NCBI GenBank assembly: GCA_947179295.1 | Contig: CAMXAZ010000018.1 | Span: forward strand, 1 to 46,979 | Direction: 5' to 3' | Source of the DNA: an uncultured Muribaculaceae bacterium | GTDB taxonomy: Bacteria; Bacteroidota; Bacteroidia; Bacteroidales; Muribaculaceae | Length of the DNA: 46,979 bases | Part shown: in pieces, positions 1 to 46,979 of the stretch | Layout: every line of letters starts with the position of its first letter | Numbering within the stretch: the stretch's first letter is position 1 | The notes under the pieces: generated by a model | Database searches by the model: none | What the model was told of the DNA's origin: nothing | The model's input: only the letters and a program-made list of their open reading frames with translations | Translations under genes and position numbers: made by a program

Positions 1-92
1 TGATTGATTTGGCTGCCATAAAAATTTTATTGAATCAAATTTAAACAGTTTCTTATAGTGGAGATGAAATTCTGAAAGGGCATAAATGGCAA

Positions 93-854
93 TTGAAGAA
101 AGATCTCTTTCCATCTGCTCATTCTTATTTGTGTTGTGATGATCTTCCTGATGTGCGCCTGATCTTTACGAATACTAAATTGTACGATAGTAAGCGAGGT
201 GTGTATTTTGAACAGTCTAATATTCCTGATTTGAATGTTGATGGGAGGCCTGGAGGTTGTTATGGATTTATTTTTGATGGAAAAGGAGCATTGAAGAAAG
301 TTGCATACATGGACCCGGAGGTGACAAGGTCTGAGTTGGGGCGTCATAATGATAGTGGGATTGGTAAGCAAATTGCTGTAATTGCTTACAAGGAGAATTA
401 CCTTGATGTAAAATCGGCAGATAAAAAGGTGAAAGACTATATTACTCTTCAACTCGGCCTGAGGAAACGTACTGCTGCAGAGGAGCGGGAAGCTGATAGG
501 ATGACAACAGATATTGCAAATGCATTGCTGGGTCATACAAAAGCTTCTATGAAGTATGGTAATTCTCGCAAAGGAAGGGCTCAGAAAAATAAAAGTGCAA
601 AGCAGCTTATGGGGGCTATTTTGGGAGGAAGTTCAGGCTATAGCTCGGTCGGTGCTACATGGTGCGCAAGGGCTGAAGAGGAGTATGGCGCATACTTTAA
701 GAAATTATATAAGTTTGAGCGTATAGATGATACAAGATTCCGGGCTGTTTATGTGGATAAATCTATGACTCCGGTATTTGAGATTGAGTATAGTTTTTCT
801 GCGGGCTCTGACCCATATACAGCTGTGCAAAAAGCCACTGTGAAGAAACTATAG
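93..854 (+). CDS. Hypothetical protein with non-canonical start
   Basis: I do not recognise this protein (about 253 residues from a TTG at 93). The frame is already open from base 45, after a TAA at 42-44, and has no in-frame ATG until residue Met74. The start is therefore uncertain: TTG at 93, CTG at 72, or a gene whose 5' end has decayed. An ATG at 86 in another frame gives only 17 codons. Visible features are a soluble, mixed-charge composition, a Lys/Arg-rich stretch near residues 150-170 (about KGRAQKNKSAKQ), then a Gly/Ser-rich segment (GAILGGSSGYSS). There is no signal peptide or membrane segment from the TTG start. Base composition is more AT-rich than the kinase gene that follows, which may indicate an accessory gene. 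It ends about 75 bases before a bidirectional terminator. Confidence 0.6.
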   Translation: MKKDLFPSAHSYLCCDDLPDVRLIFTNTKLYDSKRGVYFEQSNIPDLNVDGRPGGCYGFIFDGKGALKKVAYMDPEVTRSELGRHNDSGIGKQIAVIAYKENYLDVKSADKKVKDYITLQLGLRKRTAAEEREADRMTTDIANALLGHTKASMKYGNSRKGRAQKNKSAKQLMGAILGGSSGYSSVGATWCARAEEEYGAYFKKLYKFERIDDTRFRAVYVDKSMTPVFEIEYSFSAGSDPYTAVQKATVKKL

Positions 855-928
855 AAATAGACTTTGGATAAGTGCTGCCTGGACTAAATAAGAGCTAAGG
901 TATCATTAGTAAGGATTATACTGCGGAG

Positions 929-956
929 CCGTCCCGATTTTTCGGGGCGGTTTCTT
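929..956. terminator. Intrinsic terminator between convergent genes
   Basis: An 8-bp GC-rich stem (CCGTCCCG / CGGGGCGG, one G-T pair) with a 6-base loop is followed on the plus strand by TTTCTT. It lies between the convergent hypothetical gene and the kinase gene, and overlaps the kinase stop codon. Confidence 0.7.
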
Positions 957-2574
957 ATTGGCGCTGGCGGAGGATTTCGCGCAGGCGGTTGATTTCGGCG
1001 TTTTCAATTTCGATGGCTTTTGACGGCACGTCATAGGCTTCGAGAGCCCATGATCCGTCGGCTGTCTGCCAGACTCTTTCGGAAACATTGTAGGGAACCG
1101 GGTTGGGGGAGAGGGGAGCGGGTTTGCCCACACGCGCGAATGCCTTCATCTCCTTGTCAAGTATCTCGGCGGTATGCTCCGTCTCGTATTTCTCGATGAA
1201 AGCCGCCATGCGGTTGCTGAACCAGGTTATGTGCTGCAACTGATGGTGCAACTGATGGGCCGAGTAGATCGGATAGAACCAGCGCATTGCCTCGTCTTTG
1301 GCATTGATGCGCCACAGACGTTTGCGCGCGTTGACATATGACCGCTGTGTCGACACCGTGTCGCACATATCCAGATGTCTCTGAAGATGTATGGCCGATA
1401 CCTGCTGGGTCTTCTCATAGAGGATGGCCAGCAGACTGTCGTTCTTGACAGCCGAGGTGGCCGGCGTCATGGCCGCGGGGTCGGCCTGAGTGAGCGGCAG
1501 AGGCTCCGTCAGGGGTGATGCAGCCATGTGGCCGGAGGGCTCTTCCGGCAAAAACTGCTTCTGAGTTGCAATCGGGGCGGATTCTGAGTAAGTGTCGGCC
1601 GATGGACGGATGTCGGCTGTGGGAATTGCAGAGCGCGCCGTATCGGTGTCATACCGGGCGGAGTTTTCTGTAATTGCAGTTGGTGGCGGAGCCGGAGTTT
1701 CGACCGGAAGTCTGGTCACGTCAGAGTCTGACGGCCACAGGCAGATAGTGGCGGTTGCGGCGATGGCGGCGATGGCTGAGATGATGGCCGCTGTTTTGCC
1801 GCGCTTCATGGCTTTACGCCGGCGGTCGATCAGCAGCGGAATCGAGCCGGCCGATCCGGGGCGCATGTCGGGATTCTCCGCGGTGCATTTTCCGGCAACG
1901 GCAAGCGCCGCCTTGTCGTCAGGCAGAAGTTCGCCTATGATGCGGCCTATGGCAAAGACGTCGATTCTCGGATCGGTTGGAGCCTCCGTGGCAAACTGTT
2001 CGGGAGCGGCATAGCGGGGAGTTCCGGCCGAAGCCTTCATGGCGCTCCACACATCGCCGTCGGCCGCTCCGAAATCAATCAGTCTTACCGTGTGTCCGCG
2101 GCGGGTCAGCATGATGTTTGAGGGTTTCAGGTCGCGGTGGACCAGCCCCTGTGAATGTATGTAGTCCACGGCGTCGCAGATCTCCCGGAGTATGCGCAGC
2201 CGCTCCTCTAAGGGCGGAAGCTCCACGGAGCCGAGGAGCTCTTTGAGCGAGGGACCGTCGACAAACTCGCAGATAATCGTGTCGCCAAGCCCGTCGACAG
2301 GCTCATGGCTGATGGTCTGCGCTATGTTGGGGTGGGAGAGACCGAAGCCGATCTCGAACTCCTTGCGGAGCAGCGCACGGTGTAGAGGCGAGGCGGAGTA
2401 GACCGGGAGGAGAGTCTTGACGGCCACGTGGCGTCCGTAGCGCGAGGCGCGTATCACCCGGCACCATCCTGCGGCAGAGCTGTGGATCTCGGCACCCAGA
2501 CGTATGACATTGTCAAAAATCATATCGTCTGCGCCGATAAAACCGGAATCTGTGATGGTGCTGGCTGATGTCAT
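955..2574 (-). CDS. Membrane-anchored Ser/Thr protein kinase (Hanks type)
   Basis: This encodes a 539-residue eukaryotic-like Ser/Thr kinase. Family landmarks visible in order are the VAVK lysine (K53), the catalytic loop HRDLKPSN (H146-N153), DFG (D167) and APEQ (190-193). The glycine-rich loop is degenerate (LGAEIHSSAAG), but the ATP-binding Lys and catalytic Asp are kept, so activity is likely. A basic stretch (RRRKAMKRGK) precedes one transmembrane helix at about 261-280. After it comes a Pro/Ala/Thr-rich linker and a roughly 150-residue C-terminal domain that I do not recognise; it should be outside the cytoplasm. This resembles PknB-type sensor kinases, but no PASTA repeats are visible. 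It is monocistronic with its own promoter, and no phosphatase or substrate gene is adjacent. Confidence 0.9.
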   Translation of the reverse strand: MTSASTITDSGFIGADDMIFDNVIRLGAEIHSSAAGWCRVIRASRYGRHVAVKTLLPVYSASPLHRALLRKEFEIGFGLSHPNIAQTISHEPVDGLGDTIICEFVDGPSLKELLGSVELPPLEERLRILREICDAVDYIHSQGLVHRDLKPSNIMLTRRGHTVRLIDFGAADGDVWSAMKASAGTPRYAAPEQFATEAPTDPRIDVFAIGRIIGELLPDDKAALAVAGKCTAENPDMRPGSAGSIPLLIDRRRKAMKRGKTAAIISAIAAIAATATICLWPSDSDVTRLPVETPAPPPTAITENSARYDTDTARSAIPTADIRPSADTYSESAPIATQKQFLPEEPSGHMAASPLTEPLPLTQADPAAMTPATSAVKNDSLLAILYEKTQQVSAIHLQRHLDMCDTVSTQRSYVNARKRLWRINAKDEAMRWFYPIYSAHQLHHQLQHITWFSNRMAAFIEKYETEHTAEILDKEMKAFARVGKPAPLSPNPVPYNVSERVWQTADGSWALEAYDVPSKAIEIENAEINRLREILRQRQ

Positions 2575-2629
2575 GTCTGAGATGGCTCTGGCGGTGGTTT
2601 GCAGGCTGTTATTAGCCTTTGACGGTATG

Positions 2630-2663
2630 CAAAATTAGCGAAAAAAATCCGAAGGGCCACAAA
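2630..2663 (-). promoter_or_regulatory. Bacteroidetes promoter for the kinase gene
   Basis: Reading the minus strand, the -7 box TAATTTTG (complement of 2630-2637) is preceded by TTTG (complement of 2660-2663) at 22 bases. It lies about 55 bases before the kinase start. The spacing is slightly long for the TTTG/TAnnTTTG consensus. Confidence 0.55.
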
Positions 2664-2687
2664 AATATGCAGTCCGGTTAAAATTTT

Positions 2688-2719
2688 TTTGGTGGATATT
2701 TGGAAAATGCTTACCTTTG
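2688..2719 (+). promoter_or_regulatory. Bacteroidetes promoter for tRNA-Pro
   Basis: TTTG at 2688-2691, a 20-base spacer, then TACCTTTG at 2712-2719. This matches the TTTG-N19..21-TAnnTTTG consensus and puts the transcription start some 35 bases before the tRNA. Confidence 0.75.
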
Positions 2720-2761
2720 TGGTCGCAAAAAGATGCCACGTTACACGCATTTTTAATTGTT

Positions 2762-2834
2762 CGGGGTGTAGCACAGTTGGCAGCGCGCCACGTTCGGGAC
2801 GTGGAGGTCGGAAGTTCGAGTCTTCTCACCCCGA
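2762..2834 (+). tRNA. tRNA-Pro (anticodon CGG)
   Basis: A 73-base cloverleaf folds by hand. The acceptor stem is CGGGGTG / CACCCCG. The D arm is GCAC / GCGC with one A-C mismatch and the invariant GG. The anticodon stem CCACG / CGTGG closes the loop TTCGGGA, giving anticodon CGG (reads Pro CCG). The T stem is GGAAG / CTTCT with loop TTCGAGT. The discriminator base is A. CCA is not encoded, since the bases after it read CAA, so it must be added after transcription. Confidence 0.95.
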
Positions 2835-2845
2835 CAAAATTGCTT

Positions 2846-2885
2846 CATACAAGGTTGCCGCCCTGCAGAGCAGCAACCTTGTATG
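2846..2885 (+). terminator. Perfect hairpin downstream of tRNA-Pro
   Basis: A perfect 13-bp stem (CATACAAGGTTGC / GCAACCTTGTATG) with a 14-base loop begins 12 bases after the tRNA. There is no T-run after it, so it may be a processing or non-canonical termination structure. Confidence 0.45.
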
Positions 2886-2937
2886 GCGTAAAACAACCGC
2901 CTGTTGCAGGGGAATGCAAGGTTTTGGGAGTCATTGT

Positions 2938-2968
2938 TTTGATTTCTGAAACTTTTTGCCTAACTTTG
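2938..2968 (+). promoter_or_regulatory. Promoter of the yceD-rpmF-fabH operon
   Basis: TTTG at 2938-2941, a 19-base spacer and TAACTTTG at 2961-2968, about 25 bases before the GTG start of the YceD-like gene. Confidence 0.75.
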
Positions 2969-2993
2969 CACAGTTTTTTCAATCAATACAGTC

Positions 2994-3599
2994 GTGGGAA
3001 AATTTTCAGAATTCCGCCTTCCGTTGAAAACCATACCTGAGGGAGTTCAAGAATTTGAATATCACTTGGGCAAGCAGTTTTTTGTCAACATGGAAAGCGC
3101 TGACATACACGATGCCGACCTGCAGGTGAAGCTGACAGTCACTCACAAGCATGACATCTATGATCTTGCTTTCAAAGTGACAGGCACCGTCACCCTGATC
3201 TGCGACCGCTGTCTTGACGACCTGATCCAGCCCATCGAGGCCGACTATGAGATAGCCGTCAAGTATGGCGACGACTATTCGGAGACCGATGAACTCCTCA
3301 TCATCCCCGAAAGCGACAACTGGCTCAACGTGTCGTATATGATCTTCGACACCGCCTCGCTTGCCATACCGGTCAAGCACGTGCATCCGCTCGGCAAGTG
3401 CAACCGCGCCATGAGCGCCCTGCTGCGCAAACACCGGGCCACGAAGATCGACGACGAAGATGCCGAGCTCACCGACCAGCTCATGGACGAGATGGACTCG
3501 ATGGATTCAGCCCCCAATTCGCCGGCCGAAGAGCCGCAGCAGACCGACTCACGCTGGGACGCCCTCAAAAAACTGAGCACCGACAGCGCGGAAGACTAA
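2994..3599 (+). CDS. YceD/DUF177 family protein
   Basis: A 201-residue protein of the DUF177 (YceD) family, which is almost always encoded immediately before rpmF and has been linked to 23S rRNA and L32 accumulation. The conserved CDRCL motif sits at about residues 69-73, a typical YceD landmark. The C-terminal 50 residues are acidic and disordered-looking (EDAELTDQLMDEMDSMDS). The start is GTG at 2994; it is just downstream of a consensus promoter, so no earlier start is needed. Spacing to rpmF is 71 bases. Function at the molecular level is not established. Confidence 0.88.
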   Translation: MGKFSEFRLPLKTIPEGVQEFEYHLGKQFFVNMESADIHDADLQVKLTVTHKHDIYDLAFKVTGTVTLICDRCLDDLIQPIEADYEIAVKYGDDYSETDELLIIPESDNWLNVSYMIFDTASLAIPVKHVHPLGKCNRAMSALLRKHRATKIDDEDAELTDQLMDEMDSMDSAPNSPAEEPQQTDSRWDALKKLSTDSAED

Positions 3600-3670
3600 A
3601 ACAGCAACATAAACAGAAAAACGAGATATTTTCACATTTCATCAGCAAAACAAAAAATAATAAATAAATC

Positions 3671-3856
3671 ATGGCACATCCTAAACGCAAGCAATCAAAG
3701 ACCCGCACAGCTAAACGCCGTACTCACGACAAGGCTGTAGTTCCCACCCTGGCCCTCTGCCCCAACTGCGGCTCATGGCACCTCTATCACACCGTATGCG
3801 GTGAGTGTGGCTACTACCGCGGACGCATCGCCATCGAAAAGACCGCTGCTGTCTAA
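3671..3856 (+). CDS. rpmF: 50S ribosomal protein L32
   Basis: A 61-residue ribosomal protein L32, the usual family length. The N-terminus is the typical [17 protein letters not shown] basic segment. A four-cysteine zinc ribbon follows (CPNC at about residues 36-39 and CGEC at about 49-52), so this is the zinc-binding C+ paralogue. It sits between the yceD-like gene and fabH, the conserved order in many bacteria that couples ribosome and fatty-acid supply. Confidence 0.97.
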
Positions 3857-3877
3857 GCGGAAAGGTAACAGAAATCT

Positions 3878-3906
3878 CGCACGGGTTCGCTGACGCGGCC
3901 CGTGCG
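3878..3906 (+). other. Intercistronic hairpin between rpmF and fabH
   Basis: A perfect 8-bp stem (CGCACGGG / CCCGTGCG) with a 13-base loop lies 21 bases after the rpmF stop. Only a short CTTTTG follows, so it could be a partial attenuator or an mRNA-stability structure separating high rpmF from lower fabH expression. That role is inferred. Confidence 0.4.
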
Positions 3907-3984
3907 CAGACTTTTGTATCCCTACAGATTCAGACTCCCCGCCTCGCTCCTCATCCTCAATTCCTATTAAAAAGAAATTTTGTT

Positions 3985-4968
3985 ATGCTTAACGCTCGCA
4001 TCGCCGGACTCGCGTCCTATGCCCCTGAAGATATCCTCGACAACGAAATGCTGTCGAAGATGGTCGACACCAACGATGAGTGGATCACTACCCGTGTCGG
4101 CATAAAGGAACGTCGAATCCTCCGTGAGCCCGGAAAAGGCTCCTCATATCTCGGCATCAAAGCTGTTGAGAAACTCCTCGAATCAACCGGTACAAAACCT
4201 GAAGAAGTAGACCTTCTCATCTGTGCCACCTCAAACCCCGACTATCGTTTCCCCTCCACAGGTTCTATCATAGCTCACCAGCTCGGAATGAAAAACGCAT
4301 ATTCCTATGACCTCCAGGCAGCCTGCGCCGGCTTCCTCGTGGCATTGGAAGACGGCTCCGCCTATGTCCGTTCCGGTCTGCGCAAAAAAGTGGTTGTTGT
4401 AGCCGCTGAAAAAATGTCGTCAATGACAAACTATCAGGACCGCGCCACCTGCCCCCTCTTCGGCGACGGTGCAGGCGCAATGCTCCTCGAACCCACTGAA
4501 GAAAACGTAGGCATCATCGACGGCGTGTTCCACGTCGACGGCGAAGGCCTCGAACACCTCTGGATGCCCGCCGGAGGCTCTGTGCTCCCCGCTTCTCACG
4601 AAACAGTCGACGCACAGCAGCACTTCGTCATCCAGGATGGCCGCAACGTCTACAAGAACGCTGTCACCGATATGCTCGACTCATCTCTTGAAGTGATGGG
4701 CCGCAACGATCTGACTGTCGACAACATTGACTGGTTCGTCTCTCACCAGGCCAACCTCCGCATCATCGAGGCCGTCGGCTCGCGTCTCGGCATCGACAAT
4801 GACAAGGTGCTTGTCAACATCGAGAAATACGGCAACACATCTGCAGCTTCAATCCCCCTCTGCCTTGACGAGCACAAAGACAAGCTCAAGAAAGGCGACC
4901 GCCTGATTCTCACCGCCTTCGGTGCAGGCTTCACTTGGGGCGCAATGTATATCGTCTGGGATCTCTGA
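3985..4968 (+). CDS. fabH: 3-oxoacyl-ACP synthase III (KASIII)
   Basis: FabH starts fatty-acid elongation by condensing acyl-CoA with malonyl-ACP. From the ATG at 3985 the protein is 327 residues, normal for the family. The Cys-His-Asn triad is visible: AACAGF (C114), HQAN (H254) and GNTSAAS (N284). The frame is open upstream to 3805, but that part overlaps rpmF and has no FabH similarity, so 3985 is chosen. It follows rpmF in the same direction and is separated from era by a terminator-like hairpin. Position right after yceD-rpmF is the standard arrangement. Confidence 0.97.
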
Positions 4969-5002
4969 TCAGGCTTCAGCCCGACAGATGAAACTTTTTA
5001 AT

Positions 5003-5032
5003 AAAATAGCATCTTTTAAGGTGCTATTTTTG
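5003..5032 (+). terminator. Terminator after fabH
   Basis: AAAATAGCA (5003-5011) and TGCTATTTT (5022-5030) form a 9-bp stem with a 10-base loop and a T-run on the 3' side. A TATATTTG -7 box for era follows at 5035-5042. Confidence 0.65.
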
Positions 5033-5034
5033 TT

Positions 5035-5042
5035 TATATTTG
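5035..5042 (+). promoter_or_regulatory. -7 box upstream of era
   Basis: TATATTTG matches TAnnTTTG, 45 bases before the era start and immediately after the fabH terminator. No convincing -33 TTTG is seen at the right distance. Confidence 0.45.
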
Positions 5043-5087
5043 CAGCAGGTGATATTGCCTTATACAAACTAAACAACAGAGAAATAT

Positions 5088-5972
5088 ATGGAACATAAAG
5101 CCGGATTTGTCAATATAGTCGGTAACCCGAATGTAGGAAAGTCAACCCTGATGAACGACCTCGTCGGCGAGCGCATCAGTATCATAACCTCAAAGGCGCA
5201 GACCACCCGTCACCGCATCATGGGTATCGTCAACACGCCTGACTACCAGATAGTATTTTCCGACACCCCCGGAGTTCTTCAGCCGAAATACAAACTCCAG
5301 GAAAGTATGCTCAACTTCAGCGAAGGCGCTCTGGTCGATGCTGACGTGCTTGTCTACGTGACCGACGTGGTGGAAGACCCGTCTAAAAACGCCGACTTCC
5401 TCGCCAAGGTGGCCAAAGAAAAGATGCCCGTGCTTCTGGTCATCAACAAGATCGATCTTGTGAAAGTCCAGGTCGAGCTTGAGGAACTCACTCAGCGCTG
5501 GCAGCAGATTCTTCCGCAGGCTGAAATCTTCCCCGTCTCGGCTAAGGAACACTTCAACGTCGACAATCTTCTGAAGCGCATCGTCGAACTGCTCCCGGTC
5601 TCCGCTCCCTACTTCGGAAAAGACGCGCTTACCGACAAGCCGGCCAGATTCTTTGTCACCGAGATCATCCGCGAGAAAATCCTCACCCTCTATGACAAGG
5701 AAATCCCCTACTCGGTGGAAGTCATAGTGGAGAAATTCGAAGAAAAGGAAAACTCCATCCACATCATGGCCGTGATCTACGTAGAGCGTGACAGCCAGAA
5801 GGGCATCATCATCGGCCATCAGGGAAGCAAGATCAAAAAGGTTGGCATGGAAGCCCGCAAGGACATCGAGAAGTTCTTTGACAAGAGCGTGTTCCTCGAA
5901 CTCTTTGTGAAAGTCGAACCCAACTGGCGTAACCGCGAGAACAAGCTCCGCTCGTTCGGCTATATGGAATAA
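5088..5972 (+). CDS. era: GTPase Era
   Basis: A 294-residue Era GTPase, which binds the 3' end of 16S rRNA and assists 30S assembly. GTPase motifs are G1 GNPNVGKST (12-20), G3 DTPG (59-62), G4 NKID (120-123) and G5 SAK (151-153). The C-terminal KH RNA-binding domain carries the HQGSKIKKVG motif at about 245-254. Length is normal. In many Bacteroidales, der (engA) follows era; here an unrelated Fe-S enzyme gene follows after about 290 bases. Confidence 0.97.
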   Translation: MEHKAGFVNIVGNPNVGKSTLMNDLVGERISIITSKAQTTRHRIMGIVNTPDYQIVFSDTPGVLQPKYKLQESMLNFSEGALVDADVLVYVTDVVEDPSKNADFLAKVAKEKMPVLLVINKIDLVKVQVELEELTQRWQQILPQAEIFPVSAKEHFNVDNLLKRIVELLPVSAPYFGKDALTDKPARFFVTEIIREKILTLYDKEIPYSVEVIVEKFEEKENSIHIMAVIYVERDSQKGIIIGHQGSKIKKVGMEARKDIEKFFDKSVFLELFVKVEPNWRNRENKLRSFGYME

Positions 5973-5982
5973 TCGGCAGACC

Positions 5983-6020
5983 CCGTCGGGAGGATGTCTG
6001 ACATACTTCCGACGGTCGGT
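5983..6020 (+). terminator. Possible weak terminator after era
   Basis: CCGTCGG (5983-5989) pairs with CCGACGG (6009-6015), with an inner TGT/ACA pairing, and is followed by TCGGTTTC. There is no clean T-run. The rest of the 5973-6265 gap holds only the next promoter and leader. Confidence 0.4.
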
Positions 6021-6132
6021 TTCGCATTGATTCCGGTGGCGCGAAGTCTCGATTGAGGCATCGCGCCATTGCTGTATAAGCATCCTGTTGGCGTAAAATT
6101 TACAAAGATGGAAAATATTCTGCGCCTGAATG

Positions 6133-6164
6133 CTTGTAGATGCAGCCCAAATACAGTAACTTTG
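6133..6164 (+). promoter_or_regulatory. Promoter of the desulfidase-like gene
   Basis: CTTG (6133-6136), a 20-base spacer and TAACTTTG (6157-6164). It predicts a leader of about 95 bases and supports the ATG at 6266 over upstream in-frame starts. Confidence 0.65.
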
Positions 6165-6265
6165 CTCCTGTTGAACGCAACATTTCGAGGCTGATTGGAA
6201 TCCAGCTTTATTCCGGCCCTATAACAACCTCTAAATTCTGCTACCTAATTCAAGAAAAACAGTGT

Positions 6266-7549
6266 ATGGTAAACAAGTCTGAAAGAGAGAAAATCATAGC
6301 TCTCATCAACCGCGAAGTCGTGCCGGCCATCGGGTGTACCGAGCCGGTGGCAGTGGCTTTGTGCGTGGCCAAGGCCACTGAGATCCTCGGCACAGTCCCC
6401 GCGAAGATCGAAGTGGCCCTGAGTGGCAACATGCTTAAAAACGCAATGGGTGTCGGCATACCGGGAACCGGAATGATAGGCCTGCCGATCGCTATGGCGC
6501 TTGGAGCCTTGGTCGGGAAATCGTCCTACGGGCTTGAAGTGCTCCGTGATGTCAATGACGAGGCCGTGAAGCGTGGCTGCAAGTTCATTGACGAGGGTCG
6601 CATTTCTATCAGCCATGCAGCAGACGCACCGTCGAATCTTCACATTGATGTAGTAGTGCGGGCTGAAAACGGTGACAGCGCTCGTGCCGTGATCTCCTGC
6701 GAGCACACTCACTTTATTCTGCTTCAGCGAAACGGCGAGACAAGCTTTGAAGAAAGCGCCGCCGACACTGCCGCTGAAACTGCAGAGGATATCGCGCTTG
6801 ACCTTGCCACAGTCTATGAATTTGCCACAGAGACTCCGCTTGACGAAATCTCCTTCATTCTTGAAGCCAAAAAACTGAACATGGCAGCCGCGCAGACCGC
6901 ACTTTCGGGTGACTACGGCCATTCGCTGGGTGCCACAATAAAAAAATCAGGACTGAAATATTACGGCGACACCCCCGTCGCACACATGATATCCTACACC
7001 TCCGCGGCTTGCGATGCCCGCATGGGAGGTGCCCCCGTGGCTGTTATGTCGAACTCCGGAAGCGGCAATCAGGGCATCACGGCTACAATGCCCGTGGTGA
7101 GCTTCGCCGCTGACATGGAGGCAAGCGAGGAGCAGACCATCCGCGCACTCGTGCTCAGCCATCTCACCAGCATCTACATCAAGCAGAGCCTTGGCCGCCT
7201 CTCGGCCCTCTGCGGTTGTGTCGTGGCTTCGACCGGAGCCTCGGCTGCTATAGTCTATCTGATGGGCGGAGGCTATGCCGAAGTCTGTGCCGCAGTCAAG
7301 AACATGGTGGCCAACCTCACAGGCATGATCTGCGACGGCGCCAAACCATCGTGCGCCCTGAAAATATCATCGGGAGTCTCTACCGCCATGATGTCGGCCA
7401 TGCTTGCCATGAACGGCAAGTGCGTGACCTCCACCGAAGGCATTATCAGCGACGATGTGGACGCTACAATTCATAATCTGACATCAATCGGACGCGAGGC
7501 CATGACAGAGACCGACCGTCTGGTGCTGCAGATCATGACTTCTAAGTAA
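6266..7549 (+). CDS. L-cysteine desulfidase / L-serine dehydratase-like Fe-S enzyme (UPF0597, CyuA/YhaM family)
   Basis: A 427-residue member of the UPF0597 family, which includes archaeal L-cysteine desulfidase and E. coli CyuA. Members break down L-cysteine to pyruvate, ammonia and sulfide, or act on serine, using a [4Fe-4S] cluster. The signature GCTEPVAVAL lies at residues 23-32. Further conserved cysteines occur in SAACDARMGG, LCGCVVAS and ICDGAKPSCALK, consistent with cluster ligands. The frame is open upstream to 6140, but the promoter -7 box lies inside that stretch, so 6266 is chosen. It is a single-gene unit with a terminator. The substrate cannot be settled from sequence. Confidence 0.88.
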   Translation: MVNKSEREKIIALINREVVPAIGCTEPVAVALCVAKATEILGTVPAKIEVALSGNMLKNAMGVGIPGTGMIGLPIAMALGALVGKSSYGLEVLRDVNDEAVKRGCKFIDEGRISISHAADAPSNLHIDVVVRAENGDSARAVISCEHTHFILLQRNGETSFEESAADTAAETAEDIALDLATVYEFATETPLDEISFILEAKKLNMAAAQTALSGDYGHSLGATIKKSGLKYYGDTPVAHMISYTSAACDARMGGAPVAVMSNSGSGNQGITATMPVVSFAADMEASEEQTIRALVLSHLTSIYIKQSLGRLSALCGCVVASTGASAAIVYLMGGGYAEVCAAVKNMVANLTGMICDGAKPSCALKISSGVSTAMMSAMLAMNGKCVTSTEGIISDDVDATIHNLTSIGREAMTETDRLVLQIMTSK

Positions 7550-7582
7550 GACGCTATATCTATTCTCATACTTATCTGAATG

Positions 7583-7623
7583 GTCCCTGCTTCAGCGTGG
7601 TGTTGAGGCGGGGACACCTTTTT
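7583..7623 (+). terminator. Terminator of the desulfidase-like gene
   Basis: A 12-bp stem with two G-T pairs (7583-7594 with 7604-7615), a 9-base loop, and a T5 tract at 7619-7623. Confidence 0.75.
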
Positions 7624-7684
7624 ACGGCAAAATCAGCGCCTTTGCGGCAAGTCAGCGCCCGGCGCTGCGTCATAGACATAAAGC

Positions 7685-7721
7685 AAGACATCCGGCCTCC
7701 CTGACGGAAGCCGGATGTCTT
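7685..7721. terminator. Bidirectional terminator before glgP 3' end
   Basis: A perfect 12-bp stem (AAGACATCCGGC / GCCGGATGTCTT) with a 13-base loop, flanked by short A and T tracts. It can serve glgP on the minus strand and back up the plus-strand terminator. Confidence 0.75.
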
Positions 7722-7748
7722 TCAGATGTGTGATGCGGAATCGTCTGA

Positions 7749-10307
7749 TCAGATCCAGCGGACGAATGCGAAGTCCTGACGGTGGGGCAGGAGGGCGTTC
7801 GAGGGATACAGACGGTATGAGTAGCGGAACACACCCGGATCGCGGAGCTTGTCTTCAAGCTGGAAGGTAACGGTGTTTCCTTCCTTGGCCACGACCTTGA
7901 AGGGGATAGTGTCAACGCGGTGTTCCTGATTGTCATGTACTTTGTCAACTACAAGTTCAAGACCGAGGTCGTCGGCGAGACCGTTGGCATCGATCTTGAC
8001 AGTGGTGACAAACTTCTGACCGCTGTGGTTGTTGTGGTTGAGATCTTCGTTTGTGCTTACTTCAAGAACCTGGATTCCATCCCATGCGGCAGCTACTTTT
8101 TCCTTCCATGCGGCAAGCTCTTTGGCAAGTTTGTCGCCGTCGGCTGAAAGTTTTTCGAAGCGCTTCGATTCGGGGAGGTAGAAGCGGTCGATGTAGTCTT
8201 CGATCATGCGCTGCATGGTGTACTGCGGAGCGATGTGACCGATCGAACGCTTGATATACTGAATCCATTCGGGTGAGTAGCCCTTGGAGTTCTTGGCGAA
8301 ATAGAGAGGAATGATCTCGTTTTCGAGCATCGAGTAGATGGTAGCGGCATCGAGCTTGTCCTGCTGACCCTGGTCGGTGTAAGTGCGCTTGTCAGTGAGA
8401 GCCCAGCCGGCTTTTTCGTCAAGACGGTAGCCTTCATACCACCAGCCGTCGAGCACTGAGAAGTTGAGCACACCGTTCATTTCGGCCTTTTCGCCTGATG
8501 TGCCTGATGCTTCGAGCGGACGGGTCGGGGTGTTGAGCCAGATGTCGACACCGGTGACAAGACGCTTCGCAACAATCATGTTGTAGTCTTCGAGGAAGAT
8601 GATCTTGCCCTGGAACTGCGGCATGCGTGAGATCTCGATGATGCGCTTGATCAGGCCCTGGCCTGCTCCGTCGGCGGGGTGAGCCTTGCCTGAGAAGATG
8701 AACTGCACGGGGAACTGCTCGTTGTTGACGATGCGGGCCAGACGGTCGAGGTCAGTGAAGAGAAGGTGAGCGCGCTTGTAGGTGGCAAAGCGGCGGGCAA
8801 AGCCGATGATGAGCGCGTTGGGGTTGATCTTTTCAAGGATCTTGATGACAGCCGAGGGATCTCCCTGGTTGGCGAGCCATTTGGCCTTGAAGTCACGCTT
8901 CACGAAGTTGATGAACTTGTTTTTCATCGTGGTGCGCATCTCCCAGATCTCTTCGTCTTTGGCCTTGAAGATGCCTTCCCATGCTTTGGGATCGCTCTGG
9001 TGGTCGAATACCTGTTCGCCGAGCTTTTCGGTGTAGAAAGCCTTCCATTCGCTTGCAGCCCAGGTGGGCATGTGCACACCGTTGGTGACGTAGCCAACGT
9101 GGCTTTCTTCCCATGAATAGCCTTTCCATACGCCGGCAAACATTTTCTTTGACACCTCGCCGTGGAGCCAGCTTACGCCGTTGGCTTCCTGGCAGGTGTT
9201 GAGAGCGAAGACGCTCATTGAGAAGCGGTCCTGGCTGTCGGGGTTCTCGCGGCCCATGTTCATGAGGTCCTGCCAGCTGATGCCCAGACGAGCGGGGAAT
9301 TCGTTGAGATATTTGTGGGCGAGGCCTTCGTCGAAATAGTCGTGGCCGGCGGGTACCGGAGTGTGTACGGTATAGAGGCTTGACGAGCGGACAAGCTCAA
9401 GAGAGGTGTTGAAGTCAAGACCGCTTTCCACGTAGTCAACGAGACGCTGGAGGTTGAGCAGAGCTGCGTGGCCTTCGTTTGCGTGGTAGATGGTGTTGCT
9501 GATGCCGAGTTTCTTGAGCGCGAGCACACCGCCGATGCCGAGGAGATACTCCTGCTTGATGCGGTTTTCCCAGTCGCCGCCATAGAGTTGGTGGGTGATG
9601 GAGCGGTCATATTCGCTGTTCATGTCGAAGTCGGTGTCAAGCAGATAGAGCTTCATGCGGCCTACGTTCACGCGCCAGATGTGGCTGTAGATGATGCGGC
9701 CGGGATAGGGGACTTCGAGAATGAGCGGATGGCCGTTCTCGTCCATCACCTGCTCGATGGGGAGCTGGTTGAAGTTCTGGGGCTCGTAGTTGGCTATCTG
9801 CTGGCCGTCTACACTCAGTGACTGGGTGAAGTAGCCGTAGCGGTAGAGGAAACCGATTGCGGTCATGTCTACGCAGCTGTCAGAAGCTTCCTTGATATAG
9901 TCGCCGGCAAGTACGCCAAGACCGCCGGAGTAGATTTTGAGGCAGTTGCAGAGACCGTATTCCATAGAGAAGTAGGAAACGGAAGGAATGTCCTTGCGCA
10001 TCGGTTTGGCCATATAGCTGTTGAACATGTCGAACACGTTCTTGATGCGGTCCATCATTTCAGCATCGTTCATGACTTCTTCCAGACGTTCTGAAGGAAG
10101 CTGCTGAAGGAGCATGACGGGGTTTTCACCGGTTGCGCGCCACAGGTCGGGATCAAGGTCGCGGAAGAGGTTTTTGGCCGCGCTGTTCCAGACCCACCAG
10201 AGGTTGCGGGAGAGTGTTTCAAGGGGTTTCAATGCCTCAGGAAGTACGGACTTCACAGTGATGTCACGCCATACGGGGGCATTAGTTTTGCTTACAGGCA
10301 GTTTCAT
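7749..10307 (-). CDS. glgP: Alpha-glucan (glycogen) phosphorylase, GT35
   Basis: This PLP-dependent phosphorylase releases glucose-1-phosphate from glycogen or maltodextrin. From the ATG at 10307 it has 852 residues. The N-terminus has the DUF3417-like region of short bacterial/archaeal-type phosphorylases ([10 protein letters not shown]). The PLP-lysine motif is [14 protein letters not shown], equivalent to the EASGTGNMK motif of classical GlgP. The frame stays open to 10364, but the extension overlaps the 3' end of the glycogen synthase gene and looks non-homologous. It is the second gene of a two-gene operon, 46 bases after the synthase, so synthesis and breakdown of the same polymer are co-transcribed. 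Confidence 0.93.
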
Positions 10308-10353
10308 ATTTTTGGTAAATTGGTAGATTTTAAATTTTATACGGTTCGCGTGG

Positions 10354-12081
10354 TCAGTCGGCATCGGAAAGCTTACGGCGTGAAGCTTTTTCGATGGCCT
10401 GCTGATAGGCTGTGTCGTAATAATGTATGAATTTCGACCAGGCTGCTTCAGACGCAGTGTTCATTGCGGCCTTGTGGATTTTCTTGGTTTCTTTTTCGCC
10501 GGCTTCTGTCAGGTATTCAAGCGAGTGGGCTATGTTTTCGACTACGGAGCGATAGTTAGAGTCGCCGCGGCCTATGACATTGACGCCGCATTCGTCGAAA
10601 TAGTTCTCGAAACTTTCAAGAACCCACTGTCCGAAACCTGAAAGAGAGGTTGTCACGGTCGGAACTCCGAATGCCACGCTTTCAAGCGGTGTGTAGCCCC
10701 AGGGTTCATAATATGAGGGGAACACGGTGGCGTCAGCGCCGGGCAGGAGGTCGTAATAGCTCATGTTGAATATGCCGTCGGTGCCGTTGAGATAGCAGGG
10801 TACGTAGATGACTTCGACACGCGGGTCGATCTCTGTGAATCCGAGCTGGTGCATACGGCAGTTGACTGCGTCTGATTCCGGATTGTTGAGCCAGTGGGTG
10901 ATCACCGGGTCATTGAGCGGGGCTTCATCGTTGACCAGCGGAGCTTTTTCAAGAGTTGCGAGTCTTTCGGCGAGGTCCGCGCGGGCTTCTTTGGGCCATG
11001 CGGGCACCATTACGAATGCTATGATATTGCGGGCAGGCTCGCAGCGCTTCAGTTCGTCACAGACGTCAAGGAAGAGGTCGAGGCCTTTGTTGCGGTATTC
11101 GCAACGGCCGCTGGTGATTACTATGAATGAGTTCGGGTCAATCTTTTTGGCGGTAAGAGCCGAGGCGACAGAGAGCATTTTGTCGCGGGCGGCTTTGCGG
11201 GCAGCGGGCAGTTTTGCGGCTGCAGGCACGAAGTTCTTTTCAAAACCGTTGGGGGTGACCACATCCGGACGGCGTTCAAGCAGCTGCTCGCATTCTCTGG
11301 CAGTGATCTCGCTTACGGTAGTGAACGAGTCTGCGGCATGGGCCGCTGCCTTTTCGAGTGAATGTTTGGCCTCCATGTTGAGCTCGCGGGCCATCTGGTC
11401 GCCGTTATAGCCGTCAAGATAGTCGTAGAGAGGCTTGTTGTTGCCGCAGATGCTGCGTCCGATGCTTGTGGCGTGGGTTGTGAAAACGGTGCCGACTTTC
11501 GGCAGTTTCCAGCGCACATACAGAAGTCCCATTCCGGTGGTCCATTCGTCGAAATGGGCCACGATGCGGCTCTGTTTCTTGCGTCCGCGCTTTCCGGCGG
11601 GCTGCACCGGCTGGCCGAAGCCGGATTTTATTATAGATTCGATGACTACTCCGGATGCATGGGCGAAAGCGCAGCCTTCGTCATAATCGCCATAGGCATG
11701 AAGCGAATCGACGCCGAAGCGCTTCCACATTTCGCCGTAGAATTCGTCTTTTACGGCATACATGCCGTCGAATTTTACAAGTACAGCGATCGGTCGTCCG
11801 GGAATTTCCCAACGGCCTACTCTTACGCTTACTCCTTCAGGAAGCTTGGCGTTGAGTGCCCAGTCGGAAAGTCCGGTGATTTTGCATTCTGAAAACCAGG
11901 GAGAAGGTGTGTCAGAGGTCCATACGTCAGGACCGATGAAGATGGTTTTGTCTTTGAATTGTTTCTGAAGAGTCTTGGCCTTCGTGGACAAGACGGTGTA
12001 GATGCCGCCAATCTTGTTGCATACCTCCCAGCTAACTTCGAAGAGGAGATCGACCTGTGGTGTGGCAGGTGTTTTGTCCAT
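10354..12081 (-). CDS. Glycogen synthase, GT3 (eukaryotic GYS type)
   Basis: A 575-residue GT-B glycosyltransferase of family GT3, the animal/fungal glycogen-synthase type also found in Bacteroidetes, rather than bacterial GT5 GlgA. The N-terminal motif [16 protein letters not shown] is characteristic: the lysine in NKIGG is the sugar-nucleotide binding region. Near the C-terminus, [15 protein letters not shown] is the expected donor-site motif with its conserved glutamates. GT3 enzymes usually use UDP-glucose; I infer this here. It is first in the operon with glgP. The promoter lies about 40 bases upstream, at the edge of the 62-bp repeat. Confidence 0.92.
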
Positions 12082-12118
12082 TCTTAAAAATTACTATGTT
12101 GTTTTTCGTTTCAGGCTG

Positions 12119-12126
12119 CAAAGTTA
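12119..12126 (-). promoter_or_regulatory. -7 box of the glycogen operon
   Basis: The complement reads TAACTTTG, a perfect TAnnTTTG box 38 bases before the synthase start. The -33 region falls inside repeat copy 1 and is only weakly matched (TTGC/CTTG at 21-22 bases). Confidence 0.55.
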
Positions 12127-12129
12127 AGC

Positions 12130-12191
12130 ATTTTTTTCTAAATATCTGCAAGATAGACTAAAAATGACATAGATTTTGTATTGTGGGCATT
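12130..12191 (+). repeat. 62-bp direct repeat, copy 1
   Basis: Identical at 60 of 62 positions to 13556-13617; the only differences are the AT (copy 1) / GC (copy 2) pair after AAAAATGAC. This copy abuts the glycogen-operon -7 box. It contains the TTTG that serves as -33 of the GH28 promoter in copy 2, but is followed here only by a degenerate CACGTTTG. Confidence 0.95.
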
Positions 12192-12403
12192 GAAAGCACG
12201 TTTGAAAGCATGTTCAAGCACATTCAGCTGTACGTTCAGCAAGCTGGTTTTGTAGACTGGTCCTATTGGCTCCCCTGTTCCTAATCTTCAGTCACCATGC
12301 TACAGCATGGCTCCATCAAATTATGAATAGGTTAGCTCAAAAATACATCCACTCCGGCTTCACATTTGTTATTAAACAACGAACTCTAATACTCACGAGT
12401 AGA
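12192..12403. other. Non-coding stretch between repeat copy 1 and the hydrolase gene
   Basis: No gene is seen. The first 60 bases carry short imperfect repeats (GAAAGCACGTT, GAAAGCATGTT, CAAGCACATT, CAGCTGTACGTT). A 6-bp hairpin CCATGC/GCATGG lies at 12295-12310; it may help end the hydrolase transcript but has no T-run. Confidence 0.4.
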
Positions 12404-13249
12404 TCACTGCCGGTTCGGGTCAAGACATATCTCGGAGTAAAGCCAATCAGATGCAAGTGAGGCTGCTTGGGCTGTGTTGCCTGTAAAGCTGTGGTCTTCG
12501 CCGTCAATGAGCCGGATAGAGGCGTTTTCAAGGTCGTGACGGAATCGCTCTCCATATGTGTATGGCACTATCCGGTCGGCTTTACCGTGTATGATGAACG
12601 TAGGGCCGGTGTAGCGGCTTGCAATCTCATAAATGGGTAGTTCGCGGGCGGCTACAATGTAGTCGCGGCCAAGTTTCAGTCCATTTGGCATTGTTATGTA
12701 TTCCGGAACATTCCACGGATCATACATGGCTCCCATAGTGTTTCCGCGCAGTGCGTCATCGCGCAATACGGCAGCAGGGGCCATCAGCACAAGTGACCTG
12801 ATTTCTATGTCGCCAAGTTCTCCGGCGGTCATTGCCGCCACTACTCCGCCTTGAGAGTGTCCGAGCAATGAGATGTTTTTTGCAAAATTTTGAGTCCGGA
12901 CCCATTTTATCACCGTTTTTGCGTCTTCGATTTCATTTGGCACGGTCATATTCCGGAATTCGCCGTCGCTTTTGCCGTGGCCGTTGAAATCAAATCTGAC
13001 TACCCCGATGCCTTTTGCCACAAGGTCGGATGAGATGTCATCAAACAATTCTCCGTCCATGCAGCCCATAAAACCATGACAAAGTATGACTATCGGCAAT
13101 TTTTTGGCTGTCTCTATCTGTGGCAGTTGCAGATGTGTGGCGAGACGCCCTACAGAGCCCTGGATGTAGAAGACGGAATCGGTCTGTGCCGACAGGCCGA
13201 GACAACATAAGACTGTGGTTATGATTAATATAATGTGCTTCATCATCAT
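12404..13249 (-). CDS. Secreted alpha/beta-hydrolase (esterase, feruloyl/cinnamoyl-esterase-like)
   Basis: A 281-residue alpha/beta-hydrolase with an N-terminal signal peptide (hydrophobic residues 5-19, cleavage probably after LSA at about 21). The core shows the oxyanion strand HGF (58-60), the nucleophile elbow GHSQGG (S132), acid D225 in HGKADRIVP and H253 in GEDHSFTG. These give a complete triad. Its overall pattern resembles intracellular or secreted cinnamoyl/feruloyl esterases of gut bacteria, which remove ester-linked groups from plant polysaccharide. The substrate is inferred from the adjacent pectin/arabinan genes. It has its own promoter. The gene lies within a block flanked by the 62-bp repeats, so it appears to be a later arrival between the glycogen operon and the GH28 gene. 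Confidence 0.85.
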   Translation of the reverse strand: MMMKHIILIITTVLCCLGLSAQTDSVFYIQGSVGRLATHLQLPQIETAKKLPIVILCHGFMGCMDGELFDDISSDLVAKGIGVVRFDFNGHGKSDGEFRNMTVPNEIEDAKTVIKWVRTQNFAKNISLLGHSQGGVVAAMTAGELGDIEIRSLVLMAPAAVLRDDALRGNTMGAMYDPWNVPEYITMPNGLKLGRDYIVAARELPIYEIASRYTGPTFIIHGKADRIVPYTYGERFRHDLENASIRLIDGEDHSFTGNTAQAASLASDWLYSEICLDPNRQ

Positions 13250-13358
13250 TGTCAGATGTTTTTATTCAGTTGCAGGCGATATTCTTTAGAAGTATCGCGG
13301 ACGTGTTTTTGAAGCAGGAGATGCTTCGTGAATTTTTATGACTGAGATCTGTTTTCGG

Positions 13359-13390
13359 CAAAGATAACAATAATCAGCCATTCTGACAAA
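13359..13390 (-). promoter_or_regulatory. Promoter of the secreted hydrolase
   Basis: On the minus strand: TTTG (complement of 13387-13390), 20 bases, TATCTTTG (complement of 13359-13366). Full consensus; it predicts a leader of about 100 bases. Confidence 0.75.
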
Positions 13391-13442
13391 GAAGACAAGA
13401 TTTGCATAGTGAAAACAACTCAATAACAATAACGGTCAGATT

Positions 13443-13622
13443 ATGAACAGATATATCACATCTCTGATAATTGCATTTTCGTCATTGACAGCAATCAATG
13501 CCCAGAACATCAATATTACCAATATCCCAAGTTTGACCGGGAGTTTGACAGCAGGATTTTTTTCTAAATATCTGCAAGATAGACTAAAAATGACGCAGAT
13601 TTTGTATTGTGGGCATTTCTGA
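13443..13622 (+). pseudogene. Severed 5' end of a secreted-protein gene
   Basis: A 59-codon frame begins with a convincing signal peptide (MNRYITSLIIAFSSLTAINAQ in two parts: MNRYITSLII and AFSSLTAINAQ, cleavage near NAQ). It continues for about 17 residues of mature protein (NINITNIPSLTGSLTAG). At 13556 it runs into copy 2 of the 62-bp repeat, whose counterpart at 12130 is intergenic. The last 21 codons are therefore read from former intergenic DNA. I infer the 5' remnant of a gene divergent from the hydrolase, carried in on the same inserted segment. A short secreted peptide is still formally possible. Confidence 0.6.
13556..13617 (+). repeat. 62-bp direct repeat, copy 2
   Basis: This is the second copy of the 12130-12191 sequence, in the same orientation. 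Its TTTG at 13601-13604 is the -33 box of the GH28 promoter, so this copy keeps its ancestral right flank. Confidence 0.95.
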
Positions 13623-13631
13623 GTAACTTTG
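13601..13631 (+). promoter_or_regulatory. Promoter of the GH28 gene
   Basis: TTTG at 13601-13604, a 19-base spacer and TAACTTTG at 13624-13631. The -33 box is inside the direct repeat and the -7 box lies just outside it. Confidence 0.75.
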
Positions 13632-13690
13632 CGGGGAAAATCACATTTCAGTCTGCTAATTTTTTTAATTTACAAATAATGTATATGACC

Positions 13691-15130
13691 ATGAAGAAAA
13701 CTTTGATGGCGCTGGCATTGGCGCTGGCATTTGTCAGTATGCCTGCTGAAGCGCAGAAAAAGGGCAAGACCCCTGACGAAGCGGCCAAGGCATGGGCCGA
13801 ACTGTATCCCGAAATCGAAAAGTCGATCAAGGCTCCTACTTTCCGTGAAAAAGACTATCCTCTTTTCAAATATGGCAAGAAGTCAAAGACCCAGGGCTAT
13901 CTCTACACTCAGCTTATCAATAAGGTGATAGACCGCTGCTCGCGTGAGGGCGGTGGCCGCGTGGTGATTCCTGCCGGAACCTGGCTCACAGGCCCGATCA
14001 CTCTCAAGAGCAATGTCAACCTCCATCTCGAAGAGGGTGCCACTCTGCTTTTCACTCCCGATCTGAAGGAATATCCTCTGGTGCGCACCCGCTGGGAGGG
14101 CATGGACTGCTACAATTATCAGCCTATGATCTATGCCTACGAGCAGGAAAACATTGCCATCACCGGCAAGGGTACAATCGACGGCGGTGCCGAAATCGAG
14201 AACTGGTGGCGAATGTGTGGCGCGAAGAGCTACGGCTGGGAAGACGGCAAGGGCATAATCTCGCAGCGCATCGGACGTCCGCTTCTCATGGAGTGGAACG
14301 AAAAGGGTGTGCCTGTTGAGGAACGTCGCATGGGCGATGGCTACGGTATGCGTGTGCAGCTCGTCAATCCGGTCAAGTGCAAGAATGTGCTGATCGAGGA
14401 TGTCACTCTGCTGCGTTCTCCGTTCTGGGTGATCCACCCGCTGCTGTGTGAGAACCTCACGGTGCGTGGCGTGCATATTCAGAATGACGGCCCCAACGGT
14501 GACGGCTGTGACCCGGAGTCATGCAAGAACGTGCTGATCGAACGCTGCTATTTCGATACCGGTGATGACTGCATCGCCATCAAGAGCGGACGTAACCGCG
14601 ACGGCCGTACAGCAAACATTCCGTCAGAAAATATCATTGTGCGCAACTGCAAGATGAAAAACGGCCACGGCGGTGTGGTTGTGGGCAGCGAGATCTCAGG
14701 CGGTTTCCGCAACCTCTTTGTGGAAGACTGCGAGATGGACAGTCCCGAACTTGACCGCGTGATCCGCATCAAGACCAATAACTGCCGCGGCGGTGTGATC
14801 GAGAACATCTATGTGCGCAACGTGGAAGTGGGCCAGTGCAAGGAAGCCGTGCTGAAGATCAACCTTGTCTACGAGCAGCGCGAGATCTGCCAGCGTGACT
14901 TCAACCCGACCGTGCGCAATGTCTTCCTTGACAACGTGAACTGCCGCAAGAGCAAATACGGTGTGCGCATCGACGGTTTCGACGATATCTGCAATGTCTA
15001 CAATGTGGAGGTCAAGAACTCGGTGTTCGAAGGTGTGACCGACGGAGCTTTCCTGCTCAACGGCCAGACTGCCAATGTGCGTTTCTCGAACCTCAAGATC
15101 AACAGCGGAGTGCTCAAGCCTCTGAAGTAA
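13691..15130 (+). CDS. Secreted GH28 polygalacturonase-family glycoside hydrolase
   Basis: A GH28 right-handed beta-helix enzyme, which hydrolyses galacturonic-acid linkages in pectin (polygalacturonase or rhamnogalacturonase type). A signal peptide (KKTLMALALALAFVS, cleavage near AEA-Q) directs it out of the cytoplasm. The family catalytic motifs are present: NDGPNGDGCDP at about residues 265-275, DTGDDCIAIKSG at about 289-300 and GHGGVVVGSE at about 324-333. I use ATG 13691 because Lys-Lys follows directly as in a typical signal peptide; ATG 13679 and 13685 are alternatives. Any start before about 13637 would precede the predicted transcription start. It is convergent with the GH51 gene. 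Confidence 0.93.
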   Translation: MKKTLMALALALAFVSMPAEAQKKGKTPDEAAKAWAELYPEIEKSIKAPTFREKDYPLFKYGKKSKTQGYLYTQLINKVIDRCSREGGGRVVIPAGTWLTGPITLKSNVNLHLEEGATLLFTPDLKEYPLVRTRWEGMDCYNYQPMIYAYEQENIAITGKGTIDGGAEIENWWRMCGAKSYGWEDGKGIISQRIGRPLLMEWNEKGVPVEERRMGDGYGMRVQLVNPVKCKNVLIEDVTLLRSPFWVIHPLLCENLTVRGVHIQNDGPNGDGCDPESCKNVLIERCYFDTGDDCIAIKSGRNRDGRTANIPSENIIVRNCKMKNGHGGVVVGSEISGGFRNLFVEDCEMDSPELDRVIRIKTNNCRGGVIENIYVRNVEVGQCKEAVLKINLVYEQREICQRDFNPTVRNVFLDNVNCRKSKYGVRIDGFDDICNVYNVEVKNSVFEGVTDGAFLLNGQTANVRFSNLKINSGVLKPLK

Positions 15131-15153
15131 ACTGTTGACTGATCAATAAAATT

Positions 15154-15189
15154 CCGGGCCGGATTTCCACTGATGGAAATCCGGCCCGG
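15154..15189. terminator. Bidirectional terminator between GH28 and GH51
   Basis: A perfect 16-bp stem (15154-15169 with 15174-15189) with a 4-base loop sits between convergent stop codons. Flanking AAAATT and TCATTT tracts are modest. Confidence 0.75.
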
Positions 15190-15210
15190 TGTCATTTCAG
15201 GGGGATAGGT

Positions 15211-17217
15211 TTATCGGGCGATGGGGATGCGGCAGACGGCAAATGTCTTGGCCGGGAGAGTTAAAGAGGCGGTGTTGCCGCTTGCCGGAAGGGCGGTTTC
15301 CACGGGGATGATGCGGTCAGGGTTTTCCAGAGTGTTGTCGCAGTCAATGTCAGGGGTGCCGTCGGGACGGAGGGGTGCGGAGAGGGTGATGACGCGTCCG
15401 TCGGTCAGTGAGCGGCCTTTTTTCAGTTTCTGAAAATTCAGGGTGATCTCGTGCGGGCTGTCAGAGGTGTTGGCAATCTTTACAATGTAGCCGCCGGTGG
15501 CATCGTCAGTGACGGCCGAGGCGTAGAGACCGTTCTGGCCTTCGGCTCCGGTGACAGGCTGCCCGTCAAGAGTCAGCGGCAGAACGCGTGAGCCCTTGTT
15601 GGAGGCATAGAGCTGCTGCACGTAGTAGCTTGCGGTGGCTACCGAGCCAAGATTGTCGAACCAGATCATGTCAGGGCGCCACTGCCAGCCTTCGGTGTGG
15701 GCGAAAAGCGGAGCATAGGTGGCCATGTGGACCACGTCGGCATTGCGTTCGAGTCCGGTCATGAAAGCGGCTTCAAGGAGAGAGGCGTTGAAGTGGTTGA
15801 ACTTCTTGCCTTTGCCGTGGCAGGCATATTCGCCGGCGAATACTTTAGGGCCTTTGCGGGGATAGGAGTCGTAGCGGGTGGCCTGCGAGAGGAAGAATTC
15901 TTCAGGAGCATAGAAATGTTCGTCGACCAGGTCGGCTTTCAGTCGCCGCATCTCAGGCCACAGATAGTCAAACTCCTTGCCTGAAGCTTTCGGACCGGAT
16001 GAGCCTACGAGTTTTATTTCAGGGCAGGCCTTTCGGATGGCTCTGACAAAGGGTTCGAGACGTTCGGGGTATTCCGGGCCCCACTGCTCGTTGCCGATGG
16101 CGAGGAAGCGGAGGTTGAATGGCGCGGGGTGGCCCATTTCGGCACGCACCTTTCCCCAGGGAGAATCAGTCGGGCCGTTGGCGAATTCAATGAGGTCAAG
16201 GGCATCCTGAATGTAAGGTTGCAGGCTGTCAGCCGGCACATGGGCTTTGGGATCTTTGTTCTGATACTGACATGCGAGGCCTACGTTGATTACCGGGAGC
16301 GGTTCGGCTCCGATCTCTTCGGCAAGGCGGAAATATTCGAAGAATCCGAGCCCGTAGCTCTGGTAATAGTCAGGGAAGAAGCGGTGGCGGAAGGTGTAGT
16401 GCCAGCGGTTTTCGTTGAGCGGGCGATTTTCCACGGGGCCGACGGTGTTTTTCCACTGATAGCGTGTGGGCAGGTCGGTGCCTTCCACAATGCAGCCGCC
16501 CGGAAAGCGCAGCAGGCCGGGGCGGATGTCGGCCAGTTTCTGCGCAAGGTCCTTGCGCAGGCCGTTTTCATGGCCCTGCCATGTTTCGGCGGGAAAGAGC
16601 GAGATGTGTTCGAGGTCACAGCCGGTTTTAGAGTCGAGGAATATGCGCAGTTTTCCTTTTCTGACCGTGGCCGACGGGGTGAGCGCGGTGGTGTATTTCT
16701 GCCATTGGCCGTCTTTGATCTCGATGGTCTCCGAGGCCATGACCTGAGTCTCGCCGGCGGCCGAGGGGTCGATAAGTTCAATGCGGATCTTCGACGGATG
16801 CTGCGAAGTGCTGCGGGCCCAGAGGCTGAAACGGTAGCTTTCGCCTTTGCGGAAGGCTATGCCGAAAAAGCCTTCGTTGGTCAGCCCGGTAGCCTTGTCT
16901 TTGTGAGGGGCGGCGGTCAGCCTGACGTAGTGTGGATTGCGTTCAAAGGGGCCGTCGTCGAGCAAGGCGACTGATCCGAAGCTTTCCCAGCCCATAAGGT
17001 TCTGAGGGAATTCGAAAGAGCGGTTTTTGACCATTTCGGCGTAGAGGCCGCCGTCAGCGGCATAGTTGATGTCTTCGAAGAAGAGTCCGTACATTGTGGG
17101 CTGTATCTCGGCTCCCGGATGGTCGGTGCGGATAATGAATTCTTCGGCTTGGGTTGGCAGCCCGGATGCGATGGCGGCGAGCATTGAGCAGACTGTTGAC
17201 CTGAATCTGAGTTTCAT
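15211..17217 (-). CDS. Secreted alpha-L-arabinofuranosidase, GH51
   Basis: A 668-residue GH51 arabinofuranosidase that removes arabinofuranosyl side chains from arabinan, pectin or arabinoxylan. A signal peptide is seen (MKLRFRSTVCSMLAAIAS, cleavage near TQA-E). An N-terminal beta-sandwich, carbohydrate-binding-like region (about 30-200) precedes the TIM barrel. The acid/base glutamate is in AIGNEQWGP (about residue 374) and the nucleophile in GEYACHG (about 460). The C-terminal beta domain ends the protein. The open frame extends to 17424, but that part overlaps the SusE gene and a terminator; a -7 box at 17255-17262 supports 17217. It lies downstream of the susCDE-like operon, separated by a hairpin. 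Confidence 0.93.
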   Translation of the reverse strand: MKLRFRSTVCSMLAAIASGLPTQAEEFIIRTDHPGAEIQPTMYGLFFEDINYAADGGLYAEMVKNRSFEFPQNLMGWESFGSVALLDDGPFERNPHYVRLTAAPHKDKATGLTNEGFFGIAFRKGESYRFSLWARSTSQHPSKIRIELIDPSAAGETQVMASETIEIKDGQWQKYTTALTPSATVRKGKLRIFLDSKTGCDLEHISLFPAETWQGHENGLRKDLAQKLADIRPGLLRFPGGCIVEGTDLPTRYQWKNTVGPVENRPLNENRWHYTFRHRFFPDYYQSYGLGFFEYFRLAEEIGAEPLPVINVGLACQYQNKDPKAHVPADSLQPYIQDALDLIEFANGPTDSPWGKVRAEMGHPAPFNLRFLAIGNEQWGPEYPERLEPFVRAIRKACPEIKLVGSSGPKASGKEFDYLWPEMRRLKADLVDEHFYAPEEFFLSQATRYDSYPRKGPKVFAGEYACHGKGKKFNHFNASLLEAAFMTGLERNADVVHMATYAPLFAHTEGWQWRPDMIWFDNLGSVATASYYVQQLYASNKGSRVLPLTLDGQPVTGAEGQNGLYASAVTDDATGGYIVKIANTSDSPHEITLNFQKLKKGRSLTDGRVITLSAPLRPDGTPDIDCDNTLENPDRIIPVETALPASGNTASLTLPAKTFAVCRIPIAR

Positions 17218-17254
17218 GGTGCTGGAGAATAATGTTTTGTGGGTTAGTTTCAGG

Positions 17255-17262
17255 CAAAGATA
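17255..17262 (-). promoter_or_regulatory. -7 box of the GH51 gene
   Basis: The complement reads TATCTTTG, 38 bases before the GH51 start. No good -33 TTTG lies at 19-21 bases, because the terminator hairpin occupies that position. Confidence 0.5.
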
Positions 17263-17281
17263 CGAAAAATTCAAAAATATG

Positions 17282-17325
17282 GCCACCCGGCCTATTCCCT
17301 GAATCGGGAATCGGGCCGGGTGGCG
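17282..17325. terminator. Terminator between the SusE-like and GH51 genes
   Basis: GCCACCCGGCC pairs with GGCCGGGTGGC around an inner ATTCCC/GGGAAT pairing. It follows the SusE-like stop on the minus strand, which suggests GH51 is transcribed mainly from its own promoter. Confidence 0.65.
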
Positions 17326-17351
17326 CTGAGATTGAAATAAGGGACTTGTTA

Positions 17352-18662
17352 TTATTCTACGGCTTCGAATTTCACTGTCATGTTGGGAACATCGACAGTA
17401 AATTTCATCTTGCCGCCTTCCCATGCGGGAATGCTCCAGTTGCCTTTACCTTCAACACACGCTCCTGAGTAGACACCGTCAGTAAGTGCGATTTCAGTAG
17501 AGCTGTCATTTGGTTTGGCGCCGATCGAAGGCAGTTTACCGTCTTCGCCCCAGCTGCCGAGTTCGGTGTAGAAACGGAAGTTGGCTTTGCCTTTGGCTAC
17601 TTCAAAAGTAGCGTAATAGACACCGTTACCATCCCAGTCATAGAGTTTGTAGTTGGCATAAATTTCCTCTGCATTAGGTGCGTCAACAGACCATGCCGAG
17701 CAATCGCCTACGATATAAATGAAATCGAGTTTGCTGGTGTCCCAGTTGCCTTTCTGCATGGTGACTGTAATAGCGTCTTTATCGGTCATATCTACTGTGA
17801 AAGTCACATAACCTCCCTCCCATGTTTCAGGGGTGTACCACGAGCCTTTGCCAGGTACCGCGGTGTGTTTAACCGCCTCCTCAGTGAATGTCACTTCGAC
17901 TTTCTCACCATCATTTGGCTTTGGTCCTATTGAGGGGAGTTGGCCGTTTTCGCCCCAGGAACCAAGTTCGGTATAGAAACGGAACTCTGTTTTCCCGGCT
18001 GGCATATCGAATGCGCCGACATAGATGTTGGTGCCTACACCTGTTTCGTTGAGGCCCCATTTTGCGAAGCTTTCCGGAGTGGCAGCATCAACACCCCAGC
18101 CGGTGAGAGCACCCACAATATATATGGTGCGGCCGACTTCAGGATAGGGATTGTAGGGAGTCACGGAGGGGAGCACCACGTTGTTTGACACGCAGTTGCT
18201 CGATGCGATCGACGGAATGCGGGCATTAGCGCGTACAGTCACTTTCTGCGGCTGAACGTCAGCATCTTCAAATTCCTTGAAAGTATTGATGCCGAGAAGC
18301 TGGCAGATGGCGGTGGTCACGTCCTTGTCATCAAGCTCGATTGCAGTCTTGGTGGGCTGCTTGGGGGTGAGTGTGATGTAGTTGGCCTCGGTGCCGGTTT
18401 CCTCGTTGGCTTCGATGAATTCGTCGGCGAGGGTGAGGTCAACAGAGTAGGTGGTCACAAGGGGGATTCCGTAGTCAGGAGCCACGGCTGTAAGTTCTAC
18501 AACCTGGCCGGGAGCGAGGACAATGTTGTCGTCTTCTGCAGGCGCTGAAAGGGCGAATACCTTTTCGGCGGGTTCTACGTAGACCGGCTCCTTGTCAGCC
18601 TCACATGAGGTGAGGGAGGCAGCGGCTACTGCAAGTGATGCTAAAATATATAACTTTTTCAT
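17352..18662 (-). CDS. SusE/SusF-like surface glycan-binding lipoprotein
   Basis: A 436-residue outer-membrane lipoprotein: signal sequence, then lipobox LTSC at residues 17-20 followed by acidic residues (EADKE), typical of surface export in Bacteroidetes. An N-terminal SusE-type Ig-like domain (about 30-165) leads to two tandem SusEF-type carbohydrate-binding modules (about 176-300 and 310-436). Both carry the near-identical segment FRFYTELGSWGE and then LPSIG.KPND, indicating an internal duplication. It would bind glycan at the cell surface and pass it to the SusC/SusD pair. It is the third gene of the operon; 21 bases separate it from the susD-like stop. Confidence 0.88.
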   Translation of the reverse strand: MKKLYILASLAVAAASLTSCEADKEPVYVEPAEKVFALSAPAEDDNIVLAPGQVVELTAVAPDYGIPLVTTYSVDLTLADEFIEANEETGTEANYITLTPKQPTKTAIELDDKDVTTAICQLLGINTFKEFEDADVQPQKVTVRANARIPSIASSNCVSNNVVLPSVTPYNPYPEVGRTIYIVGALTGWGVDAATPESFAKWGLNETGVGTNIYVGAFDMPAGKTEFRFYTELGSWGENGQLPSIGPKPNDGEKVEVTFTEEAVKHTAVPGKGSWYTPETWEGGYVTFTVDMTDKDAITVTMQKGNWDTSKLDFIYIVGDCSAWSVDAPNAEEIYANYKLYDWDGNGVYYATFEVAKGKANFRFYTELGSWGEDGKLPSIGAKPNDSSTEIALTDGVYSGACVEGKGNWSIPAWEGGKMKFTVDVPNMTVKFEAVE

Positions 18663-18683
18663 TGATAGAATCGTATTATGAGA

Positions 18684-20228
18684 TTAGTAGCCGGTGTTCT
18701 GTCCGAGGGTTGAGATGAACTGGGTGGGGATGCAATAGCGGTTGCGGTAGCTCTGGGTGTTGGAGCCGGCGGGAGTGCCGCCTTTCCATGACCATACGTA
18801 GTCAGAGCCGGCGAATTTGCCGAAACGGATGAGGTCGGAGCGGCGATGGCCTTCCCAATAGAGCTCACACATGCGTTCCTTAAGGATGTTTTCGGCAGTG
18901 AGTGAGCTGACATCATCAACATTGGCGCGGCGGCGAACGCGGTTCATCATCTCAAGACCGTTGCAGCCGGTGGCTTTGTTGAGTTCGCATTCGGCAAGCA
19001 TGAGATATACGTCGGCCAGACGGAAGAGGGGATAGTCGGTGGGGTTGAACACGGTGTTGCAGTAGGGTGCATCCTGAGCTTCGTTCTTGTAGTCGGTTTC
19101 AGGGGTGTAGACATACTTGACGCACATGTAGCCCTGATTCTGGTCGCCGAGGTCTTTGATTTCGGCGGTGTAGTCGCCCTCGTACATCAGACGGCGCTCG
19201 TCACCGTCGGCAAATGCCTTGGCGAGTTCTTCGCGCACACGCGGACCTGCCCATCCCGACACTGCCACTCCGAGAGTCTTGAGCAGATCTGAGTCGCCGC
19301 GGTAGCTGCCGCCTGAGAGGTAGGTTGTGCCGCCGTAGGTTGTGAGGCTGGTTGCGTCCTGGGGAATAGCCCAAAGGATCTCGCCGTTGCCTACGTATTT
19401 GTCATTAGTGGCGCAGAAGAGGTATTTGTAAGTAGGAGCGAGATTGTCGATTGTCTTGCGGATCTCGTTGCAGGCGTTGGCGCAGTCCTGCCAGCGGGCT
19501 TCGCCGGTGTAGACTTCGGCGTTGAGGTAGAGCTTGGCGAGCAGCATATAGCCTGCCTCGCGCGAGAGGCGCCCGTAGATCTGCTGAGAGGCGGGAACGA
19601 GGCTTGGGATGGCATCTTTGAGATCTTCCACCACGGCTTCGAAAAGTTCCTTGCTGTCATAGGTGGGAGGAGTGATGCCTACCTGAGAGTCTTCAGTAGA
19701 CCAGGGGCCTCTTCCGAAGATGTCGATCATGTGGTAATATGAAAGGGCGCGGATTGTGCGGGCTTCCGCTCCGAGCACTTCAGCCGAGAGGTTGCCTGAT
19801 TCGGGAAGCAGGCCTGCGTGCTTCTTGAGGTCGCGCAGGAACTGGTTGGAGATGGCGATCTGGTAGTTGAAACGCGAGAAGCATTCATAGAGCCAGTGGT
19901 TGTCAGTCGACCAGGTGGAGTAGATGAGTTCGCTGAGACCTGCATCGCCCCAGTTGGAGCCTATGAGGGTTTCGTCGGTGCAGAGCTCCTGGAGGTTCCA
20001 GAGCTGGCGGGTGTAGACACCGGCGCCGCCGTCGTCAACGGTGATGCCGCCTTCAAAAACCAGACCTCCGTAGACGCCGGCAAGTTCGTTGTAGAGATCG
20101 TCGGCGCTTGTGATCTCGGTTTTGGTTGTCGGGTTTTCCGGTTCTACATCAAGGTCGCCGACGCAGGCTGTGAAAGCAGGCGCAGAGAGGGCGATGGCAC
20201 CGAAAAGTATATATTTTGAAAATGTCAT
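18684..20228 (-). CDS. SusD/RagB-family nutrient-binding lipoprotein
   Basis: A 514-residue SusD-family protein, the lid that closes over a SusC transporter and binds oligosaccharide. A short signal sequence ends in a lipobox-like AFTAC (C21), followed by acidic residues (VGDLDVEPE). The all-helical TPR-like fold is suggested by the LYNELAGVYGGL N-terminus. The family C-terminal region has LYWEGHRRSDLIRFG, and the protein ends in RYCIPTQFIS..LGQNTGY as SusD proteins typically do. Spacing to susC is about 32 bases, so they are co-transcribed. Confidence 0.95.
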   Translation of the reverse strand: MTFSKYILFGAIALSAPAFTACVGDLDVEPENPTTKTEITSADDLYNELAGVYGGLVFEGGITVDDGGAGVYTRQLWNLQELCTDETLIGSNWGDAGLSELIYSTWSTDNHWLYECFSRFNYQIAISNQFLRDLKKHAGLLPESGNLSAEVLGAEARTIRALSYYHMIDIFGRGPWSTEDSQVGITPPTYDSKELFEAVVEDLKDAIPSLVPASQQIYGRLSREAGYMLLAKLYLNAEVYTGEARWQDCANACNEIRKTIDNLAPTYKYLFCATNDKYVGNGEILWAIPQDATSLTTYGGTTYLSGGSYRGDSDLLKTLGVAVSGWAGPRVREELAKAFADGDERRLMYEGDYTAEIKDLGDQNQGYMCVKYVYTPETDYKNEAQDAPYCNTVFNPTDYPLFRLADVYLMLAECELNKATGCNGLEMMNRVRRRANVDDVSSLTAENILKERMCELYWEGHRRSDLIRFGKFAGSDYVWSWKGGTPAGSNTQSYRNRYCIPTQFISTLGQNTGY

Positions 20229-20260
20229 GTTGATTCTTCTTTATATGGGTGATGAACTGT

Positions 20261-23200
20261 TTAGAATGAAGCCACGATACCAAAAGAGAAGGTCACGGGG
20301 TGGGGGTAGACATTGTTGTCGATGCCGGAGAAGATTTCCGGGTCAAGGCCTTTGTATTTGGTGATCACGAACGGATTCTGACATGCACCGTAGAGACGGA
20401 GGCGGAGATTGTTGTTGAGGAGATTGTCCCAGGTGTAGCCGAGAGTGATGTTGTCGCAGCGGAGGAACGATGCGTTCTGCACAAAGTAGCTGCTGCAGGC
20501 GAGTTCGTTGGTGGTCTTTTCGAACAGATATGAGGTGTTGTTGAGGTTGGCGAGAGGCAGGGCGTTGTTGACCTCTTTCACAGAAGTGCTTGCCTGGGCG
20601 TCGTTGTAGACCCAGTTGCCGAGGCTTGAGCGGAGAGTGATGCCGAAGTCCCAGTTTTTGTAGTTGAAGGTGTTTGACCAGTTCATTGTGACTTTCGGGT
20701 CTCTGCTGTGGTAGAGGATCTTGTCAGAGGCGTTGATTTCGCCGTCGCCGTTCTGGTCAACGTAGACTCCTTCAAGGGGGTTGCCGTCGGCGTCATAGAC
20801 CTGTTCGTAGACGTAGAAGCTGAACGCGGGGTGGCCTACCTGGTGCTTCTGGATCTTGTTGCCGGTGCCGAGCGAGATACCTGAATCATCGACCACGGTG
20901 TCGGCTCCGTCGGCGAGACGGGTTATCTTGTTTTTGTTCCATGCCACGTTGAATGATGATGTCCAGCGGAAATCCTTGGTCACCACGGGGCGGGCTGTGA
21001 TGTTGAATTCGATACCGGTGTTCTCAAGGTCGCCGAGGTTCATGTTGCCGGCGTTGGAGATGTTTGATCCGGCGGGATAGGGCGACTTGGTGAGAAGGTC
21101 TTTGGTCTTGCGCTTGTAGTAGTCGAGGCTACCGAGGATGCGGTTGTTGAGGAATGCGAAGTCAACGCCTGCGTTCCAGGTGTGGGTTTCTTCCCATTTG
21201 ATCTCAGTATTGTAGGCCGCGGGATAGAGCGGATAGGAGCCGGTTTCGGGGTTGCCTGTGATTGAGGGATAGACTGCGCCGCTGCCGGTCCACTGGTTGT
21301 AGACGGGGAGATAGGGGAAGTAGTCGTCACCGAGATCCTGCTGGCCGGTCACACCGTAGCCTGCGCGGAGCTTGAGTTCGTTCATGTAGCCGCGGGCCGG
21401 TTCCATGAAGCTTTCTTCAAGAATCTTCCAGCCGAGGGCCACGGAGGGGAAGGTGCCCCAGCGGTGGTCTTTTGAGAAGCGAGAGGTTCCGTCCTGACGC
21501 ACGGTGGCTGTCACGAGATATTTGTCGAGGAATGTGAAGTTGACACGGCCGAAGAACGAAACGAGCTGATGAGGATGGATGCTGATTTCGGTCGGGTTGG
21601 CCTGGTTGCCGAGGTATTTTTCGTTTTCAGGGTCTACCACTTCATATACGCGGCTGTATTTGCGGTATTTGTTGTGGAACTTCTGCCATGAGTAACCGGC
21701 GGTCACGTCGAGGGTCGAGCTGATGTCCTTGAAGTTGTGGTTGTAGTTGAGGTAGAAGTCAAGAAGCAGGTTGGTGCGGGTCTGGAATTCATAGGTGCGT
21801 GAAACGCCGCCGTCCTTGATTATGCGTGTTGAGCCGTCTTCACGCACTGAGTAGCCGTCGTTCCAGGCTTTGGGGGTGTTCACAAAGGGGTTGTTGTAGT
21901 TTTCACCGTGCTGATAGTCGTAGCCGAGATTGAGGTTGGCGCGGAGGTCGGTGAGGAAGGGCATCTTGAAGTCGAGCTGGAGGTTGCCCACAGACTGATA
22001 GGCCTTGCCTTTGGAGATAGCACCCTGGTTGTCGGCAATCGGGTTGAGCGGGGCATCGGTGGAGTTGATTGTCTCGCCTGCGTCATCGGGGCCTGCGAGC
22101 ACACCGCCGTTGACAAATGAGGTCCAGTAGCCGAAGAGGGGAGATCCGTCAGGGTCCTTGATGGGGAGTGTGGGGTTCATGGCTGCTGCCGCACGGAGGG
22201 TGTTGGCGCCGTAGGTGTTGGTGATGTATGCGCCTTTGAGGTTGGCGTTGACAGAGAGAAGATCGTTGAAGAACTTGGGAGTGAGGTTGATTGATGCTGA
22301 CACGCGGTCCATGTCGGTGTTCTTGACGATACCGTTGTTGTCGGTGTAGGAAACGGCCACTCGGTAGGGGAGCCATTTGGCAGTGCCGCCCACGCTGAGG
22401 CTGTAGTCAGAAGAGAAAGTGGTGCGTGTGAGGGCTTTCTGCCAGTCGGTGTCATAGTCGCGGATCTGTCCGTACTGAGCCGATTCGATTCCGTATTCTT
22501 CGGCAATGAAGTCGCTGAACTGGCTTGCGCTCATCATGTCGAGATATTTGCGGGTGGTGTTGACATAGCCGTTCATGGTGAAGTTGACCTGCGGCTTGCC
22601 TTTTGAACCGGTCTTGGTGGTGATGATGATGACGCCGTTTGACGCGCGGCTACCGTAGATGGCTGTTGCCGATGCGTCTTTGAGGATGGTCATCGACTCA
22701 ACGTTTTCCGGCGATACGAGTGCGAGGGGGTTGGAAGAGCCGGTGATGCCTTTGGTGTCCATAGGCACACCGTCGATCACGATGAGGGGTGCATTTGAAG
22801 CAGCGAGCGAGGCACCGCCGCGGATCTGGATGTTGCCGCCTTCGGAGGGGTTGCCGGAGGTGGTTACAACCACACCGGGTGATGCGCCTACGAGAAGATC
22901 CTGGGCTGAAGTTGCGAGGCCGGCTTCGATTTCCGAAGGTTTGATTGTGGCAACCGATCCGGTGGCGTCACTTTTCTTGACAACACCGTAGCCGATAGCC
23001 ACGACTTCGCCGAGGAGAACTGAGTTGTCGGCTAATGTGATGTTGATTTCATTGCGTCCGTTGACGGGGACTTCCTGAGTCTCGTAGCCTACGTAAGATA
23101 CCACGAGGGTGCCGTTTGAGGGGGCGCTGATGGTGAAAAGACCGTCAAAGTCAGTGGCTGTTCCGAGGGTTTCGCCCTTGACCACTACACTTGCGCCGAT

Positions 23201-23335
23201 CAGAGGCTCACCCTCTTTGTCAACTACGGAACCTTTTACCGTAATTGTCTGCGCTAAAGCGGGGAAAGCGGCGCAGAGTACCATAAAGGCTACTAACCAC
23301 GCTTTCCGAGTCATTTGAAAACAAATGTTCTTCAT
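20261..23335 (-). CDS. SusC/RagA-family TonB-dependent glycan transporter
   Basis: A 1024-residue outer-membrane TonB-dependent receptor. From ATG 23335: signal peptide (cleavage near ALA-Q), a carboxypeptidase-D regulatory-like N-terminal domain (VKGSVVDKEGEPLIGASV, about 33-115), a plug domain with the SusC signature (IQIRGGASLAASNAPLIVIDG, split over about 195-215), then the beta-barrel. There is no extra STN domain, so it is not an ECF-sigma trans-envelope regulator. The frame is open up to 23488, but that part lies in the leader and lacks a signal peptide. It is the first gene of the SusC-D-E operon. Energy should come from an ExbB-ExbD-TonB complex such as that encoded at 26.8-28.8 kb. 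Confidence 0.95.
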   Translation of the reverse strand: MKNICFQMTRKAWLVAFMVLCAAFPALAQTITVKGSVVDKEGEPLIGASVVVKGETLGTATDFDGLFTISAPSNGTLVVSYVGYETQEVPVNGRNEINITLADNSVLLGEVVAIGYGVVKKSDATGSVATIKPSEIEAGLATSAQDLLVGASPGVVVTTSGNPSEGGNIQIRGGASLAASNAPLIVIDGVPMDTKGITGSSNPLALVSPENVESMTILKDASATAIYGSRASNGVIIITTKTGSKGKPQVNFTMNGYVNTTRKYLDMMSASQFSDFIAEEYGIESAQYGQIRDYDTDWQKALTRTTFSSDYSLSVGGTAKWLPYRVAVSYTDNNGIVKNTDMDRVSASINLTPKFFNDLLSVNANLKGAYITNTYGANTLRAAAAMNPTLPIKDPDGSPLFGYWTSFVNGGVLAGPDDAGETINSTDAPLNPIADNQGAISKGKAYQSVGNLQLDFKMPFLTDLRANLNLGYDYQHGENYNNPFVNTPKAWNDGYSVREDGSTRIIKDGGVSRTYEFQTRTNLLLDFYLNYNHNFKDISSTLDVTAGYSWQKFHNKYRKYSRVYEVVDPENEKYLGNQANPTEISIHPHQLVSFFGRVNFTFLDKYLVTATVRQDGTSRFSKDHRWGTFPSVALGWKILEESFMEPARGYMNELKLRAGYGVTGQQDLGDDYFPYLPVYNQWTGSGAVYPSITGNPETGSYPLYPAAYNTEIKWEETHTWNAGVDFAFLNNRILGSLDYYKRKTKDLLTKSPYPAGSNISNAGNMNLGDLENTGIEFNITARPVVTKDFRWTSSFNVAWNKNKITRLADGADTVVDDSGISLGTGNKIQKHQVGHPAFSFYVYEQVYDADGNPLEGVYVDQNGDGEINASDKILYHSRDPKVTMNWSNTFNYKNWDFGITLRSSLGNWVYNDAQASTSVKEVNNALPLANLNNTSYLFEKTTNELACSSYFVQNASFLRCDNITLGYTWDNLLNNNLRLRLYGACQNPFVITKYKGLDPEIFSGIDNNVYPHPVTFSFGIVASF

Positions 23336-23693
23336 GCACGAATTGTTTTGAAAATTAAGTAAATATGATAAATCTCTAAAATTTGTTCTACGGGGTGAGT
23401 TTCGGAAGTCCGGAAAGACGCCGTCACGTTCGCGGGCTGATGCGGGGAGCGATAAAATAAGGGGGGATGGTGATGATTTAAGGCACACTTCTTAGGATTG
23501 TAGGTCTCTGTAATGTGTGCGCACGTCAAATTTCAGTGCCCCGGCGCAGAAAAAAAACGGGGCGGTCTCTAAAAAATTAAAATCAAAATCCTTATTTCAA
23601 TATCTCTCTACATTTAAATCATTGCATCAGTGGTGTTTCCTTTATGCAATGTCCCGGAAAGGGGGGCGAAAACCGGCTGTCGGAATTCGGAGG
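23336..23693 (-). other. Long untranslated leader of the susC-like operon
   Basis: From the predicted promoter to the susC-like ATG there are about 350 bases. I see no gene. One GC hairpin (GCCCCG / CGGGGC, flanking a T8 run in the loop on the mRNA strand) lies at 23543-23567. I do not recognise a riboswitch. Such leaders in Bacteroides can be targets of antisense RNAs; that is inference here. Confidence 0.4.
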
Positions 23694-23725
23694 CAAATAT
23701 AAGTAAAAAAATTACCCCCCCCAAT
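23694..23725 (-). promoter_or_regulatory. Promoter of the susCDE-like operon
   Basis: On the minus strand: TATATTTG (complement of 23694-23701), preceded at 20 bases by ATTG (complement of 23722-23725, three of four -33 bases). It is the only consensus -7 box in the 436-base gap. Confidence 0.55.
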
Positions 23726-23771
23726 TTATTAACCAAAATTAACGAATTTTGTGTTGACATTTGTTTCAGAC

Positions 23772-24497
23772 TCAGCGGTCGACGGGCCAGCTGAATGAGT
23801 GCAGACGGCTGATCAATATGGCTTCACAGCCGTTGCAGTAGCTGTCGCAGAGACGGTGGAAGGCCGGTGTGTGGCCCGGTTCGGTGAGATGGGCGAGCTC
23901 GTGGCAGATGATGTAACGGCGGAGTTCCGGGTCAAGAAAGACGCAGAGATATGACAGGCGGATGCGCCGCTGGGTGGGGAAGCAGGTGCCGAGCGTGTTT
24001 TTGCCGTGGGCTATTTCCCATTTGTCTACTTTCAGCCCGAAGCGCTCGGCCAGCCGGCGGGCTTCAGGCAGAAGAATGTAGGGCGCGAGATGTCGTGCGG
24101 CTGTATGCAGGCAGCGAGAGACTGCCTGCTGCAGTTCCGGCTCTTCGGGATTTCTGCCGTCAGGCAGCGTTATTATGAAGTGTGGATCTGATGAAGATGC
24201 GCCTGTGGCGAGGTTTATGTCCGGTTTTGTCTGCCCCGGCTTTCCCAGGACTATGGTGACTCTGAAGTTGTGGCAGTCGATTGTCTGCCCGATCGCATAG
24301 CGCGGCTTGGGGCGGATCGCCTCGAAGTCGGCCTTGTGGTGCTCGATGGCTCTCAGGATGTCTTTGTCAGTGGCATGTGCCGGGATGTTGACACGCAGTT
24401 TGCCGTTGATCCAGCGGGCAGAGAGCTTGCCGGACCCGGTGCGACGGATTACTGTGACTTCGCCGAGTGTGGGGTGTGATATTCTGAAAGTTGCCAC
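23772..24497 (-). CDS. YgjP-like metallopeptidase (M48/DUF45 superfamily)
   Basis: A 241-residue cytoplasmic zinc metalloprotein of the YgjP/DUF45 family. The zinc motif HELAH is at 199-203, with a third likely ligand H214 in HTPAFH. The N-terminal half is the beta-rich YgjP region (KLSARWINGKLRVNIPA). No signal peptide is visible. The cellular substrate of this family is not established, and proteolysis has not been shown for most members. It is about 45 bases downstream of nadK on the same strand and may be co-transcribed. Confidence 0.85.
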   Translation of the reverse strand: MATFRISHPTLGEVTVIRRTGSGKLSARWINGKLRVNIPAHATDKDILRAIEHHKADFEAIRPKPRYAIGQTIDCHNFRVTIVLGKPGQTKPDINLATGASSSDPHFIITLPDGRNPEEPELQQAVSRCLHTAARHLAPYILLPEARRLAERFGLKVDKWEIAHGKNTLGTCFPTQRRIRLSYLCVFLDPELRRYIICHELAHLTEPGHTPAFHRLCDSYCNGCEAILISRLHSFSWPVDR

Positions 24498-24542
24498 GTA
24501 GAGGAAATAGCTGATTGATGTGACGGGTTGAGATCCGGATTC

Positions 24543-25430
24543 CTAATCGCGCTTTGAAATGCCCCAGAGGAGTTTGGTGCGCAGGGTGTCAATGAAATTG
24601 TGGTCAGGAGTGTGGATGATCTTCGTCACGAATGGTGCGCGGCGCAGACGGAGTTTCACGTCGATCGGCAGGATGAGCGACCGTCCGTCGAGGGTGACGC
24701 GGTAGGTGTCGGTCCTTGACTCCACCTCTATATCTATAATGTGGCTGTCGGCCACCACGAGCGGGCGCATGGTCAGCGAGTGGGGTGCGATGGGCGAGAG
24801 CACCCAGCAGGGAGCGGTTGGTTGTACGATAGGCCCTCCGACTGACAGATTGTAGGCTGTAGATCCGGTAGGGGTCGATACGATCAGACCGTCGCCCTGA
24901 TAAGATGCCACGGGCATACCGTCGAGGCGGGTGTTGACGGTTATCATCGAGGCAGTGTCCTGGCGCAGGATGGCAATCTCGTTGAGAGCGAATCCCCAGC
25001 CTGAGACTCCGGCCTTCATGCCGTCGCCTATGCCCTTGCCTTCAAGCAGAGAGCGTGATTCGACGGTGTATTCGCCGGCGGCGAGTCTGCGGACCATTTC
25101 GGGGCCTTCGGAAATAGAGTGTTCGGCAAGGAAACCGAGGTGACCGGTGTTGAAACCGAGTATCGGTATCTCTTTGGTGGCCACCCGGCGGGCAGTGCGC
25201 AGGAAAGTGCCGTCGCCTCCGATGCTCAGGCAGAAATCGGCAGAGAAATCGTCATTTTCAAAAACATCGTCGGCCGGAAGCGGATTTCCGGTTGTCCGCG
25301 ACATTGCCTCGAAGAAATGGCGGTCGATGCATATGAAGGCGTTTTCATCTTCGAGAGCTTTCAGCAGAGCGAGGATGTGGGGGATATCTTCGGAACTTTG
25401 GCGGCGTTTGCCGAAAACGGCGACTTTCAT
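24543..25430 (-). CDS. nadK: NAD kinase
   Basis: A 295-residue ATP-NAD kinase that makes NADP+. The hallmark GGDGTFLRTAR is at 71-81 (catalytic D73). The NE.A-type motif (LNEIAILR) and the TPTGSTAYNLSVGGPI nucleotide-binding segment follow. Length is normal. The downstream neighbour is the YgjP-like gene; an ACT protein gene is upstream and pdxJ divergent, a neighbourhood seen in other Bacteroidales. Confidence 0.96.
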   Translation of the reverse strand: MKVAVFGKRRQSSEDIPHILALLKALEDENAFICIDRHFFEAMSRTTGNPLPADDVFENDDFSADFCLSIGGDGTFLRTARRVATKEIPILGFNTGHLGFLAEHSISEGPEMVRRLAAGEYTVESRSLLEGKGIGDGMKAGVSGWGFALNEIAILRQDTASMITVNTRLDGMPVASYQGDGLIVSTPTGSTAYNLSVGGPIVQPTAPCWVLSPIAPHSLTMRPLVVADSHIIDIEVESRTDTYRVTLDGRSLILPIDVKLRLRRAPFVTKIIHTPDHNFIDTLRTKLLWGISKRD

Positions 25431-25485
25431 AAGTTTTAAGTGTGGATGATGTTAAGAGAGATTGTCTTTTAACGACCTCTGAGTG

Positions 25486-25875
25486 TCAGATCTGGAGATA
25501 GCGCATCAGCTCGTCATAGCGGCTGCGCATGAGCGAGTCATCGTCGGCATCGGCCGAGCCTTCAAGGCCGATGATTTCAAAGCCATAGCGTTCGAGCGAC
25601 CGTGCGGCGGCCTCAGGATCGCGGTGGCTGATGCGGAGTTCGGCCACTATGCGGCTGTCGCTGCGCTCGCTGTCGGCTGTGACATTGAGATTGAGCAGGT
25701 GGGCGTCGGCATCCTCGACCGCACGGGCTATTCTCGATGCGCTGTAGTCGCCGCGGCGGCAGGTGAGCACCAGGGTGCTGCTCTCTTCCATTTTCGGGAA
25801 AAGCCGCTCAAGAGTGGCCTCTGCGCCTGCTGCAAAGGCGAGGTTTTGGACGGATGTGCTGTCTTTTCGGAGCAA
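25486..25875 (-). CDS. ACT-domain protein (CBS-ACT family lacking its CBS pair)
   Basis: A small protein of 129 residues if read from TTG 25875, or 101 from ATG 25791. The C-terminal part has the beta-alpha-beta pattern of an ACT regulatory domain (SSTLVLTCRRGDYSASRIARAVED onward, shown in parts: SSTLVLTC, RRGDYSASRIARAVED). In other Bacteroidales the gene between nadK and pdxJ usually encodes a roughly 220-residue CBS-CBS-ACT protein, as I recall that neighbourhood. Here only the ACT half plus a short linker is present, and the frame closes at 25903-25905. It may be a 5'-truncated remnant or a functional single-ACT protein. The ligand is unknown. Confidence 0.65.
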   Translation of the reverse strand: MLRKDSTSVQNLAFAAGAEATLERLFPKMEESSTLVLTCRRGDYSASRIARAVEDADAHLLNLNVTADSERSDSRIVAELRISHRDPEAAARSLERYGFEIIGLEGSADADDDSLMRSRYDELMRYLQI

Positions 25876-25879
25876 AATA

Positions 25880-25911
25880 TTTCTATTTTTTAGTTTTTCT
25901 GACTAATTTTG
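25880..25911 (+). promoter_or_regulatory. Promoter of the pdxJ operon
   Basis: TTTC (25880-25883), 20 bases, TAATTTTG (25904-25911). The -7 box is perfect and the -33 has one mismatch. The leader would be about 90 bases. Confidence 0.55.
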
Positions 25912-26007
25912 CGGGCAAAATCGGTCGGAATGAGCCACAAAATTACAAATAATCATCTATATAATGAACTGCCCGGACCGACAAAAAGATTACAGAGCTA
26001 TTAAAAA

Positions 26008-26724
26008 ATGACAAATCTCAGTGTAAATATCAACAAGATCGCCACTTTGCGCAATGCGCGCGGAGAGAATGTGCCCGATCTGCTGAAAGTGGCCGCCGAC
26101 TGTGAAGCTTTCGGTGCCGACGGTATTACTGTGCACCCGCGCCCTGACGAGCGCCACATACGTCGTGACGATGTCTACCGTCTGCGCCCGCTGGTGAAGA
26201 CTGAGTTCAACATCGAGGGCTATCCTTCGCCGGAATTCATTGATCTGGTGCTGAAAGTGAAGCCGGAGCAGGTGACACTGGTGCCTGACGCTCCTGACGC
26301 TCTCACGTCAAGCGCCGGATGGAACGTAGGCGCCAATATGGACTTTCTGACATCGGTGGTCGACCGTCTGCGCGAGGCCGGAATCCGCTCGTCGATTTTC
26401 GTGGGTACCGAAACTGACAACATCCAGCTTGCAGCCCGCACAGGCGCTGACCGTGTGGAGCTCTACACCAAGCCTTATGCCGATCTCTATCCTAAAGATC
26501 CGGAGGCTGCGGTGGCTCCTTTTGTCGAGGCCGCCCAGGCGGCGTTTTCAGCCGGACTCGGTGTCAATGCCGGCCATGACCTGAGCCTTGTGAACCTTGA
26601 ATTTTTCCATCGCCACATCCCGCGGCTGAGCGAGGTCTCGATAGGCCATGCCCTGATCTGCGACGCTCTCTATCTTGGACTTGAAGAGACAATACGTCGC
26701 TACAAGGACTGCCTGAAAGGCTGA
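26008..26724 (+). CDS. pdxJ: Pyridoxine 5'-phosphate synthase
   Basis: A 238-residue PdxJ that condenses 1-deoxy-D-xylulose 5-phosphate with 3-amino-2-oxopropyl phosphate to give pyridoxine 5'-phosphate. The family N-terminus [16 protein letters not shown], the loop [12 protein letters not shown] (H active-site region), ELYTKPYAD and [11 protein letters not shown] are all visible. Length is normal. It starts the pdxJ-exbB-exbD-tonB gene run, an arrangement I associate with Bacteroidales. Confidence 0.96.
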
Positions 26725-26796
26725 CGCGGATTGTCACAGTTCTGACCTGTCCCCACATTTTTAAAAGTTAAAATCCTCAAACAATCATCTCCCAAT

Positions 26797-27504
26797 ATGT
26801 TTCAACAAGAATTCGTAGATACGGTAGCCACTGCTGCCATGAGTTATAATGAAGCGGCTCAGGCCCAGGCTGCCGACATGGTGCAGGAACTCTCCGTGTG
26901 GGATCTGACCATGCGTGGCGGCTGGATCATGATTCCGCTTGCCGTGCTTTCGATAGTGTGTGTCTATATCTTCATCGAGCGTTGTCTCGTGATCAGACGC
27001 GCGCAGAAAGAAGACAGCTCATTCATGGAGCGCATCCGTGAATACATCCATGAGGGAGAGATTGAAAGCGCCCGCCGTCTCTGTCAGAAGACCGACACTC
27101 CCTACGCACGTCTGATCGGCAAAGGCATCAGCCGCATAGGCCGCCCGATGAACGATGTGCTCGTCACCATAGAGAACACCGGCAATATCGAGATCGCAAC
27201 CTTGGAAAAAGGTCTGGCCTGGCTTGCCACAACGGCTGCCGGAGGTCCGATGATCGGCTTCCTCGGCACTGTGATCGGTATGGTCAACGCATTCTATAAC
27301 CTTGCTTCGGCAGGAAGCAGCGCAAACATCGCTGTGCTCGCCGACGGGATCTACGCCGCGCTCGTGACCACGGTGGCCGGTCTGATAGTGGGTATTATCG
27401 CACTGTTTGCCTACAACTATCTGGTGGCGCGCATCAACAAGGTGATGAATGCCCTTGAGGCCCGCACTATGGAGTTCATGGACCTTCTCAACGAGCCCGC
27501 ATAA
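26797..27504 (+). CDS. exbB: MotA/TolQ/ExbB proton channel protein
   Basis: A 235-residue ExbB-type inner-membrane protein, the pentameric scaffold of the proton-driven motor that energises TonB. Three membrane segments are visible: about 44-66 (GGWIMIPLAVLSIVCVYIF), about 145-170 (LATTAAGGPMIGFLGTVIG) and about 187-212 (YAALVTTVAGLIVGIIAL). The conserved TolQ/ExbB segment with GFLGTVIGMV lies in the second. It is followed after 14 bases by exbD. With exbD and tonB it would drive SusC-type transporters such as that at 20.3-23.3 kb. Confidence 0.94.
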   Translation: MFQQEFVDTVATAAMSYNEAAQAQAADMVQELSVWDLTMRGGWIMIPLAVLSIVCVYIFIERCLVIRRAQKEDSSFMERIREYIHEGEIESARRLCQKTDTPYARLIGKGISRIGRPMNDVLVTIENTGNIEIATLEKGLAWLATTAAGGPMIGFLGTVIGMVNAFYNLASAGSSANIAVLADGIYAALVTTVAGLIVGIIALFAYNYLVARINKVMNALEARTMEFMDLLNEPA

Positions 27505-27518
27505 AAAACTTTCAGCTT

Positions 27519-27968
27519 ATGGCTCTTAAACGTCAAAACACCATGATGGCGGCTTTCTCGATGGCGTCGATGACCGATGTTATCTTCCTGCTGCTCATCT
27601 TCTTTATGGTGACTTCCACATTCGTGTTCCCGACCGCTCTTGAGGTCAATCTGCCTGAAAGTTCCAAGCAGACCGCACTGAAACCCTCCACTCGCGTCTA
27701 TATAGACAAGGAGGGAGTCATCTATGCTACTGCCGACCAGTCTGAGCCGGTGGCGATGGATGAGAACGCGCTTCTCGACTTTCTCCGGACCATGTCGGCC
27801 AATGCCGCTGACGGTGACAATTACATCGCTGTCTATGCCGACGAGGAGGTCACTTACGGCGCGCTTGTCAGAGTGCTGGACCTCGGCGCGCAGAACAATC
27901 TGAAAATGGTGCTTGCCACCAAGCCTGCGCCGGTATCGGCCCGCCCGTCGGCGCGACAGGCCCAGTGA
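27519..27968 (+). CDS. exbD: ExbD/TolR biopolymer transport protein
   Basis: A 149-residue ExbD. One N-terminal transmembrane helix (about 21-39, MTDVIFLLLIFFMVTS) includes the conserved membrane aspartate (D in MTDVIF) that carries protons. The periplasmic domain shows the ExbD pattern (LEVNLPESS...VYIDKEGVIY). The C-terminus is a short, basic tail (ARPSARQAQ). It is co-transcribed with exbB and tonB. Confidence 0.94.
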   Translation: MALKRQNTMMAAFSMASMTDVIFLLLIFFMVTSTFVFPTALEVNLPESSKQTALKPSTRVYIDKEGVIYATADQSEPVAMDENALLDFLRTMSANAADGDNYIAVYADEEVTYGALVRVLDLGAQNNLKMVLATKPAPVSARPSARQAQ

Positions 27969-28020
27969 TCAATAATCCAGACAGTCTCCACTCTCAATCC
28001 CCCACAATCAATAAACACAG

Positions 28021-28836
28021 ATGTCCACTGACGATTCAGGGCGTTCACGCCGAAATCAGCTGATAGCTCTACTTGCCACGGTACTGTTTCATGCCGCGGT
28101 GGTGGTTGTGCTGCTCACACTCTGTCTCCGCTATTCCGGGTCCGAGTCAAACGAGCGCGTGTGGCCTCCGGTTGATTCTTCCGAGGTGCTGTTTGGCGGA
28201 GAGTATGTGATGGTAGGCGACCGTCAGGAGATAGCTGCCAACACAAATGAACCCGCTCCGGCTGAGGCCGAGGCGCAGGAAGCTCCAGCCCCGGAGGCAG
28301 AGGCGCTTGTCAATTCAGGCGAACCGGCCCAGCCGGCCCCGGTGGTGAGCAGCGAGCGTCCGTCGCCGGCCAAGGTCGAGAAGAAGCCGGCTCCGGAGAA
28401 GACCGGTCCGACAAAGGCCGAGATAGAAGCGGCCGAACGGGCCAAGCGTGAGCAGGAAGCCCGTCAGGCCATAGCCAGCAAGGTGCAGTTCGGACAGAAG
28501 AGCACCGGCGGAAATGGATCAGGAAAGGCCGGAAGCACCGACGGCAATGCAACGGTGGGTGCCGTGAGCGGAAGCCCCGGTTTCAATCTTAAAGGCCGTT
28601 CGCTGGCCGACTGGCGCACGCCCCCGGCCGGACCGCTCGGAACTATAACTATCCGCGTGACCGTCAACCGTCAGGGCAAGGTGACCTCAGCGTCATATTC
28701 TTCTGGAACCGGAGCTGCGGCAGCAAGCCAGTCGACCCGTCAGAGCTGCATAAATGCTGCGAAGATGTCGCAGTTCTCGGTCGACAATGATGCTCCTGCA
28801 TCACAGACAGGCACTATCACCTATAATTTCAAGTGA
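28021..28836 (+). CDS. tonB: TonB-like energy transducer
   Basis: A 271-residue TonB-family protein: cytoplasmic N-terminus (RSRRNQ), a membrane anchor at about 14-36, a long Pro/Ala/Glu-rich periplasmic linker (about 80-150) with a charged helix (AEIEAAERAKREQEAR), a Gly-rich hinge, and a C-terminal TonB-like domain (GTITIRVTVNRQGKVTSA). The C-terminal domain is compact and lacks the classical YP motif, as in many Bacteroidetes TonB paralogues. It is the last gene of the pdxJ-exbB-exbD-tonB run and is followed by a strong terminator. Confidence 0.9.
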   Translation: MSTDDSGRSRRNQLIALLATVLFHAAVVVVLLTLCLRYSGSESNERVWPPVDSSEVLFGGEYVMVGDRQEIAANTNEPAPAEAEAQEAPAPEAEALVNSGEPAQPAPVVSSERPSPAKVEKKPAPEKTGPTKAEIEAAERAKREQEARQAIASKVQFGQKSTGGNGSGKAGSTDGNATVGAVSGSPGFNLKGRSLADWRTPPAGPLGTITIRVTVNRQGKVTSASYSSGTGAAAASQSTRQSCINAAKMSQFSVDNDAPASQTGTITYNFK

Positions 28837-28885
28837 CGATATTTGCCAATGTGCTGTAAAAGCGGCACACAGGTAGTAAAAATAG

Positions 28886-28940
28886 AAGCGACACAGTTTT
28901 CATTTGCCGGATCGAGGCTGAAAACTGTGTCGCTTTTTTT
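28886..28940. terminator. Strong bidirectional terminator
   Basis: A 17-bp stem (28886-28902 with 28919-28935) around a 16-base loop is followed by a run of T's to 28940, with AATAGAA on the other side. It separates the convergent tonB and rsmD genes. Confidence 0.9.
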
Positions 28941-28991
28941 ACGTTTTAGATGTCGCTTTGGATAGTTGCTCCTGATTGTGATGTCGAAGGG

Positions 28992-29570
28992 TTATTCGGC
29001 AGGAGTGTCATCGGAGGTTGCGGCCTCGGACTCTTCAGGAATTTCGAAAATAGAGAAGTTGACCGATCCGTAGGCGCGGTGTTCGCTGAAATGTGGCAGA
29101 TCCGAGAAATCATACTTTTTGGAGTGCTCTATGATGAAGATACTGCCTGGATGGAGCAGGCGTGAGCCAAGCACCATTGAGGGAATGTCGCCGAAGCCGT
29201 CAAGATCGTAGGGCGGATCGGCGAACACGAAGTCAAATGCCGTCGAGGAGTCGCGGATGAAGCGCAGGGCATCGGTGCGCAGAAGATGCAGATTGCGGTC
29301 GCCAAGTTCCTGCTTGACCTTTTCGATGAAGCGGGCCTGTGTGGCCGACTTTTCGACTGATGTGACAGAGGCAGCCCCGCGTGAAAGCAGTTCGAAGCTG
29401 ACGGCGCCGGTTCCGGCAAAAAGGTCGAGGCAGCGCAGGCCTTCGATGTCGACCATGTTTTCGATCACGTTGAAAATGTTCTCGCGGGCAAAGTCGGTGG
29501 TAGGCCGCGCGGTGATGTTGGTCGGGACGTTGAAACGGCGACGTCCGTATTTTCCTCGGATTATTCGCAT
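28992..29570 (-). CDS. rsmD: 16S rRNA (guanine(966)-N2)-methyltransferase
   Basis: A 192-residue RsmD that methylates G966 of 16S rRNA. It has the family N-terminus MRIIRGKYGRRRFNVP, the SAM-binding motif DLFAGTGAVSFELLSRGA (about 49-66) and the catalytic DPPYDL (the (N/D)PPY motif). The C-terminal tail is acidic. Its start overlaps the end of the DUF3822 gene by 10 bases, indicating co-transcription. Confidence 0.94.
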   Translation of the reverse strand: MRIIRGKYGRRRFNVPTNITARPTTDFARENIFNVIENMVDIEGLRCLDLFAGTGAVSFELLSRGAASVTSVEKSATQARFIEKVKQELGDRNLHLLRTDALRFIRDSSTAFDFVFADPPYDLDGFGDIPSMVLGSRLLHPGSIFIIEHSKKYDFSDLPHFSEHRAYGSVNFSIFEIPEESEAATSDDTPAE

Positions 29571-30388
29571 ATGGGAGTTACAATAAGATCAAAAGGTGCA
29601 ATCATTGCGTCACGGCCCGCCTTGAACATCTGAGGAGGGAATATCACGGGCATGACGCGGGAAATGTAGGTGCGCAGTATCGGGGTGATTGCTTCGCGTA
29701 TGGCCTGGTCACCGGCAAGCAGCAGCTCGTCGGAGTGTGGGTCGAGGCCGAGCCTCTGGCGGCAGGCAAGAATATAATAGGCTGCGTTGTCGGGCGTATC
29801 GGTCCGGAAAGTGTTGGCCATCAGTAGCCGGTGGCCGTCGAGCACAATGACATCGAGAGACTTCTGACGGGCATTCACCACCATCTTCAGGTTGTTGCCC
29901 TGCGCCCCCTTCGAGGCGAAATAGCGGCTGAGGGCTCCGAGGTGGCTCATGATTTTGATGCGGTGGAATGTGCGGTTGAGAAATCCGCGCAGGTCAGGCT
30001 CCAGGCCCATGAGTATGGTAGCGTTTCGGGTTCCGGTGTCATCGGCCTCCATAACGAGAGCTGAGTTCGGAAATGCGGCGTTGAAAAGCAGCTGCCGGTC
30101 TGATTCGGAACTGCATTCCGCCGGAACCACGGTCAGCTCTTCGGTTTCTATGACGCATATCACCTGCCGGAAGTCGCTCAGAAGTATAGGGTTGTCATAG
30201 ATGACGCTTTCTATTGCCTGAAGCCTTGAAGACGCATTAGGATCGAGGACAATCCGCCGGTAGATCAGCGAATTGTCCTCGACTATAGAGTAGATTGCCA
30301 CATGGATTTCATCCCTGCTTATGCGGAGCAGGAGGTTGCATATTTCAGGCTTGTCAATCCGTTGGCTGTCAAAAGATCCGTTTGTCAT
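29561..30388 (-). CDS. DUF3822 family protein
   Basis: A protein of about 275 residues from ATG 30388 (MTNGSFD). The frame is open to 30433, but the earlier start would overlap the DUF805 gene. It matches my memory of the Bacteroidetes DUF3822 family, found beside rsmD; these have an actin/hexokinase-like ATPase look, with a duplicated domain. Visible segments are ICNLLLRISRDEIHVAIYS at the N-terminus and VVNARQKSLDVIVLDGHRLL in the second half. There is no signal peptide or membrane helix. Function is unknown. Confidence 0.78.
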   Translation of the reverse strand: MTNGSFDSQRIDKPEICNLLLRISRDEIHVAIYSIVEDNSLIYRRIVLDPNASSRLQAIESVIYDNPILLSDFRQVICVIETEELTVVPAECSSESDRQLLFNAAFPNSALVMEADDTGTRNATILMGLEPDLRGFLNRTFHRIKIMSHLGALSRYFASKGAQGNNLKMVVNARQKSLDVIVLDGHRLLMANTFRTDTPDNAAYYILACRQRLGLDPHSDELLLAGDQAIREAITPILRTYISRVMPVIFPPQMFKAGRDAMIAPFDLIVTPICE

Positions 30389-30407
30389 TAGTGGGAAGGG
30401 GAGTGTA

Positions 30408-30791
30408 TTACTGCTGGATGACGTTGGGAACATCGCCCCACTTGTTGGGCATGGGTTCGCTTTCCTTGACGGTGAACACGAGGTAGATGATACCGCCCAC
30501 CAGAGGAATGAAGTTGATGAGGAGCCACCAGCCCGAACGGCCGATGTCGTGCATGCGTCTTACCGACAGGCCGAGTGCGGGAAGCAGTATGCCGAGATAA
30601 ACTAATCCGAGAGCGATGGAAGAGAGTGTTTCGCTCCAGCAGAAAATGATGGAGACTGCAATCATTGCGATGAAAATGAAAAGCATGAACCACCAGTATT
30701 CTGAACGTGACGCACGTCCTTTGAAATTGCAGTAGTTCACAGTGAGTGCGCGCTTTACGGCCTCACCGAAAGGAAGTTGAAGCTGATACAT
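30408..30791 (-). CDS. DUF805 family inner-membrane protein
   Basis: A 127-residue DUF805 (YhaH-like) membrane protein. The family opening NYCNFKGRASRSEYWWF is at about 19-35. Helices follow at about 36-55 and 62-83. The conserved VRRMHDIGRSGWW motif is at about 86-98, with a further helix at 99-117. Function is unknown. It has its own strong promoter and lies before the DUF3822-rsmD pair on the same strand, so the three may form a unit. Confidence 0.9.
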   Translation of the reverse strand: MYQLQLPFGEAVKRALTVNYCNFKGRASRSEYWWFMLFIFIAMIAVSIIFCWSETLSSIALGLVYLGILLPALGLSVRRMHDIGRSGWWLLINFIPLVGGIIYLVFTVKESEPMPNKWGDVPNVIQQ

Positions 30792-30848
30792 TGTAAGAAG
30801 GTATTAATGTTAAGTTTATGTAAATGATATAACCTTGACGGTATAATG

Positions 30849-30880
30849 CAAAGGTAACAAAAATTCACAAATGAGTCAAA
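30849..30880 (-). promoter_or_regulatory. Promoter of the DUF805 gene
   Basis: On the minus strand: TTTG (complement of 30877-30880), 20 bases, TACCTTTG (complement of 30849-30856). Full consensus. Confidence 0.75.
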
Positions 30881-30950
30881 TATGGTGAATAAAAATATTT
30901 GTGGCGTGAATTCTTTTGAGACCGGAGTGGGAAAGCTCACGGATTTTGAC

Positions 30951-30958
30951 TAATTTTG
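30951..30958 (+). promoter_or_regulatory. -7 box of the DUF4494 gene
   Basis: TAATTTTG is a perfect -7 box 43 bases before the DUF4494 start. No TTTG is seen at 19-21 bases upstream, so the -33 is unassigned. Confidence 0.5.
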
Positions 30959-31001
30959 CATGAATAATGTATAAAGAACAAAATAAAAATATCTGACAAA
31001 A

Positions 31002-31454
31002 ATGGCAAACTGGTTTGAGACGAAAGTCCGCTACGATAAGACAATGGAAAATGGCTCGATCAAGAAAGTGACTGAAGCCTATATGGTTGATGCTCTCTCG
31101 TTCACAGAGGCAGAGGCCCGTATCTCCGAAGAGATCGCTCACTTCACTTCTGATTTTTCGGTGTCGGCTGTAAAGCGCACCAAGATCGCCGAGATTTTCC
31201 GTGAAAGAACCGGTGACAAGTGGTATCTTGTCAAAGTGGCGTTCATCACGCTTGACGAAAAGACCGCTGTTGAGAAGAAATCAATCTCTCAGATTCTCGT
31301 CGCTGCCGACAGCTTCAAGGAGGCCTATGACAACTTCATGGAGGGCATGAAAGGCACAATGGCCGATTTCGAGATCAATACCATCCAGGAGACTCTGATC
31401 ATGGATGTATATGACGCTGATCTGTCAGGCGACAGCAAGCCGGCCGACGCATAA
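31002..31454 (+). CDS. DUF4494 domain-containing protein
   Basis: A 150-residue soluble protein of the DUF4494 family, which is restricted to Bacteroidetes as far as I know. Its N-terminus NWFETKVRYDKTMENGSIKK and the segment YMVDALSFTEAEARI are typical. There are no membrane segments and no recognised catalytic motif. It lies 44 bases upstream of the YggS-type gene on the same strand, so they are probably co-transcribed. Function is unknown. Confidence 0.85.
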   Translation: MANWFETKVRYDKTMENGSIKKVTEAYMVDALSFTEAEARISEEIAHFTSDFSVSAVKRTKIAEIFRERTGDKWYLVKVAFITLDEKTAVEKKSISQILVAADSFKEAYDNFMEGMKGTMADFEINTIQETLIMDVYDADLSGDSKPADA

Positions 31455-31498
31455 TCCAAACACAATCATCTCTGAATTCAACCTTTGAAACTTCGCTT

Positions 31499-32173
31499 AT
31501 GGCAGGACACGTCACAGAAAATCTTCAAAGACTGCATGCCACTCTTCCCGCCGGAGTGGTCCTTGTGGCCGTCTCCAAATTTCATCCGGTTGAGGCTTTG
31601 GCCGAGGCTTATGAGGCCGGCCAGCGGGTGTTTGGCGAGAGCCGTGCGCTTGAGCTGGAAGCAAAGGCGGCCGAATTGCCTGAGGATATAGAGTGGCATT
31701 TCATAGGCCATCTTCAGACCAACAAGGTGAAGAAGGTAGTGGCCGCGGCCTCGATGATCCACAGTGTGGACTCTGACCGTCTGCTCCGGGCCATCGACGC
31801 TGAAGCGCGTAAAGCCGGGCGCTGTCCCGGAGTCCTGCTGCAGCTCCATGTGGCCCGTGAGGAAACAAAGTTCGGTTTTACCCCCTCCGAACTCCTTGAA
31901 TTCGTCACTCCTCAGCTTGTGGCTTCGCTTGAAGGCGTTGAATTCAGGGGGGTGATGGGCATGGCCTCCAATGTGGATGACGAAGAGCGCATCCGCGCCG
32001 ACTTCCGTGAGATCCGCCGGGTTTTTGACCTGCTGAAAGAAACAGTGTTTGCATCTTCTCCGCGATTTGACACCGTAAGCATGGGCATGAGCCATGACTG
32101 GCCGGTGGCAGTGCAGGAGGGGAGCACGATGGTGCGCGTCGGGACTTCGATTTTCGGCGAAAGAGAATATTGA
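31499..32173 (+). CDS. YggS-family PLP-binding protein
   Basis: A 224-residue member of the YggS/PROSC family, a fold-III PLP protein that buffers free pyridoxal 5'-phosphate rather than catalysing a known reaction. The PLP lysine is in VAVSKFHPVE (about residue 25). FGESRALELEAKAAEL and the EWHFIGHLQTNKVKKVV segment are typical. SMGMSHDWPVAVQEGSTMVRVGTSIFGER (seen in parts: SMGMSHDWPVAV, VRVGTSIFGER) forms the phosphate-binding end. The upstream neighbour is DUF4494. Confidence 0.93.
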   Translation: MAGHVTENLQRLHATLPAGVVLVAVSKFHPVEALAEAYEAGQRVFGESRALELEAKAAELPEDIEWHFIGHLQTNKVKKVVAAASMIHSVDSDRLLRAIDAEARKAGRCPGVLLQLHVAREETKFGFTPSELLEFVTPQLVASLEGVEFRGVMGMASNVDDEERIRADFREIRRVFDLLKETVFASSPRFDTVSMGMSHDWPVAVQEGSTMVRVGTSIFGEREY

Positions 32174-32213
32174 ATTCAATAGAGTGAGGGATACAGGCAT
32201 AACAGTCAAACCT

Positions 32214-33377
32214 ATGGCAGAGATAAGAAAAATAGCTGTTGCGACAGGCACACGCGCCGACTGGGGGCTTCTCAGCGGGATTGCGCGCGCGCTGGCCGCA
32301 CGTGCCGACTGTGAGGTCACAATCCTTGCCACCAACATGCACCTTTCTCCTCGTTACGGCAATACGATTTCCGAGATCGTGGCCGACGGCTTTGCCGATC
32401 CGGTCAGAGTCGAGATGCCGGTGTCAGCCGATACAGACAGCTCGACAGTCGAGGCTATGGCCGTGTGCATGTCAGGCATGGCCCGTGAACTCACGCGTCT
32501 GCGCCCCGACCTCATAGTCATTCTCGGCGACCGTTTCGAAATGCTTGCCACTGCCACTGCTGCTCTGATGCTGAGAGTACCTATAGTGCATATTGCCGGC
32601 GGCGAGATTTCAGAAGGCGCCATTGATGACAGCATCCGCCATTCGATCACCAAAATGGCCTCTCTCCACCTGACGGCGACAGAGCCTTACCGCCGGCGCG
32701 TAATAGCGATGGGCGAGGCTCCTGACCGGGTGATCAACACCGGGGCCATCGGTGTCTACAACATACTTCATGAGCCGCTGATGACACGCCGGGAACTTGA
32801 AGAGTCGATAGACTTCAATCTGACCGACAAGTCGATTCTGGTAACATATCATCCGGCCACTCTTGACGATGAGGAGCCGGCAGTGCGCTGCAAGGCTCTG
32901 CTTGACGCTCTTGACCGTTTTGAAGACCACAAGGTGCTGATCACCTATCCTAACAACGATCCGAGAGGCCGCATAATCATAGATCTCATTGAAGCCTATG
33001 CCGCCGCGAGGCCCGGCAGGGTCAGGGTAGTGCCCTCGCTCGGCAAGCTGCGCTATCTTTCCGCATTGCGCTGCGTAAGCGCTGTTGCCGGCAACTCGTC
33101 GAGCGGAATAGTTGAAGTTCCGTCGATGCATATTCCGACTGTGGACATAGGTATGCGCCAGCGCGGCCGCTTGTGCGGCAAGAGCGTGATCCATTGCGGC
33201 GACAGTATGCAGGAGATCGCCGACGCCCTTGCATATGCTCTCAGCGACGAAGGCCGTCGCCTTGCGCGTGAGGCTGAAAATCCGTATTACCGTCCCGACA
33301 CTCTTGATGTCATTGTAAAGGCAATAGCCGAAACACCACTGCAAACCCTTCAGACAAAGAAATTCTATGACCGATAA
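32214..33377 (+). CDS. Hydrolysing (UDP/GDP)-N-acetylglucosamine-type 2-epimerase (NeuC/LegG-like)
   Basis: A 387-residue hydrolysing 2-epimerase of the NeuC/LegG group. Such enzymes release ManNAc, or a diacetamido analogue, from the nucleotide sugar on the way to sialic or legionaminic acids. Visible motifs are VATGTRADWGLL (N-terminal nucleotide-binding loop, about 8-19), GDRFEM, HIAGGEISEGAIDDSIRHS and GNSSSGIVEVPS near the donor site. The open frame runs upstream to 32094 but overlaps the YggS-type gene; ATG 32214 fits the family N-terminus. It overlaps the next gene by 11 bases. Which nucleotide sugar it uses cannot be told from sequence. Confidence 0.88.
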   Translation: MAEIRKIAVATGTRADWGLLSGIARALAARADCEVTILATNMHLSPRYGNTISEIVADGFADPVRVEMPVSADTDSSTVEAMAVCMSGMARELTRLRPDLIVILGDRFEMLATATAALMLRVPIVHIAGGEISEGAIDDSIRHSITKMASLHLTATEPYRRRVIAMGEAPDRVINTGAIGVYNILHEPLMTRRELEESIDFNLTDKSILVTYHPATLDDEEPAVRCKALLDALDRFEDHKVLITYPNNDPRGRIIIDLIEAYAAARPGRVRVVPSLGKLRYLSALRCVSAVAGNSSSGIVEVPSMHIPTVDIGMRQRGRLCGKSVIHCGDSMQEIADALAYALSDEGRRLAREAENPYYRPDTLDVIVKAIAETPLQTLQTKKFYDR

Positions 33378-34062
33378 CCAAGCGCTCGTCATCATCCCGG
33401 CCCGTGGCGGCAGCAAGGGAATTCCGCGCAAGAACATAAAGGAATTCTGCGGACGCCCTTTGATCCACTATTCCATAGAGGTGGCCAAAGCTGTCGCGCC
33501 TGATTCACATATCATACTTTCGACTGACGATGACGAGATCCGTCACTGCGCCACTCTCGCCGGCCTGTCGGTCAGCTACCGCCGCCCTGCGGAGCTTGGC
33601 GGTGACAGAGTGGGATCGCGTGAGGTGATACTCGATGCGATGGACTGGGCCGACAGGGAGGGTCTTATATATAATAAGGTGGTGCTGCTTCAGCCCACCT
33701 CTCCGCTGCGGACTGTCGGTGACGTGGAAGAGTGTCTGAAACTCTATACTCCTGACTGTGATATGGTGGTCAGTGTGGCCGAAGCAGCCTGCAATCCGTA
33801 TTATGACTGTTTTGAGACACAGCCTGACGGCACACTCCGGGTCTCGAAGGGTGACGGACGGATCACCCGGCGCCAGGATGCCCCGAAAGCATGGCAGTTC
33901 AACGGTGCGGTCTATGTGATCAACCCTGAGTCTGTCAGGCGGATGGCTCTCGGAGAATTCCCGCGACGCATTCCATATGAGATGCCCCGTTCGAGATCAG
34001 TGGACCTTGACACGCCTCTTGACTGGGAAATAGCAGAAACAATAATCCGAAACACCAATTGA
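33367..34062 (+). CDS. CMP-nonulosonate cytidylyltransferase (NeuA/LegF/PseF-like)
   Basis: A 231-residue cytidylyltransferase that activates a nonulosonic acid with CTP. The signature IIPARGGSKGIPRKNIK is at about 9-25, followed by LIHYSIEVAKA. LQPTSPLR is the conserved substrate loop (about 116-123). It lacks the C-terminal phosphatase domain seen in some NeuA proteins. The start overlaps the 2-epimerase gene and the stop is adjacent to the next start, so the three genes are tightly coupled. Confidence 0.9.
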   Translation: MTDNQALVIIPARGGSKGIPRKNIKEFCGRPLIHYSIEVAKAVAPDSHIILSTDDDEIRHCATLAGLSVSYRRPAELGGDRVGSREVILDAMDWADREGLIYNKVVLLQPTSPLRTVGDVEECLKLYTPDCDMVVSVAEAACNPYYDCFETQPDGTLRVSKGDGRITRRQDAPKAWQFNGAVYVINPESVRRMALGEFPRRIPYEMPRSRSVDLDTPLDWEIAETIIRNTN

Positions 34063-34067
34063 GAGCC

Positions 34068-35117
34068 ATGCAGATCGACAGACATATAATATCTGAAAAT
34101 GCCACTCTGTCAGAGGCTCTGCGTATGCTCAACGACCTTTCAGGCGGAGTGATGACTCTGATTGCGGTAAATGGCGAAAACCGTATGACCGGCACTCTGA
34201 CCGACGGAGACGTGCGCCGGGCTTTGCTTGCAGGCATCGGACTTGATGCCCCGGTGGCATCCGCCATGTTCCGTCGCTTTCATGCTCTGAAGGAAGACAG
34301 CATAGATCCGGCAGAGGTCCGCGAAATCCGCCGTCGGGGCATAAGACTGATCCCGGTGCTTGACAGTGAGGGCCGGGTGGTCAGAATGATTGACACCTGT
34401 CTGACCCGGACTGTGCTTCCGGTGCGCGCTGTGCTGATGGCCGGAGGCAAGGGCGAACGCCTGCGCCCTATGACTCTGACAACTCCGAAACCGCTTCTCG
34501 AAATCGGAGGCAAGGCAATCATCGACTACAATATCGAGGCTCTTGCCGCAGTCGGTGTGAATGACATCAGCGTGACGGTCAACTATCTTGCCGAACAGCT
34601 TGAAGAACACTTCGCCGATCCGGTAGCCGGTGTCAGTGTGAAATGCGTCAGAGAGACAAAGGCGCTTGGCACCATCGGCTCCGTGGCGCTTGTCGATCTG
34701 CCGGAAGAGGGTGAGACGATAGTGATGAACTCGGATCTGCTGACCACCGTGTCATTCGAGGATCTGTATCTCCGCCACACCTCCGAGCAGGCCGATGTCA
34801 CGATTGCAGTCGTGTCATACAACGTCACTGTCCCCTATGCCATTCTTGCCACCGAAGGCGAGCGGGTACTGAGTCTGGAGGAGAAACCTTCATACAGCTA
34901 TTACGCCAACGCCGGCATATATATATTCTCCAACCGCCTGCTCCGGCGTCTTGACCGTGAAAGCCGCATGGATGCCCCCGATCTCATCGAGCAGGCCATT
35001 GCCGAAGGTCTGAAAGTGACCTATTATCCTATCAACGGCACCTGGATCGACATCGGCTCTCCGGCCGATTTCGCCCACGCCCGCGAACTGATGGCCCATG
35101 TCCGTCAGACACGTTAA
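34068..35117 (+). CDS. CBS-domain sugar-phosphate nucleotidyltransferase (PtmE-like)
   Basis: A protein of 349 residues from ATG 34068; an upstream TTG at 34059 is less likely. The N-terminal CBS pair (about 1-118) is fused to a sugar-1-phosphate nucleotidyltransferase domain with LMAGGKGERLRPMTLTTPKPLLEIGGK (in parts: LMAGGKGERLRPMT, TPKPLLEIGG; about 122-148). VMNSDLLT is the metal-binding segment. The same fusion is known from PtmE, which makes GDP-glucosamine for legionaminic-acid synthesis in Campylobacter. That parallel and the neighbours suggest a GDP-linked route, but NDP specificity is inferred. Confidence 0.88.
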   Translation: MQIDRHIISENATLSEALRMLNDLSGGVMTLIAVNGENRMTGTLTDGDVRRALLAGIGLDAPVASAMFRRFHALKEDSIDPAEVREIRRRGIRLIPVLDSEGRVVRMIDTCLTRTVLPVRAVLMAGGKGERLRPMTLTTPKPLLEIGGKAIIDYNIEALAAVGVNDISVTVNYLAEQLEEHFADPVAGVSVKCVRETKALGTIGSVALVDLPEEGETIVMNSDLLTTVSFEDLYLRHTSEQADVTIAVVSYNVTVPYAILATEGERVLSLEEKPSYSYYANAGIYIFSNRLLRRLDRESRMDAPDLIEQAIAEGLKVTYYPINGTWIDIGSPADFAHARELMAHVRQTR

Positions 35118-35167
35118 ACGATATATCAGAAAGATTGTTAAGTAAATAAATAAAATATTCCATCGTC

Positions 35168-36355
35168 ATGGCTGATTCAAACTTCATAGACTATGTAAAA
35201 GTCCTCTGCCGATCAGGCAAGGGTGGCGCCGGTTCGCGTCATTTCTACCGAGCAAAATATGTTCCCAAAGGAGGTCCTGACGGGGGTGACGGCGGCCGTG
35301 GCGGTCATATAATACTCCGTGGCAACAGTCACATGTGGACCCTTCTGCCGCTCCGCTATCGCCGCCACATTTTTGCCGGCAACGGTCAGAGCGGTTCCGG
35401 TGGCCGCTCGTTTGGCAAGGACGGAGAGGACGTGATTGTCGACGTGCCCTGCGGAACTGTTGTTTTCGATGCCGAAACCGGCGAATTCCTCTGTGAGGTC
35501 ACTTCTGACGGCGAAGAGGTGAAGCTGCTTCGCGGCGGCCGCGGCGGTCTTGGCAACTGGCACTTCAAAAGCGCCACAAACCGCACTCCACGCTATGCGC
35601 AGCCTGGAGAACCGGCCATAGAGAAGAGCATTATCCTTGAGCTGAAACTTCTTGCCGATGTGGGTCTTGTCGGTTTCCCTAATGCCGGAAAATCGACCCT
35701 GCTGTCATCCATCTCCGCTGCCCGTCCCAAGATTGCCGACTATCCGTTCACCACTATGGAGCCCCAGTTGGGCATAGTGTCCTATCGTGGCGACAGTTCG
35801 TTTGTGATGGCCGATATCCCCGGTATCATCGAAGGCGCGAGCGAGGGCAAGGGCCTTGGACTGCGTTTCCTGCGCCACATAGAGCGCAACGCCGTGCTTC
35901 TCTTCATGGTTCCGGCCGATGCTGACGACATAAAGGCGCAATACGATATCCTTGTCGGTGAGCTCGAACGGTTCAACCCCCAGCTGTCAGACAAGCCACG
36001 AGTGCTTGCCGTGTCAAAGAGCGACATGCTTGATGAGGAACTCATGGCTGAGATTGAGGCTACCCTGCCTGAAGGTGTGCCCCACATCTTCATTTCCGCA
36101 GTTACCGGCATGGGCCTCACGGAGCTGAAAGATATGCTCTGGCGCGAGATTACTGACGAGCGCAACCGCATAGACACGGCGCCGATCACACATCGGCCGC
36201 TTGACGGACATCACCGCGTGCGTGAGGAAGATGAATTCATCTTCGAAAACGTACCCGCTCCGGCTGATGACGAAGAGGAATTCATTGACGACGAGGATTT
36301 CGAGGGCGAGGACTACGGCTATGAGATGCTCGACGAAGATGACTATGATGTCTGA
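35168..36355 (+). CDS. obgE: GTPase ObgE/CgtA
   Basis: A 395-residue Obg GTPase involved in 50S assembly and stress control. The glycine-rich Obg fold fills residues 1-158 ([20 protein letters not shown]). G1 is GFPNAGKST (about 167-175), G3 DIPG, G4 SKSD. The C-terminus is a strongly acidic tail ([17 protein letters not shown]), longer than in many homologues. It follows the nonulosonate genes by 50 bases and precedes the YraN gene. Confidence 0.96.
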
Positions 36356-36379
36356 TCTTTCCAATCTTGACTGAAACCG

Positions 36380-36748
36380 GTGGCCGGGCATAATGAATTA
36401 GGCAGATGGGGCGAGGAGATAGCGCGTGAGCTGCTTCTCACCCAAGGCTATGCCATATGTGGCGAGAACATTCGTATCAGCGGCGTGGAGATTGACTTCA
36501 TCGCCACGAAAGACGATGTGATCTGCTTTGTCGAGGTCAAGACCCGGTCGACTGATTTTGTGGACCCGGTCGAAGCCATTGACCGGCGTAAACGCAGCCG
36601 CCTTGTCAAAGCCGCCGATTCCTATATGCGTCAGTATGAGATTCCTCTCGAACCGCGTTTTGACATAGTCATCATCATCGGATCGCCGGAGTCATATACA
36701 ATCGAGCATATACCTGACGCCTTTCTCCCCTCGCTCAACAACCGTTGA
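36380..36748 (+). CDS. YraN/UPF0102 family nuclease-fold protein
   Basis: A 122-residue YraN-family protein with a restriction-endonuclease-like fold. It begins with GTG (36380): AGHNELGRWGEEIARELL is the typical N-terminus. The PD-(D/E)XK-like core is EIDFIATKDDVICFVEVKTR (about 36-55, D-..-EVK). Function is unsettled; a role in DNA processing is often suggested. It lies 24 bases after obgE and is probably co-transcribed. Confidence 0.92.
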   Translation: MAGHNELGRWGEEIARELLLTQGYAICGENIRISGVEIDFIATKDDVICFVEVKTRSTDFVDPVEAIDRRKRSRLVKAADSYMRQYEIPLEPRFDIVIIIGSPESYTIEHIPDAFLPSLNNR

Positions 36749-36921
36749 ACAGGCTTTTTGAAACTTTTTTTGTGTGTCTCCGCATTATCGCACTAAATCG
36801 GTTTGCAGAGGCACTATTTTTGTGTCAGGTTTTTTCATAGCAAAGTATTCAAACACACTCTCAAAAAAAGTTTTTATGGCGACAACGGTTTTAAAAGCAT
36901 TATTTCACGGCATCAGACACA

Positions 36922-36983
36922 GTAAAAAGACAACGGTATCGGGTTCGGGCGCAATCTGCGGTCCCTGAGTCCGATACCGGTTG
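36922..36983 (-). terminator. Terminator of the hut operon
   Basis: CGGTATCGG (36934-36942) pairs with CCGATACCG (36971-36979). On the minus strand the stem is followed by TTGTCTTTTTAC, placing a T-run after the hutI message. The rest of 36749-37019 has an A/T-rich inverted repeat (AAACTTTTTTT near 36762 and AAAAAAAGTTT near 36864) and no confident gene. Confidence 0.65.
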
Positions 36984-37019
36984 AAAATTCAGGATTCAAT
37001 ATCTGTGCGGTCCGCTTTG

Positions 37020-38258
37020 TCAGGCTTCGACCTCGCGGCCTTTGAGCCACACGCGGCTTATGAGCGGAGTGGCGTAGGCATAGGGATAGAAGTCGAGCGA
37101 CGACATCGGCTTTGTGAGATAGAAACTGGCAATCTTGCCGGGGGCAATCGAGCCGTAGTCGCGGCTTTCGTTCATGGCGTAGGCTCCGTTGATGGTAGTG
37201 GCGTTTATGGCCTCGGCCGGAGTCATTTTCATTTTGATGCATCCGAGCGACATGACCATGCGCATATTGCCTGACGGCGACGAGCCTGGATTGTAGTCAG
37301 AGGCAAGAGCAACGATGGCTCCGCTGTCAATGGCTTTGCGGGCCGGACCATAAGGCATTCCGAGGAAGAAAGAGGCTCCGGGGAGCATCGTTGCTACGGT
37401 CTGATTGGCAGCAAGAATTTCGATTTCCTCTTCTCCGATACGTTCGAGGTGGTCGACAGACAGAGCCTTGTGGGCCACTCCCACCTGCACTCCGCCTGAG
37501 ACGGCGAGTTCATTGGCATGGATCTTCGGGCGCAGGCCGTAGCGGGCTCCTGCTTCAAGGATGCGGTCGGTCTCTTCGACAGTGAAGAATCCGGTGTCGC
37601 AGAAAACGTCTACAAAGTCGGCCAGACCTTCGGCAGCCACTGCGGGAATCATCTCCTTGCAGACAAGATCCACATACTCGCCCTGGCGTCCCGAATAGGC
37701 ACGTCCTACGGCATGGGCGCCAAGGAACGTCGCCTTTACCTTCAGCGGTGTGCTTTCGGCAATGCGCTTTATGACGCGGAGCATTTTCATCTCGTCGGCG
37801 GTGGTCAGGCCGTAGCCGCTTTTGATTTCCACGCATCCGGTGCCCATTGCCATGATCTCGCGCACTCGTGTCATAGCCTGGCGGTAGAGTTCCTTTTCCG
37901 GAGTCTCATGGAGCAGATCGGCGGAGTTGAGTATGCCCCCTCCGCGTTTTGCGATCTCCTCATAGCTCAGACCGTTGATCTTGTCAATAAACTCGCGTTC
38001 ACGACTGCCGGCATAGACTATATGGGTGTGGGAGTCGCAGAACGCAGGGAAGATGTATCCGCCCTTGGCGTCGATACACAGCTCTCCCGGTTCTGCATCA
38101 GGACATGAATCCATTGACCCGAAAGCGCTGAAGCGGTCTTTCTCGGTGCGGAGCCAGGCGTTTTCGATCAGACCGAGAGTATTCATCTCTTTTCCGCGGA
38201 GGAAAAGGGTGTCCCCACCGTCAGTACCGATGAGGACTCCGATATTGGTGATCAGCAT
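37020..38258 (-). CDS. hutI: Imidazolonepropionase
   Basis: A 412-residue amidohydrolase that opens imidazolone-5-propionate to N-formimino-L-glutamate, the third step of histidine breakdown. The metal motif HTHIVYAGSRE is at about 78-88. KSGYGL and the IHANELAVSGG and ALASDYNPGSSP segments (third His, catalytic Asp region) are all typical of HutI. It is the last gene of the operon, 8 bases after hutH. Confidence 0.96.
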   Translation of the reverse strand: MLITNIGVLIGTDGGDTLFLRGKEMNTLGLIENAWLRTEKDRFSAFGSMDSCPDAEPGELCIDAKGGYIFPAFCDSHTHIVYAGSREREFIDKINGLSYEEIAKRGGGILNSADLLHETPEKELYRQAMTRVREIMAMGTGCVEIKSGYGLTTADEMKMLRVIKRIAESTPLKVKATFLGAHAVGRAYSGRQGEYVDLVCKEMIPAVAAEGLADFVDVFCDTGFFTVEETDRILEAGARYGLRPKIHANELAVSGGVQVGVAHKALSVDHLERIGEEEIEILAANQTVATMLPGASFFLGMPYGPARKAIDSGAIVALASDYNPGSSPSGNMRMVMSLGCIKMKMTPAEAINATTINGAYAMNESRDYGSIAPGKIASFYLTKPMSSLDFYPYAYATPLISRVWLKGREVEA

Positions 38259-38266
38259 TGTGGAAA

Positions 38267-39748
38267 TCAGGGATTGGTGCGTAGGAATTCAACGGATGCA
38301 GCGATGTAGGGCGACATGACGGTGTCATTGTCAATGAACGGCACGACTTTGCGGTATTCCTTGTGCCAGGCTTCGAGTTCCGGCGATGACTTGAGCGGGC
38401 GCCGCAGGTCAAGAGCCTGTGCGGCGTTGAAAAGTTCGATGGCAAGCACGCGCTCGGTGTTGTCGACCACACGGCAGAGTTTGGTTGCCGAGTTTCCGCC
38501 CATAGAGACGTGGTCTTCCTGCCCCTGCGACGATGGGATCGAGTCGCAGCTCGTGGGCCAGCAGTAGCCTTTTGACTGGTTGACGATCGAGGCGGCTGCA
38601 TACTGCGGAATCATGAATCCGCTGTTGAGGCCGGGATTGGCCACAAGGAATGGCGGCAGGTTGCGGGCACCGGAGATCAGACGGTAGATGCGGCGCTCGG
38701 AGATGCTGCCGAGTTCGGCTATGGCAAGGGCGAGATAGTCCATCGGCAGGGCTATTGGTTCGCCGTGGAAATTTCCGGCAGAGACTATGATGTCTTCTTC
38801 GGGGAAGATGGTGGGATTGTCAGTCGGAGAGTTGATCTCGGTCTCGATCACGTTGCCTGCATAGGCGAGAGCGTCTTTGACGGCTCCGTGGACCTGGGGC
38901 ATGCAGCGGAAAGAATAGGGGTCCTGCACATGCTTTTTGGGCTGGCTGATGAGTTCGCTGCCTTCGAGATGGCTGCGCACGGCACGGGCGGTGGCAAGCT
39001 GGCCCGGATGAGGACGCACGGCGTTGACCGAATCGCCGAAAGGCTCGATGCGGCCGTCAAATGCGTCGAGTGACAACGCGCCGATCTTGTCAGCGAGCGC
39101 GCTCAGGCGGCGTGCGCGGAGAATGGCATGGACTGCGTGCGATGACATGAACTGGGTGCCGTTCAGAAGAGCGAGACCTTCTTTGGACACGAGTCTTACC
39201 GGCTGCCATCCTTTTTCAGCAAGCACTTCGGCAGCCTGGCGGATCTCACCTTTATATAATACTTCGCCGAGACCGAGAAGCGGCAGGCACATGTTGGCAA
39301 GTGGTGCGAGGTCGCCTGAGGCTCCTAACGAGCCGAGCTGATAGATGACCGGGAGGATGTCTTCATTGAAGAAGTCGACAAGGCGCTGCACTGTTGAGAG
39401 CTGTACGCCTGAATTGCCGAATGACAGAGACATGATCTTGGTGAGAAGCATGATCTTGACAATCTGCGGGTCGACTTTCTCGCCGCAGCCGCAGGCATGT
39501 GACTTCACCAGATTTTCCTGAAGCTTTGAAAGGTCCTGGCTGTCAATGGATATGTTGCAGAGTGAGCCGAAGCCGGTGGTGATGCCGTAGATCGGATGGT
39601 CACATTCGCTGATTTTGTCATCGAGATATTGACGGCAGCGGGTTATGCGGCTTACGGCCTCGTCGCTGAGCGCTATTTTCAGATTGTTTTCGATTATTTC
39701 GCCTACGCGCTGGATGGTGAGGCGTTCGGGGCTGATATAATGGATCAT
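38267..39748 (-). CDS. hutH: Histidine ammonia-lyase
   Basis: A 493-residue histidase that deaminates L-histidine to trans-urocanate. The residues that cyclise into the MIO cofactor are A143-S144-G145 in GSLGASGDLAPL. The active-site tyrosine region YGITTGFG is at 54-61, and the C-terminal QEDHVSMG motif is present. Length is normal. It is co-transcribed with hutU (33 bases upstream) and hutI (8 bases downstream). Confidence 0.97.
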   Translation of the reverse strand: MIHYISPERLTIQRVGEIIENNLKIALSDEAVSRITRCRQYLDDKISECDHPIYGITTGFGSLCNISIDSQDLSKLQENLVKSHACGCGEKVDPQIVKIMLLTKIMSLSFGNSGVQLSTVQRLVDFFNEDILPVIYQLGSLGASGDLAPLANMCLPLLGLGEVLYKGEIRQAAEVLAEKGWQPVRLVSKEGLALLNGTQFMSSHAVHAILRARRLSALADKIGALSLDAFDGRIEPFGDSVNAVRPHPGQLATARAVRSHLEGSELISQPKKHVQDPYSFRCMPQVHGAVKDALAYAGNVIETEINSPTDNPTIFPEEDIIVSAGNFHGEPIALPMDYLALAIAELGSISERRIYRLISGARNLPPFLVANPGLNSGFMIPQYAAASIVNQSKGYCWPTSCDSIPSSQGQEDHVSMGGNSATKLCRVVDNTERVLAIELFNAAQALDLRRPLKSSPELEAWHKEYRKVVPFIDNDTVMSPYIAASVEFLRTNP

Positions 39749-39781
39749 GGATGAGTTGTAGATTTGGGTGGGTGGTGATTC

Positions 39782-41800
39782 TTAAAGTTCACTGAATGCC
39801 TGGGCTATGAGGCTGTCATCTGCGATGTTGGGGAGGGTTACTTTCAGCAGCGGGGTGCGTTCCATTTCGCGTTTGATTGCCGAGATAGCACCTTTGTTGC
39901 GGGCCCAGCTGCGGCGCGCTATGCCGTTGTTGACATCCCAGAGGAGCATCTCGTCAATGTGGCGGCGGGAGTCTTCCGAGCCGTCGATCACCATGCCGAA
40001 ACCTCCGTTGATCACCTCGCCCCAGCCTACACCGCCGCCGTTGTGGATCGAAACCCAGGTGGCTCCGCGGAATGAATCGCCGATGACGTTGTGGACCGCC
40101 ATGTCGGCGGTGAACTGTGATCCGTCATAGATATTTGAGGTCTCGCGGTAAGGAGAGTCGGTGCCTGACACGTCATGATGGTCGCGGCCAAGCACTATGG
40201 GGGCTGAGATTTCTCCGCGGGCTATCGCGTCATTGAATGCCTGGGCTATCTTGGTGCGGCCTTCCGAGTCAGCGTAGAGAATACGGGCCTGTGAACCGAC
40301 CACGAGTCTGTTTGGCCCGGCTTCGCGTATCCAGTGGATGTTGTCGCGGAGCTGGCCTTTGATCTCGTCAGGAGCATCTTTGAGTATCTCTTCGAGCACT
40401 TCGGCCGCAATGGCGTCGCTCTTGGCGAGGTCTTCGGGTTTGCCTGATGTGCAGACCCAGCGGAATGGTCCGAAGCCATAGTCGAAGAAGCTCGGCCCCA
40501 TGATGTCCTGAACATATGAGGGGTAGCGGAAGGTGCCGTCGGCTTTCATGATGTCGGCGCCGGCGCGCGACGATTCAAGCAGGAAGGCGTTGCCGTAGTC
40601 AAAGAAATACATGCCGTTTTCCGTCAGGCGGTTGATGGCGGCGACCTGTCTGCGCAATGATTCGCGGACTTTCGACTTGAATTCTTCAGGATTTTCAGCC
40701 ATCATGGTCTTGGCTTCCTCGAAGCTCAGACCGGCAGGGTAGTAGCCGCCGGCCCAGGGATTGTGGAGAGAGGTCTGGTCAGAACCGAGGTCAACTTTGA
40801 CTCCGTCAGCGGCGAGGCGCTCCCAAAGGTCTACCACATTGCCCTGATATGCGAGCGATACGGCCTCGCGGTTTTTGCGGGCTTTGGCGGTGCGCGCCAT
40901 GAGATCGTCAAGCGAGGTGTAGACTTCGTCCACCCAGCCCTGGCTGTGGCGGGTCTCTACGGCCTTGGGGTTGACTTCGGCTATGATGCTGACCACTCCG
41001 GCAATGTTGCCGGCCTTGGGCTGTGCGCCTGACATGCCGCCGAGTCCGGCAGATACGAAAAGCATGCCGCCGAGGTCGTGCTCGCCTTCTTTGAGACGTT
41101 TGCGCCCGGCGTTGAGCACTGTGATGGTGGTGCCGTGGACAATGCCCTGAGGTCCGATGTACATGTAGGAGCCGGCTGTCATCTGGCCGTATTGCGATAC
41201 GCCCATAGCGTTGAAGCGTTCCCAGTCATCGGGTTTGGAATAGTTGGGGATCACCATGCCGTTTGTGACGATCACACGCGGAGCGTCGGGGTGGGAGGGG
41301 AAAAGTCCGAGCGGATGACCGGAATACATCACCAGTGTCTGCGAGTCGGTCATCTCGGAGAGATATTTCATGGTGAGCAGATACTGAGCCCAGTTCTGGA
41401 ACACGGCGCCGTTGCCGCCGTAGGTGATCAGTTCATGGGGATGCTGCGCTACGCGCGGATCAAGGTTGTTCTGGATCATCATCATGATCGCCGCGGCCTG
41501 GCGTGAGCGGGCCGGATAATCTTCAATGGGGCGCGCATACATTTCATATGAAGGCCGGAAGCGGTACATGTAGATGCGTCCGTAGGTCTCAAGCTCTCCG
41601 GCGAATTCGCGGGCCAATTCGGCATGAAGATGCACGGGGAAGTAGCGGAGGGCGTTTTTTACTGCCAGCTGCTTTTCGGCCGGAGTGAGTATGTCTTTGC
41701 GTCGGGGAGCGTGGTTGACGCTCGTATCATATGGCTGTGCGGCAGGAAGGCTGTCGGGGATACCGGCGCCTACGGCAGCACGAAATTCTTCTTTAGTCAT
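39782..41800 (-). CDS. hutU: Urocanate hydratase (long form)
   Basis: A 672-residue urocanase that hydrates urocanate to imidazolonepropionate using tightly bound NAD+. The typical proteobacterial/Bacillus enzyme has about 555 residues; this one has about 100 extra, mostly N-terminal, like the animal and Bacteroidetes forms. NGAVFQNWAQYLLTMKYLS, SGHPLGLFPS and GMSGAQPKAGNIAG are family segments. The catalytic region with HHDVSGTDSPYRE is intact. It follows ftcD by 50 bases. Confidence 0.95.
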   Translation of the reverse strand: MTKEEFRAAVGAGIPDSLPAAQPYDTSVNHAPRRKDILTPAEKQLAVKNALRYFPVHLHAELAREFAGELETYGRIYMYRFRPSYEMYARPIEDYPARSRQAAAIMMMIQNNLDPRVAQHPHELITYGGNGAVFQNWAQYLLTMKYLSEMTDSQTLVMYSGHPLGLFPSHPDAPRVIVTNGMVIPNYSKPDDWERFNAMGVSQYGQMTAGSYMYIGPQGIVHGTTITVLNAGRKRLKEGEHDLGGMLFVSAGLGGMSGAQPKAGNIAGVVSIIAEVNPKAVETRHSQGWVDEVYTSLDDLMARTAKARKNREAVSLAYQGNVVDLWERLAADGVKVDLGSDQTSLHNPWAGGYYPAGLSFEEAKTMMAENPEEFKSKVRESLRRQVAAINRLTENGMYFFDYGNAFLLESSRAGADIMKADGTFRYPSYVQDIMGPSFFDYGFGPFRWVCTSGKPEDLAKSDAIAAEVLEEILKDAPDEIKGQLRDNIHWIREAGPNRLVVGSQARILYADSEGRTKIAQAFNDAIARGEISAPIVLGRDHHDVSGTDSPYRETSNIYDGSQFTADMAVHNVIGDSFRGATWVSIHNGGGVGWGEVINGGFGMVIDGSEDSRRHIDEMLLWDVNNGIARRSWARNKGAISAIKREMERTPLLKVTLPNIADDSLIAQAFSEL

Positions 41801-41850
41801 GTTGCTGTATGGGGGTGTATTGTTCGTGGTATTGTCTTTGCGGATAGGCG

Positions 41851-43557
41851 TCAGTCAGCCGAGAGCACATCATTGACAATCTCAAGCACTCTGGCCTCGG
41901 CTTCCATTGATTTTGCCGCTATTTCGGCAGCGCGGGCAGTGAGGCGGGCGGCTTCATCGCGGTTTTTGAGCGATGCGGCATTGATGCGGACATTGAGCTG
42001 TGCACCGAGTACAGCCGAACGCGCGGCGAGTGCGCCTACACCTGCATCGCTGACAGATGCGGGGTTGCCTGTGCGGGCCATTGATTCGAGAAGCGGGAAT
42101 GTCTCGGCTGCGGCTTCCATAGTCGACAGCGGAATGCGGGTGGCATAGAGAGTGGCTTCCTCGATTGCGGCTGCACGGGCTGCTTTTTCTTCATCGGTCG
42201 ACTTGGGCATCTTGAAGGCATCCATTATGCGGTTGAAAGCCTCGGTGTCTTCATTGACAAGATGCAGGAGCCGCTGCATGAGTTCCTGACCTTTGTCAGC
42301 CTGGTCGGAGAATTCTTTCCAGCGGTCGTCCCATCCGGCCTTGTGGCTTGAAAGGTTTGCCACCATAGTGCCGAGAGCTGCGGCAAGCGCGCCCATGTAT
42401 GCTGAAATTGAGCCTCCGCCGGGAGCGGGTGACTCTGATGCGGTTTCTTCGGCAAATCCGGTGCAAGTCAGATCGGTCAGTTTCTTTCCTTCGCCCTTGG
42501 GTGCGATGAGATATTCGATCACCTTTTCTTCGGGACGGAAGGGGCTGAGTTCGTCAAGGCCCATCGACTTGACGGCCATGCGTATGATCTCGCTTTCGGC
42601 AATGCCTGTGGAGCGCTGCTGCTTGTGGAGGAAGTAGCGTCCGGCTTCAATGAGAGTGCGTTTCGGCACGAGGCCCACGATTTCGGTGCCTGTCACTCGC
42701 AGACCGCGTTCGCCTGCCGCGCGGCAGACTTCGTCAAAGGCCACGTGGAGAGGAGTGGTCGAGATGTCGGTGATGTTCATTGACACCTGGGCTATGCCGT
42801 ATTCGTCAATGAACCATCCGATGGCTTTGGTGGCTTTCAGCGTTCCGGGCTGCATTATGGTGTTGCCGTTTTCGTCTTTCAGCGGTTTGCCGTTGGGCTT
42901 GCCGCCTTCGCGGACCGGACGGCCTTTTTCGCGGACATCGAATGCGATGGCGTTGGCGCGGCGGGTGGAGGTTGTGTTGAGGTTGAAGTTCACGGCAATG
43001 AGAAAGTCGCGGGCTCCGACGGTTGTGGCTCCTGTGCGGGCTGCTTTTTCGTCAAACGGACGGTCGCCGAAATCCGGACCTTTGCCGGGATGGTTCATCT
43101 TCTCAGGGAGCGCTTCATATTCGCCTGCGCGACACACTGCCAGATTGCGGCGTTCGGGGGTGAAGGCCGCGGCCTCATAGCAGTAGGTAGGTATTTCGAG
43201 TTCGTCGGCAATGCGCTTGGCGAGTTTGCGTGAAAGTTCGGCGCACTCTTCGAGGCTTATGCCTGAAATGGGGATGAGGGGGCAGACATCAGTCGCGCCC
43301 ATGCGCGGATGTGCACCGTGGTGGTTGCGCATGTCAATCAGTTCGGCAGCGCGTCTGACGCCTCTGAATGCGGCTTCAACCACGGCTTCCGGCTCTCCTA
43401 CGAAAGTGACTACCGTGCGGTTGGTGGCTTCTCCGGGATCTACATCAAGAAGGCTGATGCCTTTGACGCTCTCTATGGCATCGGTGATTGCCTTGATGAC
43501 GGTCTTGTCACGTCCCTCGCTGAAATTGGGGACACATTCGATAATTCGTGTTTCCAT
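41851..43557 (-). CDS. ftcD: Glutamate formimidoyltransferase / cyclodeaminase fusion
   Basis: A 568-residue bifunctional enzyme. The N-terminal domain (about 1-325; ECVPNFSEGRD, NHHGAHPRMGATDVCP) moves the formimino group from formiminoglutamate to tetrahydrofolate, yielding glutamate. The C-terminal domain (about 360-568; SPAPGGGSISAYMGALAAALG) is the cyclodeaminase that gives methenyl-THF and ammonia. The fusion is the animal arrangement, also common in Bacteroidetes. It is the first gene of the hut operon, so the last enzyme of the route is made first. A -7 box lies 52 bases upstream. Confidence 0.96.
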   Translation of the reverse strand: METRIIECVPNFSEGRDKTVIKAITDAIESVKGISLLDVDPGEATNRTVVTFVGEPEAVVEAAFRGVRRAAELIDMRNHHGAHPRMGATDVCPLIPISGISLEECAELSRKLAKRIADELEIPTYCYEAAAFTPERRNLAVCRAGEYEALPEKMNHPGKGPDFGDRPFDEKAARTGATTVGARDFLIAVNFNLNTTSTRRANAIAFDVREKGRPVREGGKPNGKPLKDENGNTIMQPGTLKATKAIGWFIDEYGIAQVSMNITDISTTPLHVAFDEVCRAAGERGLRVTGTEIVGLVPKRTLIEAGRYFLHKQQRSTGIAESEIIRMAVKSMGLDELSPFRPEEKVIEYLIAPKGEGKKLTDLTCTGFAEETASESPAPGGGSISAYMGALAAALGTMVANLSSHKAGWDDRWKEFSDQADKGQELMQRLLHLVNEDTEAFNRIMDAFKMPKSTDEEKAARAAAIEEATLYATRIPLSTMEAAAETFPLLESMARTGNPASVSDAGVGALAARSAVLGAQLNVRINAASLKNRDEAARLTARAAEIAAKSMEAEARVLEIVNDVLSAD

Positions 43558-43608
43558 GGAAATGGTTAAGTGTTTTGGTGGTTTTTAAGGTTGCGGGGAG
43601 GAGATGTG

Positions 43609-43616
43609 CAAATGTA
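43609..43616 (-). promoter_or_regulatory. -7 box of the hut operon
   Basis: The complement reads TACATTTG (TAnnTTTG), 52 bases before ftcD. The -33 region has no clear TTTG; this could mean activator dependence. The element at 43681-44002 begins 65 bases upstream. Confidence 0.5.
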
Positions 43617-43680
43617 GTGATTTAGTCAGAATATACCATAGAATAATATCCCAAAATTCGGCACCTGGACACTATATTTT

Positions 43681-44002
43681 AGAGGGTGTTTCATAACAAC
43701 AGTTAAAATCTGAGCGAAAGATTTGAGATGGATATGGCTTTGAATTGAAGGAGCATAGCGAGCTATGTGACTGAAATGAAAAGCCATAGCCGCTCAAAGC
43801 TTTCGGAGGCGATTGTATTGTCTTTTTGTAAATAGGATATTCCATTTGTAAAAAATTTAAAGTTACCTGAGCCTTGGTGTCTCTTTTGCTAAATTGTTGA
43901 AGCTCGTCAGTCGCATAGCTCGCTATGCTTCTTCCTCCCTTGCAACAATTTATCTAAAAGATACACCACTCAGATTTTAACTCTTGTTATGAAACACCCT
44001 CT
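43681..44002. mobile_element. MITE-like element with 34-bp terminal inverted repeats
   Basis: A 322-bp non-coding element is bounded by 34-bp inverted repeats that match at 33 positions (43681-43714 and 43969-44002). Inside are two long hairpins: 43715-43741 with 43780-43805, and 43876-43899 with 43943-43967. The loop of each hairpin carries the same motif in opposite orientation, AGCATAGCGAGCTATG followed by Y-GACTGA (near 43750-43775 and 43905-43932). No coding frame or clear target duplication is visible; the flanks are TATATTTT and TATACTGC. It fits a miniature inverted-repeat transposable element or a repeated cruciform element. A single copy is seen in this window. Confidence 0.75.
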
Positions 44003-44021
44003 TATACTGCATTTTCCGGAA

Positions 44022-44510
44022 TTATCCGTTGATCAATCCGTTGAGGGGGAGTTCGCGGGTGCTTTTCACCTCATCAAGCACAAAGCAGCTGTTGAGCGAA
44101 CCTATGCAGTCGAGGTCGCCGAGTATGCGCAGCAGAAAGTCCTGATAGGCATGCATGTTGCGGGTGTAGATTTTCAGCAGGAAATCATAATCGCCTGAAA
44201 TATTGTAGCATTCTGCAATTTCAGGAATTGTTTTTATGGCATTCATTATGCGTAGTGCGTTTTCCTGGGTGTGCTGTTTCATCTTGAGGTAGCAGAATGC
44301 CACGAATCCGCAGTCAATTTTTTCGGCGTCGAGCACAGCGACGTAGCGTTTGATGTAGCCGTCGCGTTCGAGACGTTTGACCCGCTCGAAGGTAGGGGTG
44401 GGGGAGAGATGTATGGCCGCAGCAAGTTCCTTGTTGGTGAGGCGGCAGTCATGTTGCAGGCAGTCAAGTATGTGCAGATCTGTCTTGTCGAGTGATGGTG
44501 TCTGGCTCAT
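44022..44510 (-). CDS. Lrp/AsnC-family transcriptional regulator
   Basis: A 162-residue Lrp/AsnC regulator. The N-terminal winged HTH begins LDKTDLHILDCLQHDCRLTN (about 5-24), with recognition around LAAAIHLSPTPTFERVKRLE. The C-terminal RAM/ligand-binding domain includes AECYNISGDYDFLLKIYTRN (about 97-116), the effector-binding signature. Such proteins sense amino acids. It is encoded just upstream of, and in the same direction as, the hut operon, separated by the MITE-like element, so hut genes are a candidate target. That link is inferred. Confidence 0.94.
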   Translation of the reverse strand: MSQTPSLDKTDLHILDCLQHDCRLTNKELAAAIHLSPTPTFERVKRLERDGYIKRYVAVLDAEKIDCGFVAFCYLKMKQHTQENALRIMNAIKTIPEIAECYNISGDYDFLLKIYTRNMHAYQDFLLRILGDLDCIGSLNSCFVLDEVKSTRELPLNGLING

Positions 44511-44615
44511 AGTTGCAGTGATGAAAGTGGAAAAATATTCTTTTTGAAACGTGAAATTGTTGCGCTTGCAGGTGGTTTTATCTTATTATGGTTGCTAAAT
44601 TAGATATATTTTCCG

Positions 44616-44641
44616 TATTTTTCAAATATGTTGGAAAAATA
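44616..44641. promoter_or_regulatory. Candidate operator upstream of the Lrp-type gene
   Basis: A perfect palindrome TATTTTTC-N10-GAAAAATA. The string GGAAAAATATT also recurs at 44529-44539, between the palindrome and the start codon. The palindrome overlaps the proposed -33 of a plus-strand promoter. AT-rich imperfect palindromes are typical of Lrp sites; autoregulation is inferred. Confidence 0.35.
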
Positions 44642-44661
44642 TTTCAAGTGGCGTAATTTTG
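44630..44661 (+). promoter_or_regulatory. Plus-strand promoter into a non-coding region
   Basis: GTTG (44630-44633, three of four bases), 20 bases, TAATTTTG (44654-44661). It points toward 44670-44995, where no plus-strand gene exists, so an RNA product is suspected. Confidence 0.5.
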
Positions 44662-44812
44662 TGCTGTTGTTGGCGGCATTCAGCCGTTATGCGGCCATAG
44701 GAATTCGCATGATGGCATAGCAGCCGGCAACACTGAATAGAATAATGAAAACAGGACACTTGCCCTTGGCGGGCAGGCATTTGAATAAGTATGAGAATTT
44801 TGATGTTTTTTC

Positions 44813-44991
44813 AAAGGGAACCGCTCATTGCGCATCCTTAATTTAGCATGTTATTTCAATTATTCCAATTTTACACTTAACATTCCGTTAAACCTGAATT
44901 AATCTACATACTCGCACACATCGGTCGTCAGAGATCGTGAGACTCTCGTCGGTTACGGTCGTGTAAAACAAATGATCGGTTCCCTTTTTTT
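44813..44991 (+). ncRNA. Candidate structured RNA with long closing stem
   Basis: The 510-base gap 44511-45020 has no gene. AAAGGGAACCGCTCATT (44813-44829) pairs with AATGATCGGTTCCCTTT (44971-44987) over 17 bp with one mismatch, and the T-run carries on to 44991. The enclosed 140 bases fold partly, for example ACAC/GTGT and GAGA/TCTC arms between 44912 and 44964. A 5'-3' closing stem with a T tail and a total of about 180 bases resembles 6S-RNA architecture, but I cannot assign a family. Upstream, 44671-44735 holds another imperfect hairpin (GTTGGCGGC / GCCGGCAAC) and TGCCC/GGGCA near 44761-44775; the transcript may begin at about 44668. Confidence 0.4.
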
Positions 44992-45020
44992 GTTGTCTCA
45001 GCCATTCGGATGTAAGACTT

Positions 45021-46709
45021 CTAAAGATAGCTCAGGAACTCCCGCTCGTCAGAGGGATGTGAGCCGGCGATTTTTTGACGCATACGTCGGCGGGTAGTAT
45101 AAAGAGTGTTGCGGTTTAGATCGAAGAACATCAGTATTACCGGAACTGGTAGTCTCAGGGAAGAGCAAATGAAAATCTGATACTCTTTGTCGGAAAGTCC
45201 AGGCATCTGTTTGCGAAAGCGGTTTATGATGCAATTGTTTTCACTGTCAGCCAGATATTCCAGGAAAGTCTGAAAATCCGGATTATTTACGAAATTTTTG
45301 ATTTCTTGTTCCACATTATGAGCGGTTTTGCTTTTTATGGATTCTTTTTGGTTTGATTCATAGTAAGTCTCGCATAGCAAACGTATTGTGTCAAGATGCT
45401 TCCGAGAAATCGAAAACCGTGGCTCATTTCCATATGATGCCGTTGTCCGGACGTGAACGTCCTCGGATTTAGCACTGTCGTGATTCCGATCGTTTAGGAT
45501 CGATTCCAGTTCTTCAGCGAGAGCTATGATCTGCTCGTCTTTCTGTTTCTGAATTTTCCGGCTATGGCTCACGAACGCTGCTGCCCCGATGCCGCCGGTG
45601 ATGATAAGGATTATCAGAATTGTCAGTTTGATCAGATCATTCTGATAGCTGAGTTCCATGACATCAATATCGTTTCTGCTAAATTCGACAGCAGAGCCAC
45701 AAACTTTCTGACGTGTTATTTCGTCAAGAACCGAATCAGTTCCAGCAAAAGCTTTCTTCAATTGCAGATATGCCTCTTTGGTGTTGCCGGTCTCAAATAG
45801 AATCTCAAACGGAATTTCGGCATGTATGCCATATTTTATTTTGGCGGAATCTATAAGCCTGACGGCAGTCTCGTGTCTGCCTGACTGCCACAAGGCATCA
45901 ATGTATGACCGGTATTGCTGCGGAGTTGCTTTGTCGGGGTATAATTCCATGTATCGGTAGTAACAGTCAGCCGCTTTCGAGAAGTTTTTTAATTTTAAGT
46001 GGCTGTCGGCCATCAAACCATGTGCCTGCCGGATAGAAGCCGTGTCTTTTTGGCGGGTAGCATCTGAGAGCACTTCGGTCAATAGAGTCAATGACTCTGC
46101 GCAGCGTCCGGCATTGTTAAGTGAGTTTGCCAGTTCTAAAGTCTGGAGTTGAAGACTGACAGTGTCTCCGCTCGTTCTGAATGCCTGACAGGCAAGACTG
46201 TCATATGCCGCAGCTTTAGAAAATGCAGACATTTTGTTGTATATTCGGGCTATCTCTGATTGGGCCCGTCCAAGCCATAGATACTGATTCTGAGATTCAG
46301 CCAGCTGTCCGGCTTTGATGAGGTCGGTGATTGCATCGGAATATTTGCGCGCGTTTGCGTTGATTATTCCTGAATAGTAGTGAGCCAACATCCTTTGAAT
46401 TGGATTGGATGACTTGTTGGCGTCATAAAAGTCTACTGCAAGGCTTATCAGAGAGTCTGAATTTTCATTAATATGGTTATAGTGTTTTGCCTGAGTAAGA
46501 TAGAGTGCGTATTGAGCCCGCAGATATTCGGATTTTATGTCTGAAGGATTGATCGATAGAAGGATATTCAGCGAGGAATCAGGCTGCTCGTCTATGAGCA
46601 TACAGGCGCTATCAAGGCTTTTGGCGGTTTCTCTGTCCAAAAGATCTAATTTGAGAAGGATTGTTGACAAGATTGTAAATACTATGATTATAAGCAGTAT
46701 TTTTTTCAT
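45021..46709 (-). CDS. TPR-transmembrane-HTH regulator (Bacteroidetes type)
   Basis: A 562-residue membrane regulator. An N-terminal hydrophobic segment (about 3-22) exports a helical TPR region (about 40-340; for example AHYYSGIINANARKYSDAITDLIKAG in parts AHYYSGIINAN, YSDAITDLIKAG). A second membrane helix is at about 357-380 (LIKLTILIILIITGGIGAA), then a coiled-coil-like stretch (QKQKDEQIIALAEELESIL). The C-terminal domain has a LuxR-like HTH pattern (LSDKEYQIFICSSLRLPVPVI...NRNTLYTTRRRMRQKI). Predicted topology is periplasmic sensor, cytoplasmic DNA-binding end. Similar proteins often sit beside glycan or surface loci; its partner may lie beyond the right edge. Confidence 0.82.
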   Translation of the reverse strand: MKKILLIIIVFTILSTILLKLDLLDRETAKSLDSACMLIDEQPDSSLNILLSINPSDIKSEYLRAQYALYLTQAKHYNHINENSDSLISLAVDFYDANKSSNPIQRMLAHYYSGIINANARKYSDAITDLIKAGQLAESQNQYLWLGRAQSEIARIYNKMSAFSKAAAYDSLACQAFRTSGDTVSLQLQTLELANSLNNAGRCAESLTLLTEVLSDATRQKDTASIRQAHGLMADSHLKLKNFSKAADCYYRYMELYPDKATPQQYRSYIDALWQSGRHETAVRLIDSAKIKYGIHAEIPFEILFETGNTKEAYLQLKKAFAGTDSVLDEITRQKVCGSAVEFSRNDIDVMELSYQNDLIKLTILIILIITGGIGAAAFVSHSRKIQKQKDEQIIALAEELESILNDRNHDSAKSEDVHVRTTASYGNEPRFSISRKHLDTIRLLCETYYESNQKESIKSKTAHNVEQEIKNFVNNPDFQTFLEYLADSENNCIINRFRKQMPGLSDKEYQIFICSSLRLPVPVILMFFDLNRNTLYTTRRRMRQKIAGSHPSDEREFLSYL

Positions 46710-46763
46710 TAAAGAAATGTTTAGATTGTAGAACGCAATGGTATCTCAGAGGATGAACTGCTA

Positions 46764-46795
46764 CAAATTTATAATATAATACGGAGGATTCCAAA
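46764..46795 (-). promoter_or_regulatory. Promoter of the TPR-HTH regulator gene
   Basis: On the minus strand: TTTG (complement of 46792-46795), 20 bases, TAAATTTG (complement of 46764-46771). Full consensus, about 55 bases before the start codon. Confidence 0.75.
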
Positions 46796-46911
46796 TTGTT
46801 TCAATTCAGCGACAGGTTCGTTTGTCGATTTTGTATCGGTCTTGAACAGGCTTTCATGATTGTATTGTATTCTTCGGGTTTATTTGGATTGCGTATGGAT
46901 TTTTTAACTTA

Positions 46912-46946
46912 GACCCCGTTCCCCAATATTTGTTAACGCTGGGGTC
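46912..46946. other. Hairpin at the right edge
   Basis: GACCCC (46912-46917) and GGGGTC (46941-46946) form a 6-bp stem with a 23-base loop, preceded by TTTTTTAACTTA. It may be a terminator for a minus-strand gene beyond the window or part of a larger repeat cut by the edge. The rest of 46796-46979 shows nothing I can name. Confidence 0.3.
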
Positions 46947-46979
46947 GCATATCTCTGAGTGATTTTTGTCTTGTGATGA

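Follow-up and report, generated by a model that had tools for sequence, protein, structure and literature searches.

Probable transposase-free insertion of an esterase-like gene, flanked by a 62-bp duplication, into a divergent promoter interval of Duncaniella

How could a single hydrolase gene come to lie between two copies of the same promoter interval without any transposase beside it? This question is raised by the region separating a glycogen synthase gene from a GH28 glycoside hydrolase gene in an uncultured Muribaculaceae bacterium. The window, i.e., the whole 46,979-bp stretch of DNA analysed, is contig 18 of a 2.85-Mb Duncaniella assembly (G000). The earlier note on this DNA had described a 62-bp duplication with 60 matching positions and proposed that a single ancestral glycogen synthase/GH28 intergenic region was opened by an insertion that duplicated 62 bp of target. 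Alignment of the two copies, which are offset by 1426 bp, reproduced the identity of 60/62 and could be stretched to 62 identical positions of 65. A search of the whole assembly (E <= 0.001) returned these two copies and no other match, and we rejected the idea that the block belongs to a dispersed repeat family. The same repeat pair around the same insert was found in Duncaniella muris DSM 103720 (G012), which matched G000 at 98% across all 2101 query bases and was the sole such locus among 60 relatives searched; over 1700 bp containing the insert and the repeat pair, the two genomes are 98.5% identical. Because the arrangement is common to two separately sequenced genomes, an assembly slip in a single genome is excluded. 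The features of the locus are collected in Table 1.

Table 1. Features of the filled locus, in window positions; promoter elements are predictions.
Feature	Position	Strand	Basis
Glycogen synthase (Glycogen_syn family), left neighbour	10354..12081	-	Pfam PF05693, E 9.2e-87
Glycogen synthase promoter, predicted -7 box (TAACTTTG), separated from copy 1 by 3 bp	12119..12126	-	Promoter pattern; same layout in five empty-site relatives
62-bp repeat, copy 1, with the glycogen synthase -33 (CAA 12149-12151, i.e., TTG on the - strand) and an orphan GH28 -33 (TTTG 12175-12178)	12130..12191		Orphan placed from copy 2 at offset 1426
Tract at the left junction made up of short, imperfect direct repeats, the first of which (TTGAAAGCACGT) shares 2 bases with the end of copy 1	12192..12246		Repeat search, shuffles
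Dispersed palindromic (REP-like) element of ~340 bp when full, present here as its right half without the left	12245..12397	+	Alignment to full copies
Alpha/beta-hydrolase, cinnamoyl/chlorogenic-acid-esterase-like, frame intact	12404..13249	-	Hydrolase_4, E 1.8e-22; chlorogenic acid esterase 10bv, E 2.5e-56
Hydrolase promoter, predicted -7 box (TATCTTTG), with a TTTG lying 20 bases upstream	13359..13366	-	Promoter pattern
Truncated start of a second alpha/beta-hydrolase gene, broken off at the right junction	13443..13555	+	Partial matches to whole relatives
62-bp repeat, copy 2, with the GH28 -33 (TTTG 13601-13604); the orphan here is a glycogen synthase -33 (13575-13577)	13556..13617		Repeat alignment, promoter scan
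GH28 promoter, predicted -7 box (TAACTTTG), separated from copy 2 by 6 bp	13624..13631	+	Promoter pattern
GH28 glycoside hydrolase, right neighbour	13679..15130	+	PF00295, E 7e-29

The sequence upstream of glycogen synthase was compared across 26 genomes of the genus; the 27th, G019, gave no glycogen synthase match and was left out. Glycogen synthase and GH28 are divergent neighbours in seven of these genomes: two are filled (G000 and G012) and five are empty, having the same neighbours and no insert (G005, G008, G018, G020 and G025). A search of the ~2–2.8 kb upstream of glycogen synthase in the other 19 turned up no GH28 gene. An empty site carrying one copy of the repeat had been suggested as a check on the insertion. 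At all five empty sites the repeat's first 40 bp occur as a single copy beside the glycogen synthase -7 box, with 32–35 of the 40 positions identical. Its last 22 bp show no conservation in a plain alignment, matching the relatives at 5–6 of 22 positions, near the chance level. Together, the five empty sites and the non-dispersed nature of the repeat support the proposed opening of this intergenic region, and we consider an insertion with a flanking duplication to be well supported. When the flanks of the filled site are joined, the inferred ancestor has a distance of 71 bp from one -7 box to the other, compared to 134–158 bp in the five relatives. This shortfall of 63–87 bp points to an added, lineage-specific loss of sequence, either before or during the event.

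Bacteroidota promoters follow the pattern of a TTTG or TTG at -33 and a TAnnTTTG at -7. By this pattern the predicted glycogen synthase promoter reads TTG-22-TAACTTTG and the predicted GH28 promoter TTTG-19-TAACTTTG, and the five empty-site relatives have the same layout with spacings of 22 and 20, respectively. Both predicted -33 elements lie inside the repeat and both -7 boxes just outside it, the 62-bp extent of the repeat being very nearly the interval that separates the -7 boxes of the two divergent promoters. Going by the predicted elements, copy 1 serves glycogen synthase and holds an orphan GH28 -33, a TTTG block that is unused there and resembles the relatives' GH28 promoters. Copy 2 serves GH28 and holds the orphan counterpart, the 40-bp block that adjoins glycogen synthase in the five relatives. 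This arrangement agrees with the earlier description of copy 1 as joined to the glycogen -7 box and of copy 2 as joined to the GH28 -7 box and providing its -33 TTTG. Because the duplicated block spans both predicted -33 elements, each neighbour keeps its own.

The weak conservation of the last 22 bp leaves room for a variant of our preferred explanation, one that is not fully exclusive of it. Here, the native sequence upstream of GH28 would have been lost during break repair, copy 2 would have been templated from the glycogen synthase side, and the -33 element now in front of GH28 would be there by chance. The shortened 71-bp interval and the 5–6 matches of 22 by plain alignment are both in its favour. 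A correctly spaced TTTG is not easily had by chance, however, as one is expected at a spacing of 19–21 in only ~3% of cases in random sequence of the repeat's composition. Moreover, when the comparison was anchored on the -33 element with the box itself excluded, the last 22 bp were closer to the relatives' GH28 promoters than 4939 of 5000 shuffles, the other 61 being as good. This anchored test, designed post hoc after the sequences had been seen, gave 6, 10, 7, 10 and 11 identities of 18 in the five relatives, two of which match poorly (G005, 6/18; G008, 7/18). It supports a GH28 origin of the last 22 bp, for which this post hoc comparison is the only backing. We believe that loss of the native upstream sequence followed by a fortuitous -33 element is unlikely.

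The insert is 1364 bp long (12192–13555). Its cargo had been described as an alpha/beta-hydrolase with its own promoter plus a cut-off gene start, and all three parts, the intact frame, the predicted -7 box and the broken gene, are present. The closest solved structures to the hydrolase are chlorogenic acid and cinnamoyl esterases, and it fell below the cut-off in all of the best 25 of 27 NCBIfam families; its signal peptide was judged by eye. The 113-bp start of the second gene is similar to sequences in G127 and G008 (61% over 31 aa each) and in G142 (56% over 32 aa). These three, out of 247 family genomes and G000 and G012 apart, have the whole gene (355 aa). The right end of the insert therefore cuts a gene that is whole elsewhere.

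At the other end, the tract of short direct repeats at the left junction had a self-similarity score of 15 compared to a shuffle mean of 2.35, with 0 of 300 approximate dinucleotide shuffles scoring as high; the tract was picked for this test after it had been seen. It is followed by half of a palindromic element, which matches copies in G015 (93% over 130 bp) and G008 (92% over 133 bp). Full copies of ~340 bp occur in G015, G008, G013, G005 and G002, among others, and one of them had a fold z of -12.85. Alignment with the full copies places the left junction at the expected centre of the element. The version in the insert had no other match in G000 beyond 31 bp at E <= 0.01, and a full-copy query gave 31 matches in G000.

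The palindromic family has the ends TTAGAGGTTGTTTAA.../...TTAAACAACCTCTAA and two REP-like hairpin arms, is intergenic, and is also present as shorter pieces (examples at L010:1285–1632, G008:C1:154606–154947 and window 43681–43777). Matches were seen in 16 of the 27 genus genomes, with dozens in some. A search of locus L010 against Rfam gave five matches at E <= 0.1, none of them above the gathering score and none in the palindromic element; locus L003 gave no Rfam matches. REP-element transposition was considered as the mover of the insert and appears weak in spite of the junction at the element's centre, as a search with the Y1 transposase family (PF01797) gave no match in G000. The same search was negative in G008 and positive in G012, G015, G016 and G026. 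REP/RAYT (REPIN) elements combine intergenic palindromes with a cognate Y1 transposase encoded in the genome; of these traits, the family of the half repeat shows the palindrome and the dispersal.

Relatives of the esterase at E <= 1e-50 were found in 23 of the 247 family genomes, eight of them in its own genus. In the hydrolase tree, the partner of the esterase was a gene from G268, which belongs to another Muribaculaceae genus (83% identity, support 100/99), whereas homologues from six further members of its own genus, beyond G000 and G012, were 51–57% identical to it and scattered across the tree. This tree has 29 rows; the partial G116 sequence, a second G229 copy, loci L081 and L082 (equivalent to G012 and G268) and the distant L089–L091 were left out. 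GC3 was 53.9% for the esterase, lower than in the neighbouring glycogen synthase (62.2%) and GH28 (70.5%) genes. Judging from the tree and the identities, the insert looks horizontally acquired. This reading depends on one closer relative, G268, and old paralogues with differential loss are a possible alternative. The esterase genes of G000 and D. muris differ by three synonymous and three nonsynonymous changes, from which purifying selection is not evident.

A search for 12192–13555 elsewhere, proposed in the earlier note as a way to the donor locus, did not lead to one. No donor locus was found with the insert DNA among 393 genomes of the order, plasmids and phages, nor with the hydrolase protein among the 247 family genomes, genome contigs and viral contigs (the contig scans reach close relatives only). 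The two hydrolase genes were together in none of the fetched loci, which spanned 3–11 kb for most hydrolase hits, and the esterase was absent from the ~3 kb fetched around the whole 355-aa gene in G008, G127 and G142. The nearest esterase gene, in G268 (JAIDXM010000043.1), has 80% DNA identity that is confined to the gene. This relative (L045/L082) sits among FMN-reductase and carboxymuconolactone-decarboxylase/cupin genes. Since no donor locus was found, microhomology at the junctions cannot be read.

One block on each side of the insert is exactly what would result if a circle carrying the hydrolase and the 62-bp block had integrated by a single crossover at the chromosomal block. Integration of circles has been proposed in plants, for transposed Arabidopsis genes whose flanking repeats are of comparable length and correspond to the empty target site (PMC2869330). 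For this to have taken place in Duncaniella, the circle must have held the intergenic block already fused into the broken hydrolase gene, and a search for the block gave two matches in the genome, with no donor carrying it found. We regard integration of a circle as quite unlikely.

Signs of a mobile element were sparse. The esterase is the only ORF of at least 80 aa in the insert, and no recombinase or transposase was found among such ORFs, which bears out the earlier remark that there is no transposase. No terminal inverted repeats were seen by eye at the insert ends. A 13-nt inverted pair (92%) connects 12181–12193, which spans the left junction, with 13495–13507, 48 bp inside the right junction; this pair was treated as chance. 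In the plasmid, phage and viral-contig collections the only match to the insert was 77 bp of a hydrolase gene on a Selenomonas plasmid, and G000 has no second copy of the insert. The hallmarks of a transposon or insertion sequence, i.e., a transposase, terminal inverted repeats and a short target duplication, were thus missing. A discrete, foreign-looking insert between direct repeats could still be the remnant of a defective integrative element or transposon whose enzyme was lost, with the 62 bp representing attL/attR or a very long target duplication. An integrase-driven element would be expected to show a recombinase gene, a circular form and other occupied sites. Given the lone ORF, the plain ends and the near-empty searches, we consider such a remnant very unlikely.

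The repeat copies differ from each other at 2 of 62 positions in G000 and at 3 of 62 in G012. The difference at 12170 is common to both genomes and the other three changes are private, from which the duplication would be only slightly older than the split of the two genomes. It seems to predate this split, though not by much, on a count of few sites that ignores gene conversion. Identity between G000 and G012 in 500-base windows across 7.1–15.3 kb ranged from 93 to 99.6%, with windows consisting mainly of insert at 98.6–99.6%. Further to the right, 1388 bp of the window (15492–16879) are absent from D. muris (L081), reflecting either a deletion there or an insertion here; they lie inside a 737-aa ORF (15211–17424), putatively arabinofuranosidase-like.

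The direction of change at the locus was considered on a tree of glycogen synthase from the 26 genomes (first 220 codons, midpoint root). The filled G000 and G012 grouped with a support of 100/100, and the five empty genomes grouped with G002, in which glycogen synthase is flanked by different genes. Since the five empty sites all fall on the same side of the tree, parsimony by itself does not favour a gain in G000 and G012 over a loss among the relatives. That the insert is old and was lost tracelessly from the five relatives by recombination between the repeats, as the tree would permit with one change in either direction and as direct repeats would favour by precise deletion (so that its absence from the relatives is no evidence against it), is nevertheless highly improbable, because copies that differ at two or three positions, one of them shared, mark a young duplication unless gene conversion has intervened.

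Taken together, the locus is probably best explained by a transposase-free repair event that inserted a foreign piece of ~1.36 kb and duplicated the 62-bp promoter interval in doing so. The event would have taken place in the common ancestor of G000 and D. muris. The piece, probably from another Muribaculaceae, would have comprised the esterase gene, one half of a palindromic repeat next to it and 113 bp from the start of the gene that followed, and it would have landed in the divergent promoter interval between glycogen synthase and GH28, leaving the 62 bp between the -7 boxes on both of its sides. We envisage that, during repair of a break or a stalled fork, synthesis ran off the interval on its GH28 side, continued into foreign DNA by copying it or by being joined to it, and then picked up again 62 bp further back, on the glycogen synthase side. 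This could have occurred through a template switch out and back or through fill-in of a 62-nt staggered break, and in neither case would a transposase or integrase be needed. A fragment that ends inside a gene on one side and inside a palindromic element on the other, together with the 62-bp duplication, is consistent with error-prone repair of a break or fork. The stuttered tract at the left junction leans towards the template switch over the staggered break, although this tract could also be older donor sequence. The -33 elements kept by both promoters would make the outcome tolerable, and selection may have had a part in this tolerance.

A more specific version of this repair scheme is a replication-based capture route in Bacteroidota. 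The end of a fork or break would switch to foreign DNA, stutter, copy a gene from a template ending in the middle of a REP-like element, and return upstream of where it left, with the target duplicated and both promoters surviving. We put this forward tentatively, as a possibility that we would not yet expect to hold.

The kind of event seen here has parallels. Insertion with long target duplication got its name from work on Helicobacter pylori (Nobusato, Uchiyama, Ohashi, Kobayashi, Gene 2000; as relayed in PMC1643837, PMC4978471, PMC3031569 and PMC3154945). As in the H. pylori insertions described there, a block of genes is missing from a relative, a long direct repeat stands at both ends (60/62 bp in the present case), and the mechanism is unsettled. 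The H. pylori insertions are described as often associated with restriction-modification genes (PMC1643837), an association and not a requirement, and no such cargo is present in our insert; it is esterase-like, the host is Duncaniella, and what was duplicated is a divergent promoter interval. Transposed single genes of Arabidopsis have flanking direct repeats of 30–287 bp in cases where the repeat is also present in the relative's orthologous region, and circle integration was favoured by the authors (Woodhouse et al. 2010, PMC2869330). The Duncaniella insert likewise has a single gene between direct repeats that match the empty site, but Arabidopsis is a eukaryote, the source there was within the same genome, and no sign of a circle is seen here. 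In homology-facilitated illegitimate recombination in bacteria, foreign DNA also enters the chromosome through an illegitimate junction; it needs homology at one donor end, and the abstract of PMC3240628 describes no long target duplication. Of 19 papers found to use the term "insertion with long target duplication", none named Bacteroidota in its title, and a search with Bacteroides and related terms found none. The event therefore seems to belong to a kind that is rare but has been described before; its cargo and its promoter-preserving outcome are unusual, and we make no claim of priority for Bacteroidota.

Recurrence of such repeat pairs was assessed in the window and 20 further stretches of 20 kb, chosen non-randomly from 13 contigs and amounting to 446,979 bases of the 2.85-Mb genome. 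This control gave 14 direct-repeat pairs (35–400 bp, at least 88% identical, 0.3–8 kb apart) in 4 of the 21 stretches, the pair of the window included. An identical 37-bp pair in L157 (G000:C14; 1088–1124 and 2381–2417, 1293 bp apart) lies between small ORFs, and a 101-bp pair in L165 coincides with the beginnings of two related ORFs that lie side by side; neither of these two inspected pairs was a clear second case of a duplication flanking an insert. The remaining 11 pairs were distributed between L165 (2) and L166 (9).

For this gut genus, the locus provides a clean case of apparent gain of a single gene without a mobile element, one in which the site is known both filled and empty. The long target duplication lets the insert split a promoter region common to two genes with the predicted promoter elements of both neighbours retained. 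We predict that foreign single genes in divergent promoter intervals will carry long flanking duplications with both -33 elements. If the replication-based capture route is true, divergent promoter intervals would be favoured landing sites, as long duplications are harmless there.
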